Assembly (NCBI GenBank): GCA_027007005.1
Contig: JALTFO010000306.1
Coordinates: 1-37,943, forward strand
Origin: Candidatus Bipolaricaulota bacterium
Lineage (GTDB): Bacteria; Bipolaricaulota; Bipolaricaulia; UBA7950; UBA9294
Direction of reading: 5' to 3'
DNA length: 37,943 nucleotides
In this document: piece after piece, positions 1 through 37,943 of the stretch
How the letters are laid out: each line of letters opens with the position of its first letter
Position numbering within the stretch: position 1 is the first letter of the stretch
Program-made: the position numbers and the translations under genes
The notes under the pieces: generated by a model
Database searches by the model: none
What the model saw: the letters and a program-made list of their open reading frames with translations, nothing else
Told to the model about the DNA's origin: nothing

Positions 1-2
1 CC

Positions 3-2789
3 CCAGAGGAGTGTGTCGACCTATTGTGTGCGTGTGCGGAGCGTCAGACATTAGCTCCCGGGGTCATCGTCGGCACTGATCTTGGGTTTTGGGCAACGAT
101 GCTTGGTTTTGCCGGTGCATTGGTGGCCAGGCAGCGCTATCTACCAAGCTTGGGCGGGGATGGAAAGAGCTATAGAGCATTCTGGGAGCCGATCTTTACC
201 GGTGATGACGCGGCACGCCTTGCCAAATTGGCAACTACAATGCCCCCGCTCGGGCGTGCGCTCTCCCTGGTCGAGAAAACTTCCCCTCCTTCCATGCCTC
301 AGGTATCGCTGCTCAAAGGGTTCATCACCAGGATGGTCGATTACCTGGTTCGCTCATCAATCACTACGGGCGCGTTGTCTCAACAAACCGGCGACGAACA
401 CACGTTTGCCAGCGTTCACGATGCCTGGTTGTACGCGCTGCAAGCTCCCGATGCCAGGGTAGTAGGTGATGTGGCGGAACTGGCAAGGCTTGCCACGCAA
501 GTCCGCGCCTGGCACAAGCCGATCGCGATCACAGCGGCATCTCCCCTGCGCCTTTCCTTCCGCTTGGAGGAACCGAATGAGACAAGAGAGGCGGGCAAGA
601 AGCACGCTAACCTCTTAGAGGGTGAGTGGTATGTGCGCTACCTTCTTCAGGCACATGATGATCCCAGTTTGCTCATCCCCTTTACGGATGTGTGGAACGC
701 AAAGGGAGGCAAGGTAGCAGCATTTAAGCGCTACCGGGTGGATGTAACTGAGCACATGCTCTCTTCGTTGGGGCAGGCAGCGCGTCTCTGCCCCGATATT
801 GAGGCTAGCCTGGACAACGCTCGACCATCCGGTTACTCACTCGGTACAAGTGCGGCCCACCGGTTCCTCACCGAGACGGCGAGCGTGCTAGAGCAAAACG
901 ATTTTGGCGTGCTGCTCCCCGCCTGGTGGACGGGCAAGGGAACAAAGACTCGCCTCGCGGTGCGGGCCAGCGTCAAGAGCCCACCCATGCGCGCCGGAAG
1001 CAGTCTGTCCTTGGAAAGTGTAGTCCAGTTCGATTGGGAGATCGCGCTCGGCAGCAGAAAGCTGACCCAGCGCGAACTTGAGACGTTGGCCAGGTTAAAG
1101 GCACCATTGGTTCGCCTGCGTGGCCAATGGGTGGAGATGAACGCCAGAGAGATCCAGGCAGCGATTGAGTTCTGGAAAGCCAAGACCGCTATCAAGACAA
1201 CGGTTCGCGATATCGTGCAGATGGTCCTTGGGGCGAAAGACGCCCCAGGAGGGTTCGATTTCGGCGGAGTTAAGGCCACTGGATGGGTGGGGAAGCTCCT
1301 CAAGCAACTGGACGGAGAAGCCAAGTTCACTGAACTCAAACCGCCACAAGCGTTCTCGGGAACGCTACGCCCGTACCAGCTACGCGGGTATTCGTGGCTC
1401 TATTTCCTGCGCCAATGGGGCTTGGGAGCCTGCCTCGCTGACGATATGGGCCTGGGCAAGACGATACAGACCTTAGCACTGATCGAGCGTGACTGGGAGG
1501 CCGGTATCAAGCGGCCGGTCCTCCTCGTCTGTCCAACCTCGGTAGTGAATAACTGGCAGAAGGAGGCAGCGCGGTTTACACCGAAGCTTCCGGTGCTTGT
1601 TCATCACGGTGCCGACCGGATGAGAGGAGAGGCATTCTCCAACAAGGCAGGCAAACAGGCGATGGTGATCTCCAGTTATGGATTGCTACAGCGCGATGTC
1701 GAGTCTCTGCGCAAGGTAGCCTGGGCAGGGGTGATCCTCGACGAAGCGCAGAACATCAAGAACCCGGAGACAAAACGGGCGCGCGCCGCGCGAGCGATAC
1801 CGTCGGATTACCGCATCGCCCTTACTGGAACGCCGGTGGAGAACAACGTCGGCGATCTCTGGTCGATCATGGAGTTCCTGAACACAGGCTTTCTGGGGAC
1901 GCAAGCGGCGTTCAAGCGCAACTTCTTTGTTCCCATTCAGGTGCAACGTGATCCCGGTGTCGCCGAGCGGTTGAAGCGAGCCACGGGACCGTTCATCCTC
2001 CGCAGACTGAAGACGGATCGATCGATCATCTCCGATCTGCCCGAGAAGATGGAGATGAAGGTCTACTGTACACTGACGAAGGAACAGGCATCCTTGTACG
2101 CTGCTGTGCTGAAGGACGTAGAACAGTTGCTCGACTCTGCCGAAGGGATTGAACGCAAGGGCCTGATCCTCGCCACTCTGTCCAAGCTGAAGCAGGTCTG
2201 CAATCACCCGGCACAGTTCTTGGGCGACAACTCGCGCCTTCCACAACGCTCGGGCAAGCTTGAGCGCCTGACCGAGATGCTGGAAGAGGTTATCGCGGTC
2301 AAGGATCGCGCTCTTGTCTTTACCCAGTTTGCAGAGATGGGAAAGCTGTTGAAACACTATCTTCAGGAGACCTTTGGCTGCGAGATCCCGTTCCTCTACG
2401 GTGGCGTCGCAAAGGCAAGACGTGACCAGATGATTGATCGCTTCCAGGCCAAGGATGGCCCGCCCGTCTTCATTCTCTCCCTGAAGGCGGGCGGTACGGG
2501 GCTGAACCTCACCGGTGCCAATCACGTCTTCCACTTCGACCGGTGGTGGAACCCCGCGGTGGAAAACCAAGCGACCGATCGTGTTTTTCGCATCGGCCAG
2601 ACGAAGAACGTACAGGTGCACAAATTCATTTGTGCTGGCACGCTGGAGGAGAAAATCGATGAGATGATCGAGCGCAAGAAGGAGATCGCCGACACCGTGG
2701 TTGGAACCGGCGAAGGCTGGCTTACCGAGCTCTCTAGCAGCGAGATCAAGGAGGTCCTTGCCCTGCGCAAGGAGGCGGTGGCAGAATAG
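3..2789 (+). CDS. SNF2-family DNA helicase/translocase (5' end outside window)
   Basis: The frame is open to the window edge. The residues before the TTG used by the ORF track still look like the family's N-terminal region, so the true start lies upstream and about 928 C-terminal residues are seen. Counting from that TTG, the N-terminal half is the SNF2-associated region. The ATPase core follows, with Walker A ADDMGLGKT near residue 472, DEAQ near 571, motif III ALTGTPVENN, and motif VI QATDRVFRIGQ in the C-terminal RecA lobe. SNF2 proteins are ATP-driven double-stranded DNA translocases. The next gene encodes a SWIM zinc-finger protein, the same pairing as Bacillus subtilis ywqA/ywqB. A role in DNA repair or remodelling is inferred from the family. 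Family identity is near certain; the target is unknown. Confidence 0.93.
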   Translation, partial: PEECVDLLCACAERQTLAPGVIVGTDLGFWATMLGFAGALVARQRYLPSLGGDGKSYRAFWEPIFTGDDAARLAKLATTMPPLGRALSLVEKTSPPSMPQVSLLKGFITRMVDYLVRSSITTGALSQQTGDEHTFASVHDAWLYALQAPDARVVGDVAELARLATQVRAWHKPIAITAASPLRLSFRLEEPNETREAGKKHANLLEGEWYVRYLLQAHDDPSLLIPFTDVWNAKGGKVAAFKRYRVDVTEHMLSSLGQAARLCPDIEASLDNARPSGYSLGTSAAHRFLTETASVLEQNDFGVLLPAWWTGKGTKTRLAVRASVKSPPMRAGSSLSLESVVQFDWEIALGSRKLTQRELETLARLKAPLVRLRGQWVEMNAREIQAAIEFWKAKTAIKTTVRDIVQMVLGAKDAPGGFDFGGVKATGWVGKLLKQLDGEAKFTELKPPQAFSGTLRPYQLRGYSWLYFLRQWGLGACLADDMGLGKTIQTLALIERDWEAGIKRPVLLVCPTSVVNNWQKEAARFTPKLPVLVHHGADRMRGEAFSNKAGKQAMVISSYGLLQRDVESLRKVAWAGVILDEAQNIKNPETKRARAARAIPSDYRIALTGTPVENNVGDLWSIMEFLNTGFLGTQAAFKRNFFVPIQVQRDPGVAERLKRATGPFILRRLKTDRSIISDLPEKMEMKVYCTLTKEQASLYAAVLKDVEQLLDSAEGIERKGLILATLSKLKQVCNHPAQFLGDNSRLPQRSGKLERLTEMLEEVIAVKDRALVFTQFAEMGKLLKHYLQETFGCEIPFLYGGVAKARRDQMIDRFQAKDGPPVFILSLKAGGTGLNLTGANHVFHFDRWWNPAVENQATDRVFRIGQTKNVQVHKFICAGTLEEKIDEMIERKKEIADTVVGTGEGWLTELSSSEIKEVLALRKEAVAE

Positions 2790-2923
2790 GATGGAGAAGA
2801 AGAGCGATTGCAGCAAGCACAAGCGGGCCGAGGCAAAGCAGTGGGATATCAAGATTGAGTCACCTGCGCCACTCATGATCAACACCGTATTTGCGCGCCA
2901 AAGAACTGCGAAGGTGAGTCTCA

Positions 2924-3799
2924 ATGTCGCGCTGGCGTGACTACGATTACTTTCCGCCATCTTCACCGCGAGCGGTCAAGGGAGGGATCAAGGCACACTC
3001 TAAGCGCGGCGCGTTTACCAAGAATTGGTGGGCGAAGCGATGGATCGCCGTTCTGGAAGGGTTCAATATGGGGGCGCGACTCACGCGCGGACGTGCCTAC
3101 GCGCGCAAAGGCCAGGTGGTCTCTATCAATATAGGCAAAGGAACCGTGACTGCTGAGGTCCAGGGTTCCCGCGCCAAGCCTTACCATGTATCGATTAAGG
3201 TAAAGACCCTGTCCCAGGCAAAGTGGAAGAAACTAGCAGAAATCCTTTCTGGGCGCGCTAGTTTCGCCGCCAAGCTCCTCGCTGGCGAGATGCCAACCGA
3301 CATCGATAACGCGTTCTCCGAAGCCGGCCTGTCACTCTTCCCCGAGAAAAAGAGTGATCTTACGACCGACTGCTCCTGCCCTGATCGGGCCAACCCTTGT
3401 AAACACATCGCAGCCGTCTACTACCTGCTGGGCGAGGAATTCGATCGCGACCCGTTTCTGATCTTTGAATTGCGGGGGATCGAACGGGAAAAACTCGTGG
3501 AACTGATCGCTGGCAAGAATGATGCATCCGCAGAGATCGAAGGGGCAGATGAGATCGTGCCAGAGCCTTTACCAACGGATCCGGAGTCATTCTGGAGTAC
3601 TCGTGAGAAGAGGGAGACACCATTGGGAGAGGTGTCGATCCCCCAGGTTGACGCAGCCCTGCCCAAACGCCTGGGAAAGTTTCCCTTCTGGCGCAGCGAC
3701 ACCGACCTCACCAAGATCTTGGAAGGCATCTACCGTGCCGCCTCGCCGATCGGACTAAGGATCGTTCTTGGCGAATACAACCACGAAGAGGGCAAGTAG
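2924..3799 (+). CDS. SWIM zinc-finger protein, partner of the SNF2 helicase
   Basis: This 291-residue protein has a SWIM-type zinc-binding motif C-x-C-x6-C-x-H at C150, C152, C159 and H161 (CSCPDRANPCKH). SWIM domains bind nucleic acid or protein. The N-terminal region (WRDYDYFPPS, GAFTKNWWAKRWI) is typical of bacterial SWIM proteins encoded beside SNF2 helicases. The ATG is preceded by AAGGTGA at good spacing. The gene lies 134 bp after the helicase on the same strand, so co-transcription is likely. The gap holds only a 49-codon ORF (2791-2940) without homology I recognise. The C-terminus has no motif I can name. Confidence 0.88.
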   Translation: MSRWRDYDYFPPSSPRAVKGGIKAHSKRGAFTKNWWAKRWIAVLEGFNMGARLTRGRAYARKGQVVSINIGKGTVTAEVQGSRAKPYHVSIKVKTLSQAKWKKLAEILSGRASFAAKLLAGEMPTDIDNAFSEAGLSLFPEKKSDLTTDCSCPDRANPCKHIAAVYYLLGEEFDRDPFLIFELRGIEREKLVELIAGKNDASAEIEGADEIVPEPLPTDPESFWSTREKRETPLGEVSIPQVDAALPKRLGKFPFWRSDTDLTKILEGIYRAASPIGLRIVLGEYNHEEGK

Positions 3800-3839
3800 T
3801 GCCGCCTACACGCTGTTTCTACCCGGTAGATGAACTGCC

Positions 3840-5042
3840 TTATTCGTAGACGATCTTCTGCTCGCTGTGAGTCTCTGCCGATTTGAGTATGGCATCGCAG
3901 ATAACAGCTGCCTTGTATCCGTCCTCAAACGTTGCTCCGTAGGGTTCCACGCTCGTGTTGTTTGCGATCGCTTCCAAGAAGTGATTGATCTCGTGGATGT
4001 GGGCGTGTTCCCAGCCGAGGATGTGCCCGTGTGGCCACCAAACGCTGTAGAAAGGGTGATCGCTCTCCGTCACCAATACCTCGCGGAATCCATGCAACTG
4101 TGGATTTGTCTCCTTGCGGAAGTAAACCTGCAGCGAGTTTAGCTTCTCCAAATCGAAGGCGAGCGATCCCTTGGAGCCATTGATCTCGAAGGTCATATGA
4201 TTCTTCCTCCCCGCGCAGAAGCGCGACGCTTCGAGGGTTCCTACCGCCCCGTTGCGAAAGCGGACCACGGCCTCGAAGGCGTCGTCAACATCGACTTTTA
4301 CCGTTCCCTTCCCGTTGGGCAATGGGCGCTCCGAGATGAACGTTCTTGTTGTGCCGGTGACCGTCTCCGGCTCGTCGACCAAGAAGCGAGCAAGATCGAT
4401 GATGTGCGCTCCAAGGTCGCCCAGCGCTCCGCTACCGGAGGTCTGTTTGTTCAGCCGCCACGTTTGCGGAAAGTCAGCGTCCATGACCCACTCTTGCTGG
4501 TAGCTGGCGCGAAAGTGATAGATCTCCCCCAGCTCTCCTGCATCGAGCATCTCCTTTGCCAGGCGTATCGCCGGAACGAAGCGGTAATTGAATCCGCACA
4601 TGTGCTTGACTTTGGCAGCCCGAACGGCGTTCCACATGCGCTTTGCTTCCTGCGCGTTGCGCGCCAGAGGTTTTTCACAGATGACATGCTTGCCCGCCTT
4701 GGCGGCTGCGATGCACGGTTCGGCGTGTAGATTGTTCGGCCCGACATCATCGAACACGTCGACCTCCGGATCGGCTACAAGCTCCCTCCAATCGGTTGTG
4801 TAATGATCGTACCCATAGCGCATTGCCGCCTCTCGTACTCCCTCCTCGCGAAAACCACATATGCTCACAAGCTTGGGAAGCACCGTGGGAGGCCAATAGA
4901 TGTAGGGGATCTTCTTTAGCGCGTTCGTGTGTGCCTTTCCCATGAACGCGTAACCGAGGAGGCCAACTCCGAGTTCCTTGGCGTTGCTCTTATCCGCACC
5001 GGTTACCTTCCCTTGACTGACGAAACCTACTTCTTTATCCAT
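3840..5042 (-). CDS. Gfo/Idh/MocA family NAD(P)-dependent oxidoreductase
   Basis: This 400-residue protein is a sugar or cyclitol dehydrogenase-like enzyme. An N-terminal Rossmann fold has the dinucleotide loop GLLGYAFMGKAH near residue 27. The catalytic-lysine motif CEKPLA follows at about 120, then the family's GDLGAHIIDLA segment with the putative catalytic His in the C-terminal substrate domain. The substrate cannot be read from sequence; myo-inositol-type and keto-sugar substrates are common in the family. The ATG has the SD AAAGGAGG about 11 bases upstream. It is transcribed alone, divergent from the diguanylate cyclase and convergent with the SWIM gene (40-bp gap, no clear terminator). 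Confidence 0.92.
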   Translation of the reverse strand: MDKEVGFVSQGKVTGADKSNAKELGVGLLGYAFMGKAHTNALKKIPYIYWPPTVLPKLVSICGFREEGVREAAMRYGYDHYTTDWRELVADPEVDVFDDVGPNNLHAEPCIAAAKAGKHVICEKPLARNAQEAKRMWNAVRAAKVKHMCGFNYRFVPAIRLAKEMLDAGELGEIYHFRASYQQEWVMDADFPQTWRLNKQTSGSGALGDLGAHIIDLARFLVDEPETVTGTTRTFISERPLPNGKGTVKVDVDDAFEAVVRFRNGAVGTLEASRFCAGRKNHMTFEINGSKGSLAFDLEKLNSLQVYFRKETNPQLHGFREVLVTESDHPFYSVWWPHGHILGWEHAHIHEINHFLEAIANNTSVEPYGATFEDGYKAAVICDAILKSAETHSEQKIVYE

Positions 5043-5120
5043 GTGTGTCTGACCTCCTTTATGTCCTTGCTATATCAACAGAGAGAATTTTCGGCCCTTC
5101 ATCGTATTCTCTATCGCTAC

Positions 5121-5151
5121 ATCTTACAGGTGATGGGCATGCTGTTGTCAA
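5121..5151 (-). promoter_or_regulatory. candidate sigma-70 promoter for the Gfo/Idh oxidoreductase
   Basis: Read on the minus strand there is a consensus -35 TTGACA and a -10-like TAAGAT separated by 19 bp, which is longer than ideal. The predicted start leaves a leader of about 70 nt before the ATG at 5042. Apart from this promoter and the one for the diguanylate cyclase, the 347-bp divergent gap 5043-5389 shows no RNA gene, repeat or ORF that I can support. Confidence 0.35.
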
Positions 5152-5354
5152 GGAGGATTTCCCCTTGGCGGGGTGCGACTCAAAGGATTCGCAGGCCTTC
5201 AATACAGTACTGCTCACCCGAACTGCCGCCTCGCCCTCTATTCCCCTCAGATATGTTAAAATATTGTTAGAGGACCTTTTTGAGCCGGCATTCATCTGGT
5301 AAGGGAGAATCAAAACATCAAGAAGAGCAGGCGCCAACGCCCTTTGTCCCCTCC

Positions 5355-5383
5355 TTGTCTGTGCAGAGCCGAACAGCTAGACT
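5355..5383 (+). promoter_or_regulatory. candidate promoter giving a leaderless mRNA for the diguanylate cyclase
   Basis: A -35-like TTGTCT and a -10-like TAGACT are separated by 17 bp. The -10 ends six bases before the ATG at 5390, so transcription would begin at or next to the A of the start codon. No SD is visible, which fits leaderless initiation. Confidence 0.4.
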
Positions 5384-5389
5384 GTAACC

Positions 5390-7021
5390 ATGAATATGGG
5401 TTGGATTCTCACCTCCTCGGGAGCGATTCTGTTCTCGGTCACGGCGATGACTCTGATGGTGTCGTGGTTCGTGTGGAATCGCCGAAGATTCACTGGAGGG
5501 AACGTTCTGTTCTTCCTCTTGCTAGCTATAGCAGGATATGCTCTTGTTGCCGGCCTTGAGGCGTCGTTTAGCGCGCTTGGATGGAAAGTCCTGTGGTCAA
5601 CGCTCGAATACGTTTGCTCGGGGCCTGTTGCCACTTTGTTCTTGATATTTGCTTCCAGGTATTCTGGTTACGACCAATGGATGCACGGGTGGTTGCGAGT
5701 CGCTGTGTGGAGTGTTCCTAGTGCAGCCTTCATCCTTGTCGCCACCAACGCGCTCCATCATTGGGTGTGGCGCGGTTTTCTTCCCGGCCCCGCAGGAAGT
5801 AACGCTGTGATCTACATTCACGGGCCTGGGTTCTACGCCATCGCTGCTGCCCTCTATGCCTACGTTTTGATTGGTTGTGGATTGCTGCTGCGCTCCGCAG
5901 TTCGACCAGGAGTGATACGCCAAAGGCAGTCGGCGATGTTGCTGCTTGGCACGCTGTTTCCCATAGCAGGAGGGATCCTCTACATCTTTGGGATCAATCC
6001 AATAGAAGGGCTTGATCTCATCCCGATATCCTTCTTCTTTACAGGCATCGTCCTCTCCATTGGCGTGGGACCGTTGCATGTCTTTGATTTGATTCCCGTT
6101 GCTCGTGACACACTTGTCGAACAAATGCCTGATGCAGTACTCGTTCTTGATACCAGGTGGCGGCTTATCGATTTGAACCCGGCAGCGCGTGAGCTGCTCA
6201 ATCTCGACAGTTCCGCGATTGGGCGCACTATCGAAGGCGTACCGGGCATATGGGATCAGATTCAAAGCTATTGCGACGGCGGAAATGGAGGACGAACGGA
6301 GTTCCCTCTTGTGGAGAGCCCGTTGTGCTACGTGGACGTGCGTGTATCTCCACTCAGTGGACCCGATCAACTTGTTGTAGGATATCTGATCATGATTACA
6401 GACATCACCAAGCGGCATGTTGCTGAGGCAGAGCTCAAGAAAGCAAACGAGAGGCTTGAAGCCCAGATCAAGAAGATCGAGGCTTTACAGGTGGAGCTAC
6501 GAAGGCAGGCGACTAGCGATATGCTGACCGGACTATTCAATCGCCGGCGGCTCGATGAGGCGCTGCCGCGCGAACTGAAGAGAGCTCAACACAATGGGAG
6601 CATTGTGTCGCTGATCCTATTCGACATTGACCACTTCAAACAGGTTAACGATCGCTACGGTCACGAGGTAGGCGATCGTCTTCTACAATTCCTCGCGCAC
6701 CTGCTTCAAGAGCGAACGCGCCCAAGGGATATGGCATGTCGCTACGGAGGAGACGAATTCCTCCTTGTACTCCCTGAAACACCTCTTGAAGCCGCAGCAA
6801 CCCGTGCCGAGGAGATTCGCGTTGCGTTCAGCTCCCTATGGCCAAGCATAGCTCCGCGCGAAGGCCAGTGGGAGGTCGCATCGCTCTCTGTAGGAGTTGC
6901 AGCTTGCCCTGATCACGCGCTCACCGAAGACGCGCTCATCCGTGGCGTTGACCAAGCGATGTACGCAGCCAAGGAAGCAGGACGCAATCGTGTGTGTATC
7001 GCTGATGCGAAAGAGGGCTAA
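5390..7021 (+). CDS. membrane diguanylate cyclase: 7TM sensor, PAS, GGDEF
   Basis: This 543-residue protein makes cyclic di-GMP from two GTP. Seven hydrophobic helices cover residues 1-215 and resemble the 7TM sensor region found at the N-terminus of some histidine kinases. A PAS domain (about 230-335, MPDAVLVLDTRWRLIDLNPA) follows, then a short coiled coil (AELKKANERLEAQIKKIEAL). The catalytic GGDEF domain spans about 375-540 with an intact GGDEF at 453-457. An inhibitory I-site RxxD (RPRD) lies five residues before the motif, so product feedback is expected. No EAL or HD-GYP phosphodiesterase domain is present. The start has no SD; see the leaderless promoter. It stands alone and the signal sensed is unknown. 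Confidence 0.93.
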   Translation: MNMGWILTSSGAILFSVTAMTLMVSWFVWNRRRFTGGNVLFFLLLAIAGYALVAGLEASFSALGWKVLWSTLEYVCSGPVATLFLIFASRYSGYDQWMHGWLRVAVWSVPSAAFILVATNALHHWVWRGFLPGPAGSNAVIYIHGPGFYAIAAALYAYVLIGCGLLLRSAVRPGVIRQRQSAMLLLGTLFPIAGGILYIFGINPIEGLDLIPISFFFTGIVLSIGVGPLHVFDLIPVARDTLVEQMPDAVLVLDTRWRLIDLNPAARELLNLDSSAIGRTIEGVPGIWDQIQSYCDGGNGGRTEFPLVESPLCYVDVRVSPLSGPDQLVVGYLIMITDITKRHVAEAELKKANERLEAQIKKIEALQVELRRQATSDMLTGLFNRRRLDEALPRELKRAQHNGSIVSLILFDIDHFKQVNDRYGHEVGDRLLQFLAHLLQERTRPRDMACRYGGDEFLLVLPETPLEAAATRAEEIRVAFSSLWPSIAPREGQWEVASLSVGVAACPDHALTEDALIRGVDQAMYAAKEAGRNRVCIADAKEG

Positions 7022-7095
7022 CGTGCAGATCGATTGTCCGCGAGAGCATCGCTAGGATGCGAGATGCCAGCTTTGTTCGTTATTACGGCTCTCTT

Positions 7096-7452
7096 TCACT
7101 TGTAAGGGAGCGTCTCCTGCTTTACCTGTTTGGATAGCGATTCGAACTCCGGATCCTTGTGCACAAGGATAGCTCCTTCGCGTACCGCGAACGCGGCAAT
7201 AAGAGCGTCGGCAAGTGAAAGACGATGCCGCGCATTAAACTGTCCAGCAGTCAGTAATGTCGGCTCGTCCAGGTCGTACAGGAACCTCGCGGGAAGCTGC
7301 TTCAGGAGAGCATACCGCTTCTCAGCAATTGTTTCAGTGTTCTCCTGCAGGCTGACATAGTAGGTCTCCAATAGCGTCAGAAACGGGATAACCGCTTGAC
7401 CTGCGCGGACCCTCTGGAGGGCCGCAACTGGATCATCCGGCAAGGAGATCAC
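7096..7452 (-). pseudogene. PIN-domain (VapC-like) toxin fragment lacking its first strand
   Basis: The 118 codons match a VapC-like PIN ribonuclease from after the first helix to the C-terminus. Three of the four conserved acidic positions are present: E29 (LLETYYV), D82 (LSLADALIAA) and D100 (VHKDPEF). The opening beta strand with the first catalytic Asp (usual hhhDTsxLh) is missing. An in-frame TGA lies two codons upstream of the GTG start, so no longer version exists in this frame. The ORF begins exactly where the truncated HepT-like ORF ends. I read it as the 3' part of a vapC gene left by a deletion. A shortened but expressed protein cannot be excluded. Confidence 0.65.
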
Positions 7453-7585
7453 CTTTCACAACCAGAGTTCGCTCATCCTTCTGCAAGTCATCAAGCGTTG
7501 CAGTGTCCTCCAAGAAGCGGACAGCCTTCTTAGCATATTCAAGGATATCCTCCAAGTAGTCCTCGAAAACGCGATCGGCACTCAT
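7433..7585 (-). pseudogene. truncated HepT (DUF86/HEPN) toxin, 50 codons
   Basis: This ORF is too short for the track. Its ATG overlaps the MNT stop codon (ATGA), the usual mntA-hepT arrangement. It encodes a HepT-like N-terminus (YLEDILEYAKKAVRFLED, then KDERT). The match stops after DERT and the frame ends 11 codons later. The HEPN catalytic R-x4-6-H motif and more than half of the roughly 110-residue family length are absent, so it should be non-functional. Its last codons overlap the PIN fragment in another frame. Confidence 0.6.
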
Positions 7586-7911
7586 ACTGGCACAACCTCA
7601 GAGAGGACACGCTCACCAATGCGCGGCTTCAGCGCACTTCTCATGACCAGATCAACTCTAACTCCCAGGAGATCACTAAGGTAATTCTCCATTTTGATGA
7701 ACCGGAAGAATGTGGGAGCGGATGCAAATTCCACCAGGATATCCAAGTCGCTTCTTTCCCCCTGTTCCCCACGCACAACAGAGCCAAAGACACCCAAGGA
7801 CTTGACACCATAGCGCTGGGAGATCTCGGGCAAATGTGCCCGCAGAGCCTCCAAAGCATCTTCCAGTGTGAGAGTCAATCTGTCGGAGTCTGTTTCTAGC
7901 ATGCTGCCCAT
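7582..7911 (-). CDS. mntA: MNT-type nucleotidyltransferase antitoxin
   Basis: This 109-residue minimal nucleotidyltransferase has the motif GVFGSVVRGEQGERSDLDIL, i.e. GSxxRG followed by DxD, the metal-binding core. MntA antitoxins AMPylate or otherwise neutralise the HEPN toxin HepT encoded immediately downstream, and the ATGA overlap here supports that pairing. The partner is truncated, so this gene is an orphan antitoxin. The start may be the ATG at 7911 (AGGA six bases upstream) or the ATG three codons on. It lies 22 bp after the adenosine-specific kinase and may be read through from it. Confidence 0.82.
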   Translation of the reverse strand: MGSMLETDSDRLTLTLEDALEALRAHLPEISQRYGVKSLGVFGSVVRGEQGERSDLDILVEFASAPTFFRFIKMENYLSDLLGVRVDLVMRSALKPRIGERVLSEVVPV

Positions 7912-7933
7912 TCACCTTCCTAGCCGCTCTATT

Positions 7934-8416
7934 CTACAGCTTGTATCCGATCGTGCGCAGGAAGTTCTTGCGATCCGTCACGTCTTTCTCGTTCTCGATT
8001 CCTTTCGGTGAGTAGCCATCGATGACGCCGAGGATCCCTCGGCCCTGCTCGCTCTCTGCGACGATGACTTGGGTGGGGTTAGCAGTGGCACAGATGATGT
8101 GGCAGACCTCGGGTACATCCTTAATTCGGTTCAACACGTTCACCGGGAACGCGCCGTTGAGGAAGATGATGAATATGTGCCCAGCGCCGATCGCCTGCGC
8201 GTTTTGCACCGCAAGATCGATTAGAGCATCGTCCGTCCCTGACTTGCGAATGAGGCACGGGCCGGAGGCCTCGTTGAATGCCAACCCAAATTTGATTCCG
8301 GGTACCGCGGTTACTAGCGCTTCGTGCAGGTCTTCAACAGACTTGATGAAGTGGGTCTGCCCGAGGATAAAGTTGAGCCCTTTCGGGTTATCGATATCGA
8401 CAACTTTCAGTTCCAT
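7934..8416 (-). CDS. adenosine-specific kinase (PF04008)
   Basis: This protein of about 160 residues matches the small, highly conserved adenosine-specific kinase family known mainly from archaea and thermophilic or anaerobic bacteria. Recognisable blocks are LNFILGQTHFIKSVEDLHEA, VPGIKFGLAFNEASG, AIGAGHIFIIFLNGAFPVNVL, and ICATANPTQVIVAESEQGRG followed by GVIDGYSP. The length equals the family norm. I take the ATG at 8416 rather than the track's GTG one codon earlier because GGGAGG lies five bases before the ATG. It would phosphorylate adenosine to AMP in purine salvage; a purine nucleoside phosphorylase is encoded elsewhere in the window. It lies 60 bp downstream of hisS across a copy of the intergenic repeat. 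Confidence 0.85.
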   Translation of the reverse strand: MELKVVDIDNPKGLNFILGQTHFIKSVEDLHEALVTAVPGIKFGLAFNEASGPCLIRKSGTDDALIDLAVQNAQAIGAGHIFIIFLNGAFPVNVLNRIKDVPEVCHIICATANPTQVIVAESEQGRGILGVIDGYSPKGIENEKDVTDRKNFLRTIGYKL

Positions 8417-8419
8417 CAC

Positions 8420-8476
8420 AACCTCCCAAAGGAATTGAGTAATTCAACGATTTAGAATTCCAGACCATTCAATCAC
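8420..8476. repeat. degenerate AT-rich intergenic repeat, copy A
   Basis: This gap between hisS and the adenosine-specific kinase is made of loosely repeated words of the ATTGA(G/A)TAATT, GATTTAG and ATTCAATCA type. The same words fill the ribH-ribBA gap (copy B) and the radA-purine nucleoside phosphorylase gap (copy C). It is the least conserved of the three. Confidence 0.45.
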
Positions 8477-9742
8477 TTAGTTCCCCGATGACTCAATTTT
8501 CTTCCTGATCTCCTGCTCGCTAAGGCCTACTTCGGTCTCTTCGCCTGAATCCATGTCCTTCAGCTTGCCCACCTTCGAGGCAGCCTCGTCATCCCCCAGA
8601 ACGAGCAGGTAGCGGGCGGAGAGTTTGTTTGCCTGCGTCATCTGTTTTCTAAATGATCTCCCGCGGTAATCGAGATCGACCGCCAATCCCTGGCGGCGAA
8701 GATCGTTTGCTAGATTCAGGGCGAGTGCCCTTCCAGCATCACCCAGGGTGGCGAGGAAGAGGTCGATGCGGCGCTCTATTCCTCTTTCTTCGCGTTCCTT
8801 GAGGACAAGGACCAGCCGCTCCATCCCGCCGGCGAAGCCGACGCCGGGGGTGTCCGGGCCTCCGATCATCTTCACGAGATCGTCGTACCTCCCACCACCG
8901 AGGAGGGCGTCCTGCGCCCCCAGGTCTCTTGATGTAAGTTCAAACACGGTGCGTGTGTAGTAGTCGAGGCCGCGCACAAGATGAGGGTCCACCACATAGT
9001 CCAAGCCGAGCTGATCGAGAAGGCTCTTCACTTTATTAAAGTGATCTGCGCAGTCATCGCACAGGTGCTCGGCGCTCCCTGGGGCATCGGCGATGTAGGG
9101 TTGGCAGATTTTGTTCTTGCAGTCGAGAATGCGCAGCGGATTCTCCTCGTAGCGGCGCTGGCAGTCCTCACACATCGAGTCGATGTGCGGTGCAAAGTGC
9201 TCGCGCAGTGCGTCGCGATATCTCTTATGGTCGTCGGCGCAGCCGATGCTGTTTAAGCGCAGTGACAGTCCGCCCAGGCCGAGCTTGTCCATCAGGCTCC
9301 AGGCGAGGCTGATCACCTCCACGTCCAGGGCGGGATCCAATGATCCGATCGCCTCTACCCCGTACTGGTGGAACTGGCGGCTACGTCCCTTCTGTGGCTT
9401 CTCGTAGCGGAACATCGGCCCGATGTAGTACAGCTTCTGAAACGGATCCTGCGTTGTCATTCCGTGTTCAATGTAGGAGCGAACGACCGATGCGGTCGCC
9501 TCCGGCCTCAGGGTGAGGGACCTGCCCTTCTTGTCGGGAAAGGTGTACATCTCTTTGTTGACGACGTCCGTCGCTGCACCGATCCCGCGCGAGAAGAGCT
9601 CGGTATGCTCAACGAGAGGTGGGCGAATCTCACGGTAGTTGAAGCGGCGAGCGATCTCGCGAATGGTCGCCTCCAACTTCGTCCAGTAGTCGGCCTCGTC
9701 GGGCAGGATATCTCTCATCCCACGCACAGATTCGTATGCCAT
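8477..9742 (-). CDS. hisS: histidyl-tRNA synthetase
   Basis: This 421-residue class II aminoacyl-tRNA synthetase charges tRNA-His. It has the family N-terminus (VRGMRDILPDEADYW), motif 1 region, motif 2 with RYEKPQKGRSRQFHQYGVEA, the HisRS signature LVRGLDYYTRTVFE near residue 258, motif 3 VGFAGGMERL, and a C-terminal anticodon-binding domain from about residue 325. Length and motif order are normal. The start is two bases after the ribH stop, with its ribosome-binding region inside ribH, so it is translated with the riboflavin genes. Grouping hisS with rib genes is not a standard pairing. Confidence 0.96.
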   Translation of the reverse strand: MAYESVRGMRDILPDEADYWTKLEATIREIARRFNYREIRPPLVEHTELFSRGIGAATDVVNKEMYTFPDKKGRSLTLRPEATASVVRSYIEHGMTTQDPFQKLYYIGPMFRYEKPQKGRSRQFHQYGVEAIGSLDPALDVEVISLAWSLMDKLGLGGLSLRLNSIGCADDHKRYRDALREHFAPHIDSMCEDCQRRYEENPLRILDCKNKICQPYIADAPGSAEHLCDDCADHFNKVKSLLDQLGLDYVVDPHLVRGLDYYTRTVFELTSRDLGAQDALLGGGRYDDLVKMIGGPDTPGVGFAGGMERLVLVLKEREERGIERRIDLFLATLGDAGRALALNLANDLRRQGLAVDLDYRGRSFRKQMTQANKLSARYLLVLGDDEAASKVGKLKDMDSGEETEVGLSEQEIRKKIESSGN

Positions 9743-9744
9743 TC

Positions 9745-10209
9745 TTACAGTTCCTTCAGCAGGTTTGCCATCTCGATCATCGTCTCCGCTGCCTGTGAAC
9801 CCTTGTTTCCCATCTTCGTTCCTGCCCGCTCGATTGCCTGGTCGATCGTATCGGAGGTGATGACGCCGAACACGACGGGGACATCGACCTCCAGGTTCAC
9901 TCGGGCCAACCCCTTGGCGATCTCGCTTGCAATCATGTCGAAGTGCGGCGTCGCTCCGCGGATCACTGCTGCCAGGGCGATGATGCCATCGTAGTTCCCG
10001 CTTTGAGCCATTATGCGTGCTACCTTTGAGACCTCAAAGGCTCCCGGAACCCAGGTAACTTCGATTGCATCATCGGATACGTTCGATCGACGTAGCCGAT
10101 CGAGTGCACCGTCGAGGAGGCGCGTGGTGATCAGGTCGTTGAACCTGCTGACGACGATTCCCGCTCGCAAGCCCTTCCCGTCGAAGCCTCCCTCGTATAC
10201 CTTTGTCAT
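9745..10209 (-). CDS. ribH: 6,7-dimethyl-8-ribityllumazine synthase
   Basis: This 154-residue lumazine synthase condenses 5-amino-6-ribitylaminouracil with 3,4-dihydroxy-2-butanone 4-phosphate, the penultimate riboflavin step. Visible family blocks are IVVSRFND near the N-terminus, WVPGAFEVSKVA, the loop AAVIRGATPHFDMIASE, and PVVFGVITSDTIDQAIERAGTK read in two adjoining parts. The track starts 15 codons earlier, but AGGAGGAGAA lies directly before the ATG at 10209, giving the usual N-terminus MTKVYEGGF. The extra upstream codons come from the intergenic repeat. It is the third gene of ribE-ribBA-ribH-hisS. Confidence 0.96.
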   Translation of the reverse strand: MTKVYEGGFDGKGLRAGIVVSRFNDLITTRLLDGALDRLRRSNVSDDAIEVTWVPGAFEVSKVARIMAQSGNYDGIIALAAVIRGATPHFDMIASEIAKGLARVNLEVDVPVVFGVITSDTIDQAIERAGTKMGNKGSQAAETMIEMANLLKEL

Positions 10210-10223
10210 TTCTCCTCCTGTGC

Positions 10224-10318
10224 TTCTCATTGACTGATTTAGTGATTGAATCATTTAGTCATTGAACTCAACCCACAATCTTCCGATCTCTCAATCATTC
10301 AATTTTTCAATGCCCCAG
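10224..10318. repeat. degenerate AT-rich intergenic repeat, copy B
   Basis: The ribBA-ribH gap is filled with words such as GATTTAGTGATTGAATCATT and a 22-nt stretch at 10282-10303 that matches 32926-32947 with two mismatches (core CCGATCTCTCAAT). Like the other two copies it sits between co-directional genes. Confidence 0.5.
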
Positions 10319-10319
10319 T

Positions 10320-11519
10320 CTAGACGTCATGCAGCTTGTGACCAAGTTTCTCCTTCTTTGTCTTCAGATAGTAACGATTGTGCTCGTTCGGTGGAATCTC
10401 GATTGGGACCTGCTCGGTGATCTTGAGTCCGTATCCGCCGAGCCCGATCACCTTCTTGGGGTTGTTCGTCAGGAGGCGGATGGTCGTCAATCCGAGGTCG
10501 CACAGGATCTGCGCTCCGATGCCGTAGTCACGCAGGTCGGCGGGGAAACCGAGGCGCTCGTTTGCCTCCACCGTGTCTAGGCCTTGATCTTGCAACTGGT
10601 AGGCGCAGACCTTGTTTTTCAGGCCTATGCCGCGCCCTTCTTGCCGCATGTAGACGAGGACGCCGAGGCCCTCTTTTTCGATCATCTCCATCGCATGGTG
10701 TAGCTGGTCTCCGCAATCGCAGCGATATGATCCGAACACGTCCCCGGTGAGGCACTCCGAATGGACGCGCACGAGCACGTTCTCCTTTCCGGCAACGTCT
10801 CCTTTCACAAGCGCCACGTGTTCCTCGTTCTCGATGGGGCTTGTGTAGCTGACGATCTTGAAATCACCATAACGTGTGGGCAACTCGGCCGTTGCCACGC
10901 GCTCCACAAGGTTCTCATGCCGCTTGCGATAAGCAATGAGGTCGGCAATGTTGGCGATGGCAAGTTTGTGTTCGGCTGCGAATTTTCTCAGCCGCGGAAG
11001 GCGGGCCATCGTGCCATCGTCGTCCATCACCTCACAGATCACTGCCGCAGGTTTCAAACCGGCCAAGCGGGCTAGATCAACTGCCGCCTCGGTGTGGCCA
11101 GCGCGCTTGAGGACGCCGCCCTGCTGCGCGATCAGAGGAAAGACGTGCCCGGGACGAGCGAGGTCGTCCGGACCGGAGCCATCATCGATCAACACCTGCA
11201 CGGTGTGAGCGCGATCTTGAGCCGAGATCCCAGTACTGATACCGAAGCGTGCATCAACGCTGATTGTGAATTTTGTCCCATGCAAAGCGGTGTTCTCTGG
11301 CGCCATCGGCGGGAGGGCCAGCTTGTGAGCGCGATCTGCGTCTAGCGGTGCACAAATAAGTCCGCGAGCGTACTTGGCCATGAAGTTGATCGTCTCCGGA
11401 CGGACGTGCTCGGCGGCGATCACCAGATCGCCCTCATTTTCTCTGTTCTCGTCATCGACAAGGATCACTATCTCGCCGCTCTTGATCCGTTCGACAGCCT
11501 CTTCGATGCTAATGAACAT
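10320..11519 (-). CDS. ribBA: bifunctional DHBP synthase / GTP cyclohydrolase II
   Basis: This 399-residue fusion catalyses the two entry reactions of riboflavin synthesis. Residues 1-200 are 3,4-dihydroxy-2-butanone 4-phosphate synthase, with [16 protein letters not shown] near residue 22 and [14 protein letters not shown]. Residues 201-399 are GTP cyclohydrolase II, with the zinc-binding cysteines in [19 protein letters not shown] and the catalytic region [13 protein letters not shown], ending in LLTNNPKK. Both halves look intact. Its start overlaps ribE by 11 bp, indicating translational coupling. ribD is not in the window. Confidence 0.97.
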
Positions 11520-12087
11520 GCTTCATCATCCCCTCAACGTACTTTGCCAGTATGTCAAACTCGATGTTTACCGGATCTCCCACATGCCTATCCTGCAGGG
11601 CCGTCTGGTTATACGTATGAGGGATCACCGCCACCTGGAATGTTCTATCGGTCGTCGCAAACGGTGTCAGGCTGATCCCATCGATCGCCACTGATCCCTT
11701 ATCCGTAACATAAGCGCGGTACTCACCCGGGTAAGAGAAGACGAACTTCCACCCTTCGCGCTCGCGACGTACCACCTGCACCTTGCCAACTGCGTCCACG
11801 TGTCCGAGGACAAGATGCCCATCGAGACCATTCTCGATAGTAAGAGGAAGCTCCAGGTTCACGCGTGCGCGCAGGCGTTGCTTTCCAAGTGACGTTCGCA
11901 TGAACGTCTCCGAGGATATATCAGCGCGGAATCCATCTCGTGTTAGCTCTGAAACAGTAAGGCAGACACCGTTGACCGCGATGCTCTCTCCCAGCGTCAG
12001 TCTATCGCGCAGGGAAGTAGAGATGCCAAGTCGGTCGCGGCGCAGCTCCACGAGCAGTCCCAAGTCAGCCACAATTCCAGTAAACAT
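11509..12087 (-). CDS. ribE: riboflavin synthase alpha chain
   Basis: This 192-residue enzyme dismutates two lumazines to riboflavin. It shows the tandem lumazine-binding repeats: MFTGIV and [10 protein letters not shown] in the first, [14 protein letters not shown] and [10 protein letters not shown] in the second. It is first in the minus-strand order ribE-ribBA-ribH-hisS. The MFTGIV start is the family norm, but no SD precedes it; a promoter just upstream suggests a nearly leaderless message. The 93-bp space to yidC is too small for an FMN riboswitch and contains none of its conserved words. Confidence 0.96.
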
Positions 12088-12098
12088 CGATGTAAGCG

Positions 12099-12127
12099 AG
12101 TTTACTGCAATGGAGAATATCGATCAA
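12099..12127 (-). promoter_or_regulatory. candidate promoter of the riboflavin operon (near-leaderless)
   Basis: On the minus strand a -35-like TTGATC and a -10-like TAAACT are 17 bp apart. The -10 ends 11 bases before the ribE ATG, so the leader would be only about five nucleotides. The lack of an SD before ribE agrees with this. Confidence 0.35.
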
Positions 12128-12180
12128 CGAAGTTGCGCCACCATCAATGCTTGGATACCCTATCCGTCCAGGAGGCTATC

Positions 12181-13758
12181 TTGCTAAAACGACGTGCTTA
12201 TTTGATATTTGTGCTGTTGATCGCGGTTACTTCTCTCCTAGCCCTTGCCGGGACGACGAAGGATATGTCGTACACTGTCACCAAGAATGGCGAGTTCAAA
12301 GAGGTCACGGTGACGACCGCGCTGGCAAGCTATATCTTCTCAGAAGACGGCGGGGTGCTGAAGAGTGTCTACCTCGCATTTGCCTCCTACGGGTCGAGAG
12401 TAGCAGAGCTCGTCCCGGGGACGAAGACCGACACAAAGACGCTAGAACGGCAGTATGTGAGTAATGTCGTGTTCCCATTTACCACTAGCGCTGGTGGTGC
12501 CGATTTTGTCTACACCCTCGTCGGCGTCGATCAGCCGACCCCGGATAGGCTAACCGTTGAATTCCGTGGCACCTCGGGTGACCTGACGGTCGACAAGAAG
12601 TTCATAATTCACAACGATCCGTATTACACGGTCGGTGTAGCGCTAAATGTAGAGAACACCTCCGATCAGGCTGCATCCATTCAGATGACACTTGGAGATT
12701 ACACTCCTGTCGAGAAGGGGAGGTCTCTTGTCTATCAGTTCGATAACGGTGCCGGTAGTGACCTCTTGGCGCAAGGCTCGTATACGTCATTCAACGGTGT
12801 TGGACTGATGGATAAGAAGACGGTCTTCTTCCTCAAGGCGAACGACGACACAGGTGTCGCCCCATTTGCGAATCGCGAACAGTCGGGAAACAGGCGCTTC
12901 GGCGTTAACCTTGCTGCGAGCCCGGGGGCGACCAGCTACTCATTCTCCCTGTACGGTGGACGCAGGCAATACCTCCTGATGCAGCATTCCGGCCTCGGTA
13001 CGCTCGACAACCCGGGAACGGCTGCACGGCTGATGATCCCCGTAATCCAGTTTCTAAACCTGCTCTATCGCTACACGGGAAACTACGCATGGGCAATTCT
13101 TCTGTTCACCCTTATCACGCGCGTGGTCCTTTTCCCGTTGATGCGCAAGCAGTACCACTCAATGGCCAAGATGCAGAAATTGCAGCCGCGGCTGAAAAAG
13201 ATCCAGGAGCGGTTCAAGGATGACAAACAGCTTATGCAGCAGAAGCTGATGGAGATGTACAAGAAAGAGGGGGTCAACCCAATGGGTGGATGCCTCCCGA
13301 TGTTTGTGCAGCTACCAATCCTCATTCTGCTATGGAAGGCGATCCTCTATTCTGCCACGCAGATTCATCTGTCGCCTGGATTCCTTTGGATGTCTGACCT
13401 TAGCGTGCGCGACCCGTACTTTATTCTCGTGATTCTGACGACGGCAGTGATGATCCTACAGCAGAAGATGATGACCCCGATGACCACCACTGATGCGAAG
13501 GGAAGCCAGAAGTACATGGGGTACATGATGCCGATATTCATGGCCTTCTTCCTGTATAACTTCCCTGCTGGTCTATGGTTCTACTATCTGCTGACGACAC
13601 TTTTCCAGGTAGGACAGCAGTACTTCGTCAACTGGGAAATGGCGAAGGATGAGGCAGAGAAAGGCGGTGGGGCTGCCGAGATCGTCGAGGACGACGAGCC
13701 TGAAGAGATCATTGAGGCAAAGACGAGCGATGACGAACACGATAGAGAAGGTAAGTAA
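12181..13758 (+). CDS. yidC: membrane protein insertase YidC
   Basis: This 525-residue Oxa1/YidC insertase helps Sec-dependent and independent proteins enter the membrane. It has an N-terminal transmembrane helix (LIFVLLIAVTSLLALAG), a large extracytoplasmic beta domain of about 250 residues, then the conserved insertase core with LITRVVLFPLMRKQ (groove arginine), the cytoplasmic helical hairpin LQPRLKKIQERFKDD, the block GVNPMGGCLPMFVQLP and further transmembrane helices. The acidic C-terminal tail is hydrophilic. The large domain is typical of bacteria with two membranes. I start at TTG 12181 because CCAGGAGG lies five bases upstream; the track adds 16 unlikely codons. It overlaps jag. The usual rpmH-rnpA upstream neighbours are absent. 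Confidence 0.94.
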   Translation: MLKRRAYLIFVLLIAVTSLLALAGTTKDMSYTVTKNGEFKEVTVTTALASYIFSEDGGVLKSVYLAFASYGSRVAELVPGTKTDTKTLERQYVSNVVFPFTTSAGGADFVYTLVGVDQPTPDRLTVEFRGTSGDLTVDKKFIIHNDPYYTVGVALNVENTSDQAASIQMTLGDYTPVEKGRSLVYQFDNGAGSDLLAQGSYTSFNGVGLMDKKTVFFLKANDDTGVAPFANREQSGNRRFGVNLAASPGATSYSFSLYGGRRQYLLMQHSGLGTLDNPGTAARLMIPVIQFLNLLYRYTGNYAWAILLFTLITRVVLFPLMRKQYHSMAKMQKLQPRLKKIQERFKDDKQLMQQKLMEMYKKEGVNPMGGCLPMFVQLPILILLWKAILYSATQIHLSPGFLWMSDLSVRDPYFILVILTTAVMILQQKMMTPMTTTDAKGSQKYMGYMMPIFMAFFLYNFPAGLWFYYLLTTLFQVGQQYFVNWEMAKDEAEKGGGAAEIVEDDEPEEIIEAKTSDDEHDREGK

Positions 13759-14197
13759 AGAGGTTGAGTCCTTCCTGCGGGGGCTTCTTGATGTCCTTGA
13801 GGAGGAAGAGATCACGTTCGCCGTCGAGGGCGATCCGATGGAGGAATTGTACGTTAACCTCACGGGGAACCTGTTCTCCCTTCCTGAAGAGCGGCCGATC
13901 CTCACCGCGCTGGAACACCTGGTTCAGATAGCCGTCCACCGCAAGACTGGGATCGATTGTGCTATCATCCTCGATGTCAACGGGGCGGTGAAGAAGAGGC
14001 GAGCAGAGCTCATCAGGTTCGCCCTCGGTGCCGCTGAATCGGTGCGGCGCGAGCACAAGCGGATACGGCTCAATCCGATGCCGTCACGCGAGAGGCGCAC
14101 GATCCACATCACACTCGCTAATTTTCCTGGCGTGAAGACCTATAGCGTAGGCGAGGGCGACGAGCGTCGCGTGGTCATCGAGCCAGAAGACGCCTGA
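13730..14197 (+). CDS. jag: Jag/KhpB-like RNA-binding protein (KH-R3H)
   Basis: This 155-residue protein has a KH domain in the middle and a C-terminal R3H domain (SRERRTIHITLANFPGVKTYS, shown in part). KhpB/Jag proteins bind RNA and are almost always encoded between yidC and mnmE, as here. The track's start lies inside yidC in another frame; I use ATG 13730, giving MTNTIEKVSKEVESF and a 29-bp overlap with yidC. The SD is weak (GAGG at long spacing), so coupling to yidC translation is likely. The N-terminal Jag_N domain found in longer homologues is missing. Confidence 0.88.
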   Translation: MTNTIEKVSKEVESFLRGLLDVLEEEEITFAVEGDPMEELYVNLTGNLFSLPEERPILTALEHLVQIAVHRKTGIDCAIILDVNGAVKKRRAELIRFALGAAESVRREHKRIRLNPMPSRERRTIHITLANFPGVKTYSVGEGDERRVVIEPEDA

Positions 14198-15576
14198 TGC
14201 AAGGCTCGCTCGCCGGCGAGACCATCGCCGCCATCTCAACACCGATCGGCGAGGGCGGGATCGGGATTGTCCGCATGAGCGGGCCTGATGCGATAGAGAT
14301 CGCATCACTCCTCTTCCGCTCTCAACGCGAAGTGGACCTTCACAAAGTTCCCACGCACACAATTTACTACGGGCACATTGATGTTCGAGGCGAGACCCTC
14401 GATGAGGTGCTGCTGTCTGTAATGCGCGCTCCGCGCACGTACACGCGTGAGGACGTGGTCGAGATAAACTGCCACGGCGGGATCGTTGCGGTGCGCTCGG
14501 TCCTCGATGCCGTGCTAGACGCGGGGGCGCGTTTAGCCGAGAGGGGTGAGTTTACTAAGCGCGCTTTCCTCAATGGGCGTATTTCCCTTGATCAGGCCGC
14601 TTCAGTTCTCAACGTTGTCAGTGCGAAGACAAAGTTAGGCTTGGAGGTGGCAGTCGATCAGCTTGGAGGGCGCTTCTCTGAACAGATCGCACATATGCGC
14701 GAGCAGATTGCCTTACTCTTGGCGCGCATCGAGGTGGAGATCGACTACCCAGATGAGGATATTCACCAGGAGAAAATCACGCAGGATGTGAAGCAACTCA
14801 TATCGCACGTTAAAGAACTCCTTGCGGCGAGTGAGCAGGGACGGGTGCTGCGCGAGGGGTTAACCATCGCTATCATCGGGCGGCCTAATGTTGGTAAGTC
14901 AACGCTATTAAATGCTCTTCTCTCCGAACAGAGGGCGATCGTTACCGAGGTTCCAGGTACGACGCGCGACACGATCGAAGAGATTGCCGTGATCGGCGGC
15001 GTGCCGGTGCGCCTCATCGATACTGCGGGGTTGCGGGCACCGACAAGTGTGGTGGAAGCCGAGGGGGTGCGTCGCTCACAGGAAGCGATGAAACGAGCCG
15101 ATCTTCTTCTGCTGCTCGTAGATCGAAGTTGTGAGATGACTAGCGAGGATCGAGATCTCTTGGATCAAGAGTGGGATAGGCCGATCTTTGTCGTTTTGAA
15201 CAAGTCCGACCTGCCGCGGGTGATCGAACCCCGCGCGATCGAGGAGCACGTATCGGGCTGCGCGCTCTACGAAATCTCCGCCGAGACGAGGGAGGGGATT
15301 GAAGAACTAAAGAATGGCATCATTTCTGAGCTTCTCGGCGGTAGGATCGAAGGGCGAAATGCCGTTCTCCTTCTCGATACGTGGGAAAGAGACCTGTTGC
15401 GCAGAATGAGGCAAGCACTCGCGCGCGCAGCAGCGGCGATCGAGCAGGGATCCACTCCCGATATCATCGCCGAGGAGCTACGCCTAGCGCACGCGACCGC
15501 GGGCGAACTACAAGGGATCGATGCTAACGAGGAGGTCCTCGACCAGCTCTTCCGCCGGTTCTGTGTCGGAAAGTAG
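14197..15576 (+). CDS. mnmE: tRNA modification GTPase MnmE
   Basis: This 459-residue GTPase acts with MnmG to modify U34 of certain tRNAs. It has the N-terminal tetrahydrofolate-binding domain (IAAISTPIGEGGIGIVRMSG). A helical domain carries the inserted G domain: G1 GRPNVGKS at about 228-235, G2 region PGTTRDT, G3 DTAG and G4 NKSD. The C-terminus FCVGK holds the conserved cysteine (family FCIGK). The start overlaps the jag stop by one base (TGATG). Length and motifs are standard. Confidence 0.97.
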   Translation: MQGSLAGETIAAISTPIGEGGIGIVRMSGPDAIEIASLLFRSQREVDLHKVPTHTIYYGHIDVRGETLDEVLLSVMRAPRTYTREDVVEINCHGGIVAVRSVLDAVLDAGARLAERGEFTKRAFLNGRISLDQAASVLNVVSAKTKLGLEVAVDQLGGRFSEQIAHMREQIALLLARIEVEIDYPDEDIHQEKITQDVKQLISHVKELLAASEQGRVLREGLTIAIIGRPNVGKSTLLNALLSEQRAIVTEVPGTTRDTIEEIAVIGGVPVRLIDTAGLRAPTSVVEAEGVRRSQEAMKRADLLLLLVDRSCEMTSEDRDLLDQEWDRPIFVVLNKSDLPRVIEPRAIEEHVSGCALYEISAETREGIEELKNGIISELLGGRIEGRNAVLLLDTWERDLLRRMRQALARAAAAIEQGSTPDIIAEELRLAHATAGELQGIDANEEVLDQLFRRFCVGK

Positions 15577-15691
15577 CAACTGTCTTACAGTACCTTATGA
15601 CACACATCACCTAGAGTGCAGCCAGATGTACGTTCATTCCGCGTACTCCTGGGTTTCTCTCCCAAGACAAACTTGCTAGGATGAATTCACC

Positions 15692-16561
15692 ATGGCTACG
15701 AATCTCGCTACGCCGATCAGTTCTCGGTTGCTCTCAACGCGTGCTCGAGAACTTCCCATTGCAGGGAAGATAGCGCGTAGAGAGGGTGAGCGGGTCAGTC
15801 TGTTTGGTATTCCCTTCTCCAGGCTCAGTCTAGCGAAGGCTCTCGACTTCACGCAAGGGATGCTGAACATGAACGGGTCGCACGTTGTTGTCACCCCAAA
15901 TACGGTCTCATTGATGCGCGCGCAGCAAGATGTGGCCCTCCTTGATTCCTATCGTCGCGCGGACTTGGTCGTAGCAGACGGAGCTGGGCTGGTGTGGGCA
16001 ACGCGCCTGCTCGGTATTCCGCTCCCCGAGCGCGTTCCTGGGATCGCGCTTGCTGAGGAGCTGCTGCGCATGGGCAACGATTGTGCGTGTCGAGTATTCC
16101 TCCTCGGTGGTAAGGAGGGTGTCTGTTTGCGGGCGAAGGAGCGTCTACTGCAGCGCTTCCCCGGCCTTCGTATTGTCGGCGTTCAGCACGGATTCTTTTC
16201 GGACGAGGAAGAAGTCATTAGTGCAATCGATAGAGCGCGGCCCGACCTGCTCCTTGTCGGGATGGGTGTCCCCCGCCAGGAGCTGTTCATGATGCGCGTT
16301 CGCGATAGATTGAATGTTCCGCTGATGATCGGGATCGGTGGCGCTCTTGACATCTTCTCCGGTGACCGCGTCCGCGCTCCGCGTATCTGGCAAAAGATGG
16401 GCCTTGAATGGCTGTTTCGTCTGCTTCAGGAGCCACGCAGAATGCGCGATGTCCTCCTGATCCCGCGATTCATGTTGCGGGTGCTGTGGATGCGTGGAAT
16501 TCTTTCCATCAAGGGTTTCCTCTCGATTTCCGAAAGACGCCGACCGGTCACATCTGACTAG
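15692..16561 (+). CDS. WecG/TagA/CpsF family glycosyltransferase (GT26)
   Basis: This 289-residue protein matches the GT26 family that adds N-acetylmannosamine-type sugars to lipid-linked cell-envelope precursors. Diagnostic blocks are VVVTPNTVSLMRA, ADLVVADGAGLVWATRLLG, ERVPGIAL, LLVGMGVPRQELF, and GGALDIFSGDRVRAPRIWQK with the following GLEWLFRLLQEPRRM. About 45 N-terminal residues are unlike the family and may be an extension. The SD is weak; a TGC-TAGGAT extended -10 ends nine bases before the ATG, so the mRNA may be leaderless. The stop codon shares CTAG with the recJ stop. The 115-bp gap after mnmE holds only a weak hairpin. The acceptor sugar is unknown. Confidence 0.9.
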   Translation: MATNLATPISSRLLSTRARELPIAGKIARREGERVSLFGIPFSRLSLAKALDFTQGMLNMNGSHVVVTPNTVSLMRAQQDVALLDSYRRADLVVADGAGLVWATRLLGIPLPERVPGIALAEELLRMGNDCACRVFLLGGKEGVCLRAKERLLQRFPGLRIVGVQHGFFSDEEEVISAIDRARPDLLLVGMGVPRQELFMMRVRDRLNVPLMIGIGGALDIFSGDRVRAPRIWQKMGLEWLFRLLQEPRRMRDVLLIPRFMLRVLWMRGILSIKGFLSISERRRPVTSD

Positions 16562-18279
16562 TCGCACTTGATAAGATCGACCACGTTTACCTGCACTGAG
16601 CCTTTCCAGTCGTCGAAGCCGGCGCGGAAGACGACGCACACCGGCCCGTCCTCGAACAGGTCAATGTGATTTGCCATGCGGAAAGCAATGAATGGGAGAG
16701 AGACACCGTTTTGCACCAGCCGCCCCTTGAGATGCTGCCTGCCTGAACCGACAAAGCTCATCCCTTCGAATAAGCAGTCACGCAGCAGGAGAATTGGAGA
16801 TGGATTCCCCGGCCCGTAGGGCGAGAGTGACCGTAGGTTAGTGTAGAAGCGGATATCGATCTCCCTTGCCGCAACTTCTGCGTCGATCATGTCCGCGCCA
16901 TACCCCACCTGAACCGGCTGCTGAGCCATGTAACTGTAGAGGCGTTGCCGCAACTCAGCTAACCGCTCGTTCTCAAGCGAAAAGCCCGCTGCCATCTTGT
17001 GTCCGCCATAGCGAAGCAAAAGGTCTGAGTGTGCGTTTAGGCACTCGGCCATGTCGAACCCCTCCACGCTGCGGCACGATGCGCGACTTACACGTTCACC
17101 TTGCGAGATGACAATCGCCGGCACGTGATAGCGATCGGCGAGGCTGGAAGCCGCGAGCCCGAGGATTCCCTCATTCCAGTGCTCACCCGAGAGGACAACT
17201 ATCCCATCGTCCCTAGGATTCGTCCCGTTTGTCGCAAGCTGCTCCTCTGCCTGTGCGATCAGGTCGCGCTGAGCGATCTCTCGATCGCGGTTGTAGTCGA
17301 GAAGGATCTCCGTCAGGTACTCAGCGCGGTTCTTGTCCTTCGTTGTCAGTAAGAGGAAGGCAACCTTTGGATCGCCAGCGCGGTTGGCAGCATTCAGTTT
17401 TGGGGCGATGAAGTAGCCGATGTCTCTTGCGTTGATCCGTTTCACGTTGATCGACAGCCTCTTAGCCAACACCTGCAGCCCAAGGGACGATCCCTCCCCG
17501 CGGGCGATGAGCGAGAATCCTTTGCGCACTAGGGCTCTGTTCTCGATTTCTGCACCTTCAGCGAGGGGCACGAGATCAGCTATTGTCCCCAAAGCAACAA
17601 GGTCGAGCAGATCATACGGAGTGGGGCGATTCAGATGTTCGTACAAGGCACACACGAGCTTAAATGCCACTCCCACTCCGGCCAAGTGTCGGTTGGGGTA
17701 GGAGTCTGTTGCTTGGTGAGCGTCGACTACGGCCGCTGCGGCAGGGACCCTATCTGTGGGCAGATGGTGGTCGGTGACAATCGTGTCGATACCCGCGTCA
17801 CGAAGGATACTGATCTCTTCGATGTTGGAGATTCCACAATCGACGGTGATGACCAAGCTAAATCCCTCTCCGATCGCGCGTTGGATGAATTTCTTCGACA
17901 GGCCATGACCATTTTCACGGTCGCCAACTTCCACCTTGATCGTTCCTGAGGGAAAGAGTGGAAGAAGTCCCAGATAGAGGACGGCTGCACCGGTTAATCC
18001 GTCGGCATCGAAGTCACCGTGGATATAGATCTTATCTTTGTTATCAAGCGCGGTGATAACACGCGCTACCGCGCTATCCATTCCGGATAGGAGGAAAGGA
18101 GAATGAAAGCGATCGATGTCGGGATCGATCAGTCTACGCCACTGTTCTCCTCCCCGATGGGCGAGGAGAACCGCAAACGGACAAGCGCAAGATAGGGAAG
18201 TGGCAATCTGGTCAACCAGGTTCTCTTCCGGGAGGGGAGAAATCTCCCATCTCCTCTCCCCCCGGATGAGGGACTTCAT
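16558..18279 (-). CDS. recJ: single-stranded-DNA exonuclease RecJ
   Basis: This 573-residue DHH-family 5'-3' exonuclease serves recombination and mismatch repair. Metal-binding motifs are DFDADG near residue 89, VDCGIS, and TDHHLP. The DHHA1 domain carries RYGGHKMAAGFSLE, and a C-terminal OB domain ends in VQVNVVDLIKCD. The start overlaps the secF stop by one base (TGATG), so it is co-translated with secF. Its stop overlaps that of the convergent glycosyltransferase on the palindrome CTAG. Length is normal. Confidence 0.95.
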   Translation of the reverse strand: MKSLIRGERRWEISPLPEENLVDQIATSLSCACPFAVLLAHRGGEQWRRLIDPDIDRFHSPFLLSGMDSAVARVITALDNKDKIYIHGDFDADGLTGAAVLYLGLLPLFPSGTIKVEVGDRENGHGLSKKFIQRAIGEGFSLVITVDCGISNIEEISILRDAGIDTIVTDHHLPTDRVPAAAAVVDAHQATDSYPNRHLAGVGVAFKLVCALYEHLNRPTPYDLLDLVALGTIADLVPLAEGAEIENRALVRKGFSLIARGEGSSLGLQVLAKRLSINVKRINARDIGYFIAPKLNAANRAGDPKVAFLLLTTKDKNRAEYLTEILLDYNRDREIAQRDLIAQAEEQLATNGTNPRDDGIVVLSGEHWNEGILGLAASSLADRYHVPAIVISQGERVSRASCRSVEGFDMAECLNAHSDLLLRYGGHKMAAGFSLENERLAELRQRLYSYMAQQPVQVGYGADMIDAEVAAREIDIRFYTNLRSLSPYGPGNPSPILLLRDCLFEGMSFVGSGRQHLKGRLVQNGVSLPFIAFRMANHIDLFEDGPVCVVFRAGFDDWKGSVQVNVVDLIKCD

Positions 18280-19199
18280 CAGTGTTGCTTAGCCTTAGCA
18301 GTCTTGAGAGGTGTTTTCTTAGCAGTTTTGAGCGTCCACGCATAGAGGATTGGATTGGCGATGTACATCGATGAGTAGGTACCGACAATAACGCCAATTA
18401 GCAGTGCCAGTGAAAAACCTCGCAGTACCGTCCCGCCAAACAGGAACAGGATGACTACTGGAATGAACGTGGTGAATGACGTATTCATTGTTCGTGAGAG
18501 AGATTGGTTGACACTTTTGTTGATGATATCGAAGATACGCATCTTCCTCTCAATCTTTACATTCTCGCGGATGCGGTCGAAGATGACAATTGTGTCGTTC
18601 AAAGAATATCCGATAATCGTCAGGAAGGCAGCGATTGTTGGGAGGTTGATCTCTATGTGGAAAAGCGCGAAGACTCCAAGCGCAATCGACACATCGTGGA
18701 TCAGAGCGACGACAGCGCCGACAGCGTAGCGCAGGCGGAATCGCCACGAGACGTAGATCATGATGACGACAAAAGCAAGCAAGATCGCCTGCCAACCCTT
18801 CTGGGTGAGCTCCTTGCTCACCTGCTGTCCGATCGAGCGGCGACTGATCTCATCGACCTTAAACTTGTCTTTCAGGGTGCTTTCGATGCGATTAATCGTA
18901 TCATGGTTCGCTTCCACATCGAGCTGGGTGGTGATAACCTTGCGATTCTTCCCCGATACATCCTGAATCACACTCTTGGAAAGGTCAACCGAACTGGGAA
19001 TCGCGGCAAGAACACTTCGCACATCTGACGTGCTCACAGGGTTCTTGAAGTCCACTGTAAACTCTGTCCCACCGGTGAAGTCAATTCCTGGGTTCAGTCC
19101 ACGTACCGCAGGGATAAGTAATATCCAACTAATCAATACTAGCGATATGGAGATAGGAACAAAGAACTTCGCTTTCCCGAGGATATCGAAATGGTGCAT
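18279..19199 (-). CDS. secF: protein translocase subunit SecF
   Basis: This 306-residue SecF has six transmembrane segments, the signature GIDFTGGTEFTVDF after the first helix, an extracytoplasmic loop, and IIGYSLNDTIVIFDRIREN in the second half, followed by SLSRTMNTSFTTF. SecDF uses the proton-motive force to assist export. SecF is normally encoded next to, or fused with, SecD; here the upstream neighbour is rpsT (11-bp gap) and no secD is in the window. The lysine-rich C-terminus (KTAKKTPLKTAKAKQ) is unusual but short. Confidence 0.95.
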   Translation of the reverse strand: MHHFDILGKAKFFVPISISLVLISWILLIPAVRGLNPGIDFTGGTEFTVDFKNPVSTSDVRSVLAAIPSSVDLSKSVIQDVSGKNRKVITTQLDVEANHDTINRIESTLKDKFKVDEISRRSIGQQVSKELTQKGWQAILLAFVVIMIYVSWRFRLRYAVGAVVALIHDVSIALGVFALFHIEINLPTIAAFLTIIGYSLNDTIVIFDRIRENVKIERKMRIFDIINKSVNQSLSRTMNTSFTTFIPVVILFLFGGTVLRGFSLALLIGVIVGTYSSMYIANPILYAWTLKTAKKTPLKTAKAKQH

Positions 19200-19210
19200 A
19201 CTCTAGCCTC

Positions 19211-19471
19211 CTACAGCGACTCAACCTTCCTTGTCCACCGGGACTTAATACGACTCGCCTTGTTCTTATGGATTGTGTGATGACGGGCCGCTTTGTCTGC
19301 CGCTTGCGCGAGTTCCGGGAGCAATGAACGAGCCGATTCTTTGTCTTGGGAGGCCAAATGCAGCCGAATCTGTCTGACAACGCTCTTGAGCGCTACCTTT
19401 CGCGTGTGGTTAAGCCTCCACCGCTTGTCATTCTGTCGCATACGTTTTTCAGCCGAACGAATATTAGGAAT
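19211..19471 (-). CDS. rpsT: ribosomal protein S20, apparently started at ATT
   Basis: This is small-subunit protein S20, about 86 residues, basic throughout (SAEKRMRQNDKRWRLNHTRK, HKNKASRIKSRWTRKV). The track begins at a GTG three codons upstream, but that GTG lies inside the SD AGAGGTGA. The family N-terminus M-A/P-N-I-K/R-S-A aligns with ATT CCT AAT ATT CGT, giving (M)PNIRSAEKR, and the ATT sits five bases after AGAGGTGA. I therefore call the rare start codon ATT. Escherichia coli rpsT also uses a non-AUG start (UUG) and is autoregulated. A hairpin lies directly upstream. secF and recJ follow in the same operon. Confidence 0.85.
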   Translation of the reverse strand: MPNIRSAEKRMRQNDKRWRLNHTRKVALKSVVRQIRLHLASQDKESARSLLPELAQAADKAARHHTIHKNKASRIKSRWTRKVESL

Positions 19472-19476
19472 TTCTA

Positions 19477-19520
19477 TCACCTCTGAAACTTAAGTCGTTG
19501 CTATATCTAATCAAGCAACG
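19477..19520 (-). promoter_or_regulatory. rpsT leader: hairpin plus SD
   Basis: In the minus-strand leader a perfect 6-bp stem CGTTGC/GCAACG encloses a 13-nt loop (19496-19520) and lies 10 bases before the SD AGAGGTGA. The predicted transcript begins about at the hairpin. By analogy with S20 autoregulation in Escherichia coli, it may be where S20 binds its own message. Confidence 0.35.
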
Positions 19521-19524
19521 CAGA

Positions 19525-19553
19525 ATTCTAGCGGATGGGCGTCGCGGATGCAA
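19525..19553 (-). promoter_or_regulatory. candidate promoter of rpsT-secF-recJ
   Basis: On the minus strand TTGCAT and TAGAAT (five of six to the -10 consensus) are 17 bp apart. The start site would fall at the foot of the leader hairpin, giving a leader of about 48 nt. Confidence 0.4.
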
Positions 19554-19640
19554 GCCAATCGGTCCTCTGAGCTATGTTGAGAGGGATCTCGTATGTAGTT
19601 GTTACCTATGAGCACAAGTGTCCCTTCGGTGAGTGGCTCA

Positions 19641-19660
19641 AAGGTGATGTTTATCACCTT
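19641..19660. repeat. 20-bp perfect inverted repeat in the rpsT-nrdD gap
   Basis: The dyad AAGGTGAT-GTTT-ATCACCTT lies between the divergent rpsT and nrdD promoters. There is no T-run after it on either strand, so an operator is more likely than a terminator. The rest of the gap of about 310 bp holds the two promoters and the rpsT leader; I see no ORF or RNA gene. Confidence 0.4.
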
Positions 19661-19715
19661 AGTTAGGCGGAAGAAACGCTAGTGATGAATGATAGGCGAG
19701 TATAGATCCGCCCTC

Positions 19716-19744
19716 TTGTAAACGCTGCAAGATATATCTAGGAT
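19716..19744 (+). promoter_or_regulatory. candidate nrdD promoter with palindrome in the spacer
   Basis: TTGTAA and TAGGAT are spaced 17 bp apart. The spacer holds the perfect palindrome AGATATATCT (19730-19739), a plausible repressor site. Its ATATAT centre recalls NrdR boxes, but the flanks do not fit the NrdR consensus and no second box was found at helical spacing. The leader would be about 33 nt. Confidence 0.35.
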
Positions 19745-19783
19745 AGGAGTTGGAGTTTTTGTAGTTTTATATGAGGGGGACTC

Positions 19784-21841
19784 ATGAAATCAATCGTAAA
19801 ACGCGATGGTCGCGTCGTTTCGTTTGATGAAGCGAAGATAACAACAGCAATCTGGAAGGCAATGCGCGAGGTTGGCGACGGAGACGAGATCGAAGCCAAG
19901 CGCCTCTGCGAGCTTGTCACTGCCATACTGGATGAGCGCTTTCCAGTGGACTACCCAACGGTGGAGGAGATCCAGGACGTCGTCGAAGAGGCCCTGATCG
20001 AGGCGGGGTACGTCCGCACAGCCAAGGCGTACATTCTGTACCGAAAGCAGCATACTGACCTTCGTCAGTTGGACGGCCTGATGGCCGAAATACCGCTTGT
20101 AGATGATTATTTAAACGATCGCGATTGGCGGGTGCGCGAGAATAGCAACATGAGCTTCTCTCTTCAGGGGCTCAACACACACATCACTGAGCACGTGATC
20201 AGCCGCTACTGGCTTAGCAAGATCTATCCACAGCAGGTGCAGGAGACACACGATCGCGGCGACTTCCATATTCACGACCTGGGGACGTTGGGCGCGTACT
20301 GCGTTGGCTGGGACCTCCAGGATCTTCTCATGCGTGGCTTCCGCGGTGTGCGCGGGAAGGTAGAGTCTCGTCCGGCAAAGCACTTCCGGGTCGCACTATT
20401 GCAGGTAGTGAACTTCATGTACACTCTGCAGGGTGAGTCGGCGGGAGCACAGGCCTTTTCCAACCTGGATACGTACCTTGCTCCGTTCATCCGCTACGAC
20501 AACCTGAACTACGATGAAGTGAAGCAAAACCTGCAGGAATTCGTGTACAACATGAACGTGCCGACGCGCGTCGGTTTTCAGACTCCCTTTACCAACGTGA
20601 CGATCGATCTCGAAGTCCCTAAGTACATGAAGGACGATCATGTCATAATTGGCGGCGTGCTGCAGAAGTCTGTCTACGGTGATCATCAGCATGAAATGGA
20701 CATGTTCAACCGTGCCTTCGCCGAGGTGATGACCGAAGGTGACATGCACGGGCGGCCCTTCACCTTTCCCATTCCCACGTACAACATCACCGAAGAATTC
20801 AACTGGGATAACGAGAACCTTGCTCCTGTGTGGGAGATGACGGCAAAGTATGGCATCCCGTACTTCTCCAACTTCATCAACTCGGACATGAGCCCAGAGG
20901 ATGCGCGCTCGATGTGCTGTCGGCTGCGAATCGACAACCGTGAGTTGAAAAAGCGCGGCGGAGGCCTGTTTGGGGCCAATCCACTGACCGGTTCCATCGG
21001 AGTGGTCACCATCAACCTGCCACGCCTCGGCTACCTGGCTGAGAATGAAGCCGACTTCTTCTCTCGTTTGGAAGAGCTGATGGAGCTTGCAAAGAAGTCG
21101 CTCATCGTAAAGAGGAAAACCCTGGAAAACCTGACCGATCGCGGGCTGTACCCCTACTCGCGCTTCTATTTGCAATCGATCAAGGACCTTGAAGGCGGGT
21201 ACTGGAAGAACCACTTCTCGACGATCGGAATCATCGGGATGAACGAGGCGATCCTCAATCTGTATGGACTATCGATTGCCGATCCTGAGGGGCGCGAGTT
21301 CGCCGCGCGCGTCCTCGACTTCATGCGCGATCGTCTGGCTGACTTTCAGGAAGAGACCGGCGAGATCTTCAACCTGGAGGCAACACCGGCTGAGGGTGCA
21401 AGCTATCGTCTGGCCAAGCGCGACCTGGAGCGCTATCCCGATATCCGCATCTACAACTTAGAGCGCTATGGTGGAAACACTCCGTATTACACCAACTCCA
21501 CTCATCTGCCGGTCGGTCTCACAGAAGATCTGTTCGAGGCGCTCACGATGCAAGACCCGCTGCAGACACGCTACACGGGGGGCACCGTCTTCCACGGATT
21601 CCTCGGGGAGAGCAGTCCGACACCGGAGGCAGCAAAGCGCCTGGTGAGGAAAATCGCGGAGAACTTCCACCTCCCCTACTACACCCTCACCCCGACCTTC
21701 TCCATCTGTCCCAAGCACGGGTACATCCCAGGGGAACACAAGTATTGTCCCAAGTGTGACGAAGAACTAATAGAAAGCCTAAAAGAAAACAAATCTCAAG
21801 GAGGCGTGAAAGTTGAACTACAAAGAAGACCAAGATGGTAA
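19784..21841 (+). CDS. nrdD: anaerobic ribonucleoside-triphosphate reductase, catalytic part without glycyl-radical tail
   Basis: This 685-residue class III ribonucleotide reductase reduces NTPs to dNTPs without oxygen. Residues 1-95 are an ATP-cone allosteric domain (VKRDGRVVSFDEAKITTAI). The core carries MCCRLRID, with the thiyl-radical cysteine, followed by GGLFGANPLTGSIGVVTINL. Near the C-terminus is the zinc-binding segment CPKHGYIPGEHKYCPKC. The frame then ends in an unrelated tail (KVELQRRPRW) before the glycyl-radical loop, which lies in the next ORF in the +1 frame with a 29-bp overlap. The start has GAGGGGG four bases before the ATG. See the finding on the split gene. Confidence 0.95.
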   Translation: MKSIVKRDGRVVSFDEAKITTAIWKAMREVGDGDEIEAKRLCELVTAILDERFPVDYPTVEEIQDVVEEALIEAGYVRTAKAYILYRKQHTDLRQLDGLMAEIPLVDDYLNDRDWRVRENSNMSFSLQGLNTHITEHVISRYWLSKIYPQQVQETHDRGDFHIHDLGTLGAYCVGWDLQDLLMRGFRGVRGKVESRPAKHFRVALLQVVNFMYTLQGESAGAQAFSNLDTYLAPFIRYDNLNYDEVKQNLQEFVYNMNVPTRVGFQTPFTNVTIDLEVPKYMKDDHVIIGGVLQKSVYGDHQHEMDMFNRAFAEVMTEGDMHGRPFTFPIPTYNITEEFNWDNENLAPVWEMTAKYGIPYFSNFINSDMSPEDARSMCCRLRIDNRELKKRGGGLFGANPLTGSIGVVTINLPRLGYLAENEADFFSRLEELMELAKKSLIVKRKTLENLTDRGLYPYSRFYLQSIKDLEGGYWKNHFSTIGIIGMNEAILNLYGLSIADPEGREFAARVLDFMRDRLADFQEETGEIFNLEATPAEGASYRLAKRDLERYPDIRIYNLERYGGNTPYYTNSTHLPVGLTEDLFEALTMQDPLQTRYTGGTVFHGFLGESSPTPEAAKRLVRKIAENFHLPYYTLTPTFSICPKHGYIPGEHKYCPKCDEELIESLKENKSQGGVKVELQRRPRW

Positions 21842-22010
21842 CCTCATCCTCGAAGACGGCAGGGTAATTCCAGCAGAGCAGAGGCAGAAGGCTGAAGTCT
21901 ACTCACGAATTGTTGGCTATTTGAGACCGGTAGAGCAGTGGAACGATGGAAAGCAAGCAGAGTTCGCCGACCGCAAGACCTATTCCACCAAACCGGTGGT
22001 GCACGCATAA
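21813..22010 (+). CDS. separate glycyl-radical domain/subunit of NrdD
   Basis: This 65-residue ORF encodes the missing C-terminus of class III ribonucleotide reductase: EVYSRIVGYLRPVEQWNDGK, with the radical glycine at G35, then QAEFADRKTY. It begins at TTG with a strong SD, AAGGAGG, eight bases upstream inside nrdD. An in-frame TGA two codons before the TTG rules out a longer ORF. The first 26 residues (DGNLILEDGRVIPAEQ) resemble a linker and are not part of the radical loop. It could be a true separate subunit acting in trans, as YfiD does for pyruvate formate-lyase, or the result of a +1 frameshift or sequencing indel. Confidence 0.8.
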   Translation: MNYKEDQDGNLILEDGRVIPAEQRQKAEVYSRIVGYLRPVEQWNDGKQAEFADRKTYSTKPVVHA

Positions 22011-22165
22011 GAGAGTTTGCGACCGGCATAGGGTTGCGCCTCAACTTTATTGCTCAGCAGTGAGCATGGCGGATCTTGTGCCGGTCCATCCATGATGTGC
22101 TGGCACGATTGAGCTTCTTTAGAGTGTTGTGCGGGTCGGTATGGACAGCGTTGGACATCTACAGA

Positions 22166-22194
22166 TTGACCCTCGTGAGCCAACGTGATAGCAT
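22166..22194 (+). promoter_or_regulatory. candidate promoter of the decayed toxin-antitoxin pair
   Basis: TTGACC (five of six to consensus) and TAGCAT are 17 bp apart, with the -10 ending six bases before the ATG at 22201. The mRNA would be leaderless. The stretch 22011-22165 between the glycyl-radical ORF and this promoter shows no recognisable gene. Confidence 0.35.
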
Positions 22195-22200
22195 GTTTGC

Positions 22201-22278
22201 ATGGCATTGTTGGATAGTATTCGAGACAAGATCGCGCGATGGCAGTATGAATTCTCAAAGCACGCCGGGGTGACATGA
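22201..22278 (+). pseudogene. N-terminal remnant of a DUF4258-type toxin
   Basis: The 25-codon ORF (LLDSIRDKIARWQYEFSKHA) matches the first helix and FSxHA motif of small DUF4258 toxins, usually about 90 residues long. It stops just after the HA motif. Its stop overlaps the start of the YgiT-like remnant (ATGA), the normal order of this toxin-antitoxin type. It is too short for the ORF track. Confidence 0.55.
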
Positions 22279-22460
22279 TGAAAGAAACAATGATGCAAAC
22301 CAAAGCAACCTACACGTTGGAGTATAAAGGGAAGTTCTTCCTCATTGAGCACGTGCCGGCACGGGTGTGCCGGAAGACCCTGGAGCATATTCAGGCAGTG
22401 ATCAAAGGCGGGAAGAAGCCTGCGAAGACCATTGAAACGCCTGTGTACAAGTACGCATGA
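22275..22460 (+). pseudogene. YgiT-type antitoxin remnant with zinc motifs deleted
   Basis: The 61-codon ORF matches the beta-hairpin and C-terminus of YgiT-type zinc-finger antitoxins (TYTLEYKGKFFLIEHVPARV; ending TIETPVYKYA). The family has a CxxC before the hairpin and a CxxCGE after VPARV. Here the first CxxC is absent and VPARVC runs directly into RKTLEHIQ, so only one cysteine remains and zinc binding is not expected. It overlaps the truncated toxin. Confidence 0.55.
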
Positions 22461-22478
22461 AGAATACCCAACCATTCT

Positions 22479-22550
22479 GTCGAGCAGTGTAACGATAGCA
22501 AACAGGCAGAGTTTGCTGATCGGAAGATGTATTCTACGAGAATCACGAAG
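22479..22550 (+). pseudogene. decayed second copy of the NrdD glycyl-radical C-terminus
   Basis: In one frame this reads VEQCNDSKQAEFADRKMYST, against VEQWNDGKQAEFADRKTYST in the intact ORF about 550 bp upstream. The copies differ at 11 of 19 codons compared, and eight of those changes are synonymous. The radical-glycine segment (VGYLRP) is not recognisable upstream of VEQ, the conserved Trp is Cys, and the frame runs on into unrelated sequence. It is a remnant of a homologous tail, not a recent duplicate. Confidence 0.6.
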
Positions 22551-22645
22551 AGTACCGCGCCCTGTAAGTGTGAGTTTCATTGCTCATGGAGCCACGGGAT
22601 ATTGCCCAGCAGTGAAGAGCATATGACCGGCAGTGAAGAAGACGC

Positions 22646-23145
22646 ATGATGTTTCGATCTGTAAGACTACCACAGGGCATCTCCGGACGGCTTTTCTTGC
22701 ACAGGATGCCCGGGAGAGGCAAGAGCTGGGACGATTTTGTCAGTGAAGCAAAGCGACAAGGTATCGATGTAATTGTCTGCCTTCCCTCAGACGATGAAAT
22801 CCAGGAGAAGTCCCCCATGTACGCCAGTGCTGTCTCGAACAACCTCCTTGACAGCAGGAGAGAAGTCTATCCAATTCCAGACTACGACGTCCCTCAGGAT
22901 AGAGGTGCCTTTGCATCATTCACCATGAACATTACTGGATAATCGTGTTCGGGGAGTGCGGTTCTAGAGCATTGCGGCGTAGGGATCGGGCGTACAGGCA
23001 CCTTTGCCATCTGTCTCCTGATGCCCTGGGTATGGACCGCAAACTGGCGAAGAGAGCAATCCGTGATGCAGGGGCATATCCTGAAACACCTGTACAATGT
23101 AGTCTAGTAGATTGGTGCGAAGCGGAGTTCCCGGTGAGGCAGTAG
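22646..23145 (+). pseudogene. dual-specificity protein phosphatase pseudogene
   Basis: Codons 1-98 resemble the N-terminal half of a small dual-specificity phosphatase (SVRLPQGISGRLFLHRMPGR, IDVIVCLPSDDEI, PIPDYDVPQDRGAF). A TAA at 22940 interrupts the frame. The same frame resumes with the phosphatase P-loop EHCGVGIGRTGTFAICLLM. A frameshift follows, and the expected C-terminal helix (LGMDRKLAKRAIRDAGAYPE, then TPVQCSLVDWCEAEF) continues in the frame of the 22945-23145 ORF. One nonsense and one frameshift mutation therefore break an otherwise recognisable gene. The catalytic Cys and Arg codons survive. Confidence 0.65.
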
Positions 23146-23277
23146 ATCTCATTAGCGCTAATGGTTGATGGAGAAATCCAAAAGGCGATGTATCATAGTG
23201 GTCCGTCTGAGATGCTGCTGGGAAATCACGCCGCTACGGTCAGGTATCGTGCAAGGTTGAATGGAGGCTATACAGTT

Positions 23278-23979
23278 ATGAAGATTGCTCAACTGCTCCC
23301 GACAACGCTGATCGACTATCCGAACAAGGTCGCGGCGCTCATATACACTTCCGGCTGCAACTTCCGCTGCCCATTCTGCCACAACTCCGAGCTGGTGTTG
23401 CCCGAGAAGATGGAAACGATGCAGCTTATCCCGGAGAACGACGTCCTCTACTTCTTGCGCGAGCGGGGGAATTTCCTCGATGCTCTGTCGATCACCGGTG
23501 GCGAACCGACACTGCATGACGATCTTCCGCGTTTCATCAAGCGGGTGAAGCAAACTGGCCTCCTCGTCAAACTAGACACCAACGGCTCGCGCCCTGAGGT
23601 TCTTGAGGAGCTATTCGATAACCACCTGGTTGATTACGTGGCGATGGACGTCAAGGGGCCGGCAGCAAGGTACTCGGAGCTCGCTGGCGTGCGCGTCGAT
23701 CTCGATGCCATCCGCCGTTCCATTGAGCTGATCATGAAGAATGCTCCGGACTACGAGTTTCGCACCACTGTCGCCCCGACGATCACACCTGAGGATATCG
23801 AGGACACAGTCGAACTAGTGAACGGGGCGAAGCGCTACTTCTTGCAGGCGTTCGTCGTTCCGGTGGGGAAGGATCTAGTCGATCCGACCTGGAACAAAAA
23901 GACCGCCCTATCCAAGACTGAACTTGAGAGCGTGTGGGAGAAGATTAAAGGTAGTTTTCCCGACGGCGGGGTGAGATGA
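23278..23979 (+). CDS. nrdG: anaerobic ribonucleotide reductase-activating protein (radical SAM)
   Basis: This 233-residue radical-SAM activase generates the glycyl radical on NrdD. The 4Fe-4S motif CxxxCxxC is in SGCNFRCPFCHNSE, followed by SITGGEPTLHDDLPRF, LDTNGSRPEVL and a DYVAMDVKGP segment. The layout is that of the longer NrdG2/PflA-like type with start MKIAQLLPTTLIDYPNKVA. I use ATG 23278 (GGAGG ten bases upstream) because the track's 39 extra codons lie in the decayed region and are not family-like. It is 1.27 kb after the glycyl-radical ORF and overlaps xth by four bases (ATGA). Confidence 0.9.
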   Translation: MKIAQLLPTTLIDYPNKVAALIYTSGCNFRCPFCHNSELVLPEKMETMQLIPENDVLYFLRERGNFLDALSITGGEPTLHDDLPRFIKRVKQTGLLVKLDTNGSRPEVLEELFDNHLVDYVAMDVKGPAARYSELAGVRVDLDAIRRSIELIMKNAPDYEFRTTVAPTITPEDIEDTVELVNGAKRYFLQAFVVPVGKDLVDPTWNKKTALSKTELESVWEKIKGSFPDGGVR

Positions 23980-24755
23980 ACTTCAAGATAGCAACATACA
24001 ACGCAAACTCGATTAGAAGCAGGATCACGCTTGTTCAGAATTGGCTCTCTCGTGAGCATCCAGATGTGCTGTGCATCCAAGAGACGAAGGTGCAGGATCA
24101 GGACTTCCCGCAGGAAGCATTCACCGAGGTTGGCTACCACATCGTCTTCCGCGGGCAGAAGGCGTACTCTGGAGTAGCGATCGCATCATTGGAAGAACCA
24201 CAGACGGTGTCATTCGGACTTGACAGCGAACCAAAGGATGAGCCTAGGTTGATCACCGCGAAGATCGACAGGGTCAGGATCGTCAACACCTATGTGCCGC
24301 AGGGAAGATCTGTCGATTCCGAGATGTTTGCCTATAAGCTGCAATGGCTCGCGCGTCTGCGGGATTACTTCCAGCATGAGTTCTCCCCCGATGAACCGCT
24401 CATCTGGTGTGGTGACCTAAACGTCGCCCCGCTCGAGATCGACGTACACGATCCAAAGCGCCTGGCAAAGCACGTCGACTTCCATCCGCAGGTGCGGGAA
24501 GCATTGGAACGAGTTACCCAATGGGGACTGATTGACGTCTTCCGACGCCATCATCCGGATGAACCAGGCCAATACACGTTTTGGGACTACCGGGTAAAGG
24601 GAGCGCTCGATCGTAACCTCGGCTGGCGCGTAGACCACATCTTCGCTACACCACCGTTAGCCAAAAAGTCTACAAATGCTTGGATCGATCGCGAGGCACG
24701 CGCAGCGGAGAAGCCCTCTGATCACACGTTTCTTGTTGCGGAATTCTCCCTCTGA
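23976..24755 (+). CDS. xth: exodeoxyribonuclease III
   Basis: This 259-residue AP endonuclease/3'-5' exonuclease of base-excision repair shows the metallo-endonuclease motifs IATYNANSIRSR, LCIQETKVQD, NTYVPQGRSVDSE, WCGDLNVAPLEIDVHDPKR, WRVDHIFATPPL and the C-terminal KPSDHTFLVAEF with the catalytic Asp-His pair. Length is normal for the XthA type. It overlaps nrdG (ATGA) and is convergent with trpS across a 48-bp gap that holds only a 4-bp stem. Confidence 0.95.
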   Translation: MNFKIATYNANSIRSRITLVQNWLSREHPDVLCIQETKVQDQDFPQEAFTEVGYHIVFRGQKAYSGVAIASLEEPQTVSFGLDSEPKDEPRLITAKIDRVRIVNTYVPQGRSVDSEMFAYKLQWLARLRDYFQHEFSPDEPLIWCGDLNVAPLEIDVHDPKRLAKHVDFHPQVREALERVTQWGLIDVFRRHHPDEPGQYTFWDYRVKGALDRNLGWRVDHIFATPPLAKKSTNAWIDREARAAEKPSDHTFLVAEFSL

Positions 24756-24803
24756 CGTGTACCGCAGTAACGCGGGGCGGAACATCTTTGACCGGCCGTG
24801 ATC

Positions 24804-25790
24804 TCAGCCCAGTCCTGCTAGCTCCCGTACCTTGGCGATGTTCTCCCGCGCGATTGCACGGGCACGCTCTGCGCCTTGTTCGAGAATCTCTTCAACCTTG
24901 CCCGATGCCGCAAGCTCTGCCCTGCGAGCCTGAATCGGCCGCAGGACCGACATTAGGTTCTCAAAGACGGCATCCTTCAAGCGCGAGTACATCAGCTTCC
25001 CGGCGGTAAATTCCGCCTTCAACTCGGACACGATCGAGCTGTCTCCGTTCACTTCAGCCGACAGCTCCAGAATCTCAAACAGGGTCGCCACGCCAGGCGA
25101 CATCTCCTCCCCGGCGGTGAGGCCCGTGTCGGTCACCGCGGAACGGATCTTCTTGTGGATTGACTTTTCGTCCTCCATCACTCCGATGTAGTGGGCCTCG
25201 CCCGCACTCTTGCTCATTTTGATTGTCGGGTCAGCAAGGGACATGATGCGCGCACCCTTACCCACGATCGGTTCCGGTTCCGGGAAGAATTCTCCAAAGC
25301 GTGAGTTGAACCGCCGTGCGATGCGCCGTGACAGTTCCAGGTGCTGAACTTGATCCTCTCCGACCGGTACGCCCTGAGCGCGATAGAGGAGGATGTCGGC
25401 CGCTTGCAAAATCGGGTAGGTAAACAGCCCGGCGGAGATGAATTTCCTGCCGGCGGATTTATCCTTGAACTGGGTCATACGGGTGAGGTCTCCGTAGGAG
25501 GTGACGCATCCGAGAATCCATGCTAGTTCAGTGTGCTCGGGTACGGCCGATTGAATGAACAGGATCGAACGCTCTGGATCGATCCCGCATGCGATCAGAT
25601 CTAGGGCCATGTTGCGTGATGCCTCGCGCAGCGCTTTTGGATCGACCTCAACCGTGATTGCATGATAATCGACCACGCAGTAGATGCAGTCATTCTCCTT
25701 CTGAAGTGCAACCCAATTACGAAGAGCGCCGAAGTAGTTGCCGATATGCGGTGTCCCCGTTGGTTGGATCCCCGAAAAGATTCTTGTCAC
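24804..25790 (-). CDS. trpS: tryptophanyl-tRNA synthetase
   Basis: This 328-residue class I synthetase charges tRNA-Trp. The HIGH-type motif is in FSGIQPTGTPHIGNYFGAL, GxDQ-type recognition in GVPVGEDQVQHLEL, and KMSKS in IKMSKSAGEA. I choose GTG 25790 (GGAGGT seven bases upstream), which gives the usual VTRIFSG start. A second in-frame start, ATG 25841, has its own SD (GAGGAG), so a form 17 residues longer is possible. The track's start at 25895 overlaps the predicted promoter and is unlikely. No T-box leader is visible. Confidence 0.95.
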   Translation of the reverse strand: MTRIFSGIQPTGTPHIGNYFGALRNWVALQKENDCIYCVVDYHAITVEVDPKALREASRNMALDLIACGIDPERSILFIQSAVPEHTELAWILGCVTSYGDLTRMTQFKDKSAGRKFISAGLFTYPILQAADILLYRAQGVPVGEDQVQHLELSRRIARRFNSRFGEFFPEPEPIVGKGARIMSLADPTIKMSKSAGEAHYIGVMEDEKSIHKKIRSAVTDTGLTAGEEMSPGVATLFEILELSAEVNGDSSIVSELKAEFTAGKLMYSRLKDAVFENLMSVLRPIQARRAELAASGKVEEILEQGAERARAIARENIAKVRELAGLG

Positions 25791-25865
25791 AGTCTTTACC
25801 TCCGTAATTGGTCGGATAAGAAGCGAGCACCGTAGCTTCATCCGGTACTCCTCTGTTGCGCTTTT

Positions 25866-25895
25866 AGTATAACGGTGCCTCTTTGCCGACTGCAA
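25866..25895 (-). promoter_or_regulatory. candidate trpS promoter
   Basis: On the minus strand TTGCAG and TATACT (five of six to consensus) are 18 bp apart, placing the start near 25859 and a leader of about 70 nt before GTG 25790. It lies back-to-back with the plus-strand promoter at 25907. Confidence 0.4.
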
Positions 25896-25906
25896 GAATG
25901 TCGTCC

Positions 25907-25936
25907 TTGATCGATTCGCACTCTCTGAGGTATCAT
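25907..25936 (+). promoter_or_regulatory. candidate promoter of the glmU-prs-rplY-pth operon
   Basis: TTGATC and TATCAT (five of six to consensus) are 18 bp apart. The predicted start near 25943 leaves a leader of about 205 nt before the ATG at 26148, long for this window. Confidence 0.35.
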
Positions 25937-25993
25937 ACGTGTGGGTGCTCGATGACAGATAATCCTGAGGTAATTAGCCCAGCCGCTCCAGGT

Positions 25994-26017
25994 CCAACCC
26001 GAGTGAAAACGGGTTGG
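25994..26017 (+). promoter_or_regulatory. leader hairpin upstream of the glmU-domain operon
   Basis: A perfect 8-bp stem CCAACCCG/CGGGTTGG encloses the loop AGTGAAAA inside the predicted leader. A T6 run follows only 26 bp later, so this is not a textbook terminator. No known riboswitch consensus is recognised. The rest of the 357-bp gap 25791-26147 holds the two divergent promoters and no ORF I can support. Confidence 0.4.
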
Positions 26018-26147
26018 CATGAGAGCGAACAGCACAATTGTAGTTTTTTCGTTTACCATCCAAATTTTGATTCTCCCCCCTTAAGTCTCCCTTCAAGCGT
26101 TGGAACGTTACCTGATTGTTCAGAAGAAGTCTTTTCACGGAGGTAAA

Positions 26148-26843
26148 ATGCACTCGCAGACTGATCCCATGTTCGCCGATCGATCACAGAGCCTACAGAA
26201 GGTGAGGAAGTTGGTGGAAGCAGGGGTGAGGATCATCGACCCGGAGCGCACTTACATTGAGCCCAAAGTGCAAGTTGCTCGCGGCACGGAGATCCTCCCC
26301 GGCACGCACCTGCGCGGAGATACAGTAGTTGGCGCGCGTTGTACGATCGGGCCAGACTGCTACATCGAAGACTCTACCATCGAGGACGACTGCCGCGTGC
26401 GCTATTCGGTCCTCGAAGGGGCACGGGTGCGTAGCAAGACGACCATAGGGCCGTATGCACACTTGCGGCCAGGGGCGGATGTTGGGCCCAAAGTGCGCAT
26501 CGGAAACTTCGTCGAGGTGAAGGCTTCCCGCGTACGGCGTGGAGCGAAGGCGGGACACTTGACCTACCTTGGTGATGCCGACGTGGGGGAGGAAACAAAC
26601 ATCGGCGCGGGGACGATCACCTGTAACTACGATGGCAAGGAGAAGCACAAGACGGTGATCGGCAAACGAGCCTTCATCGGCAGCAACGCAGCTTTGGTCG
26701 CTCCCGTAGCGATCGGTGACGGCGCGCTCATCGGTGCGGGCTCGACAATAACAGAGGACGTTCCGGACGGAGACCTGGCGCTGGGGCGTGCGCGTCAGGT
26801 GAACAAGGAGAGAAAGGATCAACAGGAGGAAGAAGCCCAATGA
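26148..26843 (+). CDS. stand-alone GlmU-type acetyltransferase domain (left-handed beta helix)
   Basis: This 231-residue protein equals the C-terminal half of GlmU, which acetylates glucosamine-1-phosphate to GlcNAc-1-phosphate. Hexapeptide repeats form the beta helix; active-site blocks are [58 protein letters not shown] and [12 protein letters not shown]. The N-terminal uridylyltransferase domain is absent: ACGGAGGT lies just before the ATG and upstream sequence is noncoding. UDP-GlcNAc synthesis would need a separate nucleotidyltransferase. The order acetyltransferase-prs-rplY-pth copies the classical glmU-prs-ctc-pth cluster. It overlaps prs by four bases (ATGA). Confidence 0.9.
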
Positions 26844-27796
26844 TTGGAAGGGAGCTGAAACTGCTGTGTGGAAACGCAAATCACCCACTGGCTAATGAGA
26901 TCTCCTATGCTCTGGGAATCGACCTATGTGACGCTGCGGTCGGTCGCTTCAGCGACGGGGAGATTCGTGTACGAATCCGGGAAACGGTGCGCGGGGCGGA
27001 CGTGTACGTCATCCAGCCGACCTGCCCACCGGTCAATGACCACCTGATGGAGCTGCTGATCATGATTGACGCTCTTAGGCGCGCGTCGGCACGCAAAGTG
27101 ATCGCCGTAATCCCTTACTACGGTTATGCGCGTCAGGATCGTAAACACACTGGTCGCGTCCCGATCACTGCTCGCTTAGTGGCGAACCTACTGGAGACGG
27201 CCGGTGCAGATCGTATCCTTACCATGGATCTCCACGTCGGTCAGATTCAGGGGTTCTTCAACATCCCGGTGGACAATCTACAGGCCGACCCGATCTTCGC
27301 CAGCTACTACAAGAAACACGATGCTGATGGGGATAAGACAATCATCGTCTCTCCGGACGCAGGAGGAGCGGTGCGCGCTCGCCTTCTCGCCGAACGTCTT
27401 GATCTGCCGATCGCTGTACTCGAAAAACGAAGATCCGCAGATGGATCGCAGGTACAGGTGGTAAACGTCATCGGTGATGTCTCCGGGAAGAGGGCAATCC
27501 TCGTCGATGATATTGTATCTTCAGGATCTACTCTTGTCCTTGCAGCAAACGCCCTTCTCGAACACGGCGCAACGGAGGTGCATGCCTATTGCACACACGG
27601 AGTATTTTCGGGGAACGCACTAGAGGTGTTGGCTGAGTCGCCCTTGAAAAAGGTGGTCGTTACCAATACCATCTTCCAGGAACAGGCGGAGAAGAGTGAT
27701 ATTGTCGAGTACATCCCCGTGGGAGAACATCTGGCGAAGACCATTCGCCGGATCTTTGAGAACAAGTCGGTAAGCCACCTTTTCCCACATTACTAG
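26840..27796 (+). CDS. prs: ribose-phosphate pyrophosphokinase
   Basis: This 318-residue enzyme makes PRPP from ribose-5-phosphate and ATP. It has [20 protein letters not shown] near the N-terminus, the ATP-binding flexible loop region [20 protein letters not shown], the signature [18 protein letters not shown], and the PRPP-binding loop [17 protein letters not shown]. Length is standard. It is translationally coupled to the acetyltransferase gene by ATGA and is followed 19 bp later by rplY. Confidence 0.97.
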
Positions 27797-27815
27797 AAGA
27801 ACTGTAGGAGTGGAA

Positions 27816-28472
27816 ATGTCTGTAACAGTGAACACTAAGTTGCGCCCGGCAGGAAAGGCAAATGCCCTACGTCGCGAGGGGCTCATACCAGCGATAGTAT
27901 ACGGCCCGAGCATGGAGAACATACCCCTTGTCATAGAACGACGTGAGCTGCACGGACTCTTTTCCCATATTACACGCAGTTCGCTCATTGAGCTGTCGAT
28001 CAGTGATGATGAACAGGCAGAAACAATTGACGTCTTTCTGAAGAGAGTGCAGTACAATTCTATCACCGACGAGCCGATCCATGTCGATTTCTATCATCCG
28101 GATCCCAACACCCCGCTCAAGCTGCATGTACCAATCAAGGTCGTCGGCAGAGCTCCCGGACAAGACGCGGGCGGATTCCTAAATGTCCTCTTCGATACAG
28201 TGCGCGTGCACGGACTTTCCAAGGACATTCCACACTTGATCACTCTCGATATAAGCGAGCTTGAGATGGGCGAAGGTATTCGTGTGCGCGATGTTGACTT
28301 TGGCGGAGTTACTCCTCTCCTTTCGCCGGAGCGGTCATTGGTAACGATTGTATCGCCGCGTGGTATGGAGGAGCTTGAAGAGGAGGAGGAAGCAGAAGCA
28401 ATGTTGGAGACTGCGGCAGCGGAAGAGGGTGCACCCGCTGAGGGAGAAGAAGGCGAGAGTAAAGAGGAATGA
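27816..28472 (+). CDS. rplY: ribosomal protein L25, long CTC type
   Basis: This 218-residue 5S-rRNA-binding protein has the L25 domain in residues 1-90 (GKANALRREGLIPAIVYGPS, VQYNSITDEPIHVDFYHPD) and the C-terminal TL5/CTC domain (VPIKVVGRAPGQDAGGFLNV, then ITLDISELEMGEGIRVRDV), ending in a Glu-rich tail. I use ATG 27816, with AGGAG five bases upstream, rather than the track's GTG two codons earlier. It is placed between prs and pth as in many bacteria. Confidence 0.95.
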   Translation: MSVTVNTKLRPAGKANALRREGLIPAIVYGPSMENIPLVIERRELHGLFSHITRSSLIELSISDDEQAETIDVFLKRVQYNSITDEPIHVDFYHPDPNTPLKLHVPIKVVGRAPGQDAGGFLNVLFDTVRVHGLSKDIPHLITLDISELEMGEGIRVRDVDFGGVTPLLSPERSLVTIVSPRGMEELEEEEEAEAMLETAAAEEGAPAEGEEGESKEE

Positions 28473-29048
28473 TTGAAGGCCGTCTTCGGGCTAGGAAACC
28501 CAGGGCTTGAATACGGGCTCAGCCGACACAACGTCGGATTTGATGTCATCGACCTCTATCGCAAGCGGCATGTTCCGCGACTGAAAGCGCGTTTGATCGA
28601 TTCGGCTCTTGTTTACAAGAGCCGCGATCTTTTTCTTGTCAAGCCGATGACGTACATGAACGCAAGCGGCGAGGCGGTAAAAAGAGTCATCGATCGCTTC
28701 AGGATAGCACACCTCGATGTGCTCGTTGTCTACGATGATCTCGACATTCCCTTGGGTGAGATGAAGATCCTCGCAGCAGGTGGTCCCGGATCGCACAAGG
28801 GGATGATCTCCATCATCTCGGCCCTTGGGTGCGAAGATATCCCGAGGTTGCGGGTCGGGATCGGGCTCGACAAGAGGCCTGCCGATCAGGTAGATTACGT
28901 TCTTGGCAAGTTTAGCGATACGGAATGGGAGAAAATCTATCCCGTCCTCGAGCGCAGCGTAGAAGCTATCGCTACATTTCGAACAGAAGACATAAACACT
29001 GTCATGACCCGTTTCAACAGGCGTCGCCGGGTTGTGAACGATGACTAG
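28473..29048 (+). CDS. pth: peptidyl-tRNA hydrolase
   Basis: This 191-residue enzyme recycles peptidyl-tRNAs. Motifs are FGLGNPGLEYGLSRHNVGFD with the catalytic His in RHN, KPMTYMNASGEAV, VVYDDLDIPLGEMKI and AGGPGSHKGMISI. It starts at TTG 28473, immediately after the rplY stop, with GAGG inside the end of rplY. The clpC promoter overlaps its 3' end. Confidence 0.96.
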   Translation: MKAVFGLGNPGLEYGLSRHNVGFDVIDLYRKRHVPRLKARLIDSALVYKSRDLFLVKPMTYMNASGEAVKRVIDRFRIAHLDVLVVYDDLDIPLGEMKILAAGGPGSHKGMISIISALGCEDIPRLRVGIGLDKRPADQVDYVLGKFSDTEWEKIYPVLERSVEAIATFRTEDINTVMTRFNRRRRVVNDD

Positions 29049-29059
29049 AAAGCTATACT
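29032..29059 (+). promoter_or_regulatory. candidate clpC promoter
   Basis: TTGTGA inside the end of pth and TATACT (five of six to consensus) are 16 bp apart. Transcription would start near 29066, about 38 nt before the clpC ATG. No CtsR-type tandem heptanucleotide repeat or CIRCE element is visible. Confidence 0.42.
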
Positions 29060-29103
29060 CTGGCGTGTGATAAGAGTGTGTCTGATTCCAGGAGGAACCG
29101 ACG

Positions 29104-31527
29104 ATGTACGACCGATTCTCGCGTGAATCGATGGAGATAATTGCCTTCTCGCAGGAGGAGGCCGAGGAATGGCGCCACAGCTATGTGGGGACGGAGCACC
29201 TCCTTCTCGCCTTCCTAAGGACGAAGGGGAGCAACGTGTTTCGCTTCCTTACCACGCACGGCGTGACCTACGAAAAGGTCTCCGAGCTGCTGGAATCGGA
29301 GAAGGGACGGGGAAAGGTGCGCCTGTCTGCCGATGACCTGGAACCGACGCCACGCCTGAAGCGCGTGATGAAGATCAGCTTCGAGGAGGCTCGGCGGGCT
29401 GGACTCAACACCATCCGTCCCGAGCACCTACTGATGGGGATGCTGCGCGAAAGCGAGGGGACCGGTGCGGCGATCCTCCTTCATTTGGGGATCGATCTCA
29501 GTAAGACGCGCGCTTACTTCCTCCCTTCAGCTGGTGTGGGGATGGCGTTGAGGTCGACACGCCGCCCGCAGCAGCAGCGCAAGAGTGATCTCTCCGACTT
29601 CGGGCGTAACCTGATCGAAGAGGCTGAGGCCGGGCGGCTCGACCCAGTGATCGGGCGCGACGAAGAGATGGAGCGGATCATCCAGATACTTACCCGGCGC
29701 AAGAAGAACAACCCGGCGCTAATCGGGGAGTCCGGTGTGGGAAAGACGGCAATCGTTGAGGGCCTGGCCCAGAAGATTGTAACCGGGGACGTCCCGAGCC
29801 TTCTGCGTTCGAAGGAGATCATCGAGCTCGACATGGCGTCAATTGTCGCTGGAACGAAGTACCGCGGCGAGTTCGAACAGCGCCTGAAAACCTTGATCAA
29901 CCAGGTGATGGAATCAGACGACATCATCCTGTTTATCGACGAACTGCAAACCGTTGTCGGCGCTGGTGGAGCCGAGGGGGCGATCGATGCTTCCTCGATC
30001 CTCAAGCCACCACTTGCTACTGGAGCTATCCAATGTATTGGTACGGCCACGCTCGACGAGTACCGCAAGTCTGTGGAGAAGGACCCCGCGCTGAAGCGCC
30101 GCTTCAAGACGATCCTCGTTGAGGAGCCGTCCGTGGAAGAGACGGTAAAGATCATGAAGGGACTGCGCCCACATTATGAGCGGCACCACGGCGTGAAGAT
30201 CACCGATGAAGCCCTATATCAGGCGGCTCGCCTCTCCGATCGCTACGTCACCGACCAGTTCCTTCCAGATAAGGCGATCGATCTGATCGATGAGACCGCG
30301 GCGCGGATCAAGCTCCAGAGCTCACTGCTGCCGGACGATGTGCGCGAGTTGATGAGCGATATGGAAGACCTAGACGAGCAGGAGCATGCAGCCGTCGCCG
30401 CGCAGGACTACGAGACTGCTGCGCGGCTGCGCGATCGTAAGGCCGAACTGGAAGAAGAGATTGAGGACATTACCGGTAATTCGCACCCTGCAAGTGAGCT
30501 GCAGGCAACCGGCAAGGACGTAGCACAGGTGGTCTCCATGTGGACAGGAATACCCATTGGGCACGTTCAGGAAGAAGAGACGACGCGCCTGGTAAACATG
30601 GAGGACAAGATCCACGGCCGCCTCATCGGGCAACATGACGCCGTGCAGGCGATCTCCCGTTCGATCAGGCGAGCCTACGCTGGCGTGAAGAACCCACGTC
30701 GTCCTGTTGGTGTATTCATGTTCCTTGGGCCAACCGGAGTGGGGAAGACCGAGCTCTCGAAGACCCTGGCCGAATTCCTGTTCGGCGATGAAGACGCGCT
30801 GATTCGCGTTGACATGTCCGAGTACATGGAGCGTTTCTCCGTCTCCCGTCTGACCGGTGCACCTCCGGGGTACGTCGGCTACGAGGAGGCTGGCGAACTG
30901 ACTGAGAAGGTGAGGCACCGACCGTACTCCGTAATCCTCTTCGATGAGATCGAGAAGGCACACCGTGATGTGTTCAACATCCTCTTGCAAGTGATGGAGG
31001 ATGGAATCCTGACTGATTCGCAGGGGCGGCGCGTCGATTTCCGCAATGCTGTTCTCATCATGACTTCAAACGTGGGAAGTGAATTAATTACCGACCGTGG
31101 TACGCTCGGCTTCAGCAACGATGAAATCGACTCCGAAGAGTCGTACAAGGAGATGAAAGATCGCGTGATCGGCGAGGTGCGCAAGGTCTTCCGGCCAGAG
31201 TTCTTAAACCGGCTCGACGATGTTATCGTCTTCCATCAGCTGACACGCGAGCAGGTGCTGGAGATCGCTAACCTGATGCTCAACGAGCTGAAGGCACGTT
31301 TGGTCGAAGAGCACGGGATTACGCTCACCCTCGATGAATCGGCGAATGAACTGCTGATCGAGCAGGGATACGACTCCAAGTACGGCGCGCGACCAATGCG
31401 TCGGGCGATCGAACGACTGATGGAGAACCCAATATCCGAGCTGATCCTCAACCGGTCCTTCGAACACGGGTCGACAATCGTTGCCTCGGCGGACGGCGAG
31501 GAGATGCGCTTCACCCGGAGCAAGTAA
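29104..31527 (+). CDS. clpC: ATP-dependent Clp protease ATP-binding subunit ClpC
   Basis: This 807-residue AAA+ unfoldase delivers substrates to ClpP. It has two Clp N-repeats (residues 1-145), a first AAA module with Walker A GESGVGKT near 209 and Walker B IILFIDELQTVVGAGG, and a UVR motif in the linker (DYETAARLRDRKAELEEEIE, about 425-450) that distinguishes ClpC from ClpA and ClpB. The second AAA module has GPTGVGKTELSKTLAEFLFG near 542 and a C-terminal D2-small domain. The SD is AGGAGG. radA starts one base after its stop. No ClpP gene is in the window. Confidence 0.96.
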   Translation: MYDRFSRESMEIIAFSQEEAEEWRHSYVGTEHLLLAFLRTKGSNVFRFLTTHGVTYEKVSELLESEKGRGKVRLSADDLEPTPRLKRVMKISFEEARRAGLNTIRPEHLLMGMLRESEGTGAAILLHLGIDLSKTRAYFLPSAGVGMALRSTRRPQQQRKSDLSDFGRNLIEEAEAGRLDPVIGRDEEMERIIQILTRRKKNNPALIGESGVGKTAIVEGLAQKIVTGDVPSLLRSKEIIELDMASIVAGTKYRGEFEQRLKTLINQVMESDDIILFIDELQTVVGAGGAEGAIDASSILKPPLATGAIQCIGTATLDEYRKSVEKDPALKRRFKTILVEEPSVEETVKIMKGLRPHYERHHGVKITDEALYQAARLSDRYVTDQFLPDKAIDLIDETAARIKLQSSLLPDDVRELMSDMEDLDEQEHAAVAAQDYETAARLRDRKAELEEEIEDITGNSHPASELQATGKDVAQVVSMWTGIPIGHVQEEETTRLVNMEDKIHGRLIGQHDAVQAISRSIRRAYAGVKNPRRPVGVFMFLGPTGVGKTELSKTLAEFLFGDEDALIRVDMSEYMERFSVSRLTGAPPGYVGYEEAGELTEKVRHRPYSVILFDEIEKAHRDVFNILLQVMEDGILTDSQGRRVDFRNAVLIMTSNVGSELITDRGTLGFSNDEIDSEESYKEMKDRVIGEVRKVFRPEFLNRLDDVIVFHQLTREQVLEIANLMLNELKARLVEEHGITLTLDESANELLIEQGYDSKYGARPMRRAIERLMENPISELILNRSFEHGSTIVASADGEEMRFTRSK

Positions 31528-31528
31528 C

Positions 31529-32866
31529 ATGGCCTACCGCTGTAGTCACTGCGGCTACCAGTCGGTAAAGTGGTTCGGACGCTGCCCAAATTGCGGCGAG
31601 TGGGACACGTTAGTCGCCGACGATGAAGAGAAGACGGAGGACCGATCTTGGATCGGAGACAAAGTCCTCCCGATCAGTCGCATCGACCTCGGTGATGTCA
31701 AGCGGCTGGAATGTGGGATCGGCGAGGTCGACCGTCTACTCGGCGGTGGCCTCGTTCCCGGAGGAGTGATCCTATTCGGAGGCGAGCCCGGGATTGGAAA
31801 GTCAACTCTGCTCTTGCAGATTGCACAGGGTTTCGCCGAGCGATACGGCCAAGTCCTCTACGTCTCTGGTGAAGAGTCCGCTGCCCAGATCAAGCTGCGC
31901 GCAAGCAGGCTTAATGTGTCGAGCGATGAGCTATACGTCCTCTCCGAGCAGAGCATGCACCGCATCATCGCGGCGGTGGAGAAGATCAACCCTAGCCTAC
32001 TGATCATCGACTCCATCCAGACCACCCTGTCTGAGGACGTGCCAGGCGAAGCGGGGAGCGTTCGCCAGATGCGCGAGTCCAGCGCTGAACTTACCCGTCT
32101 CACCAAGGGGCGCAAGATGGCGACCTTCCTCGTGGGGCACATCACTAAGGGTGGAGGCTTCGCCGGGCCGAAAACGGTGGAGCACCTGGTCGACGTAGCC
32201 ATCTACCTCGAAGGAAACCGTGGGGAGGATGTACGGATCTTAAGGTCGGTGAAGAACCGCTTCGGGAGCACCGACGAGGTGGCTGTTTTCCAGATGCAGG
32301 CGAGTGGACTGCGAGCGATCACCGATCCATCCCGCTTCTTCCTTTCCGAACACCAGGACGATCCGCGACCAGGGACGGTGATCGTCCCCATCCTTGAAGG
32401 TACACGGCCAATACTCGTTGAACTGCAGGCGCTCGTCTCACCGACCGGAGGGTACGGTGTGCCACAGCGTCGTTGTAGCGGGCTCGACTACAATCGCATC
32501 CTCCTGCTGCTAGCGGTGATTGAGCGGCGGCTGGGGGTAAACACCTCTGGAGCGGATGTCTACCTCAGCCTCGCTGGGGGATTGGAGACACGCGAACGCG
32601 GGACCGATCTTGGAGTGACGGCGGCAGTCGTCTCTAGCCTGCGTAACAAGGCGCTCCCCAAGCGCACGGTGATCGTAGGAGAAGTAGGACTGACCGGCGA
32701 GATCCGCGGAGTGAAGAGGCTACGCGAGCGGATAAACGAAGCAGGGAAACTCGGGTACGAACGGATCATCGTCCCCAGCAAGGGAAGCCCAAAGACGCGA
32801 ACGAAGATAGAAGTGATAGCGGTGGAGACCATCGAAGCAGCGATGAACACACTTGGAGTAATCTAG
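31529..32866 (+). CDS. radA: DNA repair protein RadA
   Basis: This 445-residue RecA-like branch-migration helicase has an N-terminal C4 zinc finger (CSHCGYQSVKWFGRCPNCGE), Walker A GGEPGIGKSTLLLQIA, the RadA-specific KNRFGSTDEVAVF and a C-terminal Lon-like domain (SLAGGLETRERGTDLGVTAA). I start at ATG 31529 (MAYRCSHCGYQ, the family start); the track's 16 extra codons lie inside clpC. The clpC-radA neighbourhood is common in Firmicutes-like gene orders. Confidence 0.96.
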   Translation: MAYRCSHCGYQSVKWFGRCPNCGEWDTLVADDEEKTEDRSWIGDKVLPISRIDLGDVKRLECGIGEVDRLLGGGLVPGGVILFGGEPGIGKSTLLLQIAQGFAERYGQVLYVSGEESAAQIKLRASRLNVSSDELYVLSEQSMHRIIAAVEKINPSLLIIDSIQTTLSEDVPGEAGSVRQMRESSAELTRLTKGRKMATFLVGHITKGGGFAGPKTVEHLVDVAIYLEGNRGEDVRILRSVKNRFGSTDEVAVFQMQASGLRAITDPSRFFLSEHQDDPRPGTVIVPILEGTRPILVELQALVSPTGGYGVPQRRCSGLDYNRILLLLAVIERRLGVNTSGADVYLSLAGGLETRERGTDLGVTAAVVSSLRNKALPKRTVIVGEVGLTGEIRGVKRLRERINEAGKLGYERIIVPSKGSPKTRTKIEVIAVETIEAAMNTLGVI

Positions 32867-32949
32867 GGATTGAGTGATCGGATGATTGAATTACTGAGTG
32901 ATTTAGCAGCAAGATCACCCGATGATCCGATCTCTCAATGATTCGATAC
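32867..32949. repeat. degenerate AT-rich intergenic repeat, copy C
   Basis: The radA-phosphorylase gap is built from ATTGAGTGAT, GATTGAATTA and GAGTGATTTAG words, and carries the 22-nt stretch shared with copy B. Two arms GATCGGAT (32877-32884) and ATCCGATC (32925-32932) could pair over a 40-nt loop. Confidence 0.5.
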
Positions 32950-32965
32950 ACTTGGGGGAGGAACA

Positions 32966-33793
32966 ATGAACGATACACGGATGGAGAAGCTGAACAAAGC
33001 GACAGCAACGCTGAAGGACAAGCTGCCGGAGGTACCAGAGATCGCGCTTGTGCTCGGGTCCGGCCTGTCGCAGGCGTTCGGTATCCCCGGTGAAGGGGTA
33101 ACGATCCCCTGGAGCGAGATACCTGGGTTCCCATTGCCCACGGTCGCTGGACATGCTGGACAGTTCTGGGCTGGTGAGGTGAGCGGCAAACAGCTACTCT
33201 TGCAGCGCGGGCGTACGCACTACTATGAGGGTTACTCGATCGACGATGTCGTCTTTGCCACACGCCTGTTCGCCCTGTTGGGGATAAAGACCCTCATCGT
33301 CACCAACGCCTCTGGAGCGATCAACAAGGATTTCTCCGCGGGAGACCTTGTGTTGATCAGCGATCACATCAACATGCTGGGGACAAACCCGCTGCGTGGT
33401 CCAAACCTCGGCGATCTTGGGCCACGCTTTCCGGACATGTCCACTGCTTACTCGCCACGCCTGCGAAAACTGGCCAAGGAGGTAGCAGCATCTACTGGGA
33501 TCTCCCTCAAGGAAGGCGTATACCTGGCGACGCTCGGTCCCTCTTACGAATCTCCTGCAGAGATCAGGGCGTTCCGCGCGTTGGGAGCAGATCTTGTCGG
33601 CATGTCCACCGTCCCCGAAGTGATAGCTGCTCGCCATGCGGGAATCGAGGTGCTTGGAATATCCTGCGCCACGAATCTCGCCGCTGGCGTCGATCCCAAG
33701 GCAACTCTATCACACAAGGAAGTGATCGACACGACGAAGCGCGTAGGGGACGCGATGCGCCGGTTGATCACGGCGATCATCGGTCGTGTCTGA
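32966..33793 (+). CDS. punA: purine nucleoside phosphorylase (trimeric, PNP-I type)
   Basis: This 275-residue enzyme cleaves purine nucleosides with phosphate. Family blocks are IALVLGSGLSQAF with the phosphate-binding loop, PLPTVAGHAGQFWAGEV, LQRGRTHYYEGYSIDDVVFA, VTNASGAINKDFSAGDLVLI, DHINMLGTNPLRGPN, GPSYESPAEIRAFRALGADL with GMSTVPEVIAARH, and SCATNLAAGV. The order and length fit the trimeric guanosine/inosine enzymes. It has SD GGGGGAGG before the ATG. With the adenosine-specific kinase it suggests active purine salvage. Confidence 0.94.
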   Translation: MNDTRMEKLNKATATLKDKLPEVPEIALVLGSGLSQAFGIPGEGVTIPWSEIPGFPLPTVAGHAGQFWAGEVSGKQLLLQRGRTHYYEGYSIDDVVFATRLFALLGIKTLIVTNASGAINKDFSAGDLVLISDHINMLGTNPLRGPNLGDLGPRFPDMSTAYSPRLRKLAKEVAASTGISLKEGVYLATLGPSYESPAEIRAFRALGADLVGMSTVPEVIAARHAGIEVLGISCATNLAAGVDPKATLSHKEVIDTTKRVGDAMRRLITAIIGRV

Positions 33794-33822
33794 CATAGCG
33801 AAAAACCACATTGCAAGCGCCC

Positions 33823-33850
33823 TTGAATCCACTAAGACTGTCTGTATAAT
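33823..33850 (+). promoter_or_regulatory. gdhA promoter
   Basis: TTGAAT and a perfect TATAAT are 16 bp apart, the best -10 in the window. The predicted start near 33857 gives a leader of about 72 nt that contains the hairpin at 33864. Confidence 0.55.
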
Positions 33851-33863
33851 CTCGCCGCGTCGA

Positions 33864-33885
33864 GGGGCAAGCTGAACCTTGCCCC
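33864..33885 (+). promoter_or_regulatory. hairpin at the 5' end of the gdhA leader
   Basis: A perfect 8-bp stem GGGGCAAG/CTTGCCCC with loop CTGAAC begins about seven nucleotides after the predicted start. It is not followed by a T-run, so it is more likely an mRNA-stabilising or regulatory 5' hairpin than the terminator of the upstream gene. A smaller AGCTT/AAGCT stem lies just before the SD. Confidence 0.45.
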
Positions 33886-33928
33886 TTGCCTGCACGAATA
33901 GCTTTTAAGCTCTTAGGAGGTTGTAAAC

Positions 33929-35185
33929 ATGGCCAATGGCCCTACGCTCAACCCGTTTGAGATTTCTCAGCGGCAGCTCGACAAGTCGGCAAAGAAGCTG
34001 AATCTCGATCCACAAGTGCACGCGCTTCTGCGCGAGCCAATGCGAACACTTGAGGTTCACTTCCCGGTGAAGATGGATGATGGGACGACGAAGTTGTTCA
34101 AGGGATTTCGTGTGCAGTACAACGATGCCCGTGGGCCCACAAAGGGTGGAATCCGCTTCCACCCGGAAGAAACGATCGATACCGTTAGAGCTCTTTCCGC
34201 TTGGATGACTTGGAAATGTGCCGTTGTCGATATTCCATACGGTGGAAGCAAAGGTGGGGTAATCTGCAATCCCAAGGAACTCTCGGCTGGTGAATTGGAG
34301 CGACTCTCCCGCGGTTATATCCGTGCCATTGGCCGTTTTATCGGCCCGGAGAAGGACGTGCCCGCGCCTGACGTGTATACGACCCCGCAGATTATGGCTT
34401 GGATGATGGATGAGTACTCCAAGATGGTCGGATACAACACGCCTGGACTGATCACTGGTAAGCCAATCCCGGTCGGTGGATCGCTCGGACGCGGTGACGC
34501 GACCGCTCGCGGTGCTGTCTACACAATCATCGAGGCGGCCAAGGTTCTCGGCATGAACCTCAAGGGCGCTACTGTTGCCATTCAGGGCTACGGAAACGCC
34601 GGCTACTTTGCTGCTAAATTGATGAAGGAACTGGCTGGCAGCAAGGTCGTCGCCGTCAGCGACTCCCGTGGTGGTGCCTACTCTGCCGATGGAATCGACA
34701 TTGACGCAGCCTTTGAGCAGAAGAAGTCCACCGGTTCCGTCTCCGGACTCGCTGGAACAAAAAAGATCACTAACAGCGAACTCCTCGAGCTCGATGTCGA
34801 CGTGCTCATTCCAGCAGCGATTGAAGGTGTAATCACCGAAAAGAATGCCAATGCCATCAAGGGTAAGCTCATCGCCGAGATAGCAAACGGACCGACGACC
34901 CCTGAGGCAGACGAGATCCTCGTCAAGAACGGCAAATACATCATCCCTGACTTCCTGTGCAACGCTGGCGGGGTAACCGTCTCCTACTTTGAGTGGGTGC
35001 AGAACATTGGCGGATACTACTGGAAACTGGAAGACGTGCACGCGCGGCTGGAGGAGAAGATGGTCGACGCGTTCCATGCCGTCCACGAAATGGCACAGAG
35101 CCAGAACGTCGATAACCGTGTTGCTGCATACATGGTTTCGGTGCAGCGCGTTGCCGAGGCAATGAAGCTACGCGGTTGGGTGTAA
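33929..35185 (+). CDS. gdhA: glutamate dehydrogenase
   Basis: This 418-residue hexameric-type enzyme interconverts glutamate with 2-oxoglutarate and ammonia. The N-terminal catalytic domain has [37 protein letters not shown] and the [13 protein letters not shown] segment. The nucleotide-binding domain has [36 protein letters not shown] lies near the C-terminus. Length and motifs match the enzymes of Thermotoga-like bacteria and archaea. The SD is AGGAGG. It is a single-gene unit with its own strong promoter, leader hairpin and terminator, which suggests high expression. Confidence 0.96.
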
Positions 35186-35214
35186 CAACTTAGTGACAAT
35201 AACCTGATTTCACT

Positions 35215-35244
35215 ACGGGCCTTCGTAATGGAGGCCCGTTTTTT
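35215..35244 (+). terminator. intrinsic terminator of gdhA
   Basis: A perfect 8-bp stem ACGGGCCT/AGGCCCGT with a 9-nt loop is followed by six T residues, 30 bp after the gdhA stop codon. Confidence 0.9.
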
Positions 35245-35261
35245 CGCTGGGTGCTTACGCT

Positions 35262-35368
35262 TGGGGTCAGACCTTCGATCTTAGGATTATAATAAATTGC
35301 CGTGGTCTCTTTTATTTGTATCTCATACGAATTAAGGCCAAAATCCTAAGATCGAAGGTCTGACCCCA
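35262..35368. mobile_element. 107-bp MITE/REP-like element with 27-bp perfect inverted termini
   Basis: The element begins TGGGGTCAGACC and ends with its complement GGTCTGACCCCA. The two arms match perfectly for 27 bp and enclose about 53 bp of AT-rich DNA. TGGGGTCAGACC termini are, from memory, common on small elements mobilised by IS200-like REP-associated tyrosine transposases. There is no ORF inside, so it is non-autonomous, and no target duplication is visible, as expected for that enzyme class. It sits directly behind the gdhA terminator. Between it and the next gene (35369-35499) I see only a TAGAAT -10-like hexamer at 35405 with a poor -35. Confidence 0.75.
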
Positions 35369-35499
35369 CAAAGCTTCACAATGGTCGATTGCAAGTCTTG
35401 CGTGTAGAATAATGCAATGTTGCTGCCGGTTGCGTTACCCCCTCATGATGAGGTCATTTCTGTGGGGGGAGATATCACTCGTAAGAAAGGAGACTTTGT

Positions 35500-36195
35500 A
35501 TGGGAAATGTAGACCAGCTTGAAGCCTTACTGCGGCCCCCGGAATTGGAGATGCCACCCTACCCGCCGAAGGTGATTACCCTGGCCAGCGGGGAGAAGAT
35601 GGTGGTGCGACAGCTCGATCGGGAGGAGGTGCCGATCCTTCTTGAGGCGATCTACCCGCTACTGTGGGTGGAGCGGGATTATTATGACATCGTATCGGCG
35701 CGCCTATTTGGGGAACTCCTCGCTTATAAGCGCTACCGGGTGAAGAATGAGTACGTCCTCGTCGGGCTGATCGACGGTGTCCTTGCCGGCATCGTCAATG
35801 GGCACATGGTCGATGGGAAGGTGGGGATGAGCTATCACACGCTCACCATCCGCCGCGGCCTGCGCGTGGGCTCGCATCTCTTTGCCGCAAAGATGGAGTA
35901 TCACATGGACTTCCTCAATCAGGAGGAGGTGTTGATCGTCGCTGAGAGCCCGATCGGTTTCCGTCGATGGATGATTGAATACCCGCTGCAGAAGAAGTAT
36001 GAAGTCCCACACGAGCTCGGCGGGGGGCCATCCTGGGTCTTGAACAAGGAGACGTACCTTGCAGCGAAACCGCGCCTTGTCTCCGGGAGCCGCCCTGTCT
36101 CAGCTGAACTTCGCGCCGGGGCGCAGACGATCGTCCTGCCGGAGGAGGAAATTGTTAAGGCACAGGTGCTCGGTGGGAAAGGAGGCGACAAATGA
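35500..36195 (+). CDS. GNAT-like protein in a thiolase/DUF35 operon
   Basis: I do not recognise a named family. The 231-residue protein has a GNAT-like core: strands YVLVGLIDGVLAGIVNGHM and HTLTIRRGLRVGSHLFAAKM, where RRGLRVGSHL resembles the acetyl-CoA pyrophosphate-binding R/Q-x-x-G-x-G/A loop. The first 30 residues are Pro-rich. The C-terminal 50 residues are charged and end GGKGGDK. The SD AAGGAG precedes the ATG. It overlaps the thiolase-like gene by four bases (ATGA), so its job is probably tied to that acyl-CoA enzyme. An acyltransferase role is inference only. Confidence 0.7.
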   Translation: MGNVDQLEALLRPPELEMPPYPPKVITLASGEKMVVRQLDREEVPILLEAIYPLLWVERDYYDIVSARLFGELLAYKRYRVKNEYVLVGLIDGVLAGIVNGHMVDGKVGMSYHTLTIRRGLRVGSHLFAAKMEYHMDFLNQEEVLIVAESPIGFRRWMIEYPLQKKYEVPHELGGGPSWVLNKETYLAAKPRLVSGSRPVSAELRAGAQTIVLPEEEIVKAQVLGGKGGDK

Positions 36196-37373
36196 GGCCG
36201 GTAGCAATCATCGGCGCGGGGATGACGAAGTTCGGCCGCTCCGAGTGGCCGCTCATGAAACTGATGACCACAGCGTCGCTCGCCGCTTTGAACGACGCCA
36301 ACCTTGAGGATGTCGAGGTAGATGGGATTGTCGTTGCCAACATGGGGGCGGCCAGATTGAACAAGCAGACGGCGATCGCCAGCGCACTCGCCGACAGCCT
36401 TAACTTGCTCCCGGCTATGGCCGAATCGGTGGAGAACGGTCCGGCATCGGGTGCCTCCGCGTTCAAGGTCGGTTACCAGGCGATCGCCTCCGGCATGGCC
36501 GATGTTGTCCTCGTCACTGGCGTGGAGATGATGCGCGCAGTGAACAACCTGGAAGCGACGGACTTCGTTGCTAGTCTCTCTCACCCCGAGGCCGAGTACA
36601 TCTACGGCGTCACCCTCCCTGGATTGGCGGGGATGTTCGCGCGGCTGTACATGGAGCGCTACGGTGTAACGCGCGAACACCTGGCGATGGTGGCGATCAA
36701 GAACCATAAAAACGCGATGAAGAATCCCTACGCGCACATCCACCAGACGGTGACCATGGAGGGAATCCTCACCGCTCCAGAAGCTGTTGTGAACAATCCT
36801 CCAATTGCCGAGCCGCTGCACATGTTCGACTGTTGCCCGGTAAGCGATGGGGCGGCATCCGTGGTTCTCGCGACGCAGGAAATAGCCGAGAAGCTGGGAC
36901 GACAGGTTGTGCGCGTTGCCGGGATCGGTCAGGCCACGGACACTCACGCTGTGCATGAGCGACCCGATCCGACGGAACTGACGGCCGTTCGCCTGGCTGC
37001 AGAGAGAGCATTCGCCATGGCTGGACTGACGCCACAGGATATCGACGTCGCTGAGCTGCACGATGCGTTCACCATCCTCGAAATCGCCGAGAGCGAAGAG
37101 GTCGGCTTCTTCAAGAAGGGTGAAGGCCACAAGGCTCTCGCCGAAGGGGTCACCTCGCTCGGTGGGAAGCTTCCGATAAACCCCTCTGGCGGACTGAAGG
37201 CGAAGGGGCATCCGGTCGGTGCGACCGGCGTGGCGCAGCTTGTGGAACTCACCTGGCAGTTGCGCGGCGAGGCTGGAGAGCGACAGGTACAGAACGCAAA
37301 GAACGCCTTTGCCTGCAACTTCGGCGGGTTCGGAAACAACGTTGTCGCCACAGTGCTTACGAGGGAGGGCTAA
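36192..37373 (+). CDS. thiolase-like protein (SCP2/archaeal type) lacking the nucleophilic Cys
   Basis: This 393-residue thiolase-fold protein has the SCP2-type arrangement: IGAGMTKFGR at the N-terminus, PLHMFDCCPVSDGAASVVLA, ELHDAFTILEIAE with H290, NPSGGLKAKGHPVGATGVAQ with H340, and ACNFGGFGNN at the end. The nucleophile loop reads VENGPASGASAF, so residue 84 is Pro where active thiolases have Cys (usual C-A-S-G). Classical thiolysis or Claisen condensation is therefore doubtful; thiolase-fold aldolases such as Ltp2 also pair with DUF35 proteins. It lies between a GNAT-like gene and a DUF35 gene with overlaps on both sides, suggesting a complex. Confidence 0.88.
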   Translation: MRPVAIIGAGMTKFGRSEWPLMKLMTTASLAALNDANLEDVEVDGIVVANMGAARLNKQTAIASALADSLNLLPAMAESVENGPASGASAFKVGYQAIASGMADVVLVTGVEMMRAVNNLEATDFVASLSHPEAEYIYGVTLPGLAGMFARLYMERYGVTREHLAMVAIKNHKNAMKNPYAHIHQTVTMEGILTAPEAVVNNPPIAEPLHMFDCCPVSDGAASVVLATQEIAEKLGRQVVRVAGIGQATDTHAVHERPDPTELTAVRLAAERAFAMAGLTPQDIDVAELHDAFTILEIAESEEVGFFKKGEGHKALAEGVTSLGGKLPINPSGGLKAKGHPVGATGVAQLVELTWQLRGEAGERQVQNAKNAFACNFGGFGNNVVATVLTREG

Positions 37374-37714
37374 TGATGGATGAGAAAGTATACGGTGCTC
37401 GCTGCAAAGACTGCGGCAAAGAGACCTACCCGGCACACGCTCGTTGCCCTGAGTGCGGATCGGAGAATCTAGAGCCGATCGAGATCACGGGAGAGGGGAA
37501 GGTGCTAACCTACACCGATCTGTACGCGTTGCCGCTTGATTACGAGCGACGCTACCTGCGCCTGGCGATCGTCGAGCTGGATAGTGGCCTGCGCGCCACC
37601 GGACAGCTCTTAGATGAGAAGCCCAAAATCGGAAAGCGAGTAAAGACAACGATCGGTGTAGTGCGGCAGAGCGGTGATCGCAAGATCCATGGCCTGCAGT
37701 TCGTGCCGGTCTAA
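37373..37714 (+). CDS. DUF35 zinc-ribbon/OB-fold protein (acyl-CoA binding)
   Basis: This 113-residue protein has a rubredoxin-like zinc ribbon with two CxxC pairs (CKDCGKETYPAHARCPECGS) followed by an OB fold (GEGKVLTYTDLYALPL, LRLAIVELDSGLRATGQLL). DUF35 proteins form complexes with thiolases, in archaea bridging thiolase and HMG-CoA synthase to pass acyl-CoA, and with Ltp2-type aldolases in actinobacteria. Its ATG overlaps the thiolase-like stop by one base (TAATG). No HMG-CoA synthase is seen before the window ends. A strong hairpin follows the stop codon. Confidence 0.88.
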   Translation: MMDEKVYGARCKDCGKETYPAHARCPECGSENLEPIEITGEGKVLTYTDLYALPLDYERRYLRLAIVELDSGLRATGQLLDEKPKIGKRVKTTIGVVRQSGDRKIHGLQFVPV

Positions 37715-37721
37715 GCAGCTT

Positions 37722-37756
37722 GATCTGGGCGGGGAATCCTTTCTCCCGCCCAGATC
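37722..37756 (+). terminator. strong hairpin after the DUF35 gene, probable terminator
   Basis: A perfect 12-bp stem GATCTGGGCGGG/CCCGCCCAGATC with an 11-nt loop starts eight bases after the stop codon. It is followed by ATTAT rather than a T-run, so termination efficiency is uncertain. Confidence 0.65.
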
Positions 37757-37818
37757 ATTATAAGAAACGAAAAGCATTCTCTCGCAAAGACCTGTCTGCC
37801 TCGTCGGCACAGGCAGGC

Positions 37819-37943
37819 GGTAGAGTAGAGGAGTAGGTGACAGGGTTTAGGCTTCGGCATACATCTGTTACAGGGTTTCCCCGTTGTGGCTCATTAGCCG
37901 CATGCCATGTATTGCGCCCTACTCCCCCCTCATCGAACCGGAC
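37819..37943 (-). mobile_element. 3' end of a group II intron (domain V/VI region), running off the window
   Basis: Read on the minus strand the edge sequence begins GTCCGGTTCGATGAGGGGGG and ends CTCTACTCTACC, the pattern I know from the 3' ends of bacterial group II introns (end of domain V, then domain VI). GGAGTAGG pairs perfectly with CCTACTCC to form the domain VI stem. The apical part of this stem is long and has its own repeats (AACCCTGTAAC and AACCCTGTCAC). The reverse-transcriptase ORF, if any, would lie beyond 37943. The span 37757-37818 holds only a CCTG(N)CAGG-type hairpin. Confidence 0.55.

Follow-up and report, generated by a model that had tools for sequence, protein, structure and literature searches.

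The gene for ribosomal protein bS20 (rpsT) appears, from comparison of sequences, to start at a near-cognate AUH codon throughout the phylum Bipolaricaulota, and at AUU in the genome studied here. The explanation which we favor, and to which we give a probability of roughly 60%, is that this codon is deliberately weak, probably sensitive to IF3, and paired with a strong extended Shine-Dalgarno (SD) sequence, with no RNA operator being involved. We have classed it as a start of the infC type, borne by a gene for which weak starts were known before. To our knowledge near-cognate AUH starts occur in only a handful of bacterial genes, and it is unexpected that a phylum should have kept one, beside that of infC, on a gene whose product is an abundant ribosomal protein. 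No report of an rpsT gene with an AUH start was found in the literature searched, from which subscription papers and preprints were largely absent.

The rpsT locus

The window, that is, the whole stretch of 37,943 nucleotides which was analyzed, is contig C306 of a 2.67-Mb Candidatus Bipolaricaulota MAG. The features discussed are:

16558–18279, minus strand: recJ [TIGR00644, 473.4 bits; also by synteny], overlapping the secF stop
18279–19199, minus strand: secF [TIGR00966, 320.9 bits], starting 11 nt past the rpsT stop
19211–19471, minus strand: rpsT, ribosomal protein bS20, 86 aa [TIGR00029, PF01649]
19469–19471, minus strand: ATT start codon of rpsT; the homologous codon is ATT, ATA or ATC in 88 of 90 loci and ATG in two
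19476–19484, minus strand: extended SD AGAGGTGAT, of which GAGGTGAT can pair with the 16S tail GGATCACCTCCTTT of relatives
19478–19480, minus strand: in-frame GTG within the SD, chosen by the mechanical ORF list and rejected here as a start
19496–19520, minus strand: hairpin of 6–7 bp at the start of the leader (CGTTGCT...AGCAACG), function unsupported
19525–19530, minus strand: –10 element TAGAAT; TA(G/A)AAT in the genus, TANNAT in most of the family
19548–19553, minus strand: –35 element TTGCAT of the rpsT promoter, conserved, with a 17-bp spacer
19784–21841, plus strand: nrdD, the divergent neighbor [NF006126, 1037 bits]

The rpsT product matches TIGR00029 (S20, NCBIfam) with 73.6 bits over residues 2–83 (cut-off 33) and PF01649 with 69.9 bits (cut-off 29.5), and the profile match, which spans the whole protein, places it in bS20. 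The protein is 92–95% identical in relatives, Candidatus Bipolaricaulota MAGs among them. Judged by position, rpsT and secF form one operon. The order rpsT-secF-recJ (16558–19471 in the window), divergent from nrdD, is kept in families f1 and f2; the divergent nrdD arrangement as such is found in these two families and in most of f4. In families f3 and f7 secF is absent between rpsT and recJ.

Start codon of rpsT

Read from the ATT at 19471–19469 on the minus strand, the frame begins IPNIRSAEKRMR, ends at 19211, and yields (M)PNIRSAEKRM..., the conserved N-terminus of S20. The first-pass annotation, which was made from the window alone, had chosen ATT partly for this reason. ORF calling limited to ATG, GTG and TTG takes instead the GTG at 19480, which adds MIE to the protein; gene callers so restricted will misplace the S20 start in Bipolaricaulota genomes. 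The same annotation had held that the SD is spaced for ATT and not for GTG. This stands, the GTG (19480–19478) being the GTG of GAGGTGAT itself, inside the SD at 19484–19476 and without an SD of its own.

The comparative evidence, which was not available to that annotation, comes from 90 rpsT loci in 89 of 100 Bipolaricaulota genomes, representing nine families. The start codons were ATT (71), ATA (14), ATC (3) and ATG (2), so that the codon homologous to the ATT of the window is ATH (ATT, ATA or ATC) in 88 of the 90. As would be expected of the near-cognate AUH class, the ATH codon is conserved in relatives, and a usable canonical start is often missing: 39 of the 88 ATH loci lack any ATG, GTG or TTG in frame from the preceding stop down to the ATH, and in 22 of those 39 the gap between stop and ATH is a mere 1–2 codons. 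The distance from SD to start differs by 1–3 nt between lineages, by which the GTG shifts in and out of frame while the ATH stays. The position of the GTG is consequently occupied in relatives by GTG, by an in-frame TGA or by something else, a stop codon standing there in frame in many of them; ATG at this position, which would contradict a start at ATT, was looked for in these relatives and not encountered. One genome, G028, has an extra spacer base which brings the TGA of GAGGTGA into frame.

Could translation nevertheless start at the upstream GTG (MIEIPNIRS...), the ATT being an ordinary internal Ile codon? A GTG does lie in frame at –9 in 38 of the 90 loci and in nearly all those of the window's family, and ATT, ATA and ATC all specify Ile, as would suit a conserved internal residue. 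We consider this extremely improbable and already contradicted. The GTG belongs to the SD; the 39 ATH loci just mentioned have no canonical in-frame start at all; G028, with its in-frame TGA, comes from the same family as the window; the amino acids which the two spacer codons would specify are not conserved; family f2 carries ATG precisely at the ATH position; and codon usage at the site differs from that of Ile codons. The SD overlap, the in-frame stops in relatives and the codon usage led us to reject the GTG, and on these sequence comparisons it is close to certain that rpsT in the window starts at ATT.

The difference in codon usage is clearest in family f4, where all 36 loci start with ATT although Ile inside these genes is written ATC 90 times, ATT 8 times and ATA 7 times [Fisher p 4e-26, uncorrected for relatedness]. 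Since internal Ile is mostly ATC, the base is constrained as part of a start codon. Third-base entropy is 0 at codon 1 as against 1.70 bits at the adjacent, invariant Pro2.

In the S20 tree the ATG family f2 (two genomes) is nested within the ATH clade, and eight start-codon changes are needed, one of them to ATG, the alignment being short and many forks open. Family f2 retains the nrdD / rpsT-secF-recJ neighborhood, and its infC still starts at ATC. Because of its nested position and unchanged neighbors, the ATG of f2 is, as far as the sequences can tell, a reversion in place; replacement of rpsT by a foreign gene was rejected on the same two grounds. From the number of substitutions alone (one of the eight leading to ATG) it does not follow that selection acts against ATG, and the f4 pattern is the stronger evidence of constraint. 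Two genomes (G007 and G055) speak against a weak start, having an in-frame ATG two codons upstream of the ATH, although this ATG abuts the SD.

Shine-Dalgarno sequence

The 16S 3' tail is GGATCACCTCCTTT in five relatives of the class; a search of the window's own genome for 16S gave no match. At least six contiguous SD bases are present in 87 of the 90 rpsT loci, and the distance from the end of GGAGG to the ATN is 8–9 nt in 80 of the 90. The strong, extended and suitably spaced SD typical of AUH starts is thus present. Protein bS21 (PF01165) had no match in any of 100 Bipolaricaulota genomes; six of 14 control genomes matched. In E. coli bS21 would impede an extended SD helix (PMC13009471).

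Other genes and other phyla

As controls within these genomes, rpsO begins with ATG or GTG in all 37 loci, and each of the 30 rpsP loci begins with ATG, many of them preceded by that same GAGGTGA SD. Since rpsP pairs this SD with ATG, the extended SD of rpsT is no special compensation for its codon, a point against the weak-start reading. An ATH start is usual for infC, and infC in Bipolaricaulota starts at ATC, ATA or ATT. In a scan for ATH starts in two genomes, covering the window, about 180 kb more from its genome and 400 kb from a complete relative (about 620 kb), infC was the sole convincing further case. We therefore rejected the notion that ATH starts are common in these genomes, the other candidates being chance-like ORFs or having a canonical start nearby; a patatin-like ORF (L240), for instance, has an out-of-frame ATG beside its SD.

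For every infC of Bipolaricaulota that was examined, a reading from ATH at the conserved position is possible. In the window's genome (G000:C9:5998; L197, L238) this is an ATC preceded by TAGGAGGT, and a stop codon lies in frame a short distance upstream.

Outside the phylum no ATH was seen among about 120 resolved S20 starts, all of which were ATG, GTG or TTG, in a sample which took in Acidobacteriota, Bacteroidota, Myxococcota and others, was also centered on Krumholzibacteriia, Treponema and Planctomycetota genomes, and did not extend to the phyla nearest Bipolaricaulota.

Promoter and leader

The first-pass annotation had proposed a promoter with a 17-bp spacer, a 48-nt leader, and a hairpin at the start of that leader. 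The promoter, TTGCAT-17-TAGAAT, is present. Its –35 element is TTGCAT throughout the genus (four genomes of four) and mostly TTGAT(T/C) elsewhere in the family, and TTGAT(T/C)-17-TANNAT recurs at about the same place, 41–61 nt upstream of the start, through most of family f1. A promoter scan of the single sequence gave nothing at the tool's threshold, and the support comes from conservation across genomes. A leader of 48 nt is consistent with the position of this promoter.

The hairpin fared less well. The pairing of 6–7 bp can indeed be written, and yet its fold z-score (–0.70) is no better than chance. Among the four genomes of the genus two changes affect one side only, none affects both sides, and one pair is broken, and in the other genera in which it was sought the hairpin is absent. 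Of the two elements for which conservation in relatives had been suggested as a check, then, the start codon passed and the hairpin did not. Class-wide, rpsT leaders fold no better than shuffled sequences (mean z about +0.3), and Rfam gave no match in the window. A conserved structure with compensatory changes, as is expected of a structured ribosomal protein leader, was accordingly not found.

These data bear on a second alternative, namely that S20 regulates its own synthesis through the leader hairpin, the weak codon merely easing competition with the 30S subunit, as has been proposed for the UUG of E. coli. The proposal for E. coli was built, according to the account of Parsons et al. 1988 given in PMC10931766, on mutations in the leader and start codon, and a hairpin does occur here at the 5' end of the leader. 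Its restriction to one genus, its lack of covariation and a stability equal to that of shuffles caused us to reject it as an operator. On average the leaders of the sampled families show no more structure than shuffled sequences do, and for E. coli a measurable affinity of S20 toward its own mRNA was not demonstrated (PMC10931766). We regard this alternative as very unlikely.

Comparison with known systems

The closest parallel is infC with its AUU, AUC or AUA start. It shares with rpsT a near-cognate start, a strong SD, a function in translation and conservation across a phylum. The difference is that IF3 itself discriminates among start codons, which makes the infC loop direct, whereas S20 is a structural protein of the 30S subunit and any loop would be indirect.

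In E. coli the same gene has a weak non-AUG start, and the codon has been proposed to take part in control; the Bipolaricaulota gene shares the weak non-AUG start, though its ATT differs from UUG, a canonical start tolerated by IF3, as AUH is not. Furthermore, rpsT of E. coli is monocistronic, while by gene position it is not so here, where it heads rpsT-secF-recJ in conserved order with the gap of 11 nt before secF. A 2024 review of ribosomal proteins gives UUG, GUG and AUG as starts of rpsT, UUG being reported for some gamma-proteobacteria only, and states that autoregulation by S20 has been neither confirmed nor refuted even in E. coli, and knows of no operator structure (PMC10931766).

The S. 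aureus genes cvfC1 (AUU) and ccpN (AUA) resemble rpsT in combining AUH with an extended, start-proximal SD and in being conserved in related species, but they specify a small putative regulator and a repressor, unlike the abundant ribosomal protein considered here, and their conservation covers the Staphylococci, plus B. subtilis for ccpN, and not a whole phylum (PMC13009471). Streptomyces sigR is similar in that a noncanonical start was mis-called as a nearby upstream canonical codon; it differs in being a sigma factor gene with a GTC start and in that control by IF3 is experimental there, while here we infer it (PMC5472188).

Control of S20 synthesis

IF3 disfavors the third-base mismatch of AUH in the P site. 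In the mechanism which we favor the extended SD GAGGUGAU would set the AUH codon in the P site, and the initiator tRNA would pair with it by a third-position mismatch. S20 would then begin with fMet, which one would expect to be cleaved ahead of Pro2. Selection would keep the codon weak, and the rate of S20 synthesis would be set by the stringency with which 30S subunits discriminate among start codons, output being high if there is little IF3 per 30S subunit or the 30S is defective, and low if IF3 is plentiful. Control would act through the start codon, as in infC, and not through a protein-binding RNA hairpin.

It is by analogy that we assign reduced initiation and IF3 sensitivity to the AUH of rpsT. 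IF3 represses noncanonical starts, infC with AUU or AUC being an example (PMC5472188), and in S. aureus AUU and AUA starts with an extended SD give about 10% of the output of AUG, one of them climbing to 30% in rich medium (PMC13009471). The behavior of AUH toward IF3, these S. aureus precedents and the failure to find bS21 are our reasons for proposing that S20 output is low and dependent on stringency, which would reflect the amount of IF3 relative to 30S and perhaps the occupancy of the 30S by S20. The first-pass annotation had thought a switch sensitive to S20 or IF3 plausible. A putative link to IF3 or autoregulation is favored by the phylum-wide AUH, by infC being the other AUH gene and by the want of a conserved leader structure; feedback by S20 itself is conjecture. 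The weak start codon itself may control the amount of S20 made. The case, which is natural and spans the phylum, suggests that discrimination among start codons, and not an RNA operator, is at work in the control of S20. The same input could reach secF by coupling, the gap between rpsT and secF being only 11 nt.

Several observations sit uneasily with a deliberately weak start. Family f2 manages with ATG, and a weak start on an abundant protein must be offset by the level of mRNA. E. coli ribosomes without S20 are reported to be defective in mRNA association (PMC10931766), a defect which would not obviously favor weak starts.

A third alternative accepts the AUH codon as real and sees in it a low-expression tuning frozen since the ancestor of the phylum, which without feedback merely sets the S20 level against a strong promoter and SD. 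Inheritance across the phylum with ATT, ATA and ATC interchanging, the lack of any other conserved regulatory element, and the S. aureus AUU and AUA starts, at about 10% of AUG and with little or no effect of medium in two of three (PMC13009471), are all compatible with it. A constant level could be reached more easily, however, through the SD, the promoter or UUG, and that infC and rpsT have both kept a codon sensitive to discrimination hints at an input which the two genes share and which depends on conditions. We judge frozen tuning to be unlikely, though the most credible of the alternatives.

The favored reading, a weak and probably IF3-sensitive codon, may be carried a step further. S20 and IF3 might be held in homeostasis throughout the phylum by P-site start-codon discrimination alone: 30S subunits short of IF3 or of S20 would be poor at discriminating, would admit AUH, and would in this way raise the production of S20. 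If true, this would be an operator-free feedback sensing the quality of the 30S subunit, and it would account for no S20 operator having been found. We put it forward tentatively, and would not at present bet on it.

Other observations

One MAG (G054) has two different S20 genes on two contigs (L013 and L111), both with ATT; this reflects either a mixed bin or a duplication. Between rpsT and nrdD, at 19641–19660, lies a perfect palindrome, AAGGTGAT-AAAC-ATCACCTT, which is shared with G001 and absent from the other relatives compared. It is possibly an operator of nrdD.

Follow-up and report, generated by a model that had tools for sequence, protein, structure and literature searches.

The thiolase fold is combined with a DUF35 protein in several described systems, which differ in catalytic residues, third partner and substrate. 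The archaeal acetoacetyl-CoA thiolase/DUF35/HMG-CoA synthase complex (6ESQ/6ET9) has the nucleophilic Cys and belongs to a mevalonate context, and the biosynthetic multicomponent acyltransferases PhlABC and MucABC add a KAS III-like third subunit that handles acyl groups, with a Cys present in PhlC. The steroid aldolases Ltp2-ChsH2 and Sal-Shy, which have a hydratase partner, are without this Cys, and catalysis by Ltp2 and Sal depends on the Tyr of a YDHF/YDCY motif (PMC12329534). The Cys is likewise missing from the eukaryotic SCP2-thiolase-like protein TbSLP, which has no DUF35 partner, binds malonyl-CoA (5AB7) and displays weak malonyl decarboxylase activity (PMC12329534), and from ST0096 of Sulfolobus tokodaii (4YZO), which has no known GNAT partner or function. 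In the allantoin pathway of E. coli, the AllFGH oxamic transcarbamylase, found with the allantoin genes, converts oxalurate and phosphate to oxamate and carbamoyl phosphate (PMC11326118). The known oxidative (barbiturate) pathway of pyrimidine degradation uses a barbiturase of the AtzD family (AtzD/TrzD) and a hydrolytic ureidomalonase.

The window analyzed here, a stretch of 37,943 nucleotides from a Candidatus Bipolaricaulota bacterium, carries a three-gene module (Table 1) in which the product of the middle gene has a thiolase fold with Pro in place of the nucleophilic Cys. The thiolase ORF scores over cut-off with PF00108, PF22691 and PF02803 in Pfam and with NF004720 in NCBIfam, and P84, which lies in VENGPASG (V/I-E-N-G-P-A-S-G among relatives), aligns with ACASG of 7yvy and 6esq, at the nucleophilic position. 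Hence the Cys of the CxSG motif that marks a functional thiolase is missing, and the GHP His and the HDAF/NEAF residue are present. A search of a genome collection returned 57 related loci, and every one of the 56 that span the site reads NGPASG, across about 20 phyla; the hosts include Bipolaricaulota, Riflebacteria/Ozemobacter, Hydrogenedentes, Bdellovibrionales, KSB1, Verrucomicrobia, Ignavibacteria, Methylomirabilis, Lentisphaerae, Kiritimatiellae, Eisenbacteria, Acidobacteria, Chlorobi, Neomarinimicrobia, Elusimicrobia, Bacteroidota, Planctomycetota, a Clostridiaceae MAG and a Nitrososphaerales archaeon. Such fixation rules out a sequencing error or local mutation. The module is sparse and patchily spread in the samples of Clostridia (1 of 291 genomes) and of the class to which the Ignavibacteria locus belongs (2 of 149), which added no further types of neighborhood.

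Table 1. Coordinates of the three-gene module in the window and of the ten-gene operon at other loci
Feature	Location	Strand	Basis
GNAT-fold partner protein, 231 aa	window, 35500-36195	+	AlphaFold2 pLDDT 85.7, Foldseek
ATGA, 4-nt overlap of gnat stop and thiolase start	window, 36192-36195	+	sequence
Thiolase-fold protein, 393 aa, Pro at nucleophilic Cys site	window, 36192-37373	+	Thiolase_N/Thiolase_C_1, NF004720
P84 codon (ccg), catalytic Cys position	window, 36441-36443	+	Pro in 56/56 loci, 52/52 aligned proteins
H290 codon, HDAF motif	window, 37059-37061	+	52/52 aligned proteins
H340 codon, GHP motif (KGHP)	window, 37209-37211	+	52/52 aligned proteins
DUF35 protein, 113 aa, zinc ribbon and OB fold	window, 37373-37714	+	PF12172, PF01796
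Ten-gene operon, Ignavibacteria	L155, 320-10967		
Ten-gene operon, Lentisphaerae	L154 with L190		
Ten-gene operon, Chlorobi	L160 with L057		
Ten-gene operon, Bacteroidota	L161 with L084		

The Pro proteins form a single clade in the tree (support 100/99), and Cys-type homologs of the same class (L018-L029), which read ACASG or ACATG at about 40% identity, are a separate set without a GNAT gene. N82, G83, P84, A85, S86, H290, D291, H340, P341 and N376 are fully conserved among the 52 aligned proteins, and the invariance of P84, H290, D291, H340 and N376 indicates a site that is under selection and has not decayed. Conserved loss of the Cys with retention of both His motifs implies that other chemistry takes place on the common fold. 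No Cys is invariant in the alignment, and the best conserved, C215, is found in 51 of the 52 proteins, which together with the intact fold is what favors either an ordinary thiolase whose nucleophile is C375 or C215, or else a scaffold that has lost catalysis. However, C215 lies in the DCCPVSDG loop, where catalytic-Cys thiolases, 6esq among them, also keep a nearby Cys, and C375, raised in the preliminary description as a possible nucleophile, is a Cys in only 43 of the 52 and is an unlikely substitute. A dead scaffold is at odds with the invariance of both His motifs and the Asn and with the catabolic genome context, and either version of this explanation is considered very improbable.

The AlphaFold2 model of the thiolase, a monomer (pLDDT 90.5), has its best Foldseek matches in 6et9, 6esq, 4yzo and 7yvy, and TbSLP with malonyl-CoA (5ab7) and Ltp2/Sal stand lower in the list. 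The archaeal complex is the best fold match (E 1e-44) and supplies the nearest PDB relative of the DUF35 protein (6esq_E), but differs in its Cys and in having HMG-CoA synthase as third partner. ST0096 is sister to the Pro clade (99/97), a placement that is tentative because of its long branch; it has TILEI..SE..G.FKKGEG in common with the clade, but has Ser and not Pro at the site. TbSLP is a distant relative (24% identity). An aldolase of the Ltp2/Sal type, one of the readings first proposed for this locus, would account for a thiolase fold without nucleophilic Cys and for the DUF35 partner, but an invariant His (HDAF) stands where YDHF/YDCY has Tyr, the structures closest to it are those of ST0096 and the archaeal thiolases, which rank far above Ltp2 and Sal, and the neighborhood holds no hydratase or steroid genes, all of which leaves little room for such an aldolase. 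A complex of the HMG-CoA synthase or PhlABC type is ruled out by the GNAT fold of the third gene product. Fatty-acid beta-oxidation was likewise rejected, since the thiolase query found no second thiolase in the window genome and the context differs.

The GNAT-like protein has no sequence match in Pfam, NCBIfam or PDB and was placed by fold search alone: with its AlphaFold2 model, again a monomer, Foldseek returned 180 PDB matches at E<=1e-3, the top ones being GNAT acetyltransferases (best E 1.5e-7, with moderate TM of 0.4-0.5). The protein is 53-62% identical between phyla. The CoA loop of GNAT enzymes follows the consensus (Q/R)xxGx(G/A), and here it is degenerate (R119-G-L-R-V-G124, with an invariant R122 where Gly is usual), so that CoA binding by this protein is not assured. 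The DUF35 protein scores over cut-off with zf-ChsH2 (PF12172) and just below it with OB_ChsH2_C (PF01796). The gnat gene lies directly upstream of the thiolase gene at 55 of the 57 loci, the exceptions being the archaeon, where it is absent, and L087, which is truncated; the DUF35 gene is also present at 55 of the 57, and the order gnat, thiolase, duf35 is kept nearly everywhere. In the window the genes overlap end to end, with a single nucleotide common to the thiolase stop and the DUF35 start (TAATG, 37373), and the three products presumably form a fixed complex of a thiolase dimer with DUF35 and the GNAT-fold subunit. The Pro, its conservation among relatives (named beforehand as the check to be made), the two His motifs, the DUF35 partner, the overlaps and the GNAT-like third component, whose gene lies outside the interval 36192-37714 then quoted, had all been put forward in the preliminary description and are borne out.

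That description had also called the combination unrecognized, in agreement with the literature searched, which covered AllFGH, the urate cluster and Cys-less aldolases and gave neither the gnat/Pro-thiolase/DUF35 combination nor a description of the cluster under the topics DUF35-uracil, DUF1116/DUF2877, barbiturase/ureidomalonase or thiolase-GNAT, weak evidence because many subscription papers lie outside its coverage. The Cys-less thiolase clade and its partner are new, and the catabolic operon is probably new as well. If the reading of the gene context given below holds, clear functions open to testing follow for the gnat, DUF35 and Pro-thiolase families, which databases leave unnamed or list as "thiolase domain-containing protein".

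The wider gene context lies outside the window, and was for that reason missed at first. Clustering of flanking genes yields AllH (PF11392), FdrA (NF004760, over cut-off), AllG (PF06545) and a PF04199 cyclase as recurrent neighbors, and extended contig DNA gives a full ten-gene order of gnat-thiolase-duf35-allH-fdrA-allG-cyclase-xdhFAD-xdhFeS-xdhMo (Table 1). FdrA, AllG and AllH are homologs of the AllFGH subunits, and all three matches (PF11392, NF004760 over cut-off and PF06545) occur in order in L048 and L155; unlike in E. coli, they accompany XDH, a cyclase and the thiolase module. At least one of AllH, FdrA, AllG, cyclase or XDH lies within about 5 kb at 32 of about 45 loci outside Bipolaricaulota. 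The order is cyclase-gnat-thiolase-duf35-xdh in the Clostridiaceae MAG, and in Bipolaricaulota xdh-fdrA-allG-cyclase is an operon separate from the three-gene module, 21 kb from the thiolase in one genome (G004). The XDH-type Mo subunit scores under every curated equivalog cut-off. In three related small genomes a protein of about 360 aa is encoded between fdrA and allG (L200 6904-7986, L198 3113-4195, L199 1589-2671), with a weak match to PRTase-CE (21.7 bits, cut-off 27). In the Nitrososphaerales archaeon (L086), the Pro thiolase and duf35 are convergent with a cyclase and no GNAT gene is found there; other parts of that genome hold AllG and fdrA (L201) and several XDH-type Mo subunits.

AllG is found in 26 of 30 Pro-thiolase genomes, the other four giving no AllG, vs 1 of 14 controls (Fisher p 6e-7, with kinship ignored). 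Within the window's own family, genomes with and without the Pro thiolase differ in XDH (12 of 17 vs 1 of 16, p 2e-4) and in AllG (12 of 17 vs 2 of 16, p 1e-3), and carbamate kinase is over cut-off in 12 of 15 module genomes, the window's included, vs 2 of 14 controls. In the window genome itself, a 2.67-Mb MAG (G000), contig C162 ends in xdhFAD-FeS followed by a truncated xdhMo, genes of the same Mo hydroxylase as in the operon. AllG, FdrA and cyclase of the operon kind were not found in this assembly, and because the contig ends inside xdhMo, a gap in the assembly may account for the lack of fdrA-allG-cyclase, which follow in G003.

Clues to the substrate come from variant clusters. L200 has the order fdrA-X-allG-AOR-cytosine-deaminase relative-cyclase-uridine phosphorylase, in which the phosphorylase scores 292.9 bits with TIGR01718 (cut-off 280.3); L176 has AOR-deaminase relative-PurU-cyclase-uridine phosphorylase-gnat-thiolase; and in L202, dihydropyrimidinase-allH-fdrA-allG-xdh, a dihydropyrimidinase (TIGR02033 537.6, cut-off 393) occupies the place of the cyclase. 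The oxidase, a tungsten AOR instead of XDH in L200 and L176, and the ring hydrolase are thus swapped for enzymes of the same kind of function, with pyrimidine salvage genes added. A Mo or W hydroxylase, a ring hydrolase and a ureido-cleaving enzyme, the genes expected of an oxidative pyrimidine pathway, are found together. The PurU-type formyltetrahydrofolate deformylase inside the pyrimidine-type cluster lies at L176 5762-6646 (416.8 bits, cut-off 286).

The same layout of oxidation, ring opening, carbamoyl transfer and CoA step could serve another cyclic ureide or N-heterocycle, such as hydantoins, creatinine-like compounds or thymine only. A variety of lactams are opened by enzymes of PF04199, hydantoinases too fall within the dihydropyrimidinase model, and the deaminase falls just short of the cytosine-deaminase cut-off (421 vs 438); with the L200 uridine phosphorylase over its cut-off and beside the cyclase, such a substrate is improbable. 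A purine pathway, in which the Mo enzyme would be a purine hydroxylase, the cyclase would open xanthine or a related ring, AllFGH would remove a ureido group and the thiolase complex would act on a later fragment, has on its side an adenine deaminase next to xdh, read by eye in both G003 and the window genome, PNP in the window at 32966-33793, the known role of AllFGH in allantoin breakdown, and the position of the Bipolaricaulota module in an operon apart from xdh-fdrA-allG. Several module genomes, however, carry a urate-type cluster elsewhere, which encodes an XDH of its own, an M20 peptidase, carbamoyltransferases and either carbamate kinase or SsnA (530, cut-off 455.5); it resembles the urate gene cluster of PMC12507026 and argues against a purine substrate for the operon. 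The uridine phosphorylase, cytosine-deaminase relative and dihydropyrimidinase of the variant clusters also speak against purines. The known anaerobic purine routes need no thiolase-type step, and a purine substrate is regarded as unlikely. In the window genome, contig C141 (L182 6624-13322) encodes an M20 peptidase, carbamate kinase, two OTC/YgeW-like carbamoyltransferases, an ABC transporter and a second XDH-type Mo subunit, a cluster that resembles anaerobic urate degradation.

The preferred reading is that the module carries out the final, CoA-dependent part of an anaerobic oxidative pathway for pyrimidine bases (uracil, perhaps thymine too) that recovers carbamoyl phosphate, to which we assign equal chances of being right and wrong; the class of pathway is well supported by gene context, and we infer the identity of the substrate, the order of steps and the last step. 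Judging from the gene families, an enzyme with Mo (XDH-type) or W (AOR) would first oxidize uracil to barbiturate, and the PF04199 cyclase, or else an enzyme of the dihydropyrimidinase type, would then open the ring to ureidomalonate. Ureidomalonate is the next homolog of oxalurate, and in a third step AllH/FdrA/AllG would transfer its carbamoyl group to phosphate to give malonamate and carbamoyl phosphate, from which carbamate kinase would make ATP. The first two steps would follow the logic of the known oxidative pathway, but with a PF04199 cyclase in place of the AtzD-family barbiturase and phosphorolysis in place of hydrolysis. Counting against the scheme are this difference in barbiturase family, the low scores of the Mo subunit, the four module genomes that gave no AllG, the failure to find AllG, FdrA and cyclase in the window assembly, and the degenerate CoA loop of the GNAT-like protein. 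In L043 an amidase-type nitrilase is encoded between the cyclase and gnat, which suits an amide intermediate.

In the fourth step the GNAT/thiolase/DUF35 proteins would convert the C3 unit (malonamate or malonate), which bears a beta-carboxyl group, to acetyl-CoA and CO2, or a thymine-derived methylmalonyl unit to propionyl-CoA and CO2. Because there is no Cys, the usual acyl-enzyme cannot form; Pro84 would rule out an acyl-Cys intermediate and make the CoA chemistry non-thiolytic, the invariant His pair and the Asn may stabilize the enolate that remains when a malonyl-type CoA ester is decarboxylated or split at a C-C bond, and acyl groups may be moved to or from CoA by the GNAT subunit. The simplest fit would be a malonyl-type ester that undergoes decarboxylation or CoA-dependent cleavage to acetyl-CoA, for which TbSLP offers a distant precedent, and decarboxylation specifically is speculative chemistry with a small chance of being correct. 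The broadest claim, of an undescribed anaerobic, ATP-yielding pyrimidine pathway in about 20 phyla, with phosphorolytic formation of carbamoyl phosphate from ureidomalonate and a last step in which a new Pro-thiolase/DUF35/GNAT enzyme type turns a malonyl-type unit into acetyl-CoA without acyl-Cys, is tentative and somewhat more probably wrong than right as a whole. If the context reading is true, it adds a further route of pyrimidine degradation beside Pyd, Rut, URC and barbiturate, by which anaerobes that are for the most part uncultured would conserve energy via carbamoyl phosphate, and the Pro-thiolase module may mark an unrecognized energy-yielding pathway.

A glutamate dehydrogenase gene lies upstream of the module in the window's genus (window 33929-35185) and directly after duf35 in unrelated small-genome bacteria (L177 13908-15236), an arrangement that may reflect ammonia handling. 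Between glutamate dehydrogenase and gnat, the window holds a perfect 27-bp inverted repeat with a 53-nt loop (35262-35368, TGGGGTCAGACC...), related copies of which occur on eight or more further contigs of the window genome; it looks like a palindromic element of the REP/RAYT type. The window also encodes an anaerobic (class III) ribonucleotide reductase at 19784-21841, consistent with an anaerobic host.
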